From Chryseobacterium takakiae (lineage in GTDB: Bacteria > Bacteroidota > Bacteroidia > Flavobacteriales > Weeksellaceae): a stretch of 64,000 nt of DNA. Below the pieces are notes generated by a model. That model ran no database searches and was not told the origin of the DNA. It worked only from the letters and a program-made list of their open reading frames with translations. Of the stretch, positions 1 to 64,000 are shown in pieces; the first letter of the stretch is position 1, and every line of letters begins with the position of its first letter. A program made the position numbers and the translations under genes. Location: assembly GCF_900129385.1 (NCBI RefSeq), contig NZ_FQVO01000012.1, positions 1 to 64,000 on the forward strand, in the 5' to 3' direction.

Positions 1-601
1 ATTTATCATTTTGAGTAAATCCTTTATCATCTAGATAAAACGGAAGAAATTTTGTCATATTAGGATACATGATTTTTTGTTTATAAAAATCCTCCAATTT
101 TTGCAAGGTTAAATTGTTATCAAGCTCTAGCCAATGATGTTGACCTGGAAAATCTTCATTGCTGTTTAATTTTCCCGAAGAAGTGTAGCGACATTGCCCG
201 CGGTTTTTTAATTGCTTTTCATAGGTCAGAAGGTGTTTGTAAATAGCCGGATAGTTTTGCTCAAGAATCTTATAACTTCCATAATAAGCTAAAATTACAT
301 ACGTATCTGCAAAATCATATCCGTATTTTTTGATATCTCTGCCACGTAAAATAGGTCGAATAATTTCAACAGAATTTGGATCTTCATTTATTAATTTTTC
401 TCTTGTATAAGAATCAATTATAAAAGCTTCATTAAACCCAGTAATAATACCTCTACTTATATTGATATCCCAATCTTTTAAAGGAGTTCCTATCTTCTCA
501 ATTTTCGCTTTGATTTGTTGTTCTAAAGAAGAAAGTATTACCCAACTTTCAGAATTTGCAAATGTGGTTTGTACTGCATTTTGTCTAAAATAATCGCTCA
601 T
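1..601 (-). pseudogene. C-terminal half of a type IIG restriction-methylase (target-recognition part), N-terminus missing
   Basis: Reading the minus strand from an ATG at 601 gives an open frame that runs off the left edge. It holds the stretches SESWVILSSLEQQIKAKI, GTPLKDWDINI, RGIITGFNEAFII and EIIRPILRGRDIKKY. From memory these are typical of the TaqI-like C-terminal specificity domain of Eco57I-family type IIG enzymes, which join a methyltransferase, a nuclease and this target-recognition part in one chain. The N-terminal catalytic half should lie at higher coordinates, but the frame meets a stop at 666-668 and a recombinase gene follows on the other strand. The 21 codons between that stop and the ATG (ending in KPILHKINLSNKYCKEM) still look like protein. 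So the gene is either truncated or a silent recognition cassette used for recombination. A stand-alone specificity subunit is less likely. Confidence 0.6.
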
Positions 602-644
602 TTCCTTGCAATATTTATTGGATAGGTTTATTTTATGCAGAATA

Positions 645-659
645 GGTTTAAAATAAACC
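645..659. repeat. 15-bp palindrome, possible recombination site or operator
   Basis: GGTTTA-AAA-TAAACC reads the same on both strands apart from its centre. A further GGTTTATTTT at 625-634 pairs perfectly with 650-659. The palindrome lies between the broken type IIG reading frame and the serine recombinase gene (692). Small serine recombinases act at short dyad sites, so this could be a crossover site or an autoregulatory operator. The role is inferred. Confidence 0.35.
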
Positions 660-691
660 AAAACTGACTAATAATTTTAAACAGAAAAATA

Positions 692-1300
692 ATGATTTAC
701 GGGTACATAAGAGTAAGTACAGACAAGCAGACGGTAGAAAACCAAAGATTTGAAATTAATCATTTTTGTGAAATACAGGGTACTGTTGTCAACAAATGGA
801 TTGAAGAAACAATTTCCGGAGCAAAAAACGTTGATGACAGAAAGTTGGGTAAACTATTAAAAAAAATGAAGAAAGGAGATATTCTTATTTGTTCAGAGCT
901 TTCCAGATTGGGAAGAAATTTATTGATGATTATGGGAATTTTAAATGAATGTATGAATCGTGATATTCAGGTGTGGACAATAAAAGATAATTATAGGCTT
1001 GGCAGTGACATCAGCTCTAAAGTATTAGCATTTGCATTCGGTCTTTCAGCTGAAATTGAAAGAAATCTTATTTCACAAAGAACTAAAGAGGCTTTGGCAA
1101 GGAAAAAAGCAGAAGGTGTCATTTTGGGACGACCTAAGGGAAGTCGTTCAGCAAAAACTAAACTAACCGGACAGGAAAGAAAAATTCAGGATTTGTTAGA
1201 TCGCAAAGTTTCTTATTCAGCAATAGGGAGAATTTTGGGTGTACATCGTTTGACAGTAAGCAGCTTCGTGAAAAATCAAAATCAGATGGTGAATAACTAA
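692..1300 (+). CDS. small serine recombinase (resolvase/invertase family)
   Basis: This 202-residue protein has the layout of a resolvase or DNA invertase, which cuts and rejoins two short DNA sites through a phosphoserine link. The N-terminal catalytic domain shows YIRVST with the nucleophile Ser9, and SELSRLGR (68-75) with active-site Arg72 and Arg75. A long E-helix follows (about 100-135), then GRPKGSR and a C-terminal helix-turn-helix (about 165-195, ending in HRLTVSSFVK). The length is normal for Hin/Pin/Tn3-type enzymes. It is divergent from the truncated type IIG gene on its left, with a palindrome between them, and lies upstream of mcrBC. An inversion role at the type IIG locus is possible. 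It could equally be a solitary remnant of a transposon or plasmid resolvase. Confidence 0.9.
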   Translation: MIYGYIRVSTDKQTVENQRFEINHFCEIQGTVVNKWIEETISGAKNVDDRKLGKLLKKMKKGDILICSELSRLGRNLLMIMGILNECMNRDIQVWTIKDNYRLGSDISSKVLAFAFGLSAEIERNLISQRTKEALARKKAEGVILGRPKGSRSAKTKLTGQERKIQDLLDRKVSYSAIGRILGVHRLTVSSFVKNQNQMVNN

Positions 1301-1312
1301 CTTAGTAAAGTG

Positions 1313-1371
1313 ATTCCAACTAAATCAGATTATTTCCGTAAAAAAAATACTCTGATTTAGTTGGAATTTTA
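1313..1371 (+). terminator. terminator-like 17-bp perfect inverted repeat
   Basis: The arms at 1313-1329 and 1351-1367 are perfectly complementary over 17 bp with a 21-base loop, and a run of T follows. The position 12 bases after the recombinase stop fits a terminator. The unusual length of the stem also allows a recombination role. Confidence 0.6.
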
Positions 1372-1533
1372 TTATATTCGCCAAAACTAATATACCATCC
1401 ACGTATGATACCCATATATAAATTCACATTTTTTATCGTCGATATCTGAGATATATCAAGCTTTTAAAATTCTATTACCTCATTAAAATGCGAATGAGGT
1501 ATGATTAGCATGATATAATTAATAGCTTATTTT

Positions 1534-3870
1534 ATGGACATAAACTTACAAAACAAAATTTCAGAATATTTGAAAGCTGAAAGAAATCAGGCAATCATTA
1601 ATTCTGATGAATTTTATTTTCAAAAAGCCAAAGATGAACTGCAGAAATTTTTAGACTTAGAAGTAAGAGAAGAAGAGAAACAGATTCTTATCGCTAATAA
1701 AAAGAAATACGAAGAACTTAAAAAGTTATTTCAGGATTCCGAAGAATTTTCTGACTTTGGGAAAACAATATTCTCTCTAGTTTCTTATTGTGATTTAAAA
1801 GCTTACAAAAAAAATGAGCTCAATCAGTATGATGATAAAAGAGTGCTGGCTTCAGCATTCGTACGAATGAATAACTGGCTGGAGCAGCTGATTACCTATA
1901 AATTTGAAGGACAGCTTTCCGAAGGATCGGTAAAAAATGCAATCGAATATCTTCTTCACCCGGAAGATCATTTTACCATGCTGAGTGAAAATCACCGCAG
2001 CCTGATTTCTGAAAACCTTTTCAAAAAAAGCTATAATAAAAGTACATTTAAGCAGGACTTTATTGATTTTTTTTCCGGGTTATCTATACAAGTTAAAAAT
2101 CCTGTAAACTATACGCATTTACTGTCATGTTTAAGTTATGATATCAGTCCTGAATGGAAAGAAAGCATCATTGGGTTAATATCTCCAGACGGAACCGGAT
2201 GGCAGGAAGGAGCTATTAATGATCTAAACGGTGCTGATTATATAATTTTATGGAATCACAGGAAACCTAACGGTACAACCAAAACTTTTAAATTATTAAA
2301 AGATTGTATTGATGAAAACGGCTCTTTTAAAATTTTCTACACTTCAAAAAATAATGCAATTTATATAGCAGAAGTCATTGACTTTGCTACATCAGCGCAG
2401 GAATACAATAAAGTAGATTGGGAAAATAATTATGAAAATATTACATGGAAACTAAATTCATTTGATGAATATAGGGATGGAGATAAATCAGCAAGCTGGG
2501 TATATTTAGTAAATAAATTTTATAAAATTGAGCCAATCCCATCTTCTCATTTTAAATATTATTTCTCTTCAGGTTACCCAAGCGTTGGTAGCCAGACACC
2601 AATAATTTCAATGATATCAAATATTGAATTCAAAAAAAATCAAAACATGAAAAAGACCATCGAACTGCTGCAGTACAAAAAGCAAATCATTTTACAAGGC
2701 CCTCCCGGGACGGGAAAAACAAGAGAAGCAAAACAGATTGCACAAAATATCTTAGGGTTAAATGAAAAAGAACTTCAAGAAAGCAAACAGTTCAAAATCA
2801 TACAGTTTCATCCAAGTTATACCTATGAAGATTTTGTACGAGGAATTGTGGCAAGACCAAATCCTGAAGGAGAGGGAATAATCTATGAAGCTGAAAATAA
2901 AACGTTGGGTAAATTTGCAAAGAATGCTTTAGAAAATTATAAGAAATCACAAAGCATCACTTCAAATAATAGTCTTGAAACCGATTTTGATAGATTCATA
3001 AACTTTATTATTGAACAGTTGGATCTCTCCGGCAAATTTAATATATCTGAAAATGTGTATATATTTTCCGTTGAGGATAATCGATTTAAATACAAAGGAG
3101 ATAATTGGAGTGCACACGCAAACGGTCTCAATATGAATTTTAGTCAGCTTAAAAAAATTATTGAGCTTAATTTAAATTCACGTCAGGAAATTGTTAAAAA
3201 TGAATTATTAAACTCATTAACAAGACAGCATGCTACATATTATCAAAATTTTTTAGACTTATACAAAAAATTTATTTCAAATAATCCCTCTAAAATTGAT
3301 AAAGAAGATTTAAAAAATTTCGTTTTAGTAATAGACGAAATCAACCGCGCCAATCTATCTTCAGTCTTAGGCGAATTAATTTACGCATTAGAATACCGTG
3401 GAGAAAAAGTTGAATCGATGTATGAAGTCGATGGGTCTCAAAATCTTGTTCTTCCGCCAAACCTTTACATCATCGGAACCATGAACACCGCAGACCGGAG
3501 TGTAGGGCATATTGATTACGCCATCAGAAGAAGATTTGCTTTTGTAGATGTTATGCCGAAAGATTTAACATCAGAAATGGAAGGCGGAGAATTTTATACC
3601 GATCTGTTTTCTGCTGTAAAGGCACTTTTCACAAAAGATGAGTACAAGACTAAATCAGATTTTATTTCTCAGGAATTTGAACCCAAAGATGTAGCTTTAG
3701 GACACTCTTACTTTATCAATAAATCAGAAGAAGGAGCAGATATGAAAGTACGATGGAATTACGAAATTAAACCTATTCTTTTGGAATATGTAAGAGACGG
3801 AGTTTTAAAAACGGATGCTTTGAAAAAAATTAACGAGTTGGAAACTACATTCAGTTTAAAAATTGAGTAA
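1534..3870 (+). CDS. mcrB: McrB-like AAA+ GTPase of a type IV (modification-dependent) restriction system
   Basis: McrB recognises modified DNA and uses GTP-driven translocation to activate the McrC nuclease. The 778-residue protein has Walker A GPPGTGKT near residues 388-395, Walker B VIDEINRA near 600, and the family signature GTMNTADRS near 648-656 followed by DYAIRRRFAF. The first 380 residues are not the E. coli McrB recognition domain. Residues 1-200 are helical and charged. About 215-345 looks like a compact beta-rich module (ADYIILWNHRK, FKIFYTSKNNAIYIAEVIDF, SASWVYLVNKFYKI) that reminds me of PUA/EVE-type modified-base readers, though this is only a pattern impression. mcrC starts 3 bases after the stop, so the two genes form an operon. 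The genes are AT-rich and sit next to a recombinase, which fits horizontal gain. Confidence 0.9.
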   Translation: MDINLQNKISEYLKAERNQAIINSDEFYFQKAKDELQKFLDLEVREEEKQILIANKKKYEELKKLFQDSEEFSDFGKTIFSLVSYCDLKAYKKNELNQYDDKRVLASAFVRMNNWLEQLITYKFEGQLSEGSVKNAIEYLLHPEDHFTMLSENHRSLISENLFKKSYNKSTFKQDFIDFFSGLSIQVKNPVNYTHLLSCLSYDISPEWKESIIGLISPDGTGWQEGAINDLNGADYIILWNHRKPNGTTKTFKLLKDCIDENGSFKIFYTSKNNAIYIAEVIDFATSAQEYNKVDWENNYENITWKLNSFDEYRDGDKSASWVYLVNKFYKIEPIPSSHFKYYFSSGYPSVGSQTPIISMISNIEFKKNQNMKKTIELLQYKKQIILQGPPGTGKTREAKQIAQNILGLNEKELQESKQFKIIQFHPSYTYEDFVRGIVARPNPEGEGIIYEAENKTLGKFAKNALENYKKSQSITSNNSLETDFDRFINFIIEQLDLSGKFNISENVYIFSVEDNRFKYKGDNWSAHANGLNMNFSQLKKIIELNLNSRQEIVKNELLNSLTRQHATYYQNFLDLYKKFISNNPSKIDKEDLKNFVLVIDEINRANLSSVLGELIYALEYRGEKVESMYEVDGSQNLVLPPNLYIIGTMNTADRSVGHIDYAIRRRFAFVDVMPKDLTSEMEGGEFYTDLFSAVKALFTKDEYKTKSDFISQEFEPKDVALGHSYFINKSEEGADMKVRWNYEIKPILLEYVRDGVLKTDALKKINELETTFSLKIE

Positions 3871-3872
3871 TA

Positions 3873-5318
3873 ATGGGCATCATTCTGAAAGAACATATTC
3901 ATTATAGTTTACTGATTACAGAAAATTGGTATGATGTAGTACATGAAGAAAGGAAAAACTATTTTCAAAAATCTTCTTTATCACAAATAAAGCCGCGTTT
4001 TTTTAAAGAAGAAAGAGGAAAAGATTATCCTTGTTTCAGACATACAGTTACCGAAAACGAGGTTAAGATTATTTCCGATTATTTTGTAGGGATTGATTGG
4101 TTCACTACTGATAAAAGCCGGTATATTCAGGTAGAGCCAAAGCTTAACGATAAGGTTGTAGAATCTTTTGAAGAAGCTACAAAAAAGAGTGACACTTTTT
4201 CTGATAGAGAGATTGAAGAATTTAATGGAAAAGTAGAAGAAGAAATTAAAAATTCTTCAGGAAAGAAAGAAGTTGATGTCATTGGAATGCTCATGCAGAT
4301 CATGTCTCATGCCGAAGTATCAAAACATACAGGAAAATTACTCTTTGTAGATTGGGAAGATCAGGAGATTTTAATTAATCAAAAGCAGGATTTACTGGCT
4401 CCTTTTTTGGTGGTTCGATTTCTTAATCTGTTAAAACACATCGTTAGAAAAGGTCTAAAAAAATCATATTATAAAAAACAGGATAACCTTAGGAATAGGG
4501 TTAAAGGTAAAATTTTAGTCGGACAACAGATCAGACAGAACGTTTTTAAAAACCGACTGACAAACACTGTCTGCGAATACCAGGTTTTCGGAGAAGATTC
4601 ACTGGAAAATCGTTTTTTGAATAAAGTATTTATATTCTGTACCAACTACATAGAGAATAATAAGATTTATTTTAAGGAAGAAAATGAAATTTTTTGGTTG
4701 ATCAATTATATTCGGCCGTCGTTTGAACATATTGGAAGTGAGATCAATATTCAGGACATCAAAAATTATAAGCATAACCCTTTTTTCAAAGAATACAAAG
4801 AAGCTATTAACATTGGTCAACAAATTTTAAAAAGATTCTCTTATAATATTACCAAGACGACTGAAGAAGAAATCTTTACCCCTCCGTTTTGGATTGATAT
4901 GCCGAAGATGTTTGAACTGTACGTCTATGCTCAATTGTTAAAAGATAATCCTGAACTTCAGGCAAAAGACTTTAATTATCAGTTCTCTACCTATGGCAAT
5001 GCTTTGGATTTTTTGATTTGCAGTGACAAAAAGAAAATTGTAGTGGATGCAAAATATAAACTGCATTATAATTACAGCCAGGTTCATAATGATATAAGAC
5101 AGGTCGCAGGGTATGCGAGATTAAAAAAAGTGAAAAATCAATCCCCTCAATTAAATGAAGAAATAGAATGTCTAATTATTTATCCAAAACCAATTAATGG
5201 TATTCATAAGAATAATTTAAATCTAGGTGAATTACAATGGGATGAAATTAATGCCTATCACAAAGTTTATAAAATAGGGATAAATTTACCGGTGATAGAG
5301 CAGAATGAATTAAAATAG
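3873..5318 (+). CDS. mcrC: McrC-like nuclease subunit of the McrBC restriction system
   Basis: McrC binds the McrB ring and supplies the PD-(D/E)XK endonuclease. The 481-residue length is somewhat longer than E. coli McrC (about 350) but common for the 5-methylcytosine restriction component in Bacteroidota. The C-terminal nuclease core is visible: FELYVYAQLL (helix), then LDFLI with an acidic residue near 378, then VVDAKYK near 391-397, which gives the D...DxK active site. The DIRQVAGYAR helix follows, as in the family. The ATG lies 2 bases after the mcrB stop (taataATG), so translation is probably coupled. Both genes look intact. Confidence 0.9.
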   Translation: MGIILKEHIHYSLLITENWYDVVHEERKNYFQKSSLSQIKPRFFKEERGKDYPCFRHTVTENEVKIISDYFVGIDWFTTDKSRYIQVEPKLNDKVVESFEEATKKSDTFSDREIEEFNGKVEEEIKNSSGKKEVDVIGMLMQIMSHAEVSKHTGKLLFVDWEDQEILINQKQDLLAPFLVVRFLNLLKHIVRKGLKKSYYKKQDNLRNRVKGKILVGQQIRQNVFKNRLTNTVCEYQVFGEDSLENRFLNKVFIFCTNYIENNKIYFKEENEIFWLINYIRPSFEHIGSEINIQDIKNYKHNPFFKEYKEAINIGQQILKRFSYNITKTTEEEIFTPPFWIDMPKMFELYVYAQLLKDNPELQAKDFNYQFSTYGNALDFLICSDKKKIVVDAKYKLHYNYSQVHNDIRQVAGYARLKKVKNQSPQLNEEIECLIIYPKPINGIHKNNLNLGELQWDEINAYHKVYKIGINLPVIEQNELK

Positions 5319-5325
5319 CTGTCAG

Positions 5326-5352
5326 AGATTGCTTCGCTTTGCTCGCAATGAC
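5326..5352. repeat. short hairpin repeat, AGA/TGACA family (copy 1)
   Basis: ATTGC (5328-5332) pairs with GCAAT (5345-5349) between AGA and TGAC. It belongs to the scattered hairpin family also found at 8581, 8801, 10661, 10738, 18714, 37793 and 41318. Confidence 0.5.
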
Positions 5353-5355
5353 CCA

Positions 5356-6030
<675 letters not shown>

Positions 6031-6291
6031 ATTTAATGGGTAAATCTGTCTCGGCTTACAAAATATCACAGATATTTTCTTAATTCATCTTAAACCCTTA
6101 TCTACTCTTAATGTTTAAAAAGCATTTCAAAATTGTTTAAGTAAATCAAAGATAATTTAACGTTAAAAATCAGGATTAAAAAAAATAATCGGATATTTCC
6201 AGACATGAATTACTGCGATCAATATTAAACATCCTCATTATGAATTTGTTAATTAACATAACTATTTAGCAAGTATTTCATTAAAAATCAC

Positions 6292-6299
6292 TACTTTTG
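6292..6299 (+). promoter_or_regulatory. -7 box TACTTTTG for typA
   Basis: This exact TAnnTTTG match lies 18 bases before the typA ATG. The rest of 6031-6317 is AT-rich with nothing else I can name. Confidence 0.6.
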
Positions 6300-6317
6300 C
6301 ACCCGTAAAAATCTTTT

Positions 6318-8123
<1,806 letters not shown>

Positions 8124-8141
8124 TCCCACTTCACTAATATC

Positions 8142-8168
8142 AAAGCTCCGAATTTTCGGAGCTTTTTT
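8142..8168 (+). terminator. typA terminator
   Basis: AAAGCTCCGAA pairs with TTCGGAGCTTT and a run of T follows, 18 bases after the stop. Confidence 0.85.
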
Positions 8169-8191
8169 GTTTATATAATACCTCATGATAA

Positions 8192-8850
8192 ATCTGCACC
8201 ATCCGTGAAATCAGCGAGAGCATTTTATCTCTTCGCGCTCTTAGCTAAGTAGAACGCCTTTGCGCCCTGAAAATATTTAGTAGTCAAAAAACCTTCGCGT
8301 GCTTTGCGTTTAAAAATACATTACGATATCAAGATGCTCTGGCATAACAATCCCTTGATGAAGTAAAAGTTTCAGCATAATATTAAGCTTTGATCAGTTT
8401 ACAGAATAATAAGATCTGCACCATCCGTGAAATCAGCGGGAGATAAAAATCTCAGCTTGCTTTCTGTAGCATTTTATCTCTTCGCGCTCTTAGCTAAGTA
8501 GAACGCCTTTGCGCCCTGAAAAACATTTAGTAGTCAAAAAAACTTTGCGTGCTTTGCGTTTAAAAAATACATTACGATTAAGATGCTTCCAGCATGACAA
8601 TCTCCTGATAAAGCAAAATCTCTCAGCATATTTACAAGCTTAAACAGTTTACAGAATAAGATCTGCGCCATCCGTGAAATCAGCGGGAGCATTTTATCTC
8701 TTCGCGCTCTTAGCTAAGTAGAACGCCTTTGCGCCCTGAAAAACATTTAGTAGTCAAAAAAACTTTGCGTGCTTTGCGTTTAAAAAATACATTATGATTA
8801 AGATGCTTCCAGCATGACAATCTCCTGATAAAGCAAAAGCTTTTAACCTT
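8192..8850. repeat. three tandem copies of a composite intergenic repeat (units of about 222-246 bp)
   Basis: The phrase ATCTGCRCCATCCGTGAAAT starts at 8192, 8414 and 8660. Each is followed by TCTTCGCGCTCTTAGCTAAG, CGCCTTTGCGCCCTGAAAA, TTTAGTAGTCAAAAA, a GCGTGCTTTGCGTTTAAA block, and a hairpin of the AGATGCT..AGCATGACA type. A partial fourth unit (ACGTTTAGTAGTCAAAAATC, then TTGCGTTCTTAGCGTTTAA) lies at about 8927-8967. No reading frame is conserved. Shorter relatives of the first phrase occur at about 10703 and 16998. It looks like a mobile or recombination-amplified spacer repeat. Confidence 0.75.
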
Positions 8851-9009
8851 TGTTGAGTGACACGCCTTTGCCTCAATTTTATGATTTATTATTAGAATCG
8901 GCGAAATTTCTTTTTGCAACTTAAAAACGTTTAGTAGTCAAAAATCTTTGCGTTCTTAGCGTTTAACTAATTTTATTATCGTAACTTAAATCAACAAAAT
9001 AAATTAATG

Positions 9010-9017
9010 TAGTTTTG
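9010..9017 (+). promoter_or_regulatory. -7 box TAGTTTTG for the GHL10 gene
   Basis: This exact TAnnTTTG match ends 5 bases before the ATG at 9023, so a leaderless transcript is possible. Confidence 0.5.
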
Positions 9018-9022
9018 CAGAT

Positions 9023-10615
9023 ATGAGAATAAATTACTTAAAACTGATCATATTATCAGGAGTTTTTACATCATTCATGGCTTGTTCCACACAGAATAAC
9101 GCAGTAAAAGCTTCCACACCTTCAAAAAGCACCGCTAAAAATAAAACTTCACCGCCAGCCGGCCCAAAACCCGAAGCTTCAATTCCGCCCGATGAAAGCT
9201 TCAGGACGGTGCTCCCTGAGATTAAAAGAGAATTCCGCGGGGTCTGGATTGCCAGTGTGGCCAATATCAACTGGCCTTCAAGAAATAACCTTTCCGTTGA
9301 TCAGCAGAAAGCAGAGGCAATCAGCATGTTGAATATGCTGAAAGATAATAATTTCAATGCCGTGATCTTCCAGGTGAGACCTTCCGGCGATGCTTTGTAT
9401 ACCAGTAATATCGAACCGTGGTCCTACTTTCTGACGGGGCAGACGGGAATGGCGCCTTATCCTAATTATGATCCGCTGCAGTTCTGGATTGAAGAAGCCC
9501 ATAAAAGAGGTCTTGAGCTTCACGTTTGGCTGAACCCTTACCGTGCCCATCATTCCAACGGAGGAACGCCCAACAGTTTGTCAATGGTGAATAAACTTTC
9601 AGACATTGTAATCAGATTGAAAAACGGAATGTACTGGTTTGATCCCGCCAATCCGAAAACCCAGGGCCACGTTTCCAATGTGGTGAAAGATATTGTAAAA
9701 CGCTATGATATTGATGCCGTTCATTTTGACGATTATTTTTATCCGTATGCAACTTACAACAAAGGCGCAGATTTTCCGGATAATGCAAGCTGGAACGAAT
9801 ATCTAAGAAACGGAGGGACGCTATCCAGAGCAGATTGGCGAAGGGATAATGTAAACAAATTTGTGGAAAGAATCTATAAGGAAATCCATGCTGAGAAAAG
9901 CTATGTCCGGTTCGGGATCAGTCCGTTCGGAATCTGGAAGCCGGGGTATCCGCAGGGAATTGTAGGATCCTCTCAGTATGACGAATTATACGCGGATGCT
10001 AAATTATGGCTGAATAAAGGCTGGGTAGATTATTTCTCGCCCCAGCTGTACTGGCCGGTAGAATCAAAAGGGCAGCCTTTTGAACCTTTATTGCAATGGT
10101 GGAAATCAGAAAATACCTTAAACCGTCATCTCTGGCCGGGATTGAATACCGTGGAAATAAGATCTTCTGACCGTCCTGCAGAAATTAAAAATCAGATTAA
10201 TATTTCAAGACAGGTGTTGGGAAATAATGCCGGCGAAATCCATTGGAGTATTGCCGGGCTCACCAAAAATCCGGGCATGCTTCCGACATTGAAAAACGGA
10301 CCTTATAAAGAGAAAGCCCTGGTTCCGAAAACACCGTGGCTGAAAGCGGTACCTTTACAGACACCGAGCCTGTTCATTAATGATAACGGAAGTTTTGTAC
10401 AAATAAGCTGGAGTACGAAAAATATAAAGGAGGTTTTCCAATGGGTACTTTTTACGCAGTATAATGGTATTTGGGAAACCGAAATCCTGACGCTGGATCA
10501 GCTTTCAAAAGAAATTCCGAAGTCTAAAGACGGGAAAACCCTAAATGCAGCAGCTATAAAAGCTATTGACCGGTTAGGAAACGAAAGTGATTACACCGCG
10601 AAACAGATTAAATAA
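9023..10615 (+). CDS. GHL10-family (DUF187) glycosyl hydrolase-like lipoprotein
   Basis: The 530-residue protein opens with a lipoprotein signal (MRINYLKLII, lipobox FMAC with Cys21), so it is probably anchored in a periplasmic or outer membrane leaflet. After a Pro/Ser/Thr-rich linker (to about residue 65), a TIM-barrel domain starts with FRGVWIASVANINWPS and contains FQVRPSGDALY, LHVWLNPYR, AVHFDDYFYPY, RFGISPFG and the YFSPQLYWPV region. Acidic residues in the DD pair may be catalytic. The family includes YngK, and E. coli DigH, which cuts denuded peptidoglycan glycan strands. A role in cell-wall glycan cleavage is therefore likely but inferred. The C-terminal 110 residues resemble a fibronectin-like beta domain. 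The start keeps the lipobox at a normal distance. Confidence 0.88.
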   Translation: MRINYLKLIILSGVFTSFMACSTQNNAVKASTPSKSTAKNKTSPPAGPKPEASIPPDESFRTVLPEIKREFRGVWIASVANINWPSRNNLSVDQQKAEAISMLNMLKDNNFNAVIFQVRPSGDALYTSNIEPWSYFLTGQTGMAPYPNYDPLQFWIEEAHKRGLELHVWLNPYRAHHSNGGTPNSLSMVNKLSDIVIRLKNGMYWFDPANPKTQGHVSNVVKDIVKRYDIDAVHFDDYFYPYATYNKGADFPDNASWNEYLRNGGTLSRADWRRDNVNKFVERIYKEIHAEKSYVRFGISPFGIWKPGYPQGIVGSSQYDELYADAKLWLNKGWVDYFSPQLYWPVESKGQPFEPLLQWWKSENTLNRHLWPGLNTVEIRSSDRPAEIKNQINISRQVLGNNAGEIHWSIAGLTKNPGMLPTLKNGPYKEKALVPKTPWLKAVPLQTPSLFINDNGSFVQISWSTKNIKEVFQWVLFTQYNGIWETEILTLDQLSKEIPKSKDGKTLNAAAIKAIDRLGNESDYTAKQIK

Positions 10616-10660
10616 ATACAAAGCTGTCTTAAAATGCAGTGAAGAATCTTTAAAAGTTTA

Positions 10661-10772
10661 AGATTCTTCGCTGCTTTCAGAATGACAAACCGTAGCACAA
10701 ATGATCTGCGGCATCTGAGAATCTGCGGGAGATAAAAAGATTCTTCATTCCGCTTTGCTTATTCAGAATGAC
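10661..10772. repeat. two short hairpin repeats of the AGA/TGACA family
   Basis: The copies at 10661-10687 and 10738-10772 have arms ATTCT and AGAAT and end in TGACA. Between them lies a diverged copy of the 8.2-kb phrase (GATCTGCGGCATCTGAGAAT). The stretch 10616-10830 holds nothing else that I see. Confidence 0.5.
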
Positions 10773-10830
10773 AGGGTTACAACACAATCACCTGAAAAAT
10801 CTTTGGTTAAAAAAAAATCTTTTTTAAGAA

Positions 10831-11157
10831 TCAGATCACGTATTCCACGCCCCATTTATGCAGTTCGTTAATAATAGGCTCCAATTTTTCGCCTTTTGTT
10901 GTTAAAGTATACTCAACAGTTGGGGGAACCGTTGCAAATACTTCTCTTATCACAATTCCGTTGGCTTCCATGTTCTTCAGCTCTTTCACCAGCATCCGGG
11001 TACTGATGTTGGGAATAAGCCTTTCCAATTCACTGAAACGTTTTTTTCCTGTAAATAATGCATAAATGATGGACATCGACCATTTTCCGCCTATTACCCC
11101 TAAGATTTCCTGAAGTGCACATTTTTCTTCAGGCTGATGTATATTTTTTTTAATCAT
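10831..11157 (-). CDS. HxlR-family winged-helix transcriptional regulator
   Basis: The 108-residue protein has the HxlR layout: CALQEILGVIGGKWSMSIIYAL (helices 1-2), the winged helix with RFSELERLIPNISTRMLVKELK (recognition region), then REVFATVPPTVEYTLTTKG and a closing helix with ELHKWG. Cys13 matches the conserved redox-sensing cysteine of relatives such as YodB, HypR and QorR, which sense electrophiles. The gene is divergent from an SDR oxidoreductase at 11271, the usual pairing for this family, and probably represses it. The shared 113-base spacer holds dyad sequences that overlap the -7 box. Confidence 0.92.
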   Translation of the reverse strand: MIKKNIHQPEEKCALQEILGVIGGKWSMSIIYALFTGKKRFSELERLIPNISTRMLVKELKNMEANGIVIREVFATVPPTVEYTLTTKGEKLEPIINELHKWGVEYVI

Positions 11158-11200
11158 AACGCATTGATTATGTTTAATCCTTTACTTTTTGTTATTACTA

Positions 11201-11228
11201 TACACTCGTGTAACTACTTGCAAAAGTA
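11201..11228. promoter_or_regulatory. HxlR -7 box and candidate operators
   Basis: TACTTTTG on the minus strand (11221-11228) matches the -7 consensus for the HxlR gene. Two dyads overlap or adjoin it: TACTT-GCAA-AAGTA (11215-11228) and TACAC-TC-GTGTA (11201-11212). Their position between divergent genes fits operator sites for autoregulation. This is inferred from symmetry only. Confidence 0.45.
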
Positions 11229-11270
11229 AAGTATTGTGATTTACTTTGCAACTCATTTAAACAAAAAATT

Positions 11271-12044
11271 ATGAATCATTCATCAAAAGAGATGGTTGCT
11301 CTGGTAACAGGAGGGACAAAGGGAATTGGCAAAGCTATCGCTGATCGTTTAAGCAATTCAGGTATTCAGGTGGTAATAACAGCCCGTAAAGCTCCTGCAG
11401 AAAATAAAGAAGGACAATATTTTATTCAGGCAGATCTTGCTGAGCCTGAAAGTGCGAAAATTATTGCTGCGGAGATTCTGGAAAAATACGGAAGAATAGA
11501 TATTATCGTTAATAATGCTGGAGCCAATTTAAGTCCGGGCGGAGGTTTCAGTACACTTTCCGATGAGCATTGGAATAATGACTGGCAGACGAATTTTATG
11601 TCGGTTGTACGGATCAACAAAGCGTTGTTACCTGTAATGATCGAACAAAAAAGCGGAGCGATCGTAAATATCTCTACCGGAGCCGCAAAGCTGCCGATCT
11701 GGGAAATGACCATGTCATATTCTTCCGCAAAAGCAGCACTGAATGCCTACAGCAAAGCATTGGCCAATGAGGTTGCCGCACACGGAATTCGTGTGAATGT
11801 AGTATCGCCCGGACTGGTAGAAACACCGCTGATGCTGGAATTCATTCAGAATATGGCGCAGTCATCTTCCGTTACGCTGGACGAAGCTTATCAATCAGTG
11901 ATGGAAAAACTGAATGTTCCGATGGGAAGGATGGCCGAATCTGACGAAGTTGCAAGTCTTGTCGCTTATCTTGTCTCTCCGGAAGCAAAATACATCACAG
12001 GCGTTAATTATTCAGTGGATGGAGGGGCTTTACCTACGATTTAA
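11271..12044 (+). CDS. short-chain dehydrogenase/reductase (SDR)
   Basis: This 257-residue classical SDR is an NAD(P)-dependent oxidoreductase of unknown substrate. The cofactor motif TGGTKGIG is near residues 14-21, NNAG is near 81-84, and the catalytic Ser-Tyr-Lys includes Tyr150 and Lys154 (YSSAK). SPGLVETPL and the C-terminal ITGVNYSVDGG are also typical. It is divergent from the HxlR regulator and is probably its target, which points to detoxifying reactive carbonyls or quinones (inference). No partner gene follows. Confidence 0.93.
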   Translation: MNHSSKEMVALVTGGTKGIGKAIADRLSNSGIQVVITARKAPAENKEGQYFIQADLAEPESAKIIAAEILEKYGRIDIIVNNAGANLSPGGGFSTLSDEHWNNDWQTNFMSVVRINKALLPVMIEQKSGAIVNISTGAAKLPIWEMTMSYSSAKAALNAYSKALANEVAAHGIRVNVVSPGLVETPLMLEFIQNMAQSSSVTLDEAYQSVMEKLNVPMGRMAESDEVASLVAYLVSPEAKYITGVNYSVDGGALPTI

Positions 12045-12073
12045 ATATAATTGCCAATTGCTTAACGGAAACA

Positions 12074-12130
12074 AATTCCCCTTCTCCGGAGGGGTGGATT
12101 CGACCATGGGAGAAGACGGGGTGGTTTTAT
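12074..12130 (+). repeat. GGGGTGG/GACGGGG spacer repeat (copy 1)
   Basis: It reads CCCCTTCTCCGGAGGGGTGG, then a variable core, then GACGGGGTGGTTTT. Related copies at 41366 and 45474, like this one, each precede a CTAGCC/GCGGAAAGCG element by about 60-110 bases. Confidence 0.6.
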
Positions 12131-12217
12131 AAAGTGAATTTTTCTGCACAAATCAATGTTCAATAAAAGCTGGAGATGAGTATTTTATTTAATGTGGTGA
12201 ATGAAAAGACTTTTACC

Positions 12218-12328
12218 CTAGCCTCGATTGTAGCATATGTTTGAGCTCATTTTTTAGGTTTCGGCGCGGCGGAGCCGCCGCGCCGAAACCTAAAAAATAG
12301 CGAGTGCGGAAAGCGGGAAAAAGCTTCC
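12218..12328 (+). ncRNA. structured intergenic element, possibly Flavo-1-like RNA (copy A)
   Basis: The ends CTAGCCTCGATTG and GCGGAAAGCGGGAAAAAGCT pair through AGC/GCT and CTCG/CGGG (one T-G wobble). Inside is a 23-bp perfect stem (12250-12272 with 12275-12297) with the top TTTCGGCGCGGCGG. Four copies in the window keep the terminal pairing despite sequence changes, which points to selected secondary structure. No reading frame is present. The name Flavo-1 is from memory of a published flavobacterial motif and needs a covariance-model search. A mobile palindromic DNA element is the alternative. Confidence 0.55.
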
Positions 12329-12405
12329 AAAAAAAATAAAAGTATAGCTTTTCGATGTAATCAAATTGCTCCTAAAATATAATAAAAATACAATTCGACG
12401 GAGTC
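12329..12405 (+). repeat. tail module of copy A (AAGTATAGCTTTTCGATGTA...GGAGTC)
   Basis: The same 75-85 bp, in reverse complement, is present twice in tandem beside copy B (35364-35526), but not beside copies C and D. The remainder of 12406-12608 is AT-rich leader before ferritin, with only an imperfect -7 box (CATTTTTG, 12564-12571). Confidence 0.65.
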
Positions 12406-12608
12406 AAAAACTTTCCAAAACATCATAAGGCATTTCTAAGTAAAACTACCGTTTAATGAAGCTGAAATTTAGAATAACTATAAATTATATTCATAAATAA
12501 AAGTATTTCAGAGTGTTATAAATACCACAAAAACAATAGCCCCCGATCAAATCTTCTCGGAATCATTTTTGCATCGTATTGATTCATAATCACTAAAAAA
12601 TATGAATT

Positions 12609-13160
12609 ATGAATACCAACAGACTTTCCGAAGCGATGGAAAAAGCGCTTAGTGATCAGATGAATAAAGAAATCCACGCAGCACATGTTTTTCTATCATA
12701 CGGAATCTGGGCGGATGATAAAGGATACCAGGGAATTGCCAATTTCCTTTACAGACACGCGCAGGAAGAAAGAAACCATTCTATCAAATTTATGGAATAT
12801 GTCCTGAACAGGGGAGGTAAACCGAAAGTGGAAGCTATACCTGCTCCACCAGCCGATCCTGAATCTCTTACCGCATGTTTTGAAGGCGTTTTCAAACATG
12901 AAGTAGACAATACTACTTCCATCTATAGGCTCGTAGATATGGCACTTCAGGAAAAAGACTGGGCTACATGGAACTTTATGCAGTGGTTTGTTCAGGAACA
13001 GATCGAAGAAGAAACCCTTGCAATGAACCTTATGGATAAGCTGAAAATTGCAGGTGGTGACCGTGCTACTGACGAATCATTATTCACACTTGATAAAACT
13101 CTGGAGAAAGCACCGAACGATGTCCCTCTTGCTCAGGAAGCAACGGGTGACAATCCTTAA
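12609..13160 (+). CDS. non-heme ferritin, iron-storage ferroxidase
   Basis: Ferritin oxidises Fe(II) and stores it as a mineral inside a 24-subunit shell. The 183-residue protein has the FtnA-type four-helix bundle. Likely ferroxidase ligands are Glu21 (NKEIHAAH), Glu54 and His57 (EERNHS), Glu98 (KHEVD) and the EQIEEE helix near 130-135. No heme-ligand methionine typical of bacterioferritin is evident. The C-terminal tail of 20-25 residues beyond the last helix (DKTLEKAPNDVPLAQEATGD) is somewhat longer than in E. coli FtnA. It is a single gene with its own terminator. Confidence 0.95.
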   Translation: MNTNRLSEAMEKALSDQMNKEIHAAHVFLSYGIWADDKGYQGIANFLYRHAQEERNHSIKFMEYVLNRGGKPKVEAIPAPPADPESLTACFEGVFKHEVDNTTSIYRLVDMALQEKDWATWNFMQWFVQEQIEEETLAMNLMDKLKIAGGDRATDESLFTLDKTLEKAPNDVPLAQEATGDNP

Positions 13161-13185
13161 ATAATTTCTCTAAGTAAATACACTA

Positions 13186-13215
13186 AAATCTGTCAGTACA
13201 CGGCAGATTTTTTTA
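13186..13215 (+). terminator. ferritin terminator
   Basis: AAATCTG pairs with CAGATTT and T8 follows. Confidence 0.75.
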
Positions 13216-13317
13216 TTCAGTATAGTTTTATTTCTATAAAATTATGTTTATAAAATTATTCATTATTTAGGGAATTTATTTATATTTAGTACCGAATTAA
13301 AAATAAATTTAATTACT

Positions 13318-13509
13318 ATGAAAAATCTTAAGAAAATCTCAAGAGAACAATTAAAGCAGGTAAAAGGTGCTGGTCCTGATCTTCCGGCTTGTCCGGTAGG
13401 ATATTTTTGGAAATGTGAAGCTAATGGAGTATGTGATGAAACATTTGATGAATGGAACTGTTTTTGCGGATGTTATCCTGTGGAGATAATACTACCCAAT
13501 CCAAGATAA
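13318..13509 (+). CDS. Cys-rich bacteriocin-like peptide precursor
   Basis: This gene encodes 63 residues. The first 19, MKNLKKISREQLKQVKGAG, have the form of the leader (K-N-L-K-K-x-S-R-E-Q-L-K-x-x-K-G) common in Chryseobacterium bacteriocin-like proteins. These are probably cut after the Gly-Ala-Gly or double-glycine-type site by a peptidase-containing exporter. The remaining 44 residues carry six cysteines (25, 33, 39, 48, 50, 52) in C-x7-C-x5-C-x8-C-x-C-x-C spacing and an aromatic-rich core, which suggests disulfide bonds. No maturation or export gene is adjacent, so any transporter must be encoded elsewhere. It has its own spacer and terminator, so it is a monocistronic gene. Antibacterial activity is not shown by the sequence. 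Confidence 0.8.
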   Translation: MKNLKKISREQLKQVKGAGPDLPACPVGYFWKCEANGVCDETFDEWNCFCGCYPVEIILPNPR

Positions 13510-13515
13510 GCAAAG

Positions 13516-13537
13516 CCCTCTGAAAAGAGGGTTTTTT
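13516..13537 (+). terminator. terminator of the peptide gene
   Basis: CCCTCT, loop GAAA, AGAGGG, then T6, just after the stop. Confidence 0.9.
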
Positions 13538-13635
13538 AGTTATAATTACAAATCATTTTGACATCTTATTTTTCTTGTCATGTAGCGAAATAATAATATT
13601 AGAGATTACCAATGAGTATTCTGAGCCAAATTCAC

Positions 13636-13643
13636 TATCTTTG
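13636..13643 (+). promoter_or_regulatory. -7 box TATCTTTG for ychF
   Basis: This exact consensus match lies 116 bases before the ychF ATG, implying a leader of about 110 bases that has no obvious structure. Confidence 0.55.
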
Positions 13644-13759
13644 CACACTCATAATTCAAAGATGATGGTTTCGGGTTTAAGTTAATTGTCTATATAGCTT
13701 TAAACTTAGCTCTAAACAGTAAACCTTGAATTTTAAACATTAAATTTGAATCTAACGTT

Positions 13760-14851
13760 ATGAAATGTGGAATCGTAGGCTTACCAAATGTAGGTAAATC
13801 AACTCTTTTTAACTGCCTGAGCAACGCAAAAGCACAATCGGCCAACTATCCTTTCTGTACCATAGAACCCAACCTGGGGACAGTTTCCGTACCGGACCAG
13901 AGACTGTTTGAGCTGGAAAAAATAGTAAAACCGGAAAGAGTTTTGCCGGCGGTTGTAGAGATCGTAGATATTGCAGGTCTTGTGAAAGGTGCCAGCAAAG
14001 GAGAAGGGCTGGGAAACCAGTTTTTGGCCAATATCCGCGAGTGTGAAGCCATTATCCACGTATTAAGATGTTTTGATAACGGAAACATTGTACACGTAGA
14101 AGGTTCCGTAGATCCGTTAAGAGATAAAGAAATTATTGACATCGAGCTTCAGCTGAAAGACCTTGAAACCGTTGGAAAAGCGGTTGAAAAAGCTAAGAAA
14201 TTCATTAAATCCGGAAAGAAGGAAGATATTCTGACGTATGAAACTTTGCAAAGCCTTCAGAAATTTTTGGAAGACGGGAAAAACGCCAGAGAATTTACAA
14301 CGGATGATTTTACTAAAACAATCATCGGAGAAGTTCAGCTGTTGACCAATAAACCGGTGCTTTATGTTTGTAATGTGGATGAAAATTCCATTAAAAACGG
14401 AAACGAGTGGATCGGTAAGATTGAAGAAATGGCTAAAAATGAAGGAGCGGAAGTAGTAGTGCTGGCTGCTCAGATTGAGGCAGATATCAACGAACTGGAA
14501 ACCTATGAAGAAAGAGAGATTTTCCTTGAAGAACTGGAACTTACAGAGCCGGGTGTGAACCGTCTCATCAGAAAAGCATATGATCTTTTGAAGCTTCAGA
14601 CCTATTTTACGGCAGGAGTTAAGGAGGTAAGAGCCTGGACGATCGGTCAGGGATGGACAGCGCCTCAGGCTGCCGGAGTGATCCACACTGATTTTGAAAA
14701 AGGTTTTATCCGTGCGGAAGTCATTAAGTACGACGATTATATGCAGTACGGTTCCGAAGCAAAAGTAAAGGAAGCCGGAAAACTTTCCGTAGAAGGAAAG
14801 GAGTATATCGTGAAAGATGGTGATATCATGCACTTCAGATTCAACGTATAA
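13760..14851 (+). CDS. ychF: YchF/EngD redox-regulated ATPase of the Obg family
   Basis: YchF is a ribosome-associated P-loop protein that prefers ATP to GTP and acts in stress responses. The 363-residue length is standard. P-loop GLPNVGKST is at 7-15, the G3-like motif DIAGLVKGASKGEGLGN follows, and the G4 region reads NVDE, as in YchF rather than NKxD. A coiled-coil insert comes next, and a C-terminal TGS domain includes RAWTIGQGWTAPQAAGVIHTDFEKGFIRAEV. The gene is monocistronic with a terminator. The long open frame on the opposite strand (14117-14920) is a shadow. Confidence 0.96.
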   Translation: MKCGIVGLPNVGKSTLFNCLSNAKAQSANYPFCTIEPNLGTVSVPDQRLFELEKIVKPERVLPAVVEIVDIAGLVKGASKGEGLGNQFLANIRECEAIIHVLRCFDNGNIVHVEGSVDPLRDKEIIDIELQLKDLETVGKAVEKAKKFIKSGKKEDILTYETLQSLQKFLEDGKNAREFTTDDFTKTIIGEVQLLTNKPVLYVCNVDENSIKNGNEWIGKIEEMAKNEGAEVVVLAAQIEADINELETYEEREIFLEELELTEPGVNRLIRKAYDLLKLQTYFTAGVKEVRAWTIGQGWTAPQAAGVIHTDFEKGFIRAEVIKYDDYMQYGSEAKVKEAGKLSVEGKEYIVKDGDIMHFRFNV

Positions 14852-14880
14852 GAAAATATTAAAGTTAGTTATTATAGAAA

Positions 14881-14912
14881 AACGCTTCCGATTGATTTTG
14901 GGAGCGTTTTTT
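14881..14912 (+). terminator. ychF terminator
   Basis: AACGCTTCC pairs with GGGAGCGTT (one mismatch) and T6 follows. The next 220 bases are AT-rich with nothing else seen before the AraC promoter. Confidence 0.8.
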
Positions 14913-15135
14913 GCATTCATGTCCGAAACTTTTAACTATGAAACTTATCCGCTGTATTTTTTCGCTGTTAATTAATATTTAAGACACTATTAAAATCTTT
15001 AATTTTACCCTTTTAAAGCCCTTATTAATAAGATAGTTTTTGCTTCTTTTGCTGTTGCAGTTAAATCATTTTTGCGAAAAATGCTCAATAGTTAGCAGTT
15101 AAAATTACAAAGGTTTAAGCAAGCTTAATATTTCG

Positions 15136-15143
15136 TACATTTG
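15136..15143 (+). promoter_or_regulatory. -7 box TACATTTG for the AraC-family gene
   Basis: This exact match overlaps an in-frame TTG at 15141, which therefore cannot be the start. The ATG at 15162 is chosen instead. Confidence 0.6.
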
Positions 15144-15161
15144 AATTATACAAATTTTAGT

Positions 15162-16109
15162 ATGGAAAAAACAGCACATATTTCCTATGCTTCACTGGAT
15201 GATTTTTACCGGGAAATGACTTCCAAGCTCGGAACGGATATCGGAAGCATCTTTCCTAAAGGACTGCACAAAGAGATCGGACATTTCAATGTATTTGATA
15301 TTGCGCAAACTATAGAAAAGGTGAAGCTCACTTCCGAAATGCCCTATAACAGAAGAAAATATTATAAGATAAGCCTGATCAGAGGAAGAAACAGAGCAGA
15401 ATACGCAGACAAGATCATTCAGATAAAAAACAATGCTTTGTTGTTTGCTACTCCGAAAGTTCCCTACCACTGGGTTCCTGAAGATACCAACCAGTCGGGA
15501 AGCTTCTGTGTATTTACCGAAGACTTTTTTATTAAAGATAAATCATACAATACCCTCGAAGATCTTCCGATTTTCCAACCGGGAAATATTCCTTTATTTG
15601 AAATTGATGATGATCTTGCGGACGAAATAGAGCAGCTTTATCGCAAAATCAAAAAGGAAATAGATTCGGATTATATTTTCAAATATGATCTCATCCGGAA
15701 TTATGTGCTGGAGCTCATCCACTACGGACAGAAATTGCAGCCGGCTTCAAAATTATCAACCTCAAATGATGCTTCTCTAAGGGTAGTTTCCCTCTTTATC
15801 GAATTGCTGGAAAGACAGTTTCCTATTGAATCCTCAGACCAGAGACTACAACTGAAAACCGCAAAAGACTATGCCGACAGATTGGCTGTTCATGTAAATT
15901 ATTTAAACAAAAAATTAAAAGAAAGCACAGGAAAAACCACAACGGAAATCATCGCAGAAAGAATTGTACAGGAAGCCAAAATTATGCTCAGACAAACCCG
16001 GTGGAATATTTCAGAAATTTCTTACGCATTGGGATTTGAAGAGATCGCCCATTTTTCCAACTTCTTTAAAAAGAAAACTTCACTGGCGCCTATGGAATTT
16101 CGTTCATGA
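15162..16109 (+). CDS. AraC-family transcriptional regulator
   Basis: This gene encodes 315 residues starting MEKTAHISYASLDD. The N-terminal 200 residues form a cupin-like ligand-sensing domain (RKYYKISLIRGRN, FATPKVPYHWVPE, GSFCVFTEDFF). The C-terminal 100 residues carry the two helix-turn-helix motifs of AraC: AKDYADRLAVHVNYLNKKLK, then ISEISYALGFEEIAHFSNFF with the signature FKKKTSLAPMEFR. An SDR gene follows on the same strand after 88 bases and is the likely target, as in many AraC-SDR pairs of Chryseobacterium. The ligand is unknown. Confidence 0.93.
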   Translation: MEKTAHISYASLDDFYREMTSKLGTDIGSIFPKGLHKEIGHFNVFDIAQTIEKVKLTSEMPYNRRKYYKISLIRGRNRAEYADKIIQIKNNALLFATPKVPYHWVPEDTNQSGSFCVFTEDFFIKDKSYNTLEDLPIFQPGNIPLFEIDDDLADEIEQLYRKIKKEIDSDYIFKYDLIRNYVLELIHYGQKLQPASKLSTSNDASLRVVSLFIELLERQFPIESSDQRLQLKTAKDYADRLAVHVNYLNKKLKESTGKTTTEIIAERIVQEAKIMLRQTRWNISEISYALGFEEIAHFSNFFKKKTSLAPMEFRS

Positions 16110-16197
16110 TTTGAATTTTGCAAATTTCAGTTTGATTAAAGCAAACAGTCGAGCCCCGAAATAGCTGAACTTTGTTTCATCAAAAAAATAAAACATA

Positions 16198-16962
16198 ATG
16201 GAAGCAAGAACAAAAATTGCATTAATTACCGGCGGAAGCCGTGGGTTGGGAAGAAATTCAGCCATTAAAATCGCTCAGGAAGGACTGGATGTCATTATCA
16301 CTTACAACAGCAACAAAGATGAAGCAGACAAAGTAGTGAGCGAAATCCAGGCATTAGGAAGAAAAGCCATTGCCTATCAGCTCAATACCAAAGATACAGG
16401 AAGCTTTGATGCTTTTGTAAAAACGGTAGGAGATCATCTTGAGGAAAATACCGGAAGCAGAAACATTGATTATCTGATCAATAATGCAGGAACAGCATTG
16501 TATGCCCCGATTCCCGATGTAACCGAAGAGCAGTTGGATGATGTGGTGGATATTCATTTTAAAGGCGTATTTTTCCTGACACAGAAATTTTTACCGTTTA
16601 TGAATGATAACGGAGGAATCATCAATATTTCTTCAGGATTGGCAAGATTTGCATTACCGGGATCTTCCGTGTACGGTTCGATCAAAGCAGGCGTTGAAAT
16701 GCTGACGAAATACATGGCGAAAGAGCTGGGACCAAGAAGAATTAAAGTGAATGTAGTAGCTCCGGGAGCGATAGAAACGGATTTTGGCGGAGGAAGAACC
16801 AGAGATGACGAGCATATCAATGCGATGGTTGCTAATAATACAGCTTTAGGAAGAGCAGGACTGCCGGATGATATAGGCGGAGTGGTAGCTTTCCTTTGTA
16901 CCGAAGATGCCGGCTGGATCAACGGGCAAAGAATTGAAGCTTCCGGCGGAATGTTTTTATAA
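16198..16962 (+). CDS. short-chain dehydrogenase/reductase (SDR)
   Basis: This 254-residue classical SDR has the NADP-type motif TGGSRGLG near residues 11-18, NNAG near 97-100, and catalytic Tyr159 and Lys163 (YGSIK), with ETDFGGG and the C-terminal GQRIEASGGMF. The substrate is unknown. It differs from the SDR at 11271 in its longer mid-section (DTGSFDAFVKTVGDHLEENT). It lies 88 bases after the AraC regulator and is probably controlled by it. The 366 bases that follow (16963-17328) hold a diverged intergenic repeat (TGTGAAATCAGTGTGATCTG near 17002) and a terminator, but no gene that I can support. Confidence 0.93.
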   Translation: MEARTKIALITGGSRGLGRNSAIKIAQEGLDVIITYNSNKDEADKVVSEIQALGRKAIAYQLNTKDTGSFDAFVKTVGDHLEENTGSRNIDYLINNAGTALYAPIPDVTEEQLDDVVDIHFKGVFFLTQKFLPFMNDNGGIINISSGLARFALPGSSVYGSIKAGVEMLTKYMAKELGPRRIKVNVVAPGAIETDFGGGRTRDDEHINAMVANNTALGRAGLPDDIGGVVAFLCTEDAGWINGQRIEASGGMFL

Positions 16963-17289
16963 CTAAATCCGGTGGTTAAGTTTCTAGAAGCATCATTACC
17001 TGTGAAATCAGTGTGATCTGTGGGATAATTCCACCATAAACCGAAGGTTTGACGGGATTAAAAGTCACAAAAGATATCCATCCTATATAAGGAAGCTGAA
17101 TATTTGAGGTTGAAAAAGCATATAAAAAGTTTAAAAAATCTTGATTTTTCTCTAATATGTTCTGGAATATTTTCAACAAATCAAAAAAATCATCTGTGAC
17201 TCATGTGTAAATACAATTCAATGTAAAAACCTTAGGTTTATCGCTGGCTATTATTCTCAAAATTAGGTAGTTGTGGTTCTCGGAATCAC

Positions 17290-17326
17290 AAAAAAGGGTG
17301 GCTTCGAGAACCTCAGCCACCTTTTT
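17290..17326 (-). terminator. terminator of the aminotransferase gene
   Basis: AAAAAGGGTGGCT pairs with AGCCACCTTTTT. It ends 3 bases before the minus-strand stop region and could also stop transcription from the plus strand. Confidence 0.75.
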
Positions 17327-17328
17327 AT

Positions 17329-18477
17329 CTATATTTTAGCCAAACTTTCCAATGCTTTTTCCAAAGTTTCCTGCTTTTTGGCAAAACACAATCGGATCAC
17401 ATTTTCATTTCGTTTATTTTTATAAAAAGAGGAAAAAGGAACACTGGCTACTTTGTGGGAAATAGTCAGTTCACGGGCAAAATCAATATCGCTTTTATCG
17501 GATATATTATCATATTTCAAAGCTTGGAAATAGGTTCCTTCACAATCCAGAAGTTCAAATCCCGTGTTGGCAAGTCCCAGTCTCAGAAAATCGCGTTTTT
17601 CCTGAAAAAATATACTCAGACCGTTATAATGATCAGGATTCTTCATATATTCTGCTAAAGCAAGCTGAACAGGTGTGTTTACCGAAAACACATTGAACTG
17701 GTGAACTTTCCTGAATTCTGCAGTCAGGTTTTCAGGAGCGGCGCAATAGCCTACCTTCCAGCCGGTCACGTGAAATAATTTCCCGAAGGAAGCCACCAGC
17801 AGGCTTCTTTCTTTCAGCTCGGGATATTGGCAGATGCTCAAATGCGGTTTCCCGTCAAAAACAATATTTTCATATACTTCGTCACTTAATATAAGAATGG
17901 AAGTGTCTTTAACAATGGTAATAAGCTCCTGAATGTCTCTTTCTTTTAAAATTTTTCCCGCAGGATTGTTCGGATTGTTGAGGATAATCATTCTTGTTTT
18001 ATCGGTCACCAGATCCTTTACGGAGTTCCAGTTGATTTCATAATCCGGGGCTTTCATTTCAAAGCGCTTTACAATCCCTCCGAAAAGCTCTACCGTAGGC
18101 TCGTAACAATCGTAAGCCGGTTCAAAAATAATCACCTCATCATCTTTTTTAACAAAGCTGGCAATCGCAGTAAAAATAGCCTGTGTTCCGCCTGCCGTTA
18201 CAGTGATTTCCAGATCCGGATGATAGACCGCCTGATGAGCATTTTCAATTTTTTTGGCAATTTCTTCTTTTAAGCCGATCATTCCGCCCATTGGCGCATA
18301 CTGGTTAAATCCTTTTTTGATAAAATGATCAACGTAGTTTAACAGTTCAGGATCCGGCATAAAATCCGGAAATCCCTGTGACAGATTAATCGCTTCGTTT
18401 TCATTGGCCAGCTGCGTCATCTGGCTGAATATGGTTGTTCCTACATTGGAAAGTTTAGATAAAGGAAGTTGTATCAT
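17329..18477 (-). CDS. methionine aminotransferase (YbdL-like, PLP class I)
   Basis: This 382-residue fold-type I aminotransferase has the features of the YbdL/kynurenine aminotransferase branch, which transfers the amino group of methionine or aromatic amino acids to 2-oxo acids. Visible motifs are NLSQGFPDF near residue 32, NQYAPMGG, the PLP-binding TAGGTQAIF, LNNPNNPAGK (substrate carboxylate region), SDEVYENIVFDG, and the PLP lysine in SFGKLFHVTGWKVGY. A C-terminal Arg in NVIRLCFAK binds the substrate carboxylate. In this branch the enzyme can serve methionine salvage. No salvage genes are adjacent, so the exact substrate is inferred. Confidence 0.88.
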   Translation of the reverse strand: MIQLPLSKLSNVGTTIFSQMTQLANENEAINLSQGFPDFMPDPELLNYVDHFIKKGFNQYAPMGGMIGLKEEIAKKIENAHQAVYHPDLEITVTAGGTQAIFTAIASFVKKDDEVIIFEPAYDCYEPTVELFGGIVKRFEMKAPDYEINWNSVKDLVTDKTRMIILNNPNNPAGKILKERDIQELITIVKDTSILILSDEVYENIVFDGKPHLSICQYPELKERSLLVASFGKLFHVTGWKVGYCAAPENLTAEFRKVHQFNVFSVNTPVQLALAEYMKNPDHYNGLSIFFQEKRDFLRLGLANTGFELLDCEGTYFQALKYDNISDKSDIDFARELTISHKVASVPFSSFYKNKRNENVIRLCFAKKQETLEKALESLAKI

Positions 18478-18713
18478 TCAAGGTCTTTTAGAATACCGAA
18501 TTTAATTCAAAATTTTTAATACAGTTGTATTGGATTTAAATAATTTCAGGCATATAATTAATGTTTGTTTTTTTAGGATTAAATGTGAAAGCTTGCCAGT
18601 ACTTCTTTTTAACTTTAAGTAGCTCGAGATTGTCTTAAAAGTTTCATTTTTAATGTAAGCTGAATGTTGGCGTACGAAGTTCAGAAATGTATAAATCTTA
18701 ATAGTTTGATTGT

Positions 18714-18740
18714 AGATTCTTCGTTCTTTCAGAATGACAG
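18714..18740. repeat. short hairpin repeat of the AGA/TGACA family
   Basis: AGATTCT and AGAATGACA flank a short loop. The rest of 18478-19012 is AT-rich with only the heptamer repeat below. Confidence 0.45.
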
Positions 18741-18780
18741 AAGCTAGATATTTAACTTTTTAGTCTGCTATAACTTTTTT

Positions 18781-18822
18781 ACTTCTTACTTCTTACATCT
18801 TACATCTTACTTCTTACTTTTT
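18781..18822. repeat. six tandem heptamers (ACTTCTT / ACATCTT)
   Basis: ACTTCTT x2, ACATCTT x2, ACTTCTT and ACTTTTT follow one another without a gap. This is a simple tandem repeat 219 bases before parE that is likely to vary in copy number. Confidence 0.7.
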
Positions 18823-19012
18823 ACCTTAGCCTTATTTAAAATTTATTAATTCACCGTAGTTTTACAGATGAAATTTTAGCTAAAGCTGCTTTATTCTTTC
18901 AGATTCTGTGGAATAATATTATTACTTGTCTTTAGTTCTGAAAACCGTATATTTTCAGCAAAATATTCGTGAAAAATAATCCAAAACCTTCGGATATTTT
19001 TCATCAATTTCG

Positions 19013-19028
19013 TATTTTTGTATGTTTG
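19013..19028 (+). promoter_or_regulatory. two adjacent -7 boxes (TATTTTTG, TATGTTTG) for parE
   Basis: Two exact TAnnTTTG matches are abutted. The second ends 12 bases before the parE ATG. They could give two start sites 8 bases apart. Confidence 0.5.
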
Positions 19029-19040
19029 CTGAAATAACAT

Positions 19041-20906
19041 ATGTCACAAGAAATAAATCCAATCTATTCCGAAGATAATATCAGAACCCTCGATTGGCAG
19101 GAACACATCCGTTTGCGGCCCGGAATGTATATCGGGAAGCTGGGAGACGGTTCTTCTGCAGATGATGGGATATACATTTTACTGAAAGAAATCCTGGACA
19201 ACTCCATTGATGAGTTCAGGATGAAAGCCGGTAAAAGAATTGAAATAAAAGTAGATGATGGTAAAGTTACCATCCGTGATTTCGGACGGGGTATTCCGCT
19301 CGGAAAAGTGGTGGATGCTGTTTCTAAAATGAATACCGGAGGAAAGTACGACAGCAAGGCCTTCAAGAAATCCGTAGGTCTGAACGGAGTCGGTACAAAA
19401 GCCGTGAATGCCCTTTCAGAATATTTTCGTGTTCGTTCTTTTCGGGACGGAAGATTGAAAATGGCTGAGTTTTCCAAAGGGATGATCACCGAAAACTACG
19501 ATGAAAAAGATACCTCAGACCGGAACGGAACCGAAATATCATTCATTCCGGATGGCGATATTTTCCTGAATTTTAAATTCAGAAAAGAGTATATCGAAAG
19601 AATGCTCCGGAATTACGCATACCTTAATCCCGGTCTTAAAATATTTTTCAACGGCGAAACTTTTTATTCTGAAAACGGATTGAAAGATTTGCTGGAAGAA
19701 GAGCTTGAAAATGAAACGCTGTATCCTATCGTTCACTTGAAGGATAATGATATTGAAGTAGCGATAACACACACCGATAAGTCCCAGACGGAAACGTATT
19801 TCTCTTTCGTTAACGGTCAGAATACCACACAGGGAGGAACGCATCTCAATGCCTTCCGTGAAGCGTATGTAAAAACCATCCGTGAGTTTTTCAATAAAAA
19901 TTTCGATGCTTCCGACGTCAGAAAGTCCATCGTGGCTGCTATTTCCATTAACGTAGAAGAACCCGTTTTTGAATCCCAGACCAAAACAAAGCTGGGATCC
20001 AATGATATCGGACCCAACGGACCAACGGTAAGAACTTTCGTGATCGATTTCCTGAAAAGCAAATTAGACAATTTCTTACACAAAAATCCTGAAGTTGCGG
20101 AAGCTATTCAAAGAAAAATTTTAATTTCCGAAAGAGAAAGAAAAGAACTTTCCGGAATCCAGAAGCTGGCCAGAGAACGGGCTAAAAAAGTTTCTCTGCA
20201 TAACAAGAAGCTTCGTGACTGCAGACAGCATTACAATGATCAGAAAAACGAAAGAAAAGGAGAAACCCAGATCTTCATTACAGAAGGGGATTCTGCGTCC
20301 GGATCCATTACCAAATCCAGGGATGTGGAAACACAGGCCGTATTTTCATTAAAAGGAAAACCGCTTAACTGTTACGGACTGACCAAAAAAGTAGTGTACG
20401 AAAATGAAGAATTCAATCTGCTTCAGGCTGCTCTGAATATTGAGGAAAGTCTGGAAGACTTAAGATACAACCAGGTGATTATTGCAACCGATGCTGACGT
20501 AGACGGGATGCATATCCGTTTGCTGATGATCACGTTCTTTTTACAGTTCTTCCCTGATCTTATCAAAAACGGACATCTTTACATTCTTCAGACCCCGTTA
20601 TTCAGAGTAAGAAATAAAAAAGAAACAAGATATTGTTATTCTGAAGCGGAAAGAGTTAAAGCGCTGAATGAATTAGGAAAAAACCCTGAAATAACACGAT
20701 TTAAAGGGCTGGGTGAAATTTCCCCGGATGAATTCAAGCATTTTATCGGGAAAGACATCCGCCTGGAGCCTGTAGTGGTGGGAAAAGATCAGACCATCGA
20801 CCAGCTGCTGGAATTTTATATGGGTAAAAATACACCGGACCGACAGGTTTTTATTTTGGAAAATCTCGTTGTAGAAGATCCTGATATTGATAAAAAAGAA
20901 GTATAA
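19041..20906 (+). CDS. parE: DNA topoisomerase IV subunit B (GyrB-like ATPase)
   Basis: ParE is the ATPase half of topoisomerase IV, which unlinks daughter chromosomes. The 621-residue length fits Bacteroidota ParE and is shorter than GyrB. The GHKL ATPase shows [21 protein letters not shown] (catalytic Glu and Mg-binding Asn), DFGRGIPLG and [15 protein letters not shown] transducer domain follows with the TK loop (QTKTKLG). The TOPRIM domain has [10 protein letters not shown] and the acidic DADVDGMHI. Assignment as ParE rather than GyrB rests on the parC partner 540 bases downstream. It is the first gene of the operon. Confidence 0.92.
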
Positions 20907-20958
20907 GTTGATATTGAAGATGAAAAAATAAATCGATAAACCACAAAAACACAAAAAT

Positions 20959-21441
20959 ATGAGACTTAGTAACCGTAACAAAACTTCGGTATACAGCTTT
21001 ATCAACACACTGCTTATCATGCTTCTGGCAGCCGGCGTGGGTGCTTACTTTCTGGAAGAGAACAAATTCAACGTCCTGGGGAAAGAAAGTTTACTGCTGA
21101 TTGTTATACCATTGCTTTTAATACTATTGTTTTATCTCAACGGAAGGCAGATTTTTGAATATGACAGCGATGGTGAAGCGCTACATTTCAGAAACAGAAA
21201 TGTAATTCCTTTTCTGCAAAAACCTCTGAATGACGAGTTCCCAAAGTATAAACTGCTGAAATTTGAGATCATCAATATGTTTTTTATGAAAAGACTGTAT
21301 ATAACGATCTCAAGTAAAAACAGCGGTACTACACTATTAAAATACGAGATTTCATATCTTACAAGAAAAGAGCTTGCAGATTTGAGATTCTCCTTAAATA
21401 AAGTGACTAAAACAAATAAAGAGAACAGAGCTAATATATAA
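20959..21441 (+). CDS. small inner-membrane protein between parE and parC
   Basis: I do not recognise this 160-residue protein. It has two membrane helices near residues 12-31 (FINTLLIMLLAAGVGAYF) and 44-60 (SLLLIVIPLLLILLFYL), then a hydrophilic domain of about 100 residues with IFEYDSDGEALHFRNRN, KRLYITISSK and a basic C-terminal tail. The later part resembles a PH-like or YcxB-like beta sheet, judged only by its alternating pattern. It lies 52 bases after parE and 3 bases before parC, so it is in the same transcript, and ParC expression probably depends on it. The link to topoisomerase function is unknown. Confidence 0.75.
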   Translation: MRLSNRNKTSVYSFINTLLIMLLAAGVGAYFLEENKFNVLGKESLLLIVIPLLLILLFYLNGRQIFEYDSDGEALHFRNRNVIPFLQKPLNDEFPKYKLLKFEIINMFFMKRLYITISSKNSGTTLLKYEISYLTRKELADLRFSLNKVTKTNKENRANI

Positions 21442-21444
21442 ATA

Positions 21445-24024
21445 ATGACAGAAGAACACCCGCACGAAGGTGAAAGCCTGAAGAAAGTTTCCGGCCTTTA
21501 TAAAGACTGGTTTCTGGATTATGCTTCTTATGTAATTTTAGACCGGGCCATTCCGTCGGTTTATGATGGTTTTAAACCTGTTCAGCGAAGAATCATGCAT
21601 TCGATGCGTGAGCTGGAAGACGGACGTTACAATAAAGTAGCCAATATTGTTGGAAATACCATGAAGTACCATCCCCACGGTGATGCTTCCATTACGGATG
21701 CCATGGTGGGAATCGGGCAGAGAGAACTGCTGATAGATACCCAGGGAAACTGGGGAAATATCTATACCGGAGACTCTGCAGCTGCGGCAAGATATATCGA
21801 GGCACGCCTTACGCCTTTTGCGCTGGAAGTGGTTTTTAATCCGAAAACTACCGAATGGGCAAAATCGTATGACGGCAGAAATAATGAACCGATTGATCTT
21901 CCGGTAAAATTCCCATTGCTTCTGGCACAGGGTGTGGAAGGAATCGGAGTCGGACTTTCCACTAAAATTCTTCCCCATAATTTTAATGAGTTAATCAGCG
22001 CTTCCGTTGCTTATCTGAAAGGGAAAAAGTTCGAACTGTTCCCGGATTTTTTAACGGCAGGGTATCTGGATGTTTCTGAATATAATGACGGGCAGAGAGG
22101 CGGTAAAGTAAGAGCCAGGGCTAAAATTTCACCGCTTGACAAACATACGCTTATCATCACGGAACTTCCATATTCGAAGACAACAAGCGATCTCATTGAT
22201 TCTATTCTTAAAGCCAATGAGAAAGGGAAAATCAAGATCAAAAAAATTGAGGACAATACTTCAGATAAAGTTGAAATTCTGATTCATCTTCATAATGATG
22301 TTTCTCCGGATAAAACCATTGATGCTTTGTATGCATTTACGGATTGTCAGGTTACGATTTCACCGAATGCCTGTGTGATTGTTGGAGATAAACCAATGTT
22401 CATGAATGTTTCCGATATTTTAAAAATGAATACCGATCATACGGTTTCATTGCTTAAAAAAGAACTGGAAATCGAACTTCATGAGTTGCAGGAAAGTTGG
22501 CATTTTTCTTCCCTCGAAAGAATTTTCATTGAAAACAGGATCTATCATGATATTGAAGAAGTGAAAACATGGGAAGAAGTGCTGAAGACCATCGACAAAG
22601 GATTAAAACCTCACACGGGACATCTTTTAAGAGCAGTTACTGAAGAAGATATTTTAAGATTAACGGAAATCAGAATCAAGAGAATCTCAAGATTCGATTT
22701 AGATAAATTTAAAGAAAATATTGCGGCACTTGAAGGTAAAATCGAAATGGTAAAGCACCATTTGGATAACCTTGTTCAGTATGCGATTGATTATTATCTG
22801 AATATTCAGAAAAAATACGGAAAAGACCGCCAGAGAAAAACAGAGCTAAGGATTTTTGATACCATCGATGCTACGAAAGTGGCGGTGGCCAATGAAAAGT
22901 TCTATGCCAACTTTGAGGAAGGCTTTATCGGAACTTCGCTTAAAAAAGACCAGTATCTGTTCGACTGCTCGGATATTGACGACATCATTACTTTCAGAAA
23001 AGACGGAAGCATGAAAGTCGTAAAAGTGGAAGCAAAGACGTTTATCGGGAAAGATATTCTGCATGTGGCTGTCTGGAAGAAAAACGATAAAAGAACGGTG
23101 TATAATATGATCTACCGCGAAGGCAGGGAAGGTCCGTATTACATGAAAAGATTCTCTGTAACCGGGGTTACAAGAAATACCGATTATCCTCTGGCTTCAG
23201 ATAAAAAAGGTTCGGAAGTATTGTATTTTTCCGCCAATCCAAACGGAGAAGCAGAAACGGTTTCCGTTCTATTAAAGCCGAATCCAAGAATCAGGAAGAA
23301 TAAGATGGATGTTGATTTTTCCGAGCTGGCCATCAAAGGGCGGGATTCCAAAGGAAACCTGGTAACGAAGTATTCGGTGAAAAAGGTTGATCTTAAAGAG
23401 GAAGGTGTTTCCACACTTGCACCGAGAAAGATATGGTTTGATGATACGGTACGAAGATTAAATGCTGACGGACGCGGTACATTGCTGGGAAGTTTTAAAG
23501 GAGATAATAAGATACTGACTATTAATACGAATGGCGAAGCAAAGCTTGTTTCGTTTGACCTCGGAAACCGTTTTGACGATGAATATCTTGTCCTGGAAAA
23601 GTGGAGACCGAATCAACCGGTAACGTGCATATATTTTGACGGAGAAAAAGATATTTATTTTATTAAACGGTTCTTGTTTGAAAATACACCGAATGTACAG
23701 ACATTTATGCCTTCGGAACACCCGAAATCATTTATCGAAAATGTAATTGTTGCCAATGGTGCGACTGCCGAAATTATTTTCGCAAAAGATAAAGGCAAAG
23801 AGAGAGAGCCCGAAACCGTAAATATTGATGAATTTATTGCTGTTAAAGGGATTAAAGCGATCGGAAACCAGTTTACTAAGTTTAAGGTAAAAACCATTAA
23901 CATAACTGTTCCGGAGCCTGAAGAGGAACCTGAAGTATACGAAGACCCGGAGCCAACAGCCGGAATGGATGAAGATGGCATGATTGGTGATCTTTTTCAG
24001 AGTGAAAACAATTCCGATAATTAA
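21445..24024 (+). CDS. parC: DNA topoisomerase IV subunit A (GyrA-like)
   Basis: ParC carries the DNA-cleaving tyrosine of topoisomerase IV. The 859-residue protein has DYASYVILDRAIPSVYDGFKP at the start, the CAP-like winged helix, HPHGD (76-80) and catalytic Tyr117 in AAARYIEARLT. A long coiled coil spans about residues 340-480. The C-terminal beta-pinwheel is diverged and ends in an acidic tail (PEPEEEPEVYEDPEP). At the position of E. coli ParC Ser80, the main quinolone-contact serine, the chain has Ala81 (HPHGDASITDAM). The start is 4 bases after the stop of the membrane-protein gene. Confidence 0.92.
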   Translation: MTEEHPHEGESLKKVSGLYKDWFLDYASYVILDRAIPSVYDGFKPVQRRIMHSMRELEDGRYNKVANIVGNTMKYHPHGDASITDAMVGIGQRELLIDTQGNWGNIYTGDSAAAARYIEARLTPFALEVVFNPKTTEWAKSYDGRNNEPIDLPVKFPLLLAQGVEGIGVGLSTKILPHNFNELISASVAYLKGKKFELFPDFLTAGYLDVSEYNDGQRGGKVRARAKISPLDKHTLIITELPYSKTTSDLIDSILKANEKGKIKIKKIEDNTSDKVEILIHLHNDVSPDKTIDALYAFTDCQVTISPNACVIVGDKPMFMNVSDILKMNTDHTVSLLKKELEIELHELQESWHFSSLERIFIENRIYHDIEEVKTWEEVLKTIDKGLKPHTGHLLRAVTEEDILRLTEIRIKRISRFDLDKFKENIAALEGKIEMVKHHLDNLVQYAIDYYLNIQKKYGKDRQRKTELRIFDTIDATKVAVANEKFYANFEEGFIGTSLKKDQYLFDCSDIDDIITFRKDGSMKVVKVEAKTFIGKDILHVAVWKKNDKRTVYNMIYREGREGPYYMKRFSVTGVTRNTDYPLASDKKGSEVLYFSANPNGEAETVSVLLKPNPRIRKNKMDVDFSELAIKGRDSKGNLVTKYSVKKVDLKEEGVSTLAPRKIWFDDTVRRLNADGRGTLLGSFKGDNKILTINTNGEAKLVSFDLGNRFDDEYLVLEKWRPNQPVTCIYFDGEKDIYFIKRFLFENTPNVQTFMPSEHPKSFIENVIVANGATAEIIFAKDKGKEREPETVNIDEFIAVKGIKAIGNQFTKFKVKTINITVPEPEEEPEVYEDPEPTAGMDEDGMIGDLFQSENNSDN

Positions 24025-24035
24025 ATTTAAGAAAT

Positions 24036-24689
24036 ATGAATATTTTAATACTCATTATAGCAATTACTGCGATCATAAGCTTCGTCGCACCCAACGGCAG
24101 CAGTAATTTCGAAAAATATAAATTCAATGTAGGAGCTATCCTCAACAGAAAAGAATATATCCGTCTGCTTTCTTCAGGATTTCTGCATGCCGATATTTTT
24201 CATCTTTTGTTTAATATGATGACGCTTTACTTTTTCGGACCGGTGGTGATGCAGGCATTTGGTAATTTTGGCTTTATCCTTATTTATTTAGGATCAATTC
24301 TGTTGGGAAATATATTTTCACTTTTTGTATACCAGAGACAACCGTGGTATTCAGCAATCGGTGCTAGTGGCGGAGTTTCAGGGATTTTATTTGCTTCTAT
24401 CGCCATGATACCTCACCTTGAAATTTATATGTTTTTTATTCCGATAGGTATTCCGGGTTTTGTATTCGGGCTTGTGTATTTCAGCTATTCCGTTTATATG
24501 ATGCTGAATCCGAATCAACATGATAATATTGGCCATGCTGCCCATTTGGGAGGTGCCTTTTTTGGGCTGGTGTATGCTGTTACTGTTCAGCCGCAGGCTG
24601 CGATCGCCAACTCTCTTTATTTGGGAATTATGTCGCTCCCGCTGATTTATCTTGCGTATGAAATTTTTGTGCGTAAAAGGATAGGATAG
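24036..24689 (+). CDS. rhomboid-family intramembrane serine protease
   Basis: Rhomboids cut substrates inside the membrane. The 217-residue protein shows six hydrophobic segments, HLLFNMMTLYFFG with the loop His/Asn residues (about 56-68), the nucleophile motif GASGGVSG with Ser111, and the catalytic His in HAAHLGG (probably His170). The length is that of the minimal 6-helix bacterial form. It begins 11 bases after parC and ends at a bidirectional terminator, so it is the last gene of the topoisomerase operon. Its substrates are unknown. Confidence 0.93.
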   Translation: MNILILIIAITAIISFVAPNGSSNFEKYKFNVGAILNRKEYIRLLSSGFLHADIFHLLFNMMTLYFFGPVVMQAFGNFGFILIYLGSILLGNIFSLFVYQRQPWYSAIGASGGVSGILFASIAMIPHLEIYMFFIPIGIPGFVFGLVYFSYSVYMMLNPNQHDNIGHAAHLGGAFFGLVYAVTVQPQAAIANSLYLGIMSLPLIYLAYEIFVRKRIG

Positions 24690-24705
24690 ATTACACTAAA
24701 TATAT

Positions 24706-24736
24706 AAAACCAATGAAATTGTTCATTGGTTTTTTA
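24706..24736. terminator. bidirectional terminator between convergent genes
   Basis: AAAACCAATGA pairs with TCATTGGTTTT, with A and T runs on the two sides. Confidence 0.85.
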
Positions 24737-24737
24737 T

Positions 24738-25985
24738 TTATATTGTTTCAACTTTAATATTGTCCGACAGGTATTTTGGAAGCTTTTTTACTGCATTAGT
24801 AACTTTAGCATTATTAAATTTTTTCTCTGTTTTGCTTTTGGTGTAATAATTACAGTTTATATATAGAAAATAGGCTAAAACTCTATTATAATCATCCAGT
24901 TTTTCATCCTCGATCATCGAAAGAATCTTGGTAAGAAAAAGCACTCTGTCTTTCGATTCTGAAATAGCCCTTCCCAGTCTTCCGATATCTCCGTAATAAT
25001 GGTTTTTTTCCGCATTATCTATTCTGAAATAAATACCCAGTAAAAGATCAGGAACATTAATATCCAGCTCTTCCAGTTCTTTAATGTAGGTTTGGCGGTC
25101 TTTCCATGCGTAACTTGCATCAGATACTCTTTCAAAACGATCATTCATAATATCGAGATGAGAGCGTAAAAATATTTCCCAATGGGCAGTTTCTGCTGAT
25201 AAAAGCGCCATGTTAACCCCCTGAACTCTTGGACTGAAATCATTACTGCAGGATCCTACAGCCTCAGATGATCTCATCTCATCCAAAAGCTTTTCTTTTT
25301 TATTTTTAGGGAGACTCTGCCAGTTTTCAGGAAGCGAAACCAATGCATTAAACCTTTCGCTTTTAGCATTTTCTTTGAATTTCGTAATTGAAGTATCGAT
25401 CAGACAATCGGAGTAAATAATTTGTCTTGAATATTGCGGATCTAAAGGAATGCTTTTAAAATTTTCAGGAAAATAAAAGGCTTCAATATGTTCTTCGGAA
25501 TATGATCTTTTAGGTTCGTAGTTATAGATCCAAGTCCCTTTTTCAGGGTATTCTGCGGACTTTTTATAATCTTTTTCTATATAAAAACCATAATCATCAT
25601 TAAGTGATAATTCATTATATACAATGATGTCTTTCTTATCATAATCCTTTGCCTTCGTTTTGATAATAAGGACGTCTTTTTTTACTGAGGCATCAGGATA
25701 TTTCAGGATAAAATTTTCTAAAGAAATATTACTGTCCATATCTTTTTTCGCCTGGCCAATGTTTCCCGAATTAAGTTTGATAACGCAACCTTTTACCTGT
25801 TTATTTGAATAAAAAACTTTTGTAAGATCGCAAGTCTTGTATTTCAGATGTAAGGAGTCTACAATTTTCCCAAGCTTATCCATTGTTTTTTCATTATAGA
25901 TAAGTCCATTTTTATAAGTGGTAAATTCCTGGGCTGATGTTAATGAAACAAATAAAATTCCTATAAAGCAAAATCTTTTTCTCAT
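24738..25985 (-). CDS. secreted protein of unknown function
   Basis: I do not recognise this 415-residue protein. An N-terminal signal peptide (MRKRFCFIGILFVSLTSAQ) ends in the S-A-Q cleavage pattern usual in Bacteroidota, so the product is periplasmic or surface-exposed. The first 230 residues are mixed alpha/beta with three cysteines (53, 67 and one in YSDCLIDTS). The rest is mainly helical, with HWEIFLRSHLDIMNDR and YYGDIGRLGRAI, and resembles a repeat or scaffold fold. It converges on the rhomboid gene. A 7-bp inverted repeat (25990-26012) lies just before the start. Confidence 0.7.
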   Translation of the reverse strand: MRKRFCFIGILFVSLTSAQEFTTYKNGLIYNEKTMDKLGKIVDSLHLKYKTCDLTKVFYSNKQVKGCVIKLNSGNIGQAKKDMDSNISLENFILKYPDASVKKDVLIIKTKAKDYDKKDIIVYNELSLNDDYGFYIEKDYKKSAEYPEKGTWIYNYEPKRSYSEEHIEAFYFPENFKSIPLDPQYSRQIIYSDCLIDTSITKFKENAKSERFNALVSLPENWQSLPKNKKEKLLDEMRSSEAVGSCSNDFSPRVQGVNMALLSAETAHWEIFLRSHLDIMNDRFERVSDASYAWKDRQTYIKELEELDINVPDLLLGIYFRIDNAEKNHYYGDIGRLGRAISESKDRVLFLTKILSMIEDEKLDDYNRVLAYFLYINCNYYTKSKTEKKFNNAKVTNAVKKLPKYLSDNIKVETI

Positions 25986-25989
25986 GCAG

Positions 25990-26012
25990 ATACACAGTTT
26001 AGTTTTGTGTAT
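25990..26012. promoter_or_regulatory. inverted repeat ATACACA...TGTGTAT before the 25985 gene
   Basis: Seven-base perfect arms with a 9-base loop lie 4 bases upstream of the start codon. It may be an operator or a translation-control hairpin. I see no -7 box. The rest of 26013-26141 shows nothing. Confidence 0.3.
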
Positions 26013-26141
26013 AACGCAGAGTCTTGTAAAATATTTTACTGTAAAATTAATCTGAAAGCCTATCTGGAATCAATTCTACGTCATAGAGAAATCCTTTGTT
26101 TTCCTTTATTGTATCTTATATCTTGAGTTTCATGGTATTAC

Positions 26142-26996
26142 TTATTTTCTTCCCCCAAAAATAAACCGGTCATTTCCGGATAAATCTTTTATTAGTGCTG
26201 CTTCTTTAAAACCATTATTGTACAATTCCAGCGTTTCAGGTCCCAGTTTCTGGTTGATTTCCAGAAACAATAATCCATTGTCTGATAAATATTTCTGAGC
26301 ATCCTCAGCAATTTTCCGGTAAAAAATCAGAGCGTCTGAAGTAGGGGAAAAAAGCGCCATCATTGGTTCAAAATCTTTCACGGAATCTTCAATTTCATCC
26401 TGCTCATCAATCCCGATGTAGGGTGGATTGGAAATGATGACATCAAATTCCTCTTTCAAATCGAAATTCAGGTAATCGGTATGAATGAAATTGATGTTCA
26501 GTTGATGAAAATCTGCGTTCTTTTTTGCTACTTCCAGTGCTTTTTCGGAATAATCAACTGATGAAACTTCCGCATCCGGAAAGTGTTTCTTCAGCACCAG
26601 AGGAATAATTCCGCTTCCGGTTCCGATGTCGAGGATTCTAAGCTTGTTAAGCGATAATGCTGAATAGTGAATTTTTTTGATGGCTAATTCCAACAGCTCT
26701 TCCGTTTCCGGGCGGGGAATCAGGACATATTCATTGACGAAAAAGGTCATTCCGTAGAATTCCGTTTCACCCAAAATATGCTGATAAGGTTTTCCGGATT
26801 TTAACTCGGTAAGCGCATCAGAAAGTTTTTGCTCATCATCCATCAACAATTCCTGATCTGAGAATCTTCTTTGGTAAAAAGAATTAAATCCTGTAATTTT
26901 TTCAATAAAAACTGAACTTAAAAAAGCTGTTTCGGAATCGTTGTACAATTCGGAAAGTTCAGATTTAAAAAACTTTTTATATTCGGAAATCGTCAT
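26142..26996 (-). CDS. prmC: peptide chain release factor N5-glutamine methyltransferase
   Basis: PrmC (HemK) methylates the GGQ glutamine of release factors RF1 and RF2. The 284-residue protein has the N-terminal five-helix domain, then PRPETEELLELA, the SAM motif I ILDIGTGSGIIPL, the acidic motif II VDYSEKALE, and the diagnostic NPPYIG that binds the target glutamine. LFLEINQ near the C-terminus is also typical. Its ATG directly follows the stop of yaaA (TAA-ATG on the minus strand), so the two are cotranscribed and coupled. Confidence 0.95.
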   Translation of the reverse strand: MTISEYKKFFKSELSELYNDSETAFLSSVFIEKITGFNSFYQRRFSDQELLMDDEQKLSDALTELKSGKPYQHILGETEFYGMTFFVNEYVLIPRPETEELLELAIKKIHYSALSLNKLRILDIGTGSGIIPLVLKKHFPDAEVSSVDYSEKALEVAKKNADFHQLNINFIHTDYLNFDLKEEFDVIISNPPYIGIDEQDEIEDSVKDFEPMMALFSPTSDALIFYRKIAEDAQKYLSDNGLLFLEINQKLGPETLELYNNGFKEAALIKDLSGNDRFIFGGRK

Positions 26997-27755
26997 TTAT
27001 CTCGTAAAAACAAGTTTGGTGTCGGTAGATTTGTCTTCATCGATTCTGTAGCCATCATAATTGAATGCTTTAACATCATTCAGCGTTTTGGCGTTGGTTT
27101 CGGCACAGAATCTTACTACAAGACCTCTGGCATGCTTCGTGTAAACCACAATAGTTTTTGGCTTTCCGTCTTTTAATTCGTAAAAATCAAAATCAATAAC
27201 GGTATGATTCAGCTTTTTCCGGTCAACCACTTTAAAATATTCATTGCTCGCGAGATTAAGAAGAATTTCATTCTTTTTCATTTCAGCATTCAGCTGGTCT
27301 GTAATTTTCTCTTTCCAAAATTCGTAAAGATTTTTATAATGTTCAAATTCAAATGGGCGTCCCATTTCCAGGCGGTAAAGCATCACTTTATCCGAAGGCT
27401 TCAGCAGTCCGTATAATCCCGAAAGAATCCTGTAATTTTTCTGCAGATAATCCACCGCATTTTTATCGAGAGTTTTGGCATCCAAACCTCTGTAGACTTC
27501 ACCTGTAAAAGCATAGAGTGCCGGAGCAGATTCTTTTGCCGAAGGTTTGGCCTTCCAATTTTGGTTTCTTGCCCAGTTTTCATCCGCCAGTTTAGTTGAA
27601 ATTTCCATCAGCTCGGAAAGGTACTTCGGAGATTTTTCTTTGAGATAAGACTGTATGTAAGCTGCATCACCAATGAATTTCGGAACTGTTGTTTTCAGCA
27701 GGTCCGTAGTATTTTCGGTATTCATTAATTTGGCAGGTGAAGTAAGTATTTTCAT
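26997..27755 (-). CDS. yaaA: peroxide stress protein YaaA (DUF328/DUF4277-type)
   Basis: YaaA lowers free iron under peroxide stress in E. coli and binds DNA. The 252-residue protein keeps the family landmarks MKILTSPAK at the start, LMEISTKLADEN, PALYAFTGEVYRGLDA, LSGLYGLLKPSD, YRLEMG, NLASNEYFK and the C-terminal HARGLVVRF. It is directly upstream of prmC on the minus strand. It lacks a clear promoter box in the 72 bases before it. Confidence 0.93.
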   Translation of the reverse strand: MKILTSPAKLMNTENTTDLLKTTVPKFIGDAAYIQSYLKEKSPKYLSELMEISTKLADENWARNQNWKAKPSAKESAPALYAFTGEVYRGLDAKTLDKNAVDYLQKNYRILSGLYGLLKPSDKVMLYRLEMGRPFEFEHYKNLYEFWKEKITDQLNAEMKKNEILLNLASNEYFKVVDRKKLNHTVIDFDFYELKDGKPKTIVVYTKHARGLVVRFCAETNAKTLNDVKAFNYDGYRIDEDKSTDTKLVFTR

Positions 27756-27827
27756 AATGTTAAAATACGGATATATGAATATCAGTAAATAATAAATCGT
27801 TTAAACTTATAATTTGAAATCGTTTTT

Positions 27828-28439
27828 TTAAATAATTCCTTTACCCTGTCGGATCACTTCAGGTTCTCCGGAGGTAAGGTCTACAATCGTAGAAGCTACA
27901 TTATCTCCGTATCCTGAATCAATGACAATGTCTACCAGATGATCGTATTTTTCGGCGATCAGTTCCGGGTCGGTAGAATATTCAATGATTTCATCATCAT
28001 CTTTAATAGAAGTTGAAGCAATGGGATGTCCTAATTTTTCAACAATCAGCTGCGGAATCGGATGATCAGGAACACGGATGCCAATGGTTTTATGTCCCTT
28101 ATACGCCAAAGGCAGGCTTTTATTAGCATCCAGAATGAAAGTAAACGGTCCAGGAAGATGGCTTTTCAGGAACCTGAATACAGAAGTGTCAATTGGTCTC
28201 GTAAAATCCGAAAGATGGCTCAAATCATTACAGATTATTGAAAACTGGGCTTTCTCTAGCTTCATTTTTTTCATCTGCGCGAGCTTTTCCATGGCTTTAA
28301 TGTCAAAAATATTACAACCCAGCGCATAGATCGTGTCTGACGGATAAATGATCAGTCCGCCATTATTTAAAGTTTTAATCACCTCATTCATAAGATTTTC
28401 CTGAGGGTTTTCGGGATAAATTCTCAATATTTTTGCCAT
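27828..28439 (-). CDS. Sua5/YciO/YrdC-family protein (probable threonylcarbamoyl-AMP synthase)
   Basis: Enzymes of this family make threonylcarbamoyl-AMP from threonine, bicarbonate and ATP for the t6A37 tRNA modification. This 203-residue protein has the YrdC fold landmarks LIIYPSDTIYALGCNIFD, KAQFSIIC, LPGPFTFILDA, TIGIRVPDHP, the STSIK loop, and ASTIVDLTSGEPEVIRQGKG at the C-terminus. It resembles the YciO-like short form without the extra Sua5 C-terminal domain. Whether it or another paralogue makes t6A is unknown. The frame is open to a TTG at 28454, but a -7 box lies at 28444-28451, so I take the ATG at 28439. Confidence 0.85.
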   Translation of the reverse strand: MAKILRIYPENPQENLMNEVIKTLNNGGLIIYPSDTIYALGCNIFDIKAMEKLAQMKKMKLEKAQFSIICNDLSHLSDFTRPIDTSVFRFLKSHLPGPFTFILDANKSLPLAYKGHKTIGIRVPDHPIPQLIVEKLGHPIASTSIKDDDEIIEYSTDPELIAEKYDHLVDIVIDSGYGDNVASTIVDLTSGEPEVIRQGKGII

Positions 28440-28443
28440 AGTC

Positions 28444-28451
28444 CAAAGATA
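28444..28451 (-). promoter_or_regulatory. -7 box TATCTTTG for the YrdC-family gene
   Basis: This exact consensus match ends 4 bases before the ATG. It rules out the upstream TTG start and suggests a leaderless mRNA. Confidence 0.55.
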
Positions 28452-28521
28452 CAAATATTAAAATAGTTTTGGTGAAAGTCCTTTATTTAAAAGAAAAATT
28501 AGGATTTTCAAAAAATTGTCG

Positions 28522-28529
28522 TATATTTG
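28522..28529 (+). promoter_or_regulatory. -7 box TATATTTG for the tRNA cluster
   Basis: This exact match lies 12 bases before the first tRNA, the expected place for a tRNA promoter. Confidence 0.65.
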
Positions 28530-28540
28530 CAATCCAATAT

Positions 28541-28613
<73 letters not shown>

Positions 28614-28620
28614 CTAAGAT

Positions 28621-28640
28621 TAACGTTGTCGGTAACGTTA
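28621..28640. repeat. hairpin in the spacer between tRNA copies 1 and 2
   Basis: TAACGTT pairs with AACGTTA across a 6-base loop. The matching spacer between copies 2 and 3 has AACGC/GCGTT (28729-28746), so the stem is kept while the bases differ. Confidence 0.5.
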
Positions 28641-28652
28641 CAAAAAATATAC

Positions 28653-28725
<73 letters not shown>

Positions 28726-28759
28726 CTAAGAACGCTGTGGTGGCGTTTTAAAAATACAC

Positions 28760-28832
<73 letters not shown>

Positions 28833-28838
28833 CTAAAG

Positions 28839-28869
28839 AGAGTATTATCTTCGGATGATACTCTTTTTT
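28839..28869 (+). terminator. terminator of the tRNA cluster
   Basis: AGAGTATTATC and GATGATACTCT enclose a TTCG loop, and T6 follows. Confidence 0.9.
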
Positions 28870-28947
28870 ATTTTATATGTTACTTTTTGTTTTTTTAATG
28901 GCTTAATTTATGCAGGTAGTTTACTACACCATTTAAATAAGAATAGT

Positions 28948-29358
28948 ATGTATAAAAAAATCCTGGCAGGTTTAGGCGGTGCCGTAGCGCTAAGCCTTCT
29001 GCACGAAGCCATCAGAAAAAATTTCGATAATGTTCCCGAGATTAATAAAGTGGGAGAGGAAGCTTTAAATAAAGCTCTCGACAAGGTAGATGCGAAAGTT
29101 ACCAATCATGACCAGCTGTATGCTGCAACATTGGCAGGAGATGTTATTGGAAACGGAATGTATTATGCCGCTACGGCAACTACCGGTTTTAATGTAGCTT
29201 CCGGCGTCCTGATGGGACTTGGCGCAATTGCGCTTCCTGAAAAGCTTGGGCTTGATGATAAGCCGGTTGCTGAGAATAATCAGAAAAAAGTAATGACGGT
29301 TGCTTATTATCTCTTCGGAGCGATCGTTACCAAATTTATTTATGATAAAATAAAATAA
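28948..29358 (+). CDS. conserved membrane-associated protein of unknown function
   Basis: This gene encodes 136 residues from the ATG at 28948 (MYKKILAGLGGAVALSLLHEAI). The frame is open further upstream, but that part overlaps the tRNA terminator and looks non-coding. It has a glycine-rich first hydrophobic segment (residues 5-20), a central hydrophobic Ala/Gly-rich stretch (YYAATATTGFNVASGVLMGLGAIALP) and a last helix (VMTVAYYLFGAIVTKFIYD), so probably two or three membrane helices. I know no function. It converges on the 29594 gene, with a 10-bp-arm palindrome between them. Confidence 0.7.
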   Translation: MYKKILAGLGGAVALSLLHEAIRKNFDNVPEINKVGEEALNKALDKVDAKVTNHDQLYAATLAGDVIGNGMYYAATATTGFNVASGVLMGLGAIALPEKLGLDDKPVAENNQKKVMTVAYYLFGAIVTKFIYDKIK

Positions 29359-29368
29359 TACAATAATA

Positions 29369-29388
29369 AAGGCCGCAAATTGCGGCCT
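29369..29388. terminator. bidirectional terminator-like palindrome
   Basis: AAGGCCGCAA meets TTGCGGCCTT with no loop. It lies between convergent genes. Confidence 0.65.
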
Positions 29389-29594
29389 TACATTTTCTTT
29401 AACGCTGATGCTTTGTGTACAGCGGATTTTCCTGTTTTTTCGCTCATTACTTCATATTGCGGTTCGTCTTCGGAAGCTCTTCGCTGCTTATCCATAAATA
29501 CAAAATCTTTTGTGTGTACTTTTGTGATGGCGCCGTGAGTTTCTCCATTGCTGGAATTCCATCGTACCATATCTCCTTTTTTTAATGTGCTCAT
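29388..29594 (-). CDS. small HVA1/DUF2945 (hypervirulence-associated TUDOR) protein
   Basis: The 68-residue protein has the family core: KKGDMVRWNSSNGETHGAITKV at the start, a KDFVF strand, PQYEV, and SAVHKASALKK at the end. Despite its name the domain is widespread in harmless bacteria and its biochemical role is not settled. A small SH3/Tudor-like beta barrel is expected. It is a single gene on the minus strand. Confidence 0.85.
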   Translation of the reverse strand: MSTLKKGDMVRWNSSNGETHGAITKVHTKDFVFMDKQRRASEDEPQYEVMSEKTGKSAVHKASALKKM

Positions 29595-29660
29595 CTTTAT
29601 CGTATTATTTTATTACAATGGTACTAATTATTATGCCATACACTAATTTATTCAAAGCCA

Positions 29661-29690
29661 AAAAAAATCCCGCCTGTAAAAGCGGGAATA
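29661..29690 (-). terminator. terminator of the 30296 gene
   Basis: TTCCCGC and GCGGGAT arms followed on the minus strand by T7. Confidence 0.8.
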
Positions 29691-29711
29691 TTATTTTCAG
29701 TTTAAAGTAGA

Positions 29712-30296
29712 TTATTCTACTATAAGCTGATTAAAAGGCTTAAGTGCATTATCATCTGCTGTAGTCTGGCCTAAAAATTCTTTTTTCTGGGTTCCTTTCA
29801 TTCTGTTGGCAGCGTCATTTCCATTGAAATAGGATTCACTAAGTTTTGTAGTTACTTCAGAAGGATTCAGTTCAAATTTTGTATCACCTTCTACTCCAAG
29901 ATAACCATTCTTCCTGGTTAGGTTGGTAATATAGTTGTTGTAGTTGATAAGAGTACCTCTGAACATCGAGTTGTGATACTCCATACATTTTTTAGCTTTT
30001 TTGGATGAGTTGTTGAGGATGCAATTGTTCATGTTTCCTCTGTAAAGACGCCACTCCAGCTCTACCTTTCCATATTCTTTGGCTAAAGCTGTGGTTCCGT
30101 TGGTAAGAATTGCAGGATCGTTTTCTTTTTCGCTAACTTCTTTTAAATGTTTAATGACTAAAGGAACTGTATTTTCAATCTTGGTTTTCGCTTCACCTAT
30201 CGCACTGAAATCTGCTGCAGGAGAACCCTTTTTCTGGGCATTGGTCACATTAAAAATCAGTAGCAATAGTACAAATAACAAATTATATCTTTTCAT
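29712..30296 (-). CDS. small secreted protein of unknown function
   Basis: The 194-residue protein begins with the signal peptide MKRYNLLFVLLLLIFNVTNA followed by Q, the usual Bacteroidota cleavage pattern. The mature part is mostly helical (EAKTKIENTVPLVIKHLKEVSEKEND) with two cysteines in NNCILNNSSKKAKKCMEYHN. I do not recognise a family. It is a single gene. The 330-base spacer after it is very AT-rich and holds the promoter of the blaI-like gene. Confidence 0.65.
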   Translation of the reverse strand: MKRYNLLFVLLLLIFNVTNAQKKGSPAADFSAIGEAKTKIENTVPLVIKHLKEVSEKENDPAILTNGTTALAKEYGKVELEWRLYRGNMNNCILNNSSKKAKKCMEYHNSMFRGTLINYNNYITNLTRKNGYLGVEGDTKFELNPSEVTTKLSESYFNGNDAANRMKGTQKKEFLGQTTADDNALKPFNQLIVE

Positions 30297-30553
30297 GAGA
30301 AATTTTTAAAGCACTAAAATAAATATATTTTCTGAGTTAAGACAAATTCATTTTAATTTTATTTAATAAAATTTAACAAGTTTTAAGAATTTATGTGGAT
30401 TTTTTTATTTTTTCTGATTATTAATCGGGTGATAATTTGTAGCTGTTAAAAATTTAACAAATTTTAATAAAAAATATATGTCTGATTTTCAGTTGTTTAA
30501 GGTTTTATATTTCTTATCACTAAAAAAATAGGTGTTTGAGAGGAAAATATTTC

Positions 30554-30579
30554 TACATTTGTATAACTAATTTCTTAGT
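30554..30579 (+). promoter_or_regulatory. -7 box and candidate BlaI-type operator
   Basis: TACATTTG (30554-30561) is an exact -7 match. ACTAA-TTTC-TTAGT (30566-30579) is a perfect dyad just after it, at the likely transcription start. BlaI/MecI repressors bind short dyads over their own promoters, so this is a plausible autoregulatory site. Confidence 0.5.
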
Positions 30580-30626
30580 GATATTGAAATTGAATCGTAT
30601 CGTAGTCAATGATAAACGAAAAATGT

Positions 30627-30992
30627 ATGAAAATTCAGACGTTAACTAAAGCAGAAGAGCAGGTAATGCAGTACTTATGGAAACTCGAAAAAGGATTTCT
30701 GAAAGATGTCCTCGATCTTTTTCCTGAACCAAAACCTCACACAAATACTGTTTCCACAATTCTTAAAGTGTTGAAGGAAAAAGAATTTGTTGATTATCAT
30801 GTGTACGGAAGGCAACATGAGTATTTTCCGTTGGTATCTAAAGAGCAGTATTCCGGCAAAACAATAAAAAGTCTGGTTAAAAATTATTTCAAAGGTTCTT
30901 ATAAAAGTGCCGTTTCATTTCTGGTAGAAAAGAATGAAATGACTGTGGAAGATCTTGAGATGCTGCTGCACGAACTTAAAAAGAAAAACTGA
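30627..30992 (+). CDS. BlaI/MecI/CopY-family repressor
   Basis: This gene encodes 121 residues starting MKIQTLTKAEEQVM. An earlier in-frame ATG at 30609 would add MINEKC, but the family normally begins at or near the TKAEEQVMQYLW helix. The winged helix covers residues 8-75 (HTNTVSTILKVLKEKEFVDYHVYGRQHEYFP), and a C-terminal dimer helix pair follows. In beta-lactam systems BlaI is cut when the partner BlaR1 senses drug. Here the partner M56 protein begins 6 bases downstream, but no beta-lactamase is present. The signal sensed is therefore unknown. Confidence 0.9.
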   Translation: MKIQTLTKAEEQVMQYLWKLEKGFLKDVLDLFPEPKPHTNTVSTILKVLKEKEFVDYHVYGRQHEYFPLVSKEQYSGKTIKSLVKNYFKGSYKSAVSFLVEKNEMTVEDLEMLLHELKKKN

Positions 30993-30998
30993 TAGGTT

Positions 30999-32852
30999 AT
31001 GGAAACTGTACTTCTATATTTTGGAAAAGTTATTTTATGTTCCGGTGTAATCTTTTTATATTATAAATTGTCTTTAAAAGACAAGACATTTCATCACTAC
31101 AACAGATTTTATCTTTTGTCTGCGATGCTTATATCACTGCTGCTGCCGCTAGTGAAAGTAGAAGATTTTACTATCGAGGTGAGTAATGATATTTATAAAT
31201 TAATAGATACGGTACAGAATTTTAATACTAAAAATACAACCCATGATTACACTTATTTTAGAGTTATTTTTTCAGCTTTGGGGCTGGTTTCTTTCTATTT
31301 TTTAGGAAGATTCATCTACGGGATTTTCAGAATCCACCGGTTAAAAAATCAGTTTCATAAGGAAAGTTTTGACGGGATCAACTTTTACCACACTAACCTT
31401 AGCGAGGCCCCCTTTTCGTATTTTAAAAATCTTTTCTGGAAAAATTCAATTATGTTGAATTCAGACGTCGGAAAGCAGATTTTAAAGCACGAAATGGTAC
31501 ACATCGAGCAGAAACATTCATTCGATAAAATCTTTATGGAGATTATTACATCTGTTTTCTGGTTCAATCCGTTTTTTCATCTCATTAAAAAAGAAATTAG
31601 TTTAATTCACGAATACCTGGCTGATAAAAAAGCCGTAAAACAATCGGACACCAAAGCATTTGCGCAGATGCTTTTAGCAAGCCACTTTTCCGGAAACCAG
31701 TTGCCTGCCACCAGTCCGTTTTTAAGTTCCAATTTAAAAAAACGATTAAAAATGTTACAAAAACCTAAAACAAAATTCGGGTATGCGCGAAGAATTTTTG
31801 CGTTGCCGGTTGTATTTTCAGTAGCTTTTACGTATCTGGTAAATGCTAAAAACCAGGAAATTAAAGCAACGAATATAGAGATTGAGAAAGCGGTTTCTCA
31901 AATCAAAGAAGAAAATAAAATTATTGTTAAAGATACCATTTCTCCAAAATCATCTGAAACTAAAGCTATTGTTACTCCGAAAGTCTATAGAAAAGCAGAA
32001 GATGACAGAAAAATTGCCGAACTGAGCAAAAAGATTCAGGAAAGAACGGAGGCTCTGAAAAATTTTAAGCCTGAAACGGCAGAATACAATAAGAATCTTG
32101 AAGAGATCGGAAAACTATCCGGTGAAATAGGAAAAATAGCAAGTTCTAAAGATTTTCTTAATTCTGCAATGGTCATTAAAATCGATGGAAAAGATATGAA
32201 GTTTGACGAATATTTTAACTCCAAAGAATTTAAAGATGTATTGAAGGAGGTTAAAGATTTAAAATATGAATTTGAATTTGACATGCCTGAAATTCCGGAA
32301 ATGAATATTGAATTTCCTGATGTTCCCGCACCGCCGGACGCTCCGAAGGTAAAAGTATATAAATTTAAAGGAACAGGTGATATCAAGTGGTCTCCAGAAG
32401 CGGATATGGTTTTAAGATCATCGGGAAAAACTAAAGAATCTGCCGCAACAGCCAAAAAAAGGGCTAAGCTTGATAAAGAACGTGCAAGACTGGAAGAGAA
32501 AAGAGCAAAACTGGAAGGTGAAAGAGCCAAACTGGAAGCAGAGAGAAGAGCACTGGAAGGAGGAAGAAGACCTTTTATTTACAGCAATACTTTCAGATCT
32601 GTTCCCGACAAGCATACGTTCAGATTAAATGCAGATAACATCAAGATCAGCAACAATGGTACCTCTATTATTGCTTCAGGATTTAAAAATGCAGAAGGTA
32701 TAGAAAATATGAAAATTTATATTGATGGTAAAGAATCTACAAAAGGACAAATGGAAGCTCTGAAACCGGAATCTATTAAAAGTGTGAATATAAACAAGAA
32801 AAATACGGACGGAAAAACAACCGGAGAGATAAAAATCGAGACAAAAAAATAA
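30999..32852 (+). CDS. M56 (BlaR1-like) membrane metallopeptidase with heptad-repeat tail
   Basis: The 617-residue protein has three membrane helices in the first 110 residues. A cytoplasmic zinc-peptidase site follows with HEMVH at 164-168 and EYLAD near 205-209, and a fourth helix lies near 268-284 (ALPVVFSVAFTYLVNA). After that comes a periplasmic part that is not a penicillin-binding sensor: a helical region, a Pro-rich segment (PEIPEMNIEFPDVPAPPDAP) and four exact heptads (KERARLE, EKRAKLE, GERAKLE, AERRALE) that predict a straight coiled coil. It pairs with the BlaI-type repressor 6 bases upstream, which it probably inactivates by cleavage. The inducer is unknown. Confidence 0.88.
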   Translation: METVLLYFGKVILCSGVIFLYYKLSLKDKTFHHYNRFYLLSAMLISLLLPLVKVEDFTIEVSNDIYKLIDTVQNFNTKNTTHDYTYFRVIFSALGLVSFYFLGRFIYGIFRIHRLKNQFHKESFDGINFYHTNLSEAPFSYFKNLFWKNSIMLNSDVGKQILKHEMVHIEQKHSFDKIFMEIITSVFWFNPFFHLIKKEISLIHEYLADKKAVKQSDTKAFAQMLLASHFSGNQLPATSPFLSSNLKKRLKMLQKPKTKFGYARRIFALPVVFSVAFTYLVNAKNQEIKATNIEIEKAVSQIKEENKIIVKDTISPKSSETKAIVTPKVYRKAEDDRKIAELSKKIQERTEALKNFKPETAEYNKNLEEIGKLSGEIGKIASSKDFLNSAMVIKIDGKDMKFDEYFNSKEFKDVLKEVKDLKYEFEFDMPEIPEMNIEFPDVPAPPDAPKVKVYKFKGTGDIKWSPEADMVLRSSGKTKESAATAKKRAKLDKERARLEEKRAKLEGERAKLEAERRALEGGRRPFIYSNTFRSVPDKHTFRLNADNIKISNNGTSIIASGFKNAEGIENMKIYIDGKESTKGQMEALKPESIKSVNINKKNTDGKTTGEIKIETKK

Positions 32853-32863
32853 AAGTTCCAATC

Positions 32864-32908
32864 AGCTCTGTTAATAATGACTACAAAATATTGACAGAGC
32901 TTTTTTTA
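32864..32908 (+). terminator. terminator after the M56 gene
   Basis: AGCTCTGT pairs with ACAGAGCT over a 22-base loop, followed by T7. It lies before the GLPGLI gene, so that gene may need its own promoter or read-through. Confidence 0.65.
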
Positions 32909-32922
32909 AAACCATATAAACT

Positions 32923-33825
32923 ATGAAAAACATCAGTTTTCTTTTTCTGTTCATAAGTTTTGCAGCCGGTGCGCAGATCAACCGTTTTTTCTACGAATAT
33001 AAATTCATTCCCGATTCCAATAATAAAGAAGATGTTAAAAAAGAAATGATGCTGCTGGATATTGATCAGAAAGGCTCTAGTTACTATAGCAGAGACCGGT
33101 TTGTAGCAGATTCCACATCTATGGCTGAAGTGCAGAAGCAGATCAAAAGCGGTGGCGGAAACATCAACATCAGCAGAAGGGACAACCAGGGACAGGTTGG
33201 CTATAAAGTAACAAAAAGCTATCCCGATTTTAAGACCTACCTTTTTACAAGGATTTCCATGGATCAGTATAAAGTAAAAGAAGACCAGAAACCGGAATGG
33301 AAAATACTTCCCGAAAAGCAAAAAATAGGTGAGTATAACGCTCAAAAGGCAACCACAAGTTATGGTGGAAGAGAATGGATCGCATGGTTCAGCACCGATA
33401 TTCCCTTTCAGGACGGACCTTACAAATTTTATGGGCTTCCGGGTCTTATTGTGAAGCTCGAAGATTCCACAGGTTCACATATTATGACGCTTATAGGAAA
33501 TAAAAAAATAGCAGCTCCCATTGCTTCAGAAGATATGGAAGTCCCTGGAAATGTAAGAATCATGGGACTTGGAGGAAAAGAACTTGAAGTTTCAACATCA
33601 CAATATAAAAAATTATGGAAAGATTATGTAAATGATCCTTCTAAAAATATGAGGGAAATGATGATGAGAAACGGGGGCGACAATACAAGAGTAAGTTTCA
33701 AAGTAAGAACACAGGACGGCAAAGAGATTTCAGACCCGAATCAGGTATTCCGGGAAATGGAAAAAAGAACCAAAGAATCTCTGGCAAAAAACAACAATCC
33801 TATCGAACCGGATTTGGTAAAATAG
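32923..33825 (+). CDS. GLPGLI-family secreted protein
   Basis: The 300-residue protein has a signal peptide (MKNISFLFLFISFAAGAQ) and the name-giving motif GLPGLIVKLED near residues 173-183, after AWFSTDIPFQDGPYKFYG. The family is widespread in Bacteroidota and of unknown function. Its members usually have the same beta-rich layout and often sit beside outer-membrane beta-barrel or receptor genes. Here the neighbour is the BlaI/M56 pair, 70 bases upstream across a terminator-like hairpin. The C-terminal tail is charged (EMEKRTKESLAKNNNP). Confidence 0.9.
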   Translation: MKNISFLFLFISFAAGAQINRFFYEYKFIPDSNNKEDVKKEMMLLDIDQKGSSYYSRDRFVADSTSMAEVQKQIKSGGGNINISRRDNQGQVGYKVTKSYPDFKTYLFTRISMDQYKVKEDQKPEWKILPEKQKIGEYNAQKATTSYGGREWIAWFSTDIPFQDGPYKFYGLPGLIVKLEDSTGSHIMTLIGNKKIAAPIASEDMEVPGNVRIMGLGGKELEVSTSQYKKLWKDYVNDPSKNMREMMMRNGGDNTRVSFKVRTQDGKEISDPNQVFREMEKRTKESLAKNNNPIEPDLVK

Positions 33826-33896
33826 AAATATCTTAAAATAATTACGATTAATTGTAGTTGAGAAGTTTAAAATTTATAATTACAAATTGTTTTTTT

Positions 33897-33937
33897 AAAG
33901 CAGGCTGGAATCTATTTTCCATCCTGCTTTCTTTTTA
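33897..33937 (+). terminator. terminator after the GLPGLI gene
   Basis: AAAGCAGGCTGGAA and TTCCATCCTGCTTT pair with one mismatch and a T-rich run follows. Confidence 0.8.
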
Positions 33938-33975
33938 TTATCTTTATTTCTACACCAATAATCATCATTAAAATC

Positions 33976-34536
33976 ATGACAGAAAAAGAAAAATGTGCGG
34001 CAGGGCTTTTGTACAATGCCAATTATGACCAGGAACTGATACAGGAAAGAACAGCAGCCAAAGATCTCTGCGGAAAATATAATCAGCTTAAAAATTCCGA
34101 CGCGGAAGGCAGAACGTCACTATTGAAAAACATACTGGCGAAAACAGGAGAAAACATATGTATAGAACCCAGTTTCTGGTGCGACTATGGCTATAATATC
34201 GAAGCAGGCGAAAACTTTTACGCCAACCACAATCTCGTCATTCTGGACTGTGCTAAAGTGATTTTTGGCGACAATGTATTTATCGGACCCAATTGCAGCT
34301 TTTACACCGCCAGTCATCCCATCAATGCAGAGCAGCGCAATAAAGGACTGGAAACAGCACATCCGATACAAGTAGGCGATAATGTTTGGTTCGGCGGAAA
34401 TGTAGTTGTGCTTCCCGGAGTTTCAATCGGAAATAATGCAGTAATCGGTGCAGGAAGTGTTGTTACTAAAAATATTCCGGAAAATGTTGTGGCAGTGGGG
34501 AATCCCTGTAAGCCTGTAAAGAATATTGAACAATAA
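33976..34536 (+). CDS. maa: maltose/galactoside O-acetyltransferase (Maa/LacA family)
   Basis: This 186-residue acetyl-CoA-dependent sugar O-acetyltransferase has an N-terminal Mac domain (MTEKEKCAAGLLYNANYDQEL) followed by left-handed beta-helix hexapeptide repeats: FYANHNLVILD, DNVFIGPNCSFYTASHPI with the catalytic His in TASHP, WFGGNVVVLPGVSIGNNAVIGAGSVVTKNIP and the C-terminal VVAVGNPCKPVK. Physiologically it may detoxify non-metabolised sugars. The acceptor is not certain from sequence. It converges on tal. Confidence 0.92.
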   Translation: MTEKEKCAAGLLYNANYDQELIQERTAAKDLCGKYNQLKNSDAEGRTSLLKNILAKTGENICIEPSFWCDYGYNIEAGENFYANHNLVILDCAKVIFGDNVFIGPNCSFYTASHPINAEQRNKGLETAHPIQVGDNVWFGGNVVVLPGVSIGNNAVIGAGSVVTKNIPENVVAVGNPCKPVKNIEQ

Positions 34537-34577
34537 TATTTTCGGCGCGGAAACAAAGTTTCCGCGCCGAAAATATT
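34535..34577. terminator. 20-bp perfect palindrome between maa and tal
   Basis: The arms 34535-34554 and 34558-34577 are perfectly complementary with an AAA loop. The stem contains TTTTCGGCGCGG, almost the same as the stem top of the structured elements at 12218 and 35527. It probably terminates both convergent genes. Confidence 0.75.
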
Positions 34578-34592
34578 TTATTATAATATATT

Positions 34593-35246
34593 TTAAGCCA
34601 GTTTCTGAGAATCTGCAATAAACTGAGCCAGTCCGTTATCCGTAAGCGGATGCTTAAGAAGGCTCAAGATCGGAGGAAGCGGCGAAGTGATTACATCAGC
34701 ACCAATCTTTGCACAGTCTACAATATGCATAGAATGACGGATTGAAGCGGCTAAAATTTCAGTTTCATACATATAATTATCAAAAATCAATCTGATTTCC
34801 TGGATTAAATTTAATCCGTCTGTTGAAATATCATCAAGTCTTCCCAGGAAAGGAGAAACGTAGGTAGCACCTGCTTTTGCTGCCAAAAGTGCCTGCCCAG
34901 GAGAAAAAATCAGCGTACAGTTGGTTTTGATCCCTTTATCAGAAAAATATTTTAATGCTTTGATTCCGTCTTTAATCATCGGGATTTTAACCACGATATT
35001 CGGATGGATGGCTGCCAATTCATCGCCTTCCTTAATCATTTCCTCATAAGTTGTAGAAAGCACTTCCGCAGAAATATCTCCATCAACAATTTCGCAAATT
35101 GCTTTATAATGATTTCTGATCGCTTCAGCACCCTGAATTCCTTCTTTTGCCATTAATGAAGGATTGGTAGTAACGCCGTCAAGAATTCCCAAATCTTTAG
35201 CTTCTTTAATTTGCTCTAAATTAGCAGTGTCAATAAAAAATTTCAT
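34593..35246 (-). CDS. tal: transaldolase (TalC/fructose-6-phosphate aldolase-type)
   Basis: The 217-residue length and motifs belong to the short transaldolase subfamily: [27 protein letters not shown], the Schiff-base Lys87 in [37 protein letters not shown] and the C-terminal [11 protein letters not shown]. It interconverts sugar phosphates of the non-oxidative pentose phosphate pathway. Whether it acts as transaldolase or as fructose-6-phosphate aldolase cannot be told with certainty here. A -7 box (TATCTTTG, 35269-35276, minus) precedes it. Confidence 0.94.
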
Positions 35247-35268
35247 GTCTTTACAGATTTATTTATTA

Positions 35269-35276
35269 CAAAGATA
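35269..35276 (-). promoter_or_regulatory. -7 box TATCTTTG for tal
   Basis: Exact consensus match 22 bases before the start codon. Confidence 0.6.
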
Positions 35277-35363
35277 AACATTCCATTCCGAGTGGAAAAT
35301 TTTAATTGTTTTAATCAGATTAATATCGAAATTTAATTATCACATTTTAGTTGAGGTTTTTTG

Positions 35364-35526
35364 AGACTCCGTCGAATTGTATATATGATTTTTTAAGGAG
35401 CAATTTGATTACATCGAAAGCTATACTTTTATTTTTTTTGGAAGCTTTTTGACTCCGTCGAATTGTATTTTTATTATATTTTAGGAGCAATTTGATTACA
35501 TCGAAAAGCTATACTTTTATTTTTTT
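35364..35526 (-). repeat. two tandem tail modules of the structured element (87-bp pitch)
   Basis: GACTCCGTCGAATTGTAT starts at 35364 and again at 35451. Each copy continues through GGAGCAATTTGATTACATCG and CTATACTTTTATTTTTT. It is the reverse complement of the single module at 12329-12405. Confidence 0.7.
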
Positions 35527-35639
35527 GGAAGCTTTTTCTCGCTTTCCGCACTCGCTATTTTAATAAGTTTCGGCGCGGCGGAGCCGCCGCGCCGAAACTT
35601 ATTAAAATGAGCTCAAACAATCGCTACAATCGAGGCTAG
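35527..35639 (-). ncRNA. structured intergenic element, possibly Flavo-1-like RNA (copy B)
   Basis: On the minus strand it reads CTAGCCTCGATTGTAGCG to GCGGAAAGCGAGAAAAAGC. Its closing pairs CTCG/CGAG are all Watson-Crick, whereas copy A has CTCG/CGGG. The internal stem is 25 bp perfect (35557-35581 with 35584-35608). It shares the stem top TTTCGGCGCGGCGG with copy A but has a different, still fully paired, base. The stretch 35640-35706 before the next gene shows only an imperfect -7 box. Confidence 0.55.
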
Positions 35640-35706
35640 ACTGAAGGCATAATAGCAATTCACTATATCGTTTGAATAACAAACATTAAAAATGTATCTT
35701 TAAAAT

Positions 35707-36198
35707 ATGCAAAATAATCCATTTATAGCCAGTCTTGAAATTATTGGGATCAACCCTTTCGTTTTTGTTCCTGAAAGTATCCTTCAAGATATATTTCAGG
35801 CTGCAGGAAAATGCAAAAGCCCGATTCCTGTAAGAGGAATGGTAAATGGGAACCCTTTCAGGCAAAATTTAATGAAATATCTGGGAGAGTGGAGGTTGTA
35901 TATTAATCTGGCGATGCTGAAAGATTCACCGAAGAGAATTGGCGAAATAATCGAAATTTTCGTGGAATTTGACGATTCCGACCGGACAATAACCGTCCAT
36001 CCCCAACTCGATAAAGCAATCCGGGAAGATCCTGTCGCAGTAAAGAATTTTGAAAACCTGATTCCTTCCGCAAAACTGGAATTAATTCGATACATCAATA
36101 ACCTTAAAACCGAGGTGGCAATTAAAAGGAATATTGAGAAAATCGTCAGCTATTTAAAAGGAGAAACTGATTTTTTCGGAAGGAAAATAGGCCGGTAA
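35707..36198 (+). CDS. DUF1905 / YdeI-OmpD-associated family protein
   Basis: The 163-residue protein has an N-terminal DUF1905 beta-barrel (PFVFVPESILQDIF, KSPIPVRGMVNGNPF, LYINLAMLKDS, GEIIEIFVEFDD) and a C-terminal YdeI/OmpD-associated helical part (NFENLIPSAKLELIRYINNLK followed by KRNIEKIVSYLKG). The family has been linked to bacteriocin tolerance and envelope proteins in a few species, but its function is not known. It is cytoplasmic, with no signal peptide. It converges on the TPR gene across a terminator. Confidence 0.8.
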   Translation: MQNNPFIASLEIIGINPFVFVPESILQDIFQAAGKCKSPIPVRGMVNGNPFRQNLMKYLGEWRLYINLAMLKDSPKRIGEIIEIFVEFDDSDRTITVHPQLDKAIREDPVAVKNFENLIPSAKLELIRYINNLKTEVAIKRNIEKIVSYLKGETDFFGRKIGR

Positions 36199-36203
36199 AA
36201 AAT

Positions 36204-36232
36204 AATCCGGAGAAAATTAAATTCTCCGGATT
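36204..36232. terminator. bidirectional terminator
   Basis: AATCCGGAGAA pairs with TTCTCCGGATT. It lies between convergent genes. Confidence 0.8.
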
Positions 36233-36242
36233 TACATTATAA

Positions 36243-36818
36243 CTATGAATTTAAAGCTTGGCTCAGCTTAATTGCATCCTGGTTGGTTGGGTCATACTGC
36301 AATGATTTTGCAATGTGTTCTTTCGCTTTGGCGGGATCAGATTGTTGCTCCGAAAATGCTACGTAAAAATAAGCGTAAGCAAGATTCTTTTTATTCTGTT
36401 CCACCTCTTCAGGCTTTACGGCAGCTATATATTTTTCATATGCCAGTTTGGCATTCGCATCATCTTTAGCATTTTGATAAGCGTAGGCCTGACTGTAATA
36501 TGATGGAGCCCAGTCCGGTAAAAGGACCGATATCTTCTTCCACGTATCTATCGCATTAGTCCAATCTGAAGCTTCCTGATATGCTCCCGCTAATTTAGCT
36601 AATGCCTCTGCATCTTTTGGGTTGGCTTCTATTTGTTTTTTAAGTGCTTCAATAGTTGGATTAGACGCCTGAGCAGTACTTGCTGTTGCGGTTGCAGTTG
36701 TATTAGCAGTACCTGATGTACTGTCTGTTTGAGTAGTTTGTGCGCTCACAAAACTTAAACCTCCTGTCAGCATTACACCTAAAAGAAGGGTTCTGATATT
36801 CATTTTAGTCATTTTCAT
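36243..36818 (-). CDS. secreted tetratricopeptide-repeat protein
   Basis: This gene encodes 191 residues from the ATG at 36818 (MKMTKMNIRTLLLGVMLTGG); further upstream only TTG codons are available. The signal peptide ends in FVSAQ. A Thr/Ala-rich linker (about residues 25-55) leads to three TPR units, such as PKDAEALAKLAGAYQEASDW, WAPSYYSQAYAYQNAKDDAN and KNLAYAYFYVAFSEQQSDPA. It is probably periplasmic and mediates protein contacts. No partner is evident from its neighbours. Confidence 0.8.
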   Translation of the reverse strand: MKMTKMNIRTLLLGVMLTGGLSFVSAQTTQTDSTSGTANTTATATASTAQASNPTIEALKKQIEANPKDAEALAKLAGAYQEASDWTNAIDTWKKISVLLPDWAPSYYSQAYAYQNAKDDANAKLAYEKYIAAVKPEEVEQNKKNLAYAYFYVAFSEQQSDPAKAKEHIAKSLQYDPTNQDAIKLSQALNS

Positions 36819-36963
36819 AATTCTAATATTTTTCAATTGCAAATATTAAAATTCAATAATGGTTCCATAAAAGTTAATATTTTAGAAGCTTTAAGCTTTT
36901 TTTGAAAAAATTAACGGGTTAATTAGAGGTTTTATATTAATTTTAGATTCATGACATATAAAC

Positions 36964-36971
36964 TATCTTTG
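36964..36971 (+). promoter_or_regulatory. -7 box TATCTTTG for pepE
   Basis: Exact match 17 bases before the first ATG. Confidence 0.55.
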
Positions 36972-36988
36972 TCACTTTAACCGTTTTA

Positions 36989-37696
36989 ATGACATTAATA
37001 CCGATGAATATCATATTAGCATCAACTTCTACACTTTTTGGCGGAGAATATCTGGGATATTTAAAAGAAGAAATCATTAACCTTTTTCAAGGAATTGATG
37101 AAATTATTTTTATTCCCTTTGCCAGACCGGGAGGAATTTCACACGATGATTATACACAAAAAGCACGCTCTTTCTTTGAAAAAATCAACATTAAAGTAAG
37201 AGGACTTCATGAGTTTGCTGATAAAGCAGCAGCGTTAAACAATGCAAAAGGATTCTTTACCGGAGGCGGAAATACTTTTCTATTGGTGAAAACCTTACAT
37301 GAAGAGAATCTGATGTCAGTATTGAAAAATAATGTAGAAACCGGAAAACCTTATTTGGGATGCAGCGCCGGAAGCAACATCGGCGGACAGAACATGAAAA
37401 CCACCAACGATATGCCGATTGTTTATCCATCAAGCTTTGAATGTATGGGATTGGTACCGTTCAACATCAATCCGCATTATCTGGATCCGAATCCTGAACT
37501 TAAGCACAACGGCGAAACAAGAGAAACCAGAATTAAAGAATTTCTTACCCAAAACGACCTAAAAGTAATCGGGCTCCGTGAAGGAAACTGGATCAGAAAA
37601 ATTGGAGACAGAATTACCGTTGAAGGTACAGAACTTACCAGGATTTTTGAAAAAGGAAAAGAAACTTATGAGATTGAACCTGGAACGCAATTGTAA
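36989..37696 (+). CDS. pepE: dipeptidase E (aspartyl dipeptidase, family S51)
   Basis: PepE cleaves dipeptides with N-terminal aspartate. The 235-residue protein matches the family: NIILASTSTLFGGEYLGYL, GFFTGGGNTFLLV, the nucleophile Ser126 in YLGCSAGSNI, and His163 in FNINPHYLDPN, followed by ETRETRIKEFL and GLREGNWI. The second in-frame ATG at 37004 (MNIILAS) is an equally good start. It is cytoplasmic and monocistronic. Confidence 0.93.
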   Translation: MTLIPMNIILASTSTLFGGEYLGYLKEEIINLFQGIDEIIFIPFARPGGISHDDYTQKARSFFEKINIKVRGLHEFADKAAALNNAKGFFTGGGNTFLLVKTLHEENLMSVLKNNVETGKPYLGCSAGSNIGGQNMKTTNDMPIVYPSSFECMGLVPFNINPHYLDPNPELKHNGETRETRIKEFLTQNDLKVIGLREGNWIRKIGDRITVEGTELTRIFEKGKETYEIEPGTQL

Positions 37697-37792
37697 TTTT
37701 ATTTTTAATTATATTTGAATGAAGAGAATATGATATACTCCTATTCAGTAAAGTGCTTTTATAGACTTTATATAAATCTATCATATTAAGCA

Positions 37793-37818
37793 TGTCATGC
37801 TTAGCTTGTCGAAGCATC
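37793..37818 (-). repeat. short hairpin repeat of the AGA/TGACA family (minus)
   Basis: On the minus strand it reads GATGCTTCGACAAGCTAAGC and then ATGACA, with arms ATGCTT and AAGCAT. It lies in the leader of the DD-carboxypeptidase gene. Confidence 0.5.
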
Positions 37819-37842
37819 AATAACTTAGAAACCAAAAATGCA

Positions 37843-39213
37843 ATGAGAAAAACATTAGCTGTCCTTACTTTATCCGTGCAGTTCATTTTCGCCCAGGACC
37901 TATCCCAGAAACTGGATGAAGCTACAAAAAATCTGATGAATTCTTCAGCAGCCATTTCGTCAAACTTATCATTTTACGTGGCGGACGAAAGCGGAAATTT
38001 TATTTATGACTATCAGGGAAACAAAGGACTGTCTACAGCTTCTACTCAGAAAATATTTACTGCCGCAGCGGCTCTTGAAGTATTAGGCAAAAACTATACT
38101 TATAGAACAACAGCTGGTTATTCGGGAAGTATTTCCGGGGGAAATTTAAAAGGAGACTTCATTATTACCTCCACAGGCGATCCGACGCTTGGAAGTTGGC
38201 GTTATGATGCTTATAAACCGGAAAATTTTAAACAAAAACTCATTGAAGCCATAAAAAAAGCCGGCATCACAAAAATTTCAGGGGATCTTGTAATTGATGA
38301 TTCTTATTTTGACCACCAGACAATTCCCGGAGGCTGGCCGTGGGATGATCTTGGAAACTATTACGGAGCCGGAGTCTGGGGCGTCAATTGGCGCGAAAAC
38401 CAGTTTGATATCAATATCAGCGGAAATGAATTCAAAAGTTTTTCTTATCCTTTGGAAGGTGTACAATGGCTTAATGATGTGAAGGTGGGCGGAACCTCAG
38501 ACCAAAGCCTGATTTTTACAGCACCACATTCCAATGTGGCTTTGATAAACGGAACACTGCCTTCCAAAACAGTAACGGTATCAGGAGCTACACCCAATCC
38601 TCCGTTACAGCTTGGTGTAGAGATAAAGCAATGGCTGCAGCAGGAAGGAATCGAACTTTCCGGTAAAACAGTTACCAATTCCCAATTGGAAATCGAAGGT
38701 AAAAAAACAGTAAGCTTTTCTAAAAATAACACAATTTTCACCTACGAATCTCCAACAATGGATAAGATCATCTATTGGTTTTTAAGAAAGAGCATCAATC
38801 TTTACGGGGAAACATTAATTAAAACATTAGGCAAAGAGAAAAAAGGAAATCCAAATTTTAAAAGCGGTGTAGCGTTCCTGAAAGAATTCTGGAAGTCGAA
38901 AGGAATTAATCCCAACATGATTAATTTTGCCGACGGAAGCGGACTTTCCCCACAAAATTACGTAGCCGCAAGAGCCGAAGTACAGGCATTGATTTATGCT
39001 AAAAAACAACCCTGGTTCGAATCTTATTATGATGGATTTCCAACTCAGGATAACGGAATGAAAATGAAAAGCGGAACCATGAGAGACACTAAATCTTTTG
39101 CAGGATTTCATACTTCCAGAGACGGAAAAAAATACGTATTTTCCATCATCATCAATAATTATCAGGGAAGCGGAAGCGCAGAGCTGCAGAAAATCCTGAA
39201 TGTTTTAAAATAA
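37843..39213 (+). CDS. dacB: D-alanyl-D-alanine carboxypeptidase/endopeptidase (PBP4, family S13)
   Basis: PBP4-type enzymes trim or cut peptidoglycan peptides in the periplasm and bind penicillin. From the ATG at 37843 there are 456 residues. A signal peptide (MRKTLAVLTLSVQFIFAQ) is followed by the active-site SxxK as Ser67-Thr-Gln-Lys70 (STASTQKIF). The large extra domain typical of S13 contains FIITSTGDPTLGS, DDSYFD and WPWDDLGNYYGAG. The second motif region is DGSGLSPQNY, and the KTG-like triad appears as KSGTM. The frame is open 17 codons upstream, but that part overlaps a repeat. The histidine kinase follows after 6 bases. Confidence 0.93.
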   Translation: MRKTLAVLTLSVQFIFAQDLSQKLDEATKNLMNSSAAISSNLSFYVADESGNFIYDYQGNKGLSTASTQKIFTAAAALEVLGKNYTYRTTAGYSGSISGGNLKGDFIITSTGDPTLGSWRYDAYKPENFKQKLIEAIKKAGITKISGDLVIDDSYFDHQTIPGGWPWDDLGNYYGAGVWGVNWRENQFDINISGNEFKSFSYPLEGVQWLNDVKVGGTSDQSLIFTAPHSNVALINGTLPSKTVTVSGATPNPPLQLGVEIKQWLQQEGIELSGKTVTNSQLEIEGKKTVSFSKNNTIFTYESPTMDKIIYWFLRKSINLYGETLIKTLGKEKKGNPNFKSGVAFLKEFWKSKGINPNMINFADGSGLSPQNYVAARAEVQALIYAKKQPWFESYYDGFPTQDNGMKMKSGTMRDTKSFAGFHTSRDGKKYVFSIIINNYQGSGSAELQKILNVLK

Positions 39214-39219
39214 TCTGCT

Positions 39220-40374
39220 TTGAGAAAATCAATATTTGCCAGACTTAATAACTGGATCATTTTTGTCCTGATGACTATTGTTGTCCTGACTATTGTGATC
39301 GCCTCCACCATTCTTATCAATTTTCTCCGTAAGGAAGAGATTAAAAGGGTTGATATTTTGGTAAGCGCCTTAAAATTTCAGCAGGAAGTGGATAATCCTA
39401 ATTTAGAAGTTCAGGCATTGCTTTTACAGATTTACAGTTCAAATACAACCATTCCGGTTATCATTTTAGATGAAAATGATAATGTGATTGAACATAAGAA
39501 TCTGCCTAAAGACGTAGAAAATAATTCCGGTCAGATTGTTGCTTTAGCAAAGAAAATGGGCAAGAGCTATCCTCCTATTGTAATTGAAATTGCAAAAGGA
39601 GATAAACAGATCGTTTTTTATGATAATTCTCCATTGCTGAATAATCTCAGGTATTCTCCCTACATTCTTGGCTTTTTTATTTTGTGTTATTTCCTGTTTT
39701 CGTTCTGGTTTTTCAGGACCATTAAGAAAACGGATGAGGGCTATCTTTGGGCCGGACTTGCCAAAGAAACCGCGCACCAGATCGGAACTCCTTTATCATC
39801 AATGATCGGCTGGATGGAAATCATGAAGCTGGATGATCCCGAATCGGAAGGTATTCATGAAATCGAAAAAGATATTGAACGATTAAAAACCATTTCGGAA
39901 AGGTTTTCCAAGATCGGTTCTGTTCCCGAGCTGAATGATACGGATTTTAACGCAACCATTCAGGAGAATTATGATTATTTAAAAACAAGGATTTCCCGGA
40001 AAATCAATTTCGGACTGCATCTTCCGAATTATACCATTTCCGTACCGCACAATAAGATCCTAATGAGCTGGGTTATTGAAAACCTGGTGAAAAATGCCGT
40101 TGATGCCATGAAAGGGGAAGGTTCGCTTTCCATTTCGGTAATCGAGAGAAATAAAAATATTATAGTAGAAGTTCAGGATACCGGAAGCGGAATGACAAAA
40201 CAGCAGGCACTGAATGCTTTCAAACCCGGATATTCTACTAAAAAACGCGGTTGGGGGTTAGGCTTGTCACTTGCAAGAAGGGTAGTACAGGAATACCATA
40301 AAGGCGATATCAAAATTGCCCAGACTGAAGTGGGAAAAGGAACGACTTTTAGAATTACAGTTAAGAAAGCATGA
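39220..40374 (+). CDS. sensor histidine kinase
   Basis: The 384-residue protein starts at TTG (39220); the next ATG falls inside the first membrane helix and would spoil it. Helix 1 spans about 11-36, a periplasmic sensor follows to about 145, and helix 2 lies at 146-165 (SPYILGFFILCYFLFSFWFF). The kinase core has the H-box ETAHQIGTPLSS with His186, the N-box ENLVKNAVDAM, G1 DTGSGM and G2 GWGLGLS. It follows the PBP4 gene by 6 bases. Its TGA overlaps the ATG of the next gene (ATGA), so all three are cotranscribed. No response regulator is adjacent. Envelope stress sensing is a guess from the PBP4 neighbour. Confidence 0.92.
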   Translation: MRKSIFARLNNWIIFVLMTIVVLTIVIASTILINFLRKEEIKRVDILVSALKFQQEVDNPNLEVQALLLQIYSSNTTIPVIILDENDNVIEHKNLPKDVENNSGQIVALAKKMGKSYPPIVIEIAKGDKQIVFYDNSPLLNNLRYSPYILGFFILCYFLFSFWFFRTIKKTDEGYLWAGLAKETAHQIGTPLSSMIGWMEIMKLDDPESEGIHEIEKDIERLKTISERFSKIGSVPELNDTDFNATIQENYDYLKTRISRKINFGLHLPNYTISVPHNKILMSWVIENLVKNAVDAMKGEGSLSISVIERNKNIIVEVQDTGSGMTKQQALNAFKPGYSTKKRGWGLGLSLARRVVQEYHKGDIKIAQTEVGKGTTFRITVKKA

Positions 40375-41232
40375 TAAAAAGAATATTGGTGGTATTATTG
40401 TTTTTAACTTTTTTACAGTGTTAATTCACAAATTAGAAACGAGATTTTAATTCTTACAGATACAATAGATCATATTTTTGAAAAACTTCCATTCGATCAT
40501 TTTTCAGATGAAGATATTAAAACAATTGAGCGGCTCCAAAAAGTAAGGCAACAATTTCAGTTAAAAGTAGAAGACGATGAATTGGTGTACATATATAAAA
40601 GTGAATTTAAACCCAGAATTAAAAATGAGGCTTTACAGGAAATATATAAGAGAAAAAATATTAATAAAGTAAAACTTTTTAAGGAAACAGTTCATCAGAC
40701 GGATCAATTGGAAGGTTTATCGTTAGAATCTTATCCGCTCCAAAGCATTTTTTTTGATGAAATTACTGATGATAAACGTAATATTAACCTTATTAAGGAT
40801 CTTACAGCGTATATTTTTAATTCAAAACCATTAAATATTCCTTTAATTGAAAACATTACCCATAAAATTCCGAAAAATCAATGGTATTATAATAAAGTAA
40901 AAGAAATATTATTTGAATACAAATCTAAATACTTGCTAGAATATTTAGCTGGATTTAGAAATTCAGATGATATAGAGTTGATTAAAAGTTATGGGAAAGA
41001 TTCTTATTTTGCTATTCAAAAATTTTCTTCGGTAGAATTTCTACCATTTTTAGAATCAATGGCTGAAAAAGAAAGCAGTGATTATGAATATCTTTCTACT
41101 GTCGCCAAATTGTGTCATCATCAAAAATCAGGACATTTAATTAATACTGTTTTTAATGTTCTGAAGAATAGTAATTATGACACGGATTTATTTAAATCTT
41201 ACCTATACAATAATAAATGCCCTATACAATAA
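40371..41232 (+). pseudogene. secreted protein gene with a frameshift in the signal peptide
   Basis: The ATG at 40371 overlaps the kinase stop (ATGA) and encodes MIKRILVVLLFLTF, but this frame stops at TGT-TAA about 40 bases later. The long downstream frame has no good start: its first candidates are TTG and GTG at 40582 and 40585. Removing one T from the six-T run in ACTTTTTTACAG joins the two into MIKRILVVLLFLTFYSVNSQ and onward, a complete signal peptide ending in N-S-Q, then about 270 residues in one frame. The protein part (IRNEILILTDTIDHIF, YLAGFRNSDDIELIKSYGKD, HHQKSGHLINTVFNVL) looks helical and is not known to me. It may be a true disruption, a phase-variable tract, or a base-calling error. 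Confidence 0.7.
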
Positions 41233-41317
41233 GTAATAAATTTTGAAGTTTGGTGAACGGAGAACCTTTTTATTTATATTTTTATAGCCTTTCTTCAGAA
41301 TCCAGATATAGAAGTTT

Positions 41318-41336
41318 AGATGCTTTCAGCATGACA
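41318..41336. repeat. short hairpin repeat of the AGA/TGACA family
   Basis: AGA-TGCT-TTC-AGCA-TGACA: the shortest copy, with four-base arms. Confidence 0.5.
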
Positions 41337-41365
41337 AACTGCAGTTATTCTATTGTACATCATAA

Positions 41366-41424
41366 TTCCCCTCCTCCGGAGGGGTGGCAAAAATTTCTTA
41401 GAAATTTTTGACGGGGTGGTTTTA
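41366..41424 (+). repeat. GGGGTGG/GACGGGG spacer repeat (copy 2)
   Basis: CCTCCTCCGGAGGGGTGG, a core hairpin (AAAAATTTCT with AGAAATTTTT), then GACGGGGTGGTTTT. It precedes structured-element copy C by 110 bases. Confidence 0.65.
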
Positions 41425-41533
41425 AAAACAATACTATAACCTGTGGATGGAGAATAGTAAATTTTGCTTCACAAGTGAATCTTCTGATCGTTAAATTCAC
41501 AATTAACTCTCAGAAATTGGCGATTCACTTCTC

Positions 41534-41635
41534 CTAGCCCCGATTGCAGAGAAAATCCTTTTTGCAGGCTCCGTCAGGCTCAGCCTGACCGCGGTGGCAG
41601 CAAAAAGATTGTAACGGAAAGCGGGAAAAAGCTCC
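41534..41635 (+). ncRNA. structured intergenic element, possibly Flavo-1-like RNA (copy C)
   Basis: The ends CTAGCCCCGATTGCAG and ACGGAAAGCGGGAAAAAGCT pair as CCCG/CGGG. The inner part has ATCCTTTTTGC with GCAAAAAGATT and a perfect hairpin GTCAGGCT-C-AGCCTGAC. This is the most canonical-looking copy. It lies between the frameshifted gene and a minus-strand terminator, in a 480-base spacer without genes. Confidence 0.6.
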
Positions 41636-41666
41636 TTAAAAAAATACCTGATTTATTTCAAAAACA

Positions 41667-41689
41667 AAAGCGGAGAAAATTCCCCGCTT
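41667..41689 (-). terminator. terminator of the M61 peptidase gene
   Basis: AAGCGGGG and CTCCGCTT arms read on the minus strand and T-rich sequence follows. Confidence 0.65.
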
Positions 41690-41712
41690 GATTTATTACT
41701 TATTTCATTATA

Positions 41713-43569
41713 TTATTTCTTTCCCGTAAGCCACTGATCCTGAAGCTTCTTTTCTTCCGGTGTCGGATTGGCTTTAAACTGTAAATTTTCAATGGTCATT
41801 TTATCAAGAACCGCTTTACCTTTAAGATCAATCTTTTCAGATTTTCCGCCGTTGTCCCTAAGAACCGTTACCGTTACATTCTGGCCTTCTTTAATCGTTT
41901 TGGAATAATTAATAAAATCCTGAACGTTCTGGATATTGATTGTTTTTCCGTCCAGAGCTACAATCTTATCAGTAATTTTAAATCCGATACTTTTTGCGAA
42001 AGGTGAAAGTGCAGAGCTCTCATCAAATACAAAAGTATTGGTTTTTTCATCGTAGCCTGTCTGGTTCGGATCTTTGATAAACCAGAAAATCGGCGGCGTT
42101 TCCTGCTTCTTCAGCTCAACACCCACCATATTCAGGTATTGTGCATAAGGAGTCGGCTGGCTTCCCGCAATATATTTGTTATAGAAATCTCTTACCTGAG
42201 GATATCCGGTTACGGCTACCAGTTCATCAATAAGCTTGTCATCTTTAAACGGCTTGTTTTCACCGAATCGCTGAGACAGTTTCCGGATCATATCACGATA
42301 TCCCATTTCCCCGTTGGAAAGCTTTCTAAGCTCGATATCCAGACACATGGCCAACAATGCTCCTTTTTCATAAACATTTCTGTACTGGTCCTTATATTCG
42401 TCCAGAAGAACATTTTTACTCATCACCGTGAACGGCATCGTGTCGTTGTAGTTCTTTGAATTGGTAATTTTTTCGTTCATTCTCTGAAGGAATTCATCTC
42501 TTGTAATCAGCCCTTCCTGGATCTGGAAAAGGTTGGCGAAGTATTCGGTTCCGCCTTCATACATCCAAAGGTGTTGAGACATTTTCGGGTCTGCATAATC
42601 AAAATAATGGATTTCTTCAGAATGCGTTTTCAACGGATTTACCGTATGGAAAAACTCATGCGAAACGACGTCGGTAATGGTTTTGTCGATGGCTTCCTTC
42701 GGCATCATTTCAGGAAGCACGACACTGGTAGATTCATGATGTTCCAGCGCTCCGAATCCTTTGATCTGCGGCCCGTCTCCACCGGCAAGATACAGCATGA
42801 TGGCGTATTTTTTATTGGTATTCATATCACCCAGAAATTTCTTTTGGGCAACCACCATTTTTTCAAGATTATCTTTAAAATCTGTCGCTTTATATTTTCC
42901 GGAAGGAGAGTACACACCCAATACCAGATCCATGCCTCCTGCATTGAAGGTGATATAATCCGGTTTGGTGTACATTAATGGGGAGTCGGTAACTTTTGCA
43001 TAATTGGCCAGCGTAAAGGTGTCCGTAGCGTCCGACTTATCCTGATCTACCAAAGCCGTTGTCCCATAAAAATCGGCAGGCTTCTGAATGACCAGTTGAT
43101 AAGGAACATCCTGCATATTGTCGATGTATCCTACAAATCCGTGGGTGTTGATCAGGTAAACTTTGCCTGCTTCAATATCCGTTCCGGATGGCGAGAAAAC
43201 AGCCTTGTGCTTTGAAGTATCCATTTCATCATCGAAACTGTCGTTTACCAGATAGGTTACTTTGGATAGATTCTGTGCATTTTTTAGAGCATAGGTATTG
43301 TCATTAACTTTTGTAAATGCAATTTCTTTTCCTTTGTTGTCTAAGAATTTAATGCCTTCCACAAATCTCCCGTAATCGTCTACGGAATAGGTCCCGGGTA
43401 CCGTTTTAGGAAAATGAAACTTCACATCACCTGATTTCATTTTCGGAAATTCCATGGTTACGGCTACTTTATCGTCTTTAACGTTCACAAGATCGATTGT
43501 AGTTTTAATCGACTGGGCATTCACCAGAAACGCAGTTAAAACGCCTAAGCTAAGTGCTATTTTTTTCAT
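41713..43569 (-). CDS. M61-family (glycyl aminopeptidase-like) peptidase with PDZ domain
   Basis: The 618-residue protein has a signal peptide (MKKIALSLGVLTAFLVNAQ), an N-terminal beta domain, and a thermolysin-like zinc site with HEFFH at 304-308 and the third ligand Glu338 in MYEGGTEYF. A C-terminal PDZ domain (about 495-590) holds GVELKKQETPP, LSPFAKSIGFKITDKIVALDG and NVTVTVLRDNGG. M61 enzymes remove N-terminal residues, with preference for Gly or Ala in studied members. This one is probably periplasmic. It is next to the M1 peptidase on the same strand, 126 bases away with a terminator between, so transcription is separate. Confidence 0.93.
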   Translation of the reverse strand: MKKIALSLGVLTAFLVNAQSIKTTIDLVNVKDDKVAVTMEFPKMKSGDVKFHFPKTVPGTYSVDDYGRFVEGIKFLDNKGKEIAFTKVNDNTYALKNAQNLSKVTYLVNDSFDDEMDTSKHKAVFSPSGTDIEAGKVYLINTHGFVGYIDNMQDVPYQLVIQKPADFYGTTALVDQDKSDATDTFTLANYAKVTDSPLMYTKPDYITFNAGGMDLVLGVYSPSGKYKATDFKDNLEKMVVAQKKFLGDMNTNKKYAIMLYLAGGDGPQIKGFGALEHHESTSVVLPEMMPKEAIDKTITDVVSHEFFHTVNPLKTHSEEIHYFDYADPKMSQHLWMYEGGTEYFANLFQIQEGLITRDEFLQRMNEKITNSKNYNDTMPFTVMSKNVLLDEYKDQYRNVYEKGALLAMCLDIELRKLSNGEMGYRDMIRKLSQRFGENKPFKDDKLIDELVAVTGYPQVRDFYNKYIAGSQPTPYAQYLNMVGVELKKQETPPIFWFIKDPNQTGYDEKTNTFVFDESSALSPFAKSIGFKITDKIVALDGKTINIQNVQDFINYSKTIKEGQNVTVTVLRDNGGKSEKIDLKGKAVLDKMTIENLQFKANPTPEEKKLQDQWLTGKK

Positions 43570-43639
43570 TGAGTTTAAAATTATAGTTAAATAGTTGCAT
43601 AAAATCCGATTTTGTTACACCAGGGTTGTTAAATTTTTC

Positions 43640-43683
43640 ATAAAAAAAAGGCAGATTCTTTGTTGAAGATTTGCCTTCTTTAT
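43640..43683 (-). terminator. terminator of the M1 peptidase gene
   Basis: On the minus strand AAGGCAAATCTT pairs imperfectly with AAGAATCTGCCTT and T7 follows. Confidence 0.75.
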
Positions 43684-43694
43684 GCTTTTTATGG

Positions 43695-45326
43695 TTATTG
43701 AATTTTTTTATACCTGATATAATAATTTTTATTGAATTGTACGGGACTGCCGCTCTTCAATTTCACCGTCTGCCACTCCTCGGTAGGGTTTATCGTTTGT
43801 TCACCGTCTATTCTTACAGGAAGTTTCAGGTTTTTTACGGCATTAGTATAACGGAATTTCAGCTCTTCACCATTTTGACTGTACTCCAGAACAGGAACTT
43901 TTACGGATCTCAGATATTGGTTAAATACACTTGAAAAATCAATTCCTGATTTTTTGGAGATATAATTTTCAATCTGTTGCGTAGTCACCGTCTGATGGTA
44001 AAAGTCTTTGTTGATTCCTCTTAAAATCTGCCTGAATTTATCGTCGTCGTTGAGGATCTGTCGGATGGTATGCAGCATACTGGCTCCTTTAGGATACATA
44101 TCGCCGCTTCCTTCGTTTCTTACCCCGTATTTGCCGATGATCGGAATATCGTTGCTCACCGTTTTATGAATTCCCTGCATATAAAGGTCCGCGGATTTTT
44201 TATTCATGAATTTTTCTGTGAAAAGCACTTCGGAATACATGGTAAATCCTTCATGAATCCACATATCTGCCTGATCTTTTGCAGTGATATTATTGGCAAA
44301 CCATTCATGCCCGCTTTCGTGGATAATGATATAATCCCAGTTTAATCCGACGCCGGTTCCAGAAAGATCATTCCCGAGATAGCCGTTGGCATATCCGTTT
44401 CCGTAGGCTACATTACTTTGGTGCTCCATACCGAGATACGGCGATTCTACAAGTTTGTAAGAATCCTCATAAAAAGGATACGGACCAAACCAGTATTCAA
44501 ACGCAGAAAGCATCGGTTTTACCTGCTGAAACTGTTTTTTAGCCTTGTCAATATTATAATCCATCACCCAGTAATCAAGATCCAGCTTACCTTTTTCTCC
44601 ATTAAAAGTATCTTTAAAATTGACATATTTTCCGATGTTGGGAATAATAGAATACGCATTGATTGGATTTTTCACTTCCCAGGTGTACGCGGTTTTATCA
44701 CCTTCCGCTTTTTTACTGATGAGCCTTCCGTTTCCTACACCAACCAGATCTTTCGGCGTAATGATTTTCATGATGACCCCGTTTTCGGGTTCATCACTCC
44801 AGATATCTTTCGTAGGAAGCCATATTGACGCTCCAATGCCTTCATCGGCAACGCTCATCCACGGATTTCCATTTTCATCTTTGGTAAATACCCATCCTCC
44901 GTCCCAGGGTGCATTTTTTGCAATTCTCGGGCTTCCGGAATAGCTAACATCAATCGTATATTTTTCTCCTTTTTTGAATGCCTTATTGGTTTTGAGCCAG
45001 ATAAAATCGCCGTCCTGCTTATAGTCTGCAATGGGAAAGCTTGCTTCCACTTTATCAGCTTTCATCGGCTGCTGAAGATCTACCTGAAATATGGGATTTT
45101 TAACATCTTTGGTGATTTCAAAGCTGATTGTATTATTTCCCTTAATGCTTTTTGTAGCAAAATCCGGTTCTACGGAAAGCTCATACTTCTTTACATCCCA
45201 GAAGTTCCTGAATTCTGTATCCGAGCCTTTTAAGGTGTCCTGTTTGGTGAAAGTTTTACCTTTTTCGAACAACTGGCCGAAAACCAATCCCGAAGCAAAT
45301 AAAAGCGTATATGAAAGTTTTTTCAT
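43695..45326 (-). CDS. M1-family metallopeptidase (aminopeptidase N-like)
   Basis: This gene encodes 543 residues from the ATG at 45326; three codons upstream only TTG is available. The signal peptide is MKKLSYTLLFASGLVFGQ. The beta-sandwich domain is followed by the exopeptidase loop as GMEHQSN (GxMEN-like, with His for the usual Asn), the zinc site HESGHEW (336-342), and the third ligand Glu359 in WIHEGFTMYSE. The C-terminal helical domain is short (about 150 residues), typical of the compact periplasmic M1 enzymes of Bacteroidota. It removes N-terminal residues from peptides, perhaps together with the M61 neighbour. Confidence 0.92.
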   Translation of the reverse strand: MKKLSYTLLFASGLVFGQLFEKGKTFTKQDTLKGSDTEFRNFWDVKKYELSVEPDFATKSIKGNNTISFEITKDVKNPIFQVDLQQPMKADKVEASFPIADYKQDGDFIWLKTNKAFKKGEKYTIDVSYSGSPRIAKNAPWDGGWVFTKDENGNPWMSVADEGIGASIWLPTKDIWSDEPENGVIMKIITPKDLVGVGNGRLISKKAEGDKTAYTWEVKNPINAYSIIPNIGKYVNFKDTFNGEKGKLDLDYWVMDYNIDKAKKQFQQVKPMLSAFEYWFGPYPFYEDSYKLVESPYLGMEHQSNVAYGNGYANGYLGNDLSGTGVGLNWDYIIIHESGHEWFANNITAKDQADMWIHEGFTMYSEVLFTEKFMNKKSADLYMQGIHKTVSNDIPIIGKYGVRNEGSGDMYPKGASMLHTIRQILNDDDKFRQILRGINKDFYHQTVTTQQIENYISKKSGIDFSSVFNQYLRSVKVPVLEYSQNGEELKFRYTNAVKNLKLPVRIDGEQTINPTEEWQTVKLKSGSPVQFNKNYYIRYKKIQ

Positions 45327-45473
45327 CTGAATCAAAAAATTATTAGACTAAAATAAAGAATTAATCAATGCTGGCATTGTTTCCATGACAAATCCGATAG
45401 ATAGGACGTGAAAAATTAATTTTTGTTACATGATTTGCAGTTATAATTTAATAATCAGCTATTTCCGCTGTGA

Positions 45474-45530
45474 ATTCCCTCTCTGGACGGGTGGCAAAAA
45501 TCGAAGATTTTCTGACGGGGCGGTTAAAAT
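45474..45530 (+). repeat. GGGTGG/GACGGGG spacer repeat (copy 3)
   Basis: CCCTCTCTGGACGGGTGG, a core hairpin (AAAAATC, GAA, GATTTTC), then GACGGGGCGG. It precedes copy D by about 57 bases. Confidence 0.6.
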
Positions 45531-45586
45531 ACAGCTACAATTCTTTACATATATTTCAGAACTATTACAACCGTAAGACAAAGATC

Positions 45587-45653
45587 CTAGCCGTGATTGC
45601 AGCGAAAATCCTTTTTGAAAAAAAGATTGCAGCGGAAAGCGCGAAAAAGCTCC
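45587..45653 (+). ncRNA. structured intergenic element, possibly Flavo-1-like RNA (copy D)
   Basis: The ends CTAGCCGTGATTGCAGCG and GCGGAAAGCGCGAAAAAGC pair as CGTG/CGCG: the second pair has changed from C-G to G-C on both sides, a compensating change relative to copy C. The internal hairpin is the shortest (ATCCTTTTT with AAAAAGATT). The whole 375-base spacer holds only this, the repeat before it and the tatC terminator. Confidence 0.6.
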
Positions 45654-45654
45654 T

Positions 45655-45686
45655 GAAAAAATCCCGCAGAAAAAATCTACGGGATA
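45655..45686 (-). terminator. terminator of tatC
   Basis: On the minus strand ATCCCGTAGA pairs with TCTGCGGGAT (one mismatch) and T6 follows. Confidence 0.75.
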
Positions 45687-45710
45687 TTATTTTCAAATGT
45701 TTTAATAATT

Positions 45711-46535
45711 TTAATCTTTTACAGCCGGCAAATTATTGGCCGCTTTCTGTACTTTTTTGTAGGTGTACGAACACATAATAATACTGAATTCATACAGCAG
45801 CAGCAAAGGAAATGCTGCCATCAGCATGCTCAGAACGTCTGCCGGAGTAATGATCGCCGCGACCACCATGATAAGAACAATAGCGTGGCGACGGTAGGTT
45901 TTCATAAACATAGGGGTTAATATCCCAATATTTGTAAGGAAATAAATAAGAACCGGAAAAAGGAAAATGACTCCCATTCCCAAAACCACCTGTAAAAACA
46001 ATGTTGTATAATCACTTAAATCATAGAGCGGAATAATGATGTCTGAAATTTTAAAGATCACTCCGAAATTAACGGCAAACGGGAGAATCAGGAAATAGCC
46101 GCATAATACACCCGTCATAAACAAAATCCATACGGAATTGATGATGAAAATAGAATTCTTTCTTTCATTGGGATGCAGGGCCGGACTGATGAATCGCCAC
46201 AGTTCCCAAACGATGTAAGGAAAAGCCAGAACAATACCGCCAAACAGGGATACTGCCATCATTACGTTGAACTGCTGGTACAATTTGCTGGCACGTACCG
46301 GGAAATCCTTAGGAAGGTGAATGCTGTCTTCACCCAAAATCATTCTTGAAAAGTGATTGACGATTTCAAAGGTGGCAAAATCGTTTCTGGTAGGACCGAA
46401 AAAAATATGATCCATAATCCAGTTGATATTAAAGCCGATAATAACCGCCGCAACAATGATGGCAAGAATCGAACGGATGAGGTGACCTCTTAATTCTCCA
46501 ATATGTCCAAGAAAAGACATGTCTTTATCACTCAC
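45711..46535 (-). CDS. tatC: Sec-independent (twin-arginine) translocase subunit TatC
   Basis: TatC is the membrane receptor for folded proteins with twin-arginine signals. The 274-residue protein has six predicted helices and the family landmarks MSFLGHIGELRGHLIRS at the N-terminus, LYQQFNVMMAVSLFGGIVLAFPYIVWELWRFISPALHPNER, and PFAVNFGVIF with the later FPVLIYFLTNIGI. Its first cytoplasmic loop is extended (residues about 40-90), as in other Bacteroidota. The start is GTG at 46535. A -7 box (TACATTTG, 46557-46564, minus) lies 22 bases before it. The alternative ATG is at 46520. tatA is not nearby. Confidence 0.94.
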   Translation of the reverse strand: MSDKDMSFLGHIGELRGHLIRSILAIIVAAVIIGFNINWIMDHIFFGPTRNDFATFEIVNHFSRMILGEDSIHLPKDFPVRASKLYQQFNVMMAVSLFGGIVLAFPYIVWELWRFISPALHPNERKNSIFIINSVWILFMTGVLCGYFLILPFAVNFGVIFKISDIIIPLYDLSDYTTLFLQVVLGMGVIFLFPVLIYFLTNIGILTPMFMKTYRRHAIVLIMVVAAIITPADVLSMLMAAFPLLLLYEFSIIMCSYTYKKVQKAANNLPAVKD

Positions 46536-46556
46536 AGGATAGTATTTTTAAGGTTT

Positions 46557-46564
46557 CAAATGTA
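46557..46564 (-). promoter_or_regulatory. -7 box TACATTTG for tatC
   Basis: Exact consensus match that supports the GTG start at 46535. Confidence 0.55.
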
Positions 46565-46651
46565 TGAAAAAGTTTCGGTATGTGGATGGTAGATGACGGA
46601 GCTGAATATTGGTTCATCATACTTTTTAATCTTTGACGCTCAGCTTCCAAC

Positions 46652-47611
46652 TTAATTAATCCCTTCGTCCAGCAGTTTATGAAGATCAATGATCCCGAAA
46701 TACTTTCCGTTTTCCGTCACCACAAGCTGTCCGATATTATTTTCTTTTAAAATATTCATAGCCTCTTTTGCCAGCGCTGTTCTTTCAATGGTTTTAGGAT
46801 TGGCAGACATGATGTCTTTGGCGAGTACTTTGGAGATGTCATCGCCTTTCAAAAGCATTCTTCTCAAATCTCCGTCCGTAATCACTCCGATAATCTCATC
46901 GTTATTGGTAACAACGGTAATCCCGTGACGTGACCCGCTGATGGATATAATAACGTCTTTCACGGTATCATGTTCCGTTACCTGAGGTTTTTGCGAAGAC
47001 AAAAAGTCGTCTACTTTCGAGATCAGGTTTTTTCCAAGACTTCCGCCCGGGTGAAATTTAGCAAAATCATTAGCCTTAAAATTATTCATTTCCATTAAAG
47101 CGATGGCAAGCGCATCTCCCAAAGCCATCTGTAAAGTGGTGGAGCTGGTGGGCGCCAGTTTATTGGGGCAGGCTTCCATATCGACATGCGTATCCAGTAT
47201 AATTTCTGAAAACTCGGCAAGCCTGCTTGATTTATTACCAGTCATCCCGATCAGCGCTGATGAGTACTCTTTGAGGTAAGGCACAAGATTTACAATTTCC
47301 GGGGAGTTTCCGGAGTTGGAAATACACAACACCACGTCTTGTTTCTGGATCACCCCAAGATCTCCGTGAATGGCTTCCGAAGCATGCAAAAACTGGGAAG
47401 GTGTTCCGGTGGAATTCAGAGTTGCTACAATTTTGTTGCCTACATGGGCAGATTTCCCGATTCCTACTACGATCAGTTTCCCTTTTGCCGAATTAATGAT
47501 TTCCACGGCTTTTGCAAAATCATCGTTTAGCCGGTTGCGCAGTTTTTCAAGTTCTGAAATTTCTATTTCTAAAGTGCTCTTCGCTATTGAGATAATGTCG
47601 GATCTTTCCAT
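46652..47611 (-). CDS. kdsD: KpsF/GutQ-type arabinose-5-phosphate isomerase (SIS + CBS)
   Basis: The enzyme converts ribulose-5-phosphate to arabinose-5-phosphate, the first step to KDO in lipopolysaccharide. From the ATG at 47611 it has 319 residues, the standard length. The frame extends to 47728, but that segment is AT-rich and unlike the family. The SIS domain shows GKLIVVGIGKSAHVGNKI, SNSGNSPEIVNLVP, NKLAPTSSTTLQMALGDALA and FHPGGSLGK. Two CBS domains follow (DVIISISGSRHGITVV with ITDGDLRRML, then NNIGQLVV). It is divergent from recQ. Confidence 0.9.
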   Translation of the reverse strand: MERSDIISIAKSTLEIEISELEKLRNRLNDDFAKAVEIINSAKGKLIVVGIGKSAHVGNKIVATLNSTGTPSQFLHASEAIHGDLGVIQKQDVVLCISNSGNSPEIVNLVPYLKEYSSALIGMTGNKSSRLAEFSEIILDTHVDMEACPNKLAPTSSTTLQMALGDALAIALMEMNNFKANDFAKFHPGGSLGKNLISKVDDFLSSQKPQVTEHDTVKDVIISISGSRHGITVVTNNDEIIGVITDGDLRRMLLKGDDISKVLAKDIMSANPKTIERTALAKEAMNILKENNIGQLVVTENGKYFGIIDLHKLLDEGIN

Positions 47612-47727
47612 TTTACGTATATAAGGCATATAAAAATCAATTAAAAAACCGTTATTTCTAAAAGAATTTTTATTATAAATATAATTTTTTATAAATTCGT
47701 TCGCTTTTATTTTAAGCGAAAAATTCA

Positions 47728-47735
47728 TAACTTTG
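47728..47735 (+). promoter_or_regulatory. -7 box TAACTTTG for recQ
   Basis: Exact match 31 bases before the recQ ATG. Confidence 0.55.
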
Positions 47736-47766
47736 GATTAGATGCAAATTTAGCAATAAAATTAGA

Positions 47767-49970
47767 TGAGCGCAAAAAAAGCCAATTTATCAGGCGAATT
47801 GAAAAAATATTTCGGATTTTCTACTTTTAAAGGCCAGCAGGAACAAATTATTGAAAACCTTCTGAACGGAAAAGATATATTTGTTTTAATGCCTACCGGA
47901 GGTGGTAAATCCTTATGCTATCAGCTTCCGGCACTTATTTCCGAAGGTACGGCCATCGTGGTTTCTCCTTTGATAGCTTTAATGAAAAACCAGGTGGATG
48001 CAGTGAACGGACTTTCATCTGATAGCGGAGTAGCCCATGTTTTGAATTCATCTTTAAACAAAACACAGACCAAACAGGTTTTTGACGATATAAAAAGCGG
48101 AAAAACAAAACTTCTTTATGTGGCTCCGGAATCCCTTATCAAAGAAGATTATCTGGATTTTCTGAAAGAGGTGAAAATATCATTTTTCGCCATAGACGAA
48201 GCGCACTGTATTTCAGAGTGGGGACACGATTTCAGACCTGAATACAGAAATCTGAAATCTATTATCGATAAAATTGCCGATGTTCCGGTAATAGCCCTCA
48301 CGGCAACGGCTACCCCAAAAGTTCAGGATGACATCCAGAAAACGTTGGGCATGACGAATGCTCTGGTCTTTAAAGAAAGTTTCAACAGACCGAACCTCTA
48401 CTATGAAGTACGCCCGAAAGTAAATGTAGATAAGGAAATTGTAAAATTTATCAATCAGAATAAAGGAAAATCGGGGATTGTATATTGCCTTAGCCGTCGC
48501 AAAGTGGAAGAGTTTGCACAGCTTCTTCAGGTAAACGGAATCAACGCCTTACCTTATCATGCCGGGCTTGATCAGAAAGTGCGGGTAGCCAATCAGGATA
48601 AGTTCCTGATGGAAGAGGTTGATGTGATTGTTGCTACCATTGCATTCGGGATGGGAATCGATAAGCCGGATGTACGTTTTGTCATTCACTATGATTTCCC
48701 GAAATCTCTGGAAAGCTATTATCAGGAAACGGGGAGGGCAGGCCGTGACGGCGGAGAAGGCTACTGTCTGGCATTTTATGATCCCAAAGATATTGAAAAA
48801 CTGGAAAAATTCCTGGCTCAGAAGCCGGTATCGGAAAGGGAAATCGGGTTACAGCTTCTTAATGAAGTGGTAGGATACGCCGAAACTTCCATGAGCAGGA
48901 GACAATATATTTTATACTATTTCGGGGAAAATTTTGATCCGGTAAACGGAGACGGGGCGAAGATGTGCGACAATTCTTCAAACCCTCCTAAATTAAAGGA
49001 TGCTACAGAGGATCTTAAAAAAGTCCTGCAGCTGATCAAAGATACAGGGGAGAAATTCAAAGCAAAAGATTTGATTTCCATAATTGCCGGAAAAGAAACG
49101 GCTGTTACAAAATCCTATAAGCTGGAACAAAGCTCTTACTTCGGTTTCGGAAAAGAGGAAAAAGATAATCACTGGAAAACGATTTTAAGACAGGCGACGG
49201 TTCAGAACTTTTTACAGAAAGATATCGAAACGTATGGTGTTTTAAAGATTGCCGAAAAAGGTAAACTGGTTTTGGACGGAAAGCTGGAGCATTCTTTCCT
49301 GATCGCTGAAGACAGGGAATTTGATCTTACGCAGACAAAAGCCGAAAGTGACCAGGTTCAGATGCAGTCTGCCGGAGGGTTGGACCAGAATTTATTCAAT
49401 CAGTTAAAAGAACTAAGGAAAAAAGTGGCCAAAAAGCACGGAATTCCGCCTTACACGGTTTTTATGGATCCGAGTCTGGAAGATATGACCGTGCAATATC
49501 CTATAACGGTTGAAGAAATTGGTAAGATCTATGGTGTTGGTGAAGGCAAGGCAAGAAAATACGGCAAAGAGTTTGCGGATTTTATTAGCAAATATGTAGA
49601 AGATAATAACATTGAGCGCACTCAGGATATGGTACTGAAGCAGGTAGCCAATAAATCCAGCCATAAAGTTTTCATCATTCAGAGTACGGATAAAAAGATT
49701 GATCTTGAAGATATTGCCAGAGCTAAAAATCTTTCGATGGATGAATTATTGAAAGAAATGGAACGGATTGTCTATCAGGGAACCAAGCTGAATATCGATT
49801 ATTATATTGAAGATAATTTTGATGAAGATATTGTCGATGGTTTTATGGAGTTCATGAATGAATCTGAAAGTGACAGCATGAAAGTGCTGCTGGACGAATT
49901 TGGGGATGAACTTTCGGATGAAGAGGTAAGAATGTTGCGAATAAAATTCATCAGCGATGTTGCCAACTAA
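47767..49970 (+). CDS. recQ: RecQ ATP-dependent DNA helicase, zinc site degenerate
   Basis: RecQ unwinds DNA 3' to 5' in recombination and fork repair. The 734-residue protein has MPTGGGKSLCYQLPA (motif I), DEAHCISEWGHDFRPEY (motif II and the RecQ aromatic loop), ALTATATPKV (III), GIVYCLSRRKVEEF (IV), VIVATIAFGMGIDKPDVRFV (V) and QETGRAGRDGG (VI). RQC and HRDC-like parts follow. The zinc-binding cysteines of E. coli RecQ are missing: the region reads SMSRRQYILYYFGENF and GDGAKMCDNSSNPP, with one Cys left. I recall similar loss in other Flavobacteriia RecQ proteins. A C-terminal extension (about 620-734) ends in an acidic, helical tail. Confidence 0.94.
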
Positions 49971-50001
49971 ATTAATTTTAAACGATAATAAAATTATAAT
50001 G

Positions 50002-50036
50002 AAAGAAATTCTTCCCAGGAAGAGTTTCTTTTTATT
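50002..50036 (+). terminator. recQ terminator
   Basis: AGAAATTCTTCC pairs with GGAAGAGTTTCT across a 2-base loop, then T-rich. The rest of 50037-50339 is strongly AT-rich and shows no feature I can support. Confidence 0.7.
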
Positions 50037-50339
50037 TTAGAAACAAGTATGGATAGCCTGTTTAAATTATAATTTATCTTTACCATTAAGGAATTAAGCC
50101 TCTTTAGCTTAAAAAGCTTAATACAAATCAATTTATTGATCTCTTAATTAGAAACAATTTAACTAGCTTAAATTCTTAATGTTAAATTTAAGAATAAACA
50201 AAGTTTATTTAATTTAGAAAACGAAGAAAGAGCTGTAAACTTTTATTTAGAAATATTTAGATATGCTCTTTGTATAAATTAAATTATTTATTATAAGTTA
50301 GATCAAAGGTTAAGAAAACTTTTTACTAATTTTACATAG

Positions 50340-51419
50340 ATGAAAAAGATTTCTGTCATATTTATTCTGCCGGATCTTGAAACCGGGGGTGCAGAAAGGA
50401 TCGTTACCACCATTGCGAATCATCTTTCACGGGATCGTTTCGAGCCTAAGATTTTGCTTTTACGCAAACAGGGAGGATATCTGAAATTTCTTAATAAAGA
50501 TGTGGAAATCATTGACATCAATACCGAAAGAATAAGACATTCTCTGAAACCTATTCTCAGAGAGATTTACCGAAGAAAACCAGATATCGTTTTTTCCGGT
50601 TTTGGAGAAGTAAATGCGTATTTATCATTATTTATCAAGCTTTTTCCAAAAACGAAATTTATCGCCAGAGAAACCAATGTGGTCTCCCAACATGTCACGA
50701 GAAAGGAAATAAAATTCTTCTATAATTTCTACAATAATTACGATAAGATCATTGCGCAGAGTGATGATATGATGCGGGATCTTTTCAAAAATTTCAGCAT
50801 AAAATCACAGAAAGTTGTTAAAATCAATAATCCAGTAGATTTTGATTTTATAGAATCAAAGCTTGCTTCCGCACAAAAACCTGAAAGCTTTAAATTAAAC
50901 TATAAAAATGTAGTGGCTATCGGAAATTTATCGGCGAGAAAGGGTTTTGATAATTTGCTGAAAGTTTTTTCACGACTGAAAAATGAAAATATTCTCCTGC
51001 ATATTTTGGGAGAGGGAAAAGACCGTGAAATGCTTCATCAGATGAAGGATTTCCTGGGATTGGAACACATTATTTTTCACGGCAGACAGGAAAATCCTTA
51101 TGAATTCCTGAAATATGCCGATCTTTTTATTCTCTCTTCACGCTACGAAGGTTTTCCCAATGTACTGCTGGAAGCGGGAGCGTGCGGAACCTATTCCCTG
51201 GCCAATAATTGTCCGGGCGGAATCAACGAAATCATACAAAACGAAATCAACGGTGAAGTTTCCGATATCGAAAATTATGAAGATTTTTCGCAGAAGATTT
51301 TAAATATTATTCATAAAACTCATGATGAGGATTTGATTAAAAGTTCCATCAAATCCAGGTTTTCTAAAAATATTATCCTGGATGCCTATGAAAAGGTACT
51401 GTTGAGCATGGTGAAATGA
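50340..51419 (+). CDS. GT4-family glycosyltransferase
   Basis: This 359-residue GT-B retaining glycosyltransferase has the N-terminal FILPDLETGGAERIVTTIANHLS, the linker VVAIGNLSARKGFDNLLKVFSRL, and the C-terminal donor-binding LHILGEGKDREML, FHGRQENPYEFLKYADLFILSSRYEGFPNVLLEAGACG with the EGFPNVLLEA (EX7E-like) motif. It probably adds a sugar to a surface glycan or lipid. The donor and acceptor are unknown because no other glycan gene is nearby. The last codons overlap the upstream part of the next open frame. Confidence 0.92.
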   Translation: MKKISVIFILPDLETGGAERIVTTIANHLSRDRFEPKILLLRKQGGYLKFLNKDVEIIDINTERIRHSLKPILREIYRRKPDIVFSGFGEVNAYLSLFIKLFPKTKFIARETNVVSQHVTRKEIKFFYNFYNNYDKIIAQSDDMMRDLFKNFSIKSQKVVKINNPVDFDFIESKLASAQKPESFKLNYKNVVAIGNLSARKGFDNLLKVFSRLKNENILLHILGEGKDREMLHQMKDFLGLEHIIFHGRQENPYEFLKYADLFILSSRYEGFPNVLLEAGACGTYSLANNCPGGINEIIQNEINGEVSDIENYEDFSQKILNIIHKTHDEDLIKSSIKSRFSKNIILDAYEKVLLSMVK

Positions 51420-51452
51420 TTCTGTTGTATTGTTCTTATGCAGTTTATTTTA

Positions 51453-51460
51453 TACTTTTG
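51453..51460 (+). promoter_or_regulatory. -7 box TACTTTTG for the 51497 gene
   Basis: Exact match 36 bases before the chosen ATG. It makes the upstream in-frame ATG at 51416 unlikely. Confidence 0.5.
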
Positions 51461-51496
51461 GTGCTTTTAAATTTTATCCAAACTATATTTAATTCC

Positions 51497-51847
51497 ATGA
51501 ATAAAATCCAGCAAATAGGATGTGCCTGCGAAAAACCTACCTCAAATTATACAGAGTACAGAAGTTCCGAATTGGGTATATATCACACCAACGGAAGACA
51601 TGCGGAAGTAAGCATTCAGCAGTGTAAACTTTGCCAGAGAATATGGATTCATTACTTGGTTGAATTTGAGCATTACTCCAAATCAGGAAGATGGTACAGA
51701 GGAATTGTTTCTAAAAAAGACAGGCCTCAAATTACCCCCGAAAATGCTGTAGAATATCTGGAAAGTCTTGAATGGTATGTTTTCGGAGGTTCTTATTTCG
51801 ATTCTGTGGGGATGATCGGGAAAGGAAAGTTGAATGTGGATTCTTAA
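51497..51847 (+). CDS. small protein with a candidate zinc-binding Cys pair
   Basis: This gene encodes 116 residues starting MNKIQQIGCACEKP. I do not recognise a named family. Cys9 and Cys11 (CACEKP) with the later CKLC pair (about 42-45) could bind one zinc ion as a small treble-clef or ribbon. The rest is rich in aromatic residues (RIWIHYLVEFEHYSKSGRWYRG) and ends with a Glu/Gly-rich part (EYLESLEWYVFGGSYF). No signal or membrane segment is seen once the 51497 start is used. It follows the glycosyltransferase but has its own promoter box. After its stop, 51850-51885 is a short run of GGAAGCCTGAAGC-like direct repeats. Confidence 0.65.
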   Translation: MNKIQQIGCACEKPTSNYTEYRSSELGIYHTNGRHAEVSIQQCKLCQRIWIHYLVEFEHYSKSGRWYRGIVSKKDRPQITPENAVEYLESLEWYVFGGSYFDSVGMIGKGKLNVDS

Positions 51848-51997
51848 ATAGGCTGGAAGCCTGAAGCCTGAAGCTGGAAGATCAGGCAGAATGTTTAGTT
51901 TTAAAAAAATGCGAATATTTTAAACTTCCATCACCCATCTTCCCACATCCATCCCAAAATTTGACCAATCTCACTTTCTCACGTGGTAATTTATCGT

Positions 51998-52005
51998 TAA
52001 ATTTG
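51998..52005 (+). promoter_or_regulatory. -7 box TAAATTTG for lpdA
   Basis: Exact match 42 bases before the start codon. Confidence 0.5.
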
Positions 52006-52047
52006 TAAGCATAAGAAAGTTAATAATAAACAAATTCATAAAATAAC

Positions 52048-53451
52048 ATGAGTCAATTCGATGTTACCGTAATCGGTTCCGGTCCTGGTGGTTATGTTGC
52101 TGCAATCCGTGCTGCACAATTAGGTTTCACAACAGCAATTATTGAAAAATACCCTACCTTGGGAGGAACTTGTCTTAATGTGGGTTGTATTCCATCAAAA
52201 GCATTGTTAGACAGCTCTGAGCATTTCGAGAATGCCAAGCATAATTTTGCAGGTCACGGGATTATAATCAACGAACCTCAGGCTGATATCACAAGAATGA
52301 TCGAGCGTAAAAATGAGGTAATCAAGCAAAATAGGGACGGAATCAGCTACCTGATGAATAAGAACAAAATCACTGTTTTTGAAGGAGTCGGAAGCTTCGA
52401 ATCTGCAACCCAGATCAAAGTAACGAAGAATGACGGTTCTACAGAAATGATCGAATCTAAATATACCATTATTGCTACAGGTTCCAAGCCATCTTCTTTA
52501 CCTTTCATCACGATTGATAAAGAAAGAGTAATTACTTCCACGGAAGCGTTAAACCTTAAAGAAATTCCTAAACATCTCGTGGTAATCGGAGGTGGAGTAA
52601 TTGGTCTTGAATTAGGTTCGGTTTATTTGAGATTGGGCGCCCAGGTTACCGTTGTTGAATTTATGGATAAAATCATTCCTGGAATGGATGGTGCTTTAAG
52701 CAAGGAATTAACGAAAGTTCTTAAAAAGCAGGGCATGAAATTCATGCTTTCTACAGCAGTTTCAGCAGTGGAAAGAAATGGAGATACTGTAAAAATCACA
52801 GCCAAAGATAAAAAAGGAGAAGAAGTAACGGTTGAAGGAGATTACTGCCTGGTTTCTGTAGGAAGAAGACCTTACACAGACGGACTTGGACTAGAAAAAG
52901 CAGGTGTTGAGCTTGACGAAAGAGGAAGAGTGAAAGTAAACGATCACCTTCAGACAAATGTTGCCAACATTTACGCCATCGGAGATGTGATCAAAGGCGC
53001 AATGCTGGCTCATAAAGCGGAGGAAGAAGGAGTTTTTGTTGCTGAAACATTAGCAGGACAAAAGCCGCACATCAATTATAACTTAATTCCGGGAGTTGTT
53101 TATACATGGCCGGAAGTTGCCGGAGTCGGTAAAACGGAAGAGCAGCTGAAAGAAGAAGGAGTAGCTTACAAAGTAGGATCATTCCCGATGAGAGCTTTAG
53201 GAAGAAGCCGCGCAAGCGGTGATGTAGATGGTTTGGTTAAAATCATCGCCGACGAAAAAACGGATGAGGTGTTAGGAATGCACATTGTAGGTGCAAGAGC
53301 TGCAGATTTAATTGCTGAAGGAGTTATCGCCATGGAATTCCGTGCAAGTGCAGAAGATATTGCAAGAAGTTCCCACGCACACCCTACGTATGCAGAAGCA
53401 ATCAAAGAAGCGGCTTTGGATGCTACGGCAAAAAGACCGATTCACATGTAA
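52048..53451 (+). CDS. lpdA: dihydrolipoyl dehydrogenase (E3)
   Basis: E3 reoxidises dihydrolipoamide in the pyruvate, 2-oxoglutarate and glycine-cleavage complexes. The 467-residue protein has the FAD site VIGSGPGGYVAAIRAAQLG, the redox disulfide Cys42 and Cys47 in GGTCLNVGCIPSKALL, the NAD site VIGGGVIGLELGSVY, YAIGDVIKGAMLAHKAEEEG, and the catalytic His-Glu pair in SSHAHPTYAEAIKEA near the C-terminus. It is monocistronic, with no E1 or E2 gene beside it, as is usual for a shared E3. Confidence 0.96.
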   Translation: MSQFDVTVIGSGPGGYVAAIRAAQLGFTTAIIEKYPTLGGTCLNVGCIPSKALLDSSEHFENAKHNFAGHGIIINEPQADITRMIERKNEVIKQNRDGISYLMNKNKITVFEGVGSFESATQIKVTKNDGSTEMIESKYTIIATGSKPSSLPFITIDKERVITSTEALNLKEIPKHLVVIGGGVIGLELGSVYLRLGAQVTVVEFMDKIIPGMDGALSKELTKVLKKQGMKFMLSTAVSAVERNGDTVKITAKDKKGEEVTVEGDYCLVSVGRRPYTDGLGLEKAGVELDERGRVKVNDHLQTNVANIYAIGDVIKGAMLAHKAEEEGVFVAETLAGQKPHINYNLIPGVVYTWPEVAGVGKTEEQLKEEGVAYKVGSFPMRALGRSRASGDVDGLVKIIADEKTDEVLGMHIVGARAADLIAEGVIAMEFRASAEDIARSSHAHPTYAEAIKEAALDATAKRPIHM

Positions 53452-53495
53452 TATTGAATTAAAAAATTCAATCATTTAAAAATATTTGTAAATTA

Positions 53496-53521
53496 GGAGA
53501 GACATTAGTCTCTCTTTTTTA
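53496..53521 (+). terminator. lpdA terminator
   Basis: GGAGAGAC, loop ATTA, GTCTCTC, then T6. Confidence 0.9.
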
Positions 53522-53535
53522 TTAATACAAGTGTT

Positions 53536-54387
53536 ATGAAAAGTATATGTATAAGTGTTTTGCTTCTCTTTACAACCAGTTTATTTGCGCAGGAAGCAGG
53601 GAAAGCAGGAGAACTCCTTAAAAATGAAGCTTCCAAAACCGAAATCGGATCTGTGAATAATAAAAAATCGGATGTAAAGAATAAAAATAATTCAGGTTTC
53701 AGAAATCAGGGGAACCCGGCAAATAATGGTTTCAGGACAAAGAATCCACAATACCGATGGAATCAGGAATACGGGTACTCCGAAGTTTTTCTCAGGATTC
53801 CCGAGCAGGGATTTTTCAGCGTGGAAATCGGCGATCAGTTTATCTCCAACAACTCAGGGAAATTCAGGTTTTTTGATCTGCCGGCAGGACGAATGCCTAT
53901 CTCCATCTATGAAAGCGGCTATTTATTGTACAGAACTACGCTGAATGTAAGAAACAACAGCAGGCTTGTGCTTGACTTTTTCACCAATGAAGGGTTATTT
54001 TTGCTGGATTCTTATCCCGTGCAGTCTTACGGCTTCAACAGCTGGAATGACCTCTGGAACAATCCTTACGGAAACAGCGGAAATATAAATTATCCTAATG
54101 TAATGGACAACCAGACATTCCAGGAGTTTATGGATACAATGAAGAACAGGGCGTGGTTTGATGACAAAAAACTGGTATTTATCAATCAGCAGGGCCGTCA
54201 TGCAATGTTTACCTCCGAACAGATCAGTATTCTGGTGAAAGACCTTAGTTTTGATAAAAATAAACTGGCTTTAGCCAAATCTTTATTTCCGAAATGCGTA
54301 GACAAGCAAAAGTATTTTATTGTTGGAGAAGCATTGGATTTTGAAAGTAGCAGAAAGGAACTGATGGATTATATTTCGAAATTATAA
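53536..54387 (+). CDS. secreted DUF4476-domain protein
   Basis: The 283-residue protein has a signal peptide (MKSICISVLLLFTTSLFAQ) and an Asn/Lys-rich linker to about residue 75. A beta-sandwich-like part follows (YSEVFLRIPEQGFFSVEIGDQ, PISIYESGYLLYRTTLNVR). The C-terminal DUF4476 domain of about 90 residues contains FQEFMDTMKNRAWFDDKKL, MFTSEQISILVKDLSFD and KCVDKQKYFIVGEAL. DUF4476 occurs in many Bacteroidota secreted proteins and has no known function. It is a single gene framed by terminators. Confidence 0.85.
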   Translation: MKSICISVLLLFTTSLFAQEAGKAGELLKNEASKTEIGSVNNKKSDVKNKNNSGFRNQGNPANNGFRTKNPQYRWNQEYGYSEVFLRIPEQGFFSVEIGDQFISNNSGKFRFFDLPAGRMPISIYESGYLLYRTTLNVRNNSRLVLDFFTNEGLFLLDSYPVQSYGFNSWNDLWNNPYGNSGNINYPNVMDNQTFQEFMDTMKNRAWFDDKKLVFINQQGRHAMFTSEQISILVKDLSFDKNKLALAKSLFPKCVDKQKYFIVGEALDFESSRKELMDYISKL

Positions 54388-54407
54388 AACATTTGATTTA
54401 AATAATT

Positions 54408-54430
54408 AAAAGAGGGAAGTTTTTCCTCTT
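54408..54430 (+). terminator. terminator of the DUF4476 gene
   Basis: AAAAGAGGGAA pairs with TTCCTCTTTT and T follows. Confidence 0.85.
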
Positions 54431-54501
54431 TTTTTGTTCATTTTTCATTTTTGCAAGTTCGGCTTATATTTCCGTACCTTTACCGACTAATTTTATCATC
54501 A

Positions 54502-55326
54502 ATGCAACTCGGAAAAACTCAGACTTTAACAATTTCAGATAAAAATAATTCAGGATGGATCTTAACGGATGAATCGGGCGAAAAAGCTTTTTTACCGAAA
54601 ATTTTCATTCAGGAAGATAAAGAAATAGATGATGAAGTAGAAGTTTTCGTATATCAGGATGACAGCAAACTGAAAGCTACTACAGAAATTCCATTGGCGG
54701 AGGTAGGAGAGTTTGCCGTAATGAGCTGTGTACAGAGTCTTCCTAGCGGGGCTTTTATGGATTGGGGAATTATTAAAGATCTTTTCATTCCGTACAAGCA
54801 GCAGAAGACAAAAATTGTAGAAGGCAAAAGGTACCTGGTTTATATTTATGTTGATGAAGACCTGGATCTTATCACAGGAACCACAAAATTTAAGAGAAAT
54901 CCGCAATACCAGGATCTGCCGTTTAAAAAAGGAGATAAAGTTGATCTTATCATGATGAACGAAAGCGAATTGGGCTGGAATGTAGTCATCAATAAAAAAT
55001 ACATCGGTCTTATTTACAGTTCAGATGTTTTCAAAAAGCTATATCCATTATCCGAAGAAACCGGTTATATCAAAGCCATTCGTGAAGACGGAAAAATAGA
55101 TGTATCATTGCAGCCTGAAGGATTTGAGAATATTGATGAATTTAAAAAGAAAATTCTGGATAAGCTGGAAGAAAATTACGGCTTGCTGTACATTTCAGAT
55201 CAGTCTACTCCCGAAGAGATCAAAGATGAACTGCAGATGAGCAAGAAGAATTTCAAAAAAGCCATTGGCGGACTGTATAAGGATAAGATTATTGATATTT
55301 TAGAAGATAAAATCAAGTTATTATAA
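54502..55326 (+). CDS. CvfB-like S1-domain RNA-binding protein
   Basis: This gene encodes 274 residues from the ATG at 54502; the in-frame stretch upstream overlaps the promoter region (TACCTTTA near 54474). It has the CvfB layout of three S1-type beta barrels and a winged helix: TLTISDKNNSGWILTDESGEKAFLP, then FAVMSCVQSLPSGAFMDWGIIKDLFIPYKQQ with a KRYLVYIYVDED strand, then VVINKKYIGLIYSSDVFKKL, and the C-terminal LQMSKKNFKKAIGGLYKD winged helix. CvfB of Staphylococcus binds RNA and affects virulence gene expression. The role here is unknown. Confidence 0.88.
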   Translation: MQLGKTQTLTISDKNNSGWILTDESGEKAFLPKIFIQEDKEIDDEVEVFVYQDDSKLKATTEIPLAEVGEFAVMSCVQSLPSGAFMDWGIIKDLFIPYKQQKTKIVEGKRYLVYIYVDEDLDLITGTTKFKRNPQYQDLPFKKGDKVDLIMMNESELGWNVVINKKYIGLIYSSDVFKKLYPLSEETGYIKAIREDGKIDVSLQPEGFENIDEFKKKILDKLEENYGLLYISDQSTPEEIKDELQMSKKNFKKAIGGLYKDKIIDILEDKIKLL

Positions 55327-55330
55327 AATA

Positions 55331-55356
55331 AAAAGAGCAGAATTATCTGCTCTTTT
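55331..55356. terminator. bidirectional terminator between convergent genes
   Basis: AAAAGAGCAGA pairs with TCTGCTCTTTT across the loop ATTA. Confidence 0.85.
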
Positions 55357-55358
55357 GT

Positions 55359-55748
55359 TTATTTCTCCTTTAAAAAAGTAATCTGCTCTTTTAGTAAAAG
55401 AATTTGCTCATCCTTAGACTTAATAATTTTATCGTATGCTTCTTTTAAATCTTTGATAACATCTTTATAGTCATTATTAATGGTTTCCACATAGCCATAT
55501 CCATCACCTTGATTAGCTTGTGTATTAATTGTACTTTTTGTACTAATATCCAAAAAGTTAGATAAATCTTCATTGAGAATTTCAGATATTTTCATCAGTC
55601 TTTCTACACTTAATTTGGTTTCTCCCGTTTCTATTTTACGATAGGCAGCCGGAGTAATGTTTAGTTCGTGAGCCATATTTTCAAAAGTATAGCCTTTTTT
55701 ACTCCTATGTTGGGCAATTTTCTCAATAATTTTCTCCATTTCTGTCAT
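55359..55748 (-). CDS. XRE-family transcriptional regulator with C-terminal coiled coil
   Basis: The 129-residue protein has an N-terminal helix-turn-helix of the Cro/C1 type (RSKKGYTFENMAHELNITPAAYRKIETGETKLSVERLMKISEIL, residues about 15-60). A linker with Asn/Gln/Gly follows, then a C-terminal coiled coil (DYKDVIKDLKEAYDKII, EQILLLKEQITFLKEK). This arrangement is common in Flavobacteriia. It is divergent from the small secreted peptide gene at 55922, and its promoter region contains three copies of AAAAGTA, so it may control itself and the divergent cassette. The start could be MEKII, three codons inside. Confidence 0.9.
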   Translation of the reverse strand: MTEMEKIIEKIAQHRSKKGYTFENMAHELNITPAAYRKIETGETKLSVERLMKISEILNEDLSNFLDISTKSTINTQANQGDGYGYVETINNDYKDVIKDLKEAYDKIIKSKDEQILLLKEQITFLKEK

Positions 55749-55764
55749 TTATATTTAATTTCCT

Positions 55765-55815
55765 CAAAAGTATATATTTTTTTAATAAAAGTAAAAATAT
55801 TTTTATCAAAAGTAT
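55765..55815 (-). promoter_or_regulatory. -7 boxes and repeated AAAAGTA motifs upstream of the XRE gene
   Basis: TACTTTTG on the minus strand occurs at 55765-55772 and again near 55806-55813. A third AAAAGTA lies between them. They could be two promoters or repeated operator half-sites. Confidence 0.4.
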
Positions 55816-55921
55816 TTTTCAGCTTGGGGTGATTTATGTAGTTTAGCTACTAGAAAAAACACGAGTGCACAAATGTTTTTTATAGTGTATTAAACTTTTA
55901 ATTAAACGAAAAATTCATTTT

Positions 55922-56203
55922 ATGAAAAAATTTTTACTCGCAGCTGTATTAGTTGCAGGAACAACTTTGGGATTTGCTAAAAGCAGCACACCGGTTCAAA
56001 ACTTTTCTAAAAGCACAGAAAGAGTTGTAAAGTCTAAAACCATTCGCGTAAACTCTTTGGAAGAAGCTGAGAAAATCAAAGGTATTTGTCATACTACTGT
56101 TATAACTCCGAAAACAGAAATATCTACAGTGTCAATTATGGGGCAAACCTATATGGTTGTAGAACACTATTGGGATGTAACAACATATTGGTATGGCTGT
56201 TAA
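55922..56203 (+). CDS. small secreted peptide with C-terminal cysteine
   Basis: This gene encodes 93 residues. A signal peptide (MKKFLLAAVLVAGTTLGFAK) is followed by a Ser/Lys/Thr-rich linker (residues 21-42) and a compact end domain (KGICHTTVITPKTEISTVSI to the end). It has just two cysteines, Cys56 and the very last residue Cys93, which could form one disulfide. The last residues are aromatic (HYWDVTTYWYGC). I do not recognise a family. It has its own terminator but is followed 73 bases later by a GLPGLI protein and then an outer-membrane receptor, all on one strand, so it may be an exported substrate or partner of them. Confidence 0.7.
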   Translation: MKKFLLAAVLVAGTTLGFAKSSTPVQNFSKSTERVVKSKTIRVNSLEEAEKIKGICHTTVITPKTEISTVSIMGQTYMVVEHYWDVTTYWYGC

Positions 56204-56230
56204 TATCATATTTCATTAAAATGCATTAAC

Positions 56231-56257
56231 AAAGCGTCTATTTATTTTAGACGCTTT
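56231..56257 (+). terminator. terminator or attenuator after the small peptide gene
   Basis: AAAGCGTCTA pairs with TAGACGCTTT. A T run is lacking, so partial read-through into the next gene is possible. Confidence 0.7.
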
Positions 56258-56276
56258 ACTAACTTATAATCAAAAT

Positions 56277-57032
56277 ATGAAGCAAATAATTTTTTTTTCA
56301 TTTTTATTATTGCTTATGAATTTTGTTAAGGCTCAAAATTTAAAAGTAGAATATGACCGTATCATAAAAGAAGATTTAAATGGTTCATTACCAGCTGAAT
56401 CCTCTGATGTATTTAAAAATAAAGTAATAGAAGAATTAAAAAAGCCTACAAAAGAAATACTATATGTTTTAGATGGAAATACTTTTTACAAAAGTATTCC
56501 CAGGACATCTATTACTCACGAGGAGGAAAGTAAAAAAGTCGATGAACACACAACCATACGACCAAAAACTGAATATAAAGATATACAAACGAAGATATAT
56601 CATATAAAAGGTGATAAAGGTTTTTATCAATATTTTAGTTTTCATGGAGATGAATATTATTATAATTATATCCCAAAATTTTCTAAAATAGAGTATAAAG
56701 ATGATACGGAGTATATCGAAAAATATAAATGTAAGTTAGCAGAACTTACATCAGATAGCGGGGTTCTCACAAAAGTATGGTATACAGAGGATATTCCTGT
56801 AAGTGCAGGTCCTTATGCATATGGTAATCTGCCTGGTTTAGTTCTAAAAATAGAATCTCCCGAATACATTGTTTATGCTACCAAGGTAAGTAATGAAGCA
56901 AAAAAAGAAGACTTTGAAAATTTAAATCCTAAAATTAAGGTGCTAAATGAGGAAGAGTTCTTTAAAAAAATGGGTGAGTTTATAGAAGAAAGCAAAAAGG
57001 TAAAAAAGACCGAAAACAATATTCATCTCTAA
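56277..57032 (+). CDS. GLPGLI-family secreted protein
   Basis: The 251-residue protein has a signal peptide (MKQIIFFSFLLLLMNFVKAQ) and the family core VWYTEDIPVSAGPYAYGNLPGLVLKIES, a small variant of the GLPGLI motif. The earlier part includes YDRIIKEDL, YVLDGNTFYKS and KIYHIKGDKGFYQYF. The C-terminal tail is Lys/Glu-rich. It is shorter than and clearly diverged from the family member at 32923. An outer-membrane beta-barrel receptor follows after 83 bases, a pairing that is common for this family. The function is unknown. Confidence 0.88.
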   Translation: MKQIIFFSFLLLLMNFVKAQNLKVEYDRIIKEDLNGSLPAESSDVFKNKVIEELKKPTKEILYVLDGNTFYKSIPRTSITHEEESKKVDEHTTIRPKTEYKDIQTKIYHIKGDKGFYQYFSFHGDEYYYNYIPKFSKIEYKDDTEYIEKYKCKLAELTSDSGVLTKVWYTEDIPVSAGPYAYGNLPGLVLKIESPEYIVYATKVSNEAKKEDFENLNPKIKVLNEEEFFKKMGEFIEESKKVKKTENNIHL

Positions 57033-57115
57033 TTGCAATAATTATTGTATTTCATCAATAGTGAGTTTTATAGTGAAAGATTTTATGAAATGGTTATGTA
57101 CATAGACATTAACTT

Positions 57116-59677
57116 ATGATGGATTTTAAATTTTTAACCCTTATTATCCTGTTTTTTTTCAGTTATTCTTTTTCACAAAATATCAATATTGAAGTGAAAG
57201 AAATAGACGGAAGCCCTATCTCAGAAGTCAATGTACAACTTTTAAAAGATGGAAAAACCATAGACTTCCTAAAAACAGATGATAAGGGCATCTGTACTTT
57301 CAAAGCTTTAGAAAAAGGAATTTTTTCGTTAAAATTTACATCCTTATTCTATAAAACAAAAATCGTCGAAATTAATACAGCAGAAAAAACAAATTACAGT
57401 ATTGTCTTAGAAACACAGATCACCACCATACAAACCGTAGAAATAAAATCTCGTCCTAAAATTGCTACTGCCAAAGAGGATACCATTGCTTTTAACCTAA
57501 AAGCAGTAAGAGACGGAACAGAGAGAACAACAGAAGACCTCATTAAAAAACTTCCAGGGTTAGACATTAATGAAAACGGAAAAGTAACTTATAAGGGAAA
57601 GGCGGTAGGACAGGTTTTAGTGGAGGGGAACGAGTTTTTTGGTAAGAATCATAAAATAGCAACCCAGAACATTTCGGCTGAAATGATTGAAGGGATTGAT
57701 CTTTGGCAAAACTACACCACCATTAACGGAAACCGTTCAACAGCCCTTAATCTGAAGTTGAAAGATGAGTATAAAGGAAAAATTACTGGGAATATAGATG
57801 GCAACTATGGTACTAAAAACTCATATTTAAATCATGCAAATTTATTCCGATTCGGGAAGTTAGGAAATTTAGCCCTTATAACAGACTTCAATAATATTGC
57901 TAAAGACCCTATCAGCTTTACGGATTTTTATGAAATGAATACGCAGGAAGATATAGATAATACCGGTAATAACAATAATATAGATATTCCTACATTTCTT
58001 AATAACGATGGAAGAGTGCAATCTAAAAACAATCAGTTTGCCGCATTGCAATATTCCAAATCAAAAAAGAATTTCATTATTACCGCTTTTTCTATTTTCA
58101 ATAATGCACAGCTTGAAAAATTCGCTGCTACAAAAAGAACTGCATTTGAAGGACAACCTCAGGATTTTAGTTTCTTTGAACAGAAATCAGAAAATAATAA
58201 AGGTTTTTTAGGAACAACCCAAATTAAAATCAAAAGTAGTTTTTCTGATAACAGTTTCCTATACTATAACTTTGGTTACAATCCTACAAGAGATAATTTT
58301 AGTCAGAATACAAATCGCTATTCCGAAAACAATAACTTTTACGAAATTGATGATTTGATAAAAAACACTACATTTAGCAATTTTCTATCTTGGAATAAGG
58401 GTTCAAATAATTCAAAACTTGTCCTCGCTTTCAGCCAAATAAATCAGAAATATTCAGACGATCTTAATATATATTCTGATCAGAATCTATTCCAGACAAA
58501 TAGCAATTTGTTATTTCAAAATTATACAATTCAGTCAAATCGATATACATTTGATTTTTATGTAAAGAATAAAAATAAGTTTATTAATTTTAATTTTCGT
58601 TCTGGTTTTTCTTATAAAAGTGATGATTCAAAACTTATAGAATGGATATCACAAAGCACTGAAAGAAGAGGCTTAAAAATTTACCATTACATTAATGATC
58701 TTAACTTACACAAGCAAATAGGAAAATTTGATGTATCAGCTGCTTTAAGTTCACATTTTCTCAATGTTAATAATTATGCAGAACATTACCTTGAAAAAAG
58801 AATTAATATAAGATTCAACCTAAGTAGTAATGATTTTGAGCTAGAGTATAACTCCAGATATGAATTGCCCACGTTGAAAATGTTGCAGAATAATCTTTTT
58901 TATACTAAAGATTTATCTTATTTCCAAAATGCAAGTCTAATACCTAGTGTTTTAAGCAATATAAAAACCTATAAATTTACCTGGCATAGGTTCAATTTTG
59001 AAAAAGGGAATAGTCTTTTTCTTATGCTGATGTACGATAAAACCAAACCTAATTTCACCACAAATACCATCAATTATGGTACATTTACAGGAATAGAAAA
59101 TACGACAGCAACGTATAATGATCGTTTGTTATTTTTATTGACAGGTAACAGGCGATTTAGTAAAAACTTTATATTTAAAACAAAATTAACAAGTGCTATA
59201 GTTAAAAATTTCAATTTTATAAATGGGAATGAAAATACTTCAACCATTAAAAACTTCGAAATTTCTCAAAAGATTTCAACCAACTTTAAAAATAAACCTG
59301 TACAGTTTGATTTAGGATATACCTATACAAAAGGACTGTTTGATCAAAGTTTTTACAGTACGAGTGCTAAACAAGATAATGTAAAATTGTCTTTGGGCAT
59401 CAGAATGATTATAAAAAAACAATGGATCGGAAATGTATTAGGAGAATATTTTATTCAGAAAACTGAACAAAATACAATTAGAAATTTTTTAATTGGCGGC
59501 CAAGTTTCGTATAGAAAAGAGAATTCAAACTTTGAATACAATTTGCACTATAATAATATATTAAATCTTAATTCCTTTCAATATATAAACGGCTATACGA
59601 ACCAGTTGGGAATAGAAGAAGCTTCAACTACAGCTCTACATGGTTACATTATAGGCGGCTTGAAATATAATTTCTAA
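57116..59677 (+). CDS. outer-membrane receptor-like protein (carboxypeptidase-regulatory-like domain, plug, beta barrel)
   Basis: The 853-residue protein has a signal peptide (MMDFKFLTLIILFFFSYSFSQ), a carboxypeptidase regulatory-like domain (about 24-95: VKEIDGSPISEVNVQLLKDG and GICTFKALEKGIFSLKF), and a plug-like part with DLIKKLPGLDINENGKVTYKG, VLVEGNEFFG and EMIEGIDLWQN. A long beta barrel ends in YIIGGLKYNF with the terminal Phe expected of outer-membrane proteins. The layout is that of TonB-dependent receptor-like proteins found beside GLPGLI genes. No clear TonB box is seen. It is AT-rich like its two upstream neighbours, which suggests the three moved together. Confidence 0.85.
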   Translation: MMDFKFLTLIILFFFSYSFSQNINIEVKEIDGSPISEVNVQLLKDGKTIDFLKTDDKGICTFKALEKGIFSLKFTSLFYKTKIVEINTAEKTNYSIVLETQITTIQTVEIKSRPKIATAKEDTIAFNLKAVRDGTERTTEDLIKKLPGLDINENGKVTYKGKAVGQVLVEGNEFFGKNHKIATQNISAEMIEGIDLWQNYTTINGNRSTALNLKLKDEYKGKITGNIDGNYGTKNSYLNHANLFRFGKLGNLALITDFNNIAKDPISFTDFYEMNTQEDIDNTGNNNNIDIPTFLNNDGRVQSKNNQFAALQYSKSKKNFIITAFSIFNNAQLEKFAATKRTAFEGQPQDFSFFEQKSENNKGFLGTTQIKIKSSFSDNSFLYYNFGYNPTRDNFSQNTNRYSENNNFYEIDDLIKNTTFSNFLSWNKGSNNSKLVLAFSQINQKYSDDLNIYSDQNLFQTNSNLLFQNYTIQSNRYTFDFYVKNKNKFINFNFRSGFSYKSDDSKLIEWISQSTERRGLKIYHYINDLNLHKQIGKFDVSAALSSHFLNVNNYAEHYLEKRINIRFNLSSNDFELEYNSRYELPTLKMLQNNLFYTKDLSYFQNASLIPSVLSNIKTYKFTWHRFNFEKGNSLFLMLMYDKTKPNFTTNTINYGTFTGIENTTATYNDRLLFLLTGNRRFSKNFIFKTKLTSAIVKNFNFINGNENTSTIKNFEISQKISTNFKNKPVQFDLGYTYTKGLFDQSFYSTSAKQDNVKLSLGIRMIIKKQWIGNVLGEYFIQKTEQNTIRNFLIGGQVSYRKENSNFEYNLHYNNILNLNSFQYINGYTNQLGIEEASTTALHGYIIGGLKYNF

Positions 59678-59972
59678 CTTACTATTTTATAATGTCTTTT
59701 AAACTATTTTAATCAATGTAGTATATACATTGATATTATTATTTATATTCTTTTAGCTTCTGGCTAGATATAAAAAGCAACAATAAGAAAATCTTTTAAA
59801 TACAAAAAAGATTTTTTTAATATCAAAATAAATGCTAAAAGAGTCAAATTGTCAGTTTTTTTGTTGATGCTATTCGTTTTTCCATAGTACATCATGGAAG
59901 CTACAACTGCCTCACTTCATGCAAGCATTATGGTATCATCTAAGTCAGAGGTTAACTGTTCTGCTAAATTGG

Positions 59973-60238
59973 CTAAGATTTTAATCCTCTAAAAGCCATT
60001 TCCTCCTTCAGAAAGTCAGTTTTATCCATATAGAATGGTGTAAATTCTGGGTCGGTGGTAATATAAGTTTCTATCTTTTGTACCGTTGCAATGGTTTTAT
60101 CAGCCATTTTAAAAAGCGATTTTCTCTCACCAACAATAAGAGCTTGTGTAATTACGGAGAGAATAAGATTTGTATTCTTGATGCTTTTGATTTACGGTAT
60201 TTATACATTTTGATGAATTTCCATAAAACATGATGCAT
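59973..60238 (-). pseudogene. remnant of a small unknown gene, frameshifted
   Basis: The minus strand encodes, up to a TAG at 59973-59975, a protein-like end (QALIVGERKSLFKMADKTIA, then ETYITTDPEFTPFYMDKTDF, ending MAFRGLKS). This frame is blocked upstream by a TAA and has no good start. A neighbouring frame from an ATG at 60238 gives MHHVLWKFIKMYKYRKSKAS and stops after 28 codons. Joining the two with one frameshift gives about 87 residues. The reading looks coding by residue composition, but I know no family. The rest of 59678-59972 is AT-rich without a supported feature. Confidence 0.45.
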
Positions 60239-60263
60239 ATCATAATTAATTTCCTTAATTATT

Positions 60264-60336
60264 TTGTTTAACAATTTTGTCAAAACATTTGATTGATTTA
60301 TATTTGCACAAATTTGTTTAACAAAAATGTCAAATC
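60264..60336 (+). promoter_or_regulatory. TetR promoter with two operator-like repeats 50 bp apart
   Basis: TTGTTTAACAA (perfect dyad arms TTGTT/AACAA) occurs at 60264-60274 and 60314-60324, each followed by a two-base variant and TGTCAAA. The -7 box TATATTTG (60299-60306) lies between them. The second copy reaches the start codon at 60327. This fits autorepression by the TetR protein. Confidence 0.6.
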
Positions 60337-60920
60337 AACCAAAAAAAGATCAAACACAGGAATTAATTAAGCAAACCGCAAAGAATTTATTCTTTGTGAA
60401 AGGGAAGTTTGATGTCACCACACAAGAGATTGCCGATGAAGCCGGTGTCAATAGAACGCTGATCAACTATTATTTCCGTTCAAGAGATAATCTGATCCAG
60501 ATCATTTTTGATGAAGCGCAGAAAGTGGAACATGAAAAATCTGAAATCATTATGAATTCCGATTTGCCATTCAAGGAAAAGATTGGCCAGTTTATCGAAG
60601 GAAGTCTGTCTACAAGCCTTCAGTATCCATACCTCGAAACCTACATCGTTTCGCAGATTAATAAGGGAAACTGCCACAAAAAAGACATCGAAGAAGACGA
60701 ACTGAAAAAGCTCTATAAAGAAGTAGAAGCAGAAATGGAGCTGGGAAATATTGAAAAAATGGCGCCTATTCAATTTGTTCTCAATATGATTTCATTGTTG
60801 GTATTTCCAAGTGCTGTAAGACCTTTACTAATGGAAAACCTGATGATTGATGAAGTAGAATTCGATAAGATTATTTCAGATAGAAAAGATATCATTTTAA
60901 ATATGTTGTTTAAAAATTAA
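60327..60920 (+). CDS. TetR-family transcriptional regulator
   Basis: The 197-residue protein has the TetR N-terminal DNA-binding domain (KQTAKNLFFVKGKFDVTTQEIADEAGVNRTLINYYFRSRDNLIQIIF, residues about 14-60). A helical ligand and dimer domain follows with QLFIEG-like QFIEGSLSTSLQYPYLETYIVSQINKG. It is 95 bases before a TolC-RND efflux operon on the same strand and probably represses both itself and the pump genes. The inducing compound is unknown. Confidence 0.93.
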   Translation: MSNQPKKDQTQELIKQTAKNLFFVKGKFDVTTQEIADEAGVNRTLINYYFRSRDNLIQIIFDEAQKVEHEKSEIIMNSDLPFKEKIGQFIEGSLSTSLQYPYLETYIVSQINKGNCHKKDIEEDELKKLYKEVEAEMELGNIEKMAPIQFVLNMISLLVFPSAVRPLLMENLMIDEVEFDKIISDRKDIILNMLFKN

Positions 60921-61015
60921 AAATGTTAAAGTATTTTAAGAAATGAATCGTCTTTTAGAAATAAAAACTATAGCAACAGCAATTACATTAAAAAAAATAA
61001 ACGAAGTATAAAATT

Positions 61016-62383
61016 ATGAAAAGAAAACGAATAACTGCACAAAAGCTAAAGATAGGAATAGCCGCTGCATTTATGATTTTCGGCTTTTCATCACTATCTG
61101 CACAGCAGCAGGTTTCCCTCCAGGAGGCCATCAAACAGGCACTCCAAAATAAGGCGGAAGCTAAAAAAGCTGCTTTACAGGTGAAAAAAGCTGAATACAA
61201 GATTGATGAGGCCAGAGCCGGAGCCCTTCCGCAGATCAGTGCCAACATCAGCAATACTTTTAATCCGATTCTTCAGACCTCTGTGCTTCCCGGTGAGATT
61301 ATCGGAATGCCGGGACAATTGGTTCCCGTAACCTTCGGTACAAAATGGCAGTCGGTCAATTCCGTGTCATTGTATCAGAATATTTTTGATCAAAGGGTTT
61401 TTACAGGATTAAAAGCAGCTAAGTCTACAAGAGAATTCTATTTGCTTAATTCTGAACTGACCAATGAACAGATCATTGAAAATGTAGCGACAGCTTATTA
61501 TCAGGTATTTGTTCAGGAAGAAAACCTTAAAACCGTAGAAGCCAGCTATGCCAATACGGAAAGAGTAAGAAATGTAATCAAAAGTCTTGTAGATAACGGG
61601 CTGGCAAAATCTATCGATCTTGACCGTACCAATGTTCAGCTTACCAATATCGGTTCAAATAAACAACAGCTTGTCAATGCGGTGGAGGTTTCAAAAAATG
61701 CACTGAAATTTTATATGGGAATCCCAATCAGTACACCTATTGAACTGGAAGAAAAAACCATTGAACCGAATACAGCGCTATTAAATACTGCTGCTAATTT
61801 GGAAACCCGTTCAGAACTTAAAGTATTGAACAAGCAAAAAGAACTTTTACAATACAATAAAAAAGCGACTGAAGCTTTACTGTATCCTACGGTTGGTCTT
61901 CAGGCAAATTACGGATGGCAGGGTCTGGGCAACAAGTTTCCGTATTTTACGGGAAGTGCACAGGGAACCAACTGGAGTGATTATGCATCTATAGGTCTGG
62001 CGATTAAAATTCCGATTTTCTCAGGAGGATCTACAAGAGCACAGATTCAGCAGGCTGAAATCGATATTCAGGATCTTGATCAGGATATTAACAATACCAG
62101 AGAAAGTCTCGATCTTGATTATAAAAATGCCATCAGCAATATGGAAAATGCCATCATCAATATCGAAAGTACGAAGGATAATGTAGGCCTTGCAGAAAGA
62201 GTTCAGAAAAATACACAATCCAATTATCAGTATGGGCTTGCCACACTTACCGAAGTGCTGGATGCTGAAAATGCCCTTACTCAGGCTAAGCAGAATTATG
62301 CAAACGCTTTATTAGACTACAAGCAGGCTGAAATTAAATTAATTAAAGCAAAAGGACAATTAAACACATTACAAAACCCATAA
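61016..62383 (+). CDS. TolC-family outer-membrane efflux protein
   Basis: The 455-residue protein has a signal peptide (about 1-30, ending SLSAQQQ) and two repeats of the outer-membrane efflux protein family: VSLQEAIKQALQNKAEAKKAALQVKKAEYKIDEARAGALPQI in the first half, and the TRSELKVLNKQKELLQYNKKATEALLYPTVGLQANYGWQG stretch in the second. The final ENALTQAKQNYANALLDYKQAEIKL helix is also typical. It forms the outer channel of the tripartite pump encoded with the next two genes. The spacing is 9 bases to the adaptor gene. Confidence 0.95.
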   Translation: MKRKRITAQKLKIGIAAAFMIFGFSSLSAQQQVSLQEAIKQALQNKAEAKKAALQVKKAEYKIDEARAGALPQISANISNTFNPILQTSVLPGEIIGMPGQLVPVTFGTKWQSVNSVSLYQNIFDQRVFTGLKAAKSTREFYLLNSELTNEQIIENVATAYYQVFVQEENLKTVEASYANTERVRNVIKSLVDNGLAKSIDLDRTNVQLTNIGSNKQQLVNAVEVSKNALKFYMGIPISTPIELEEKTIEPNTALLNTAANLETRSELKVLNKQKELLQYNKKATEALLYPTVGLQANYGWQGLGNKFPYFTGSAQGTNWSDYASIGLAIKIPIFSGGSTRAQIQQAEIDIQDLDQDINNTRESLDLDYKNAISNMENAIINIESTKDNVGLAERVQKNTQSNYQYGLATLTEVLDAENALTQAKQNYANALLDYKQAEIKLIKAKGQLNTLQNP

Positions 62384-62392
62384 TAAACTACA

Positions 62393-63454
62393 ATGAAAAA
62401 AACTCTAATATATATTATCGTGGCAGCTGTACTGGTCGGTTTAGCGGCGTACAAAATTGCAGGCAATAAAGAAAAGCAGACTCAGGAAGTAAAAGAAGTA
62501 GCCAAGCAGGTAGACAAAATCAATGTGAATGTGGTTACCGTTTCCAGAGAAAATATAGATACGGATTATTCTGCCAACGGAACGTTTATTCCAAAGCAGG
62601 AATCCAACCAGTCTTCTGAAATTTCCGGAAGAATTGTAAGTGTTTTGGTAAAAGAAGGAGCCAGAGTAGGGGCCGGACAGGTCTTGGCAACCATTAAAAA
62701 AGATGCCATCGAAGTAGATGTTACCCAGGCACAAAACAATTTGCAGAATGCAATTATTGATAATCAGCGTTATGAAAATGCCTTTAAAACCGGAGGTGTT
62801 ACCAAACAGCAGCTTGATAACTCAAGATTGCAGCTTAAAAATGCGCAGGCAGCAGTTCGTGCGCAAGGAGTAAAAATAAACGATACCAGTGTACGCGCAG
62901 GAATCAGCGGTACCATCAACAAAAAGATGGTAGAGCCGGGAATGGTGGTTTCTCCGGGTACACCACTATTTGAAATTGTAAACATCAATTCATTAAAACT
63001 TTCCGTTTTAGTGGATGAAAGCCAGATCGGGAAAATTCAGATCGGGCAGGAAGTTCCTATTAAAGTAAATGTTCTTCCGGAAGATTCTTTTTCAGGCAGA
63101 ATTACTTTCATTGCTCCTAAAAGTGATGCATCTTTAAATTTCCCTGTTGAAATTGAAGTTCAGAACAAAGGAAACCTGAAAGCAGGGATGTATGCAACAG
63201 CAACATTTAAAACTAATAATGGCGCAGAAACCCAAAACATGCTTACTGTTCCTGCAGAAGCCTTTGTAAACGGAGTAAGTTCAGGACAATTATTTATTGT
63301 TCAGAATGGAACTGCAAAATTGATCAAAGTGACAGTTGGTAAAGTGTTCGGGGATAAAGTTCAGGTTTTGAGCGGACTGAACGGCGGCGAACAGGTGGTT
63401 ACCAGCGGACAGATCAATTTAGATAACGGGTCTAAAGTAAATATCGTAAAGTAG
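62393..63454 (+). CDS. RND efflux periplasmic adaptor (membrane fusion protein)
   Basis: The 353-residue protein has one N-terminal membrane helix or signal (KKTLIYIIVAAVLVGLAAYK). The barrel-sandwich/lipoyl halves are SEISGRIVSVLVKEGARVGAGQVLATI and SGTINKKMVEPGMVVSPGTPLFEI. A short alpha-hairpin lies between them (DVTQAQNNLQNAIIDNQRYENAF, then KQQLDNSRLQLKNAQ). Beta-barrel and membrane-proximal domains follow. It links the TolC-type channel to the RND pump. It overlaps nothing and starts 9 bases after the channel gene. Confidence 0.95.
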   Translation: MKKTLIYIIVAAVLVGLAAYKIAGNKEKQTQEVKEVAKQVDKINVNVVTVSRENIDTDYSANGTFIPKQESNQSSEISGRIVSVLVKEGARVGAGQVLATIKKDAIEVDVTQAQNNLQNAIIDNQRYENAFKTGGVTKQQLDNSRLQLKNAQAAVRAQGVKINDTSVRAGISGTINKKMVEPGMVVSPGTPLFEIVNINSLKLSVLVDESQIGKIQIGQEVPIKVNVLPEDSFSGRITFIAPKSDASLNFPVEIEVQNKGNLKAGMYATATFKTNNGAETQNMLTVPAEAFVNGVSSGQLFIVQNGTAKLIKVTVGKVFGDKVQVLSGLNGGEQVVTSGQINLDNGSKVNIVK

Positions 63455-63461
63455 AAGACCT

Positions 63462-64000
63462 ATGAAATTAGCAGAAATATCGATTAAAAGACCATCGCTG
63501 GTAATCGTATTATTTACGATCCTTACGTTGGGAGGTATCCTCAGTTACACGCTTCTGGGATACGAATTGATTCCAAAGTTCGAAACCAATATGGTAACGA
63601 TTTCTACGGTATATCCCGGAGCTTCGCCTGCAGAGGTAGAGACTTCCGTTACCCGAAAGATAGAGGATGCCGTTGGTTCTTTGGAGAACGTGAAAAAAGT
63701 AGAATCTTCTTCCTATGAAAGCTTATCCGTGATCATGGTACAGCTGAATAACGGAGCCGATGTAGATTATGCCTTAAATGATGCCCAGAGAAAGGTAAAT
63801 GCGATCTTAGCCGATCTTCCGGATGATGTGGATGCGCCTTCCCTGAATAAATTCTCTCTTGATGATTTACCGATCATCACGATGAGTGTTTCATCAGACA
63901 AATTAAACAATAAAGATCTCTATGATCTTTTAGATAAAAAAATAGAACCGATTTTCTCCCGGGTAAACGGTGTGGCACAGGTTGATCTTGTGGGCGGACA
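63462..64000 (+). CDS. RND efflux transporter permease (cut by the right edge)
   Basis: An ATG at 63462, 7 bases after the adaptor stop, opens a frame of 179 codons to the end of the window. It begins MKLAEISIKRPSLVIVLFTI with the first membrane helix and continues with YPGASPAEVETSVTRKIEDAVGSLENVKKVESSS, LNNGADVDYALNDAQRKVNA and IFSRVNGVAQVDLVGGQ. These are the N-terminal helix and porter-domain motifs of the AcrB/HAE-1 family. About 850 residues are expected beyond the edge. It supplies the proton-driven pump of the TetR-controlled tripartite system. The substrate cannot be told. Confidence 0.93.
   Translation, partial: MKLAEISIKRPSLVIVLFTILTLGGILSYTLLGYELIPKFETNMVTISTVYPGASPAEVETSVTRKIEDAVGSLENVKKVESSSYESLSVIMVQLNNGADVDYALNDAQRKVNAILADLPDDVDAPSLNKFSLDDLPIITMSVSSDKLNNKDLYDLLDKKIEPIFSRVNGVAQVDLVGG

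What the first reader, a model, noticed from the sequence alone, without database searches (positions are those of the whole stretch)
1..700. Headless type IIG recognition domain facing a serine recombinase across a palindrome
The minus-strand frame ending at 601 has the C-terminal target-recognition motifs of Eco57I-type enzymes but no methyltransferase/nuclease half. Its place is taken by a divergent serine recombinase. A 15-bp dyad (645-659), with a partial direct copy at 625-634, lies exactly at the break. Recombinase-driven switching of recognition cassettes is known for type I hsdS loci in Bacteroidota. This could be a silent or expressed half of a similar type IIG switch.
Basis: partly seen in the sequence, partly recalled or inferred. 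Interest (0 to 1): 0.62.

Follow-up and report, generated by a model that had tools for sequence, protein, structure and literature searches.

The report
Shuffling type IIG restriction-specificity switch
A restriction enzyme gene here seems to keep a spare, back-to-front copy of its DNA-reading end next to a DNA-flipping enzyme, so that cells can probably swap pieces and change which DNA sequence is recognised; closely similar kits were found in other, distantly related microbes.

Summary
The window begins at a contig end. Frame 2-601(-) is a type IIG recognition cassette without nuclease or methylase. Its partner is contig C28: an Eco57I-type enzyme of at least 1153 aa, also cut at the contig end. 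Both cassettes start at the same codon with a perfect 29-bp match (window 572-600). The dyad at 645-659 is no better than chance and does not recur in C28. The recombinase (692-1300) is an Mpi-family DNA invertase.

In relatives the unit is complete: full gene, tail-to-tail headless cassette, invertase beside it. Of 63 loci with enough sequence, 47 have cassette and invertase, 15 neither, 1 (decayed) the invertase only. Comparing species, cassette modules change places at exactly three points (site 1, mid, site 2; located to 15-26 nt), and the three share one DNA motif although mid lies in another reading frame. Fourteen of 79 full-length cassettes are cut by a contig end within 1 kb downstream, none upstream. 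Headless cassettes show dN/dS about 0.1-0.5. Best reading: a three-site, three-module inversion switch of specificity. Programmed inversion of type II systems is recalled as reported (Milman 2023, not held). Actual switching, methylation and rates are inferred.

The parts
2..601 (-). Headless recognition cassette (TRD part of a type IIG enzyme), 200 codons, cut by the contig end at window base 1
572..600 (-). Site 1: 29-bp perfect repeat shared with the full-length gene on contig C28 (TGAGCGATTATTTTAGACAAAATGCAGTA); first crossover site
   Evidence: breakpoints between species at cassette nt 0-26
359..571 (-). Module 1 (between site 1 and mid), diverged from C28 up to about base 369
332..358 (-). 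Mid site: CGACCTATTTTACGTGGCAGAGATATC (codes RPILRGRDI); second crossover site by analogy
   Evidence: window sequence; breakpoint interval cassette nt 233-249 in relatives; exact repeat in 32 of 41 own pairs against 6.6 expected
69..368 (-). 300-bp block identical in both cassettes of this genome, running from just outside the mid site through site 2 (module 2)
72..95 (-). Site 2: GGAGGATTTTTATAAACAAAAAAT; third crossover site by analogy; identity to C28 ends just past it
   Evidence: breakpoint interval cassette nt 530-553 in relatives
1..68 (-). Start of module 3, diverged from C28, cut by the contig end
   Evidence: remainder not found in the assembly
602..691 (.).
   Evidence: role not tested
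692..1300 (+). Mpi-family serine DNA invertase, 202 aa
1313..1367 (+). Strong hairpin (23-nt arms, 96%) just after the invertase; possible terminator

Best explanation
[quoted passage not shown] The full gene (on C28) has nuclease, methylase and an expressed recognition cassette; a second, headless cassette lies tail to tail with it (here C33), and a dedicated Mpi-family invertase is encoded next to the headless cassette. The invertase recombines matching sites that are in inverted orientation in the two cassettes. Each cassette has three such sites (site 1, mid, site 2), so inversion can exchange the whole cassette, modules 2+3, or module 3 alone, and the enzyme changes recognition sequence while staying in frame. 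SHOWN: anatomy, shared sites, co-occurrence with the invertase, module exchange between full and headless position in relatives with breakpoints at the three sites, open and selectively constrained headless frames. INFERRED: that C28 and C33 are neighbours in this genome, that this Mpi catalyses the exchange, that exchange happens in this strain, that it changes the methylated/cut sequence, and that the benefit is phage defence or regulation.
For: Partner gene in the same genome, DUF7149/DUF7814/Eco57I/MmeI_Mtase domains, PADLOC type IIG 864 bits, perfect site 1 match. Of 63 loci with a full gene and at least 2.5 kb held past the cassette start (from 91 non-duplicate sources): 47 inverted partner + invertase, 15 neither, 1 invertase only (G016, decayed); Fisher p 1.3e-13; 47 of 47 tail to tail; invertase 15-168 bp from the headless cassette. 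Site 1 is locus-specific: 33 of 41 own full/headless pairs share an exact run of 15 or more there, against 1.0 of 41 expected from 1598 cross-locus pairs; mid 32 against 6.6; site 2 21 against 9.9. Breakpoints: C. taeanense (G160) against G107: module 1 same place (39 of 44 informative columns), modules 2-3 swapped (138 of 146), change between columns 233 and 249; G160 against G050: module 1 swapped (63 of 64), module 2 same place (36 of 37), module 3 swapped (56 of 59), changes at 0-26, 233-249, 530-553 (profiles). Lactococcus plasmids pJM1F and pUCCL629A, same invertase accession: modules 1-2 of one full gene are 99.2% identical over 496 bp to the headless cassette of the other, inverted, flanks collinear at 91-92%. 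The three site consensus sequences align best at mutually consistent offsets (0, +2, +2) of 25 tried; +2 puts mid in another reading frame, so shared protein motifs cannot explain it. Contig ends: 14 of 79 full-gene cassettes have one within 1000 bp downstream of the cassette start, 0 of 79 upstream; 12 of the 14 lie at nt 487-740, at or past site 2. dN/dS of headless cassettes 0.108 (G095/G140; full cassettes 0.095), 0.148, 0.213, 0.482.
Against: No reads and no two strains of one species were compared; the swaps are between species or plasmids and could be old. C28 and C33 are not joined in the assembly, and the ends of both module 3 copies are missing from it. Only 6 of 13 fetched genus relatives have an intact pair; G045 and G150 lack module 1 in the headless copy, G055 has a frameshifted full cassette, G016, G027 and G155 are decayed or rearranged, G112 has no invertase. 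Site 2 repeats are only about twice the cross-locus expectation. Contig ends can also come from plain repeats, and 2 of the 14 (L096, L052) are not near site 2. In this genome module 2 is identical in both copies, which inversion alone does not produce.
Confidence: 0.9

Rival explanations
1. Decayed duplicate: the headless frame is a truncated pseudogene left by a duplication or transposition, and the invertase is an unrelated neighbour.
For: Some loci are visibly decayed (G016, G155, G027). The frame is cut at the contig end here.
Against: Same layout with the invertase in 47 of 63 loci; 41 of 41 headless cassettes that start at module 1 have one open frame of 267-321 aa, though the scan favours open frames; dN/dS below 1 in the four headless pairs tested; locus-specific repeats.
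Confidence: 0.03
2. Exchange by general homologous recombination or gene conversion between the cassettes, with the invertase only a passenger or acting elsewhere.
For: Identical 300-bp block in this genome and long identical stretches between site 1 and mid in some loci; exact runs also occur between the sites (19 of 41 against 6.2 expected). Part of the observed mosaicism needs some replacement from outside (G050 module 3 resembles G095).
Against: Perfect co-occurrence with one invertase family beside the cassette; three breakpoint intervals of 15-26 nt that coincide with one shared motif, while flanking modules are only 40-70% identical, a poor substrate for RecA (the RecA remark is general knowledge).
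Confidence: 0.06
3. The headless cassette is translated as a separate specificity protein that works in trans with the enzyme, beside or instead of being a spare part.
For: The codon at site 1 is ATG in 21 of 48 headless copies against 5 of 45 full copies (TTG 35); headless frames are intact.
Against: 27 of 48 have another codon there; in both Lactococcus plasmids it is TGG right after a TAA. An in-frame spare part explains the open frame equally well.
Confidence: 0.07
4. Assembly artefact: C28 and C33 are allelic or chimeric pieces.
For: Both contigs end at the same distance from site 1.
Against: The same layout is continuous in single-contig relatives (G045, G050, G055, G140, G150 and others) and in two finished plasmids.
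Confidence: 0.02

Closest known systems
Invertible type I hsdS loci (for example SpnIII/cod of Streptococcus pneumoniae; survey of duplicated hsdS in PMC7394358: abstract start seen; PMC4948785: abstract start seen)
   Same: Expressed specificity part plus inverted silent part; inversion exchanges recognition modules; several repeats per gene allow separate exchange of modules
   Different: Here nuclease, methylase and recognition are one polypeptide; the recombinase is a serine invertase of the Mpi family (the pneumococcal PsrA is a tyrosine recombinase per the title of PMC7096588, seen in a listing); three sites per cassette share one motif
Gene-altering programmed inversions, Milman, Yelin and Kishony 2023 (doi 10.1093/nar/gkac1166; not held; seen only as a reference in PMC11892184 and PMC10939037)
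   Same: From recall: a genome-wide prediction that names type II restriction-modification systems among newly found inversion targets; this locus is probably of that group
   Different: Could not be read, so it is unknown whether the Mpi link, the three sites or the module exchange are described there
Mpi, master DNA invertase of Bacteroides fragilis (capsule promoter inversion; recalled)
   Same: Invertase belongs to the Mpi family by NCBIfam
   Different: Mpi is recalled as a global invertase of many promoters; here relatives sit 15-168 bp from one coding-sequence switch
Shufflons and Hin/Gin/Cin systems
   Same: Serine or tyrosine recombinase swaps C-terminal coding segments
   Different: Target is a restriction enzyme, with sites inside the reading frame at three module borders; no enhancer was sought
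Type IIG enzymes Eco57I/MmeI/BpuSI and the TRD-bearing methylases CamA, M.BseCI, BrxX/PglX
   Same: Domain content and Foldseek matches of the predicted MTase-TRD part: CamA 1.8e-23, BseCI 7e-17, BrxX 1.6e-15, MmeI 6.8e-14, BpuSI 8.9e-11
   Different: TM-scores are only about 0.2-0.45 with rmsd about 25, so the domain arrangement was not matched as one body

Membership tests
Mpi-family serine invertase | Match above the curated cut-off of the family model | tested here: met
   NF009949 342.6 bits, cut-off 272; Resolvase N-terminal domain; PDB relatives are Gin/Hin-type invertase entries 4m6f, 3uj3 and gamma-delta resolvase
Mpi-family serine invertase | Catalyses inversion between inverted sites | not testable with these tools
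   No biochemistry; only comparative traces
Type IIG (Eco57I-like) restriction-modification enzyme | One chain with methylase motifs and N-terminal nuclease region | tested here: met
   C28 frame: DUF7149, DUF7814, Eco57I, MmeI_Mtase; PADLOC REase_MTase_IIG over residues 1-1095; the nuclease signature itself was read by eye and not tested
Type IIG (Eco57I-like) restriction-modification enzyme | Cuts at fixed distance and methylates its site | not testable with these tools
   No activity data
Programmed inversion of a specificity gene | Expressed gene and silent part in inverted orientation with matching sites at the border | tested here: met
   47 of 47 pairs tail to tail; site 1 shared in 33 of 41 pairs. 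For the window genome itself orientation is inferred, because two contigs are involved
Programmed inversion of a specificity gene | Both states observed | tested here: inconclusive
   Swapped modules between species and between two plasmids, not within one strain
Programmed inversion of a specificity gene | Dedicated recombinase | tested here: met
   Invertase in 48 of 48 loci with an intact or decayed inverted partner and in 0 of 15 plain loci

The most novel reading that the evidence does not exclude
A widespread family of self-contained type IIG shufflons in which one Mpi-type invertase recognises the same short motif written three times into each recognition cassette, in two different reading frames, so that three protein modules recombine independently (up to eight enzymes from two cassettes, more where extra half cassettes are stored). 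The motif at sites 1 and 2 doubles as a short helix that opens each module, so the recombination code and the protein joint have evolved together.
Probability: 0.6. Interest if true: 0.75.

Novelty: new variant of a known kind. Interest (0 to 1): 0.68.

Why it matters
If it works as inferred, a single restriction enzyme can produce several specificities inside one clone, which would make populations harder for phages to overcome and could change methylation-dependent gene expression. It gives testable sites, a candidate recombinase and natural module swaps that could help to read out which module sets which bases. It also warns that methylome and assembly data of such strains will look mixed: contigs tend to end inside the cassette (14 of 79). 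The unit also sits on two Lactococcus plasmids beside a helicase and an N-6 methylase, so the cassette-invertase part may be portable between restriction systems.

Tried and rejected
The column-by-column count shows module 1 in place and modules 2-3 swapped.

Missing ends of module 3 of C28 and C33: sought with a profile of ten relatives (A2); only weak matches elsewhere and the known C33 start came back. Protein-level search for the pair in one extra collection: IMG/VR gave 56 invertase relatives, of which loci L139, L148, L162 and L177 carry type IIG cassettes. DNA motif scan for further sites upstream of the enzyme gene: suggestive palindromes only. Structure: modelled for C. taeanense, not for the window protein; pLDDT 83, pTM 0.67.

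Limits of the counts: the 80 genome loci are the best 80 of 130 relatives found with the headless cassette as bait, so shares are not prevalences; four duplicates of genus genomes were dropped before counting; many are metagenome bins, whose taxonomy may be wrong. 'Recombinase' means a phmmer match at 1e-10 anywhere in the held stretch. The site counts used patterns that partly presuppose the sites; its single plain locus with the mid motif makes the codon comparison useless. Literature: ten searches found no paper on invertase-driven type IIG specificity switching; the key paper (Milman 2023) is not held, so absence from print is not claimed.

Full report
WHAT IS THERE. The window is bases 1-64000 of contig C33 of a 4.2-Mb, 44-contig genome. 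The genus is probably Chryseobacterium: four genomes of the same genus have contigs of the same length as named Chryseobacterium records. At its left end lies a minus-strand frame (2-601) that matches only the C-terminal recognition part of type IIG enzymes. At 692-1300 follows a divergent serine recombinase of the Mpi family. After it come a hairpin (1313-1367) and an AAA/McrBC-like pair (1534-3870, 3873-5318).

THE PARTNER. A search of the whole genome with the stretch 560-720 returned one further place, C28:572-600. C28 is 5,724 bp and holds a frame of at least 1153 aa with DUF7149, DUF7814, Eco57I and MmeI_Mtase domains, running off the contig end. Aligned without gaps, window and C28 are identical at 572-600 (29 bp) and 69-368 (300 bp), diverged between these and at 1-68. 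The 29-mer occurs twice in the genome at up to three mismatches. No other strong relative of the enzyme or of its cassette is in the assembly, and the missing 3' ends were not found.

Present, but one such dyad is expected in a gap of this composition and length, and it has no counterpart in C28. It lies in the leader of the recombinase, a region in which several relatives carry a stretch like TTTATTTTAGACAG. Its role is untested.

RELATIVES IN THE GENUS. Fourteen of 173 genomes of the genus, own included, encode a relative of the cassette (E up to 1e-10), and 12 of the 14 have two or more matches. I fetched the loci of the 13 others. The invertase is next to the cassette in 12 of 13, at 89.8-93.6% identity; G112 has none. 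Six have an intact full gene and an intact headless cassette (G050, G095, G107, G140, G160, G166). G045 and G150 have headless copies that begin at the mid site, G055 has a frameshifted full cassette, and G016, G027 and G155 are decayed or rearranged. In the 22 copies found by the site 1 core, the flank is set by position (full...aattTGAGCG; headless: mostly ...aTGAGCG), while the letters after AGACA go with the cassette.

WIDER DISTRIBUTION. With the headless cassette as bait, the best 80 of 130 relatives in named genomes were kept. Together with genus loci and the two own contigs, minus four duplicates, 91 sources were scanned with a cassette profile and the invertase. Of 63 with a full gene and at least 2.5 kb held beyond the cassette start, 47 have an inverted partner and the invertase, 15 have neither, and 1 (G016) has the invertase with a decayed partner; Fisher p 1.3e-13. 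All 47 pairs are tail to tail, and the invertase is 15-168 bp away, either divergent from the headless cassette or in line with it. The record titles cover Bacteroidota and also bins named Campylobacteraceae, Treponema, Anaerolineales, Lachnospiraceae, Opitutales and a methanogen; binning errors are possible. Two finished Lactococcus plasmids have the same cassette-invertase arrangement behind a helicase and an N-6 methylase.

THREE SITES. Exact repeats of 15 or more bases between the full and headless cassette of one locus were compared with 1598 cross-locus pairs: site 1, 33 of 41 own pairs against 1.0 expected; mid, 32 against 6.6; site 2, 21 against 9.9; between site 1 and mid, 19 against 6.2. 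G160 against G107: columns 0-233 stay (39 of 44), columns 249-916 are swapped (138 of 146). G160 against G050: swapped from 26 to 233 (63 of 64), stay from 249 to 530 (36 of 37), swapped from 553 on (56 of 59). In the Lactococcus plasmids columns 24-580 are swapped (146 of 147), after which the four cassettes are all unlike. The changes fall in site 1, mid and site 2 and nowhere else. The consensus sequences of the three align best at offsets 0 (1-2), +2 (1-mid) and +2 (2-mid) out of 25 each, mutually consistent; mid is thus in another reading frame, so similarity of protein motifs cannot be the cause. For sites 1 and 2 alone, which share a frame, a protein cause remains possible. Partial cassettes in several loci begin near these points: profile 75-83 (mid) in G045, G150, L042, L066, L079 and L111, and 157-161 (site 2) in L060, L061, L073, L085, L100 and L111; others do not fit (L047 at 31, L089 at 194). 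In the window the same three sites are at 572-600, 332-358 and 72-95 (minus strand).

SIGNS OF ACTIVITY. Of 79 full-gene cassettes, 14 have a contig end within 1000 bp downstream of the cassette start and 0 have one within 1000 bp upstream; 12 of the 14 ends are 487-740 nt from the start, at or past site 2. As intact pairs mostly share only 15-32 exact bases at site 2, a mixed population is a natural cause, but longer repeats in the unseen partner cannot be excluded. Headless cassettes are conserved: dN/dS 0.108 for G095/G140 (full cassettes 0.095), 0.148, 0.213 and 0.482 for three pairs among G027, G055 and G160, the last on very few changes. All 41 headless cassettes that start at module 1 are open, though the scan favours open frames.

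STRUCTURE. A model of the methylase-recognition part of the C. taeanense enzyme (774 aa, 50 sequences, pLDDT 83, pTM 0.67) puts site 1 at a short helix (480-487) right after the methylase core and site 2 at another (637-640), each followed by a strand. Foldseek finds CamA, M.BseCI, BrxX/PglX, MmeI, BpuSI and M.TaqI, with low TM-scores.

MECHANISM. Best supported: the invertase pairs like sites in the two inverted cassettes and flips the DNA between them. Flipping at site 1 trades whole cassettes, at mid modules 2-3, at site 2 module 3; repeated flips give up to eight combinations of three two-state modules. All joints are in frame, so the enzyme stays functional and only recognition should change. 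The step from module exchange to a new recognition sequence rests on general knowledge of such recognition domains. The identical module 2 in this genome is not explained by inversion alone.

NOVELTY. Inversion of hsdS is well known (passages and one section of PMC5903667; abstract starts of others). From recall, Milman et al. 2023 name type II systems among predicted programmed inversions; the paper is not held. I therefore file this as a new variant of a known kind: the dedicated Mpi invertase, the single-chain enzyme and the three-site modular design are the distinguishing features, with no claim that they are absent from print.

Noticed in passing
window 69-368 and L003 (C28) 69-368: Module 2 is 100% identical over 300 bp in the two cassettes of this genome, while other intact pairs are about 30-70% identical there. 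Recent gene conversion or duplication is possible.
   Followed up: partly
window 1534-5318: AAA ATPase plus McrC-like pair (Pfam AAA_5, McrBC) directly after the invertase, so the locus may lie in a defence cluster.
   Followed up: no
L120 (G045) about 3770-3806 and the same place in G095, G140, G166: Palindrome TTGTCTAAA...TTTAGACAA with the half-site of the recombination sites sits just before the start codon of the type IIG gene; partial in G150 and G155, absent in C28. Perhaps a regulatory binding site of the invertase.
   Followed up: partly
L187 and L188 (Lactococcus plasmids pJM1F, pUCCL629A): Cassette-invertase unit attached to a helicase plus N-6 DNA methylase instead of a single-chain type IIG enzyme; modules swapped between the plasmids.
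   Followed up: yes
L190 (Prevotella nigrescens replicon NZ_CP082843): Mpi invertase with two Eco57I-type partial genes and an opposed N-6 DNA methylase; inverted 47-bp repeat between them. Looks like a three-cassette version.
   Followed up: no
L139, L148, L162, L177 (IMG/VR contigs): Type IIG cassettes beside the invertase on contigs filed as viral; they may be prophages or host DNA.
   Followed up: no
headless site 1 in 48 system cassettes: The codon before AGC is ATG in 21 of 48 headless copies and 5 of 45 full copies, so some headless frames might be translated; not so in Lactococcus.
   Followed up: partly
PMC5608340 (passages seen): Prevotella intermedia 17F and Rikenella microfusus are said to have type IIG genes and several unassigned, related methylation motifs; a specificity switch could be one cause.
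   Followed up: no
G000:C23 about 76920-78881: A second, distant type IIG-like frame (1031 aa) in the same genome.
   Followed up: no
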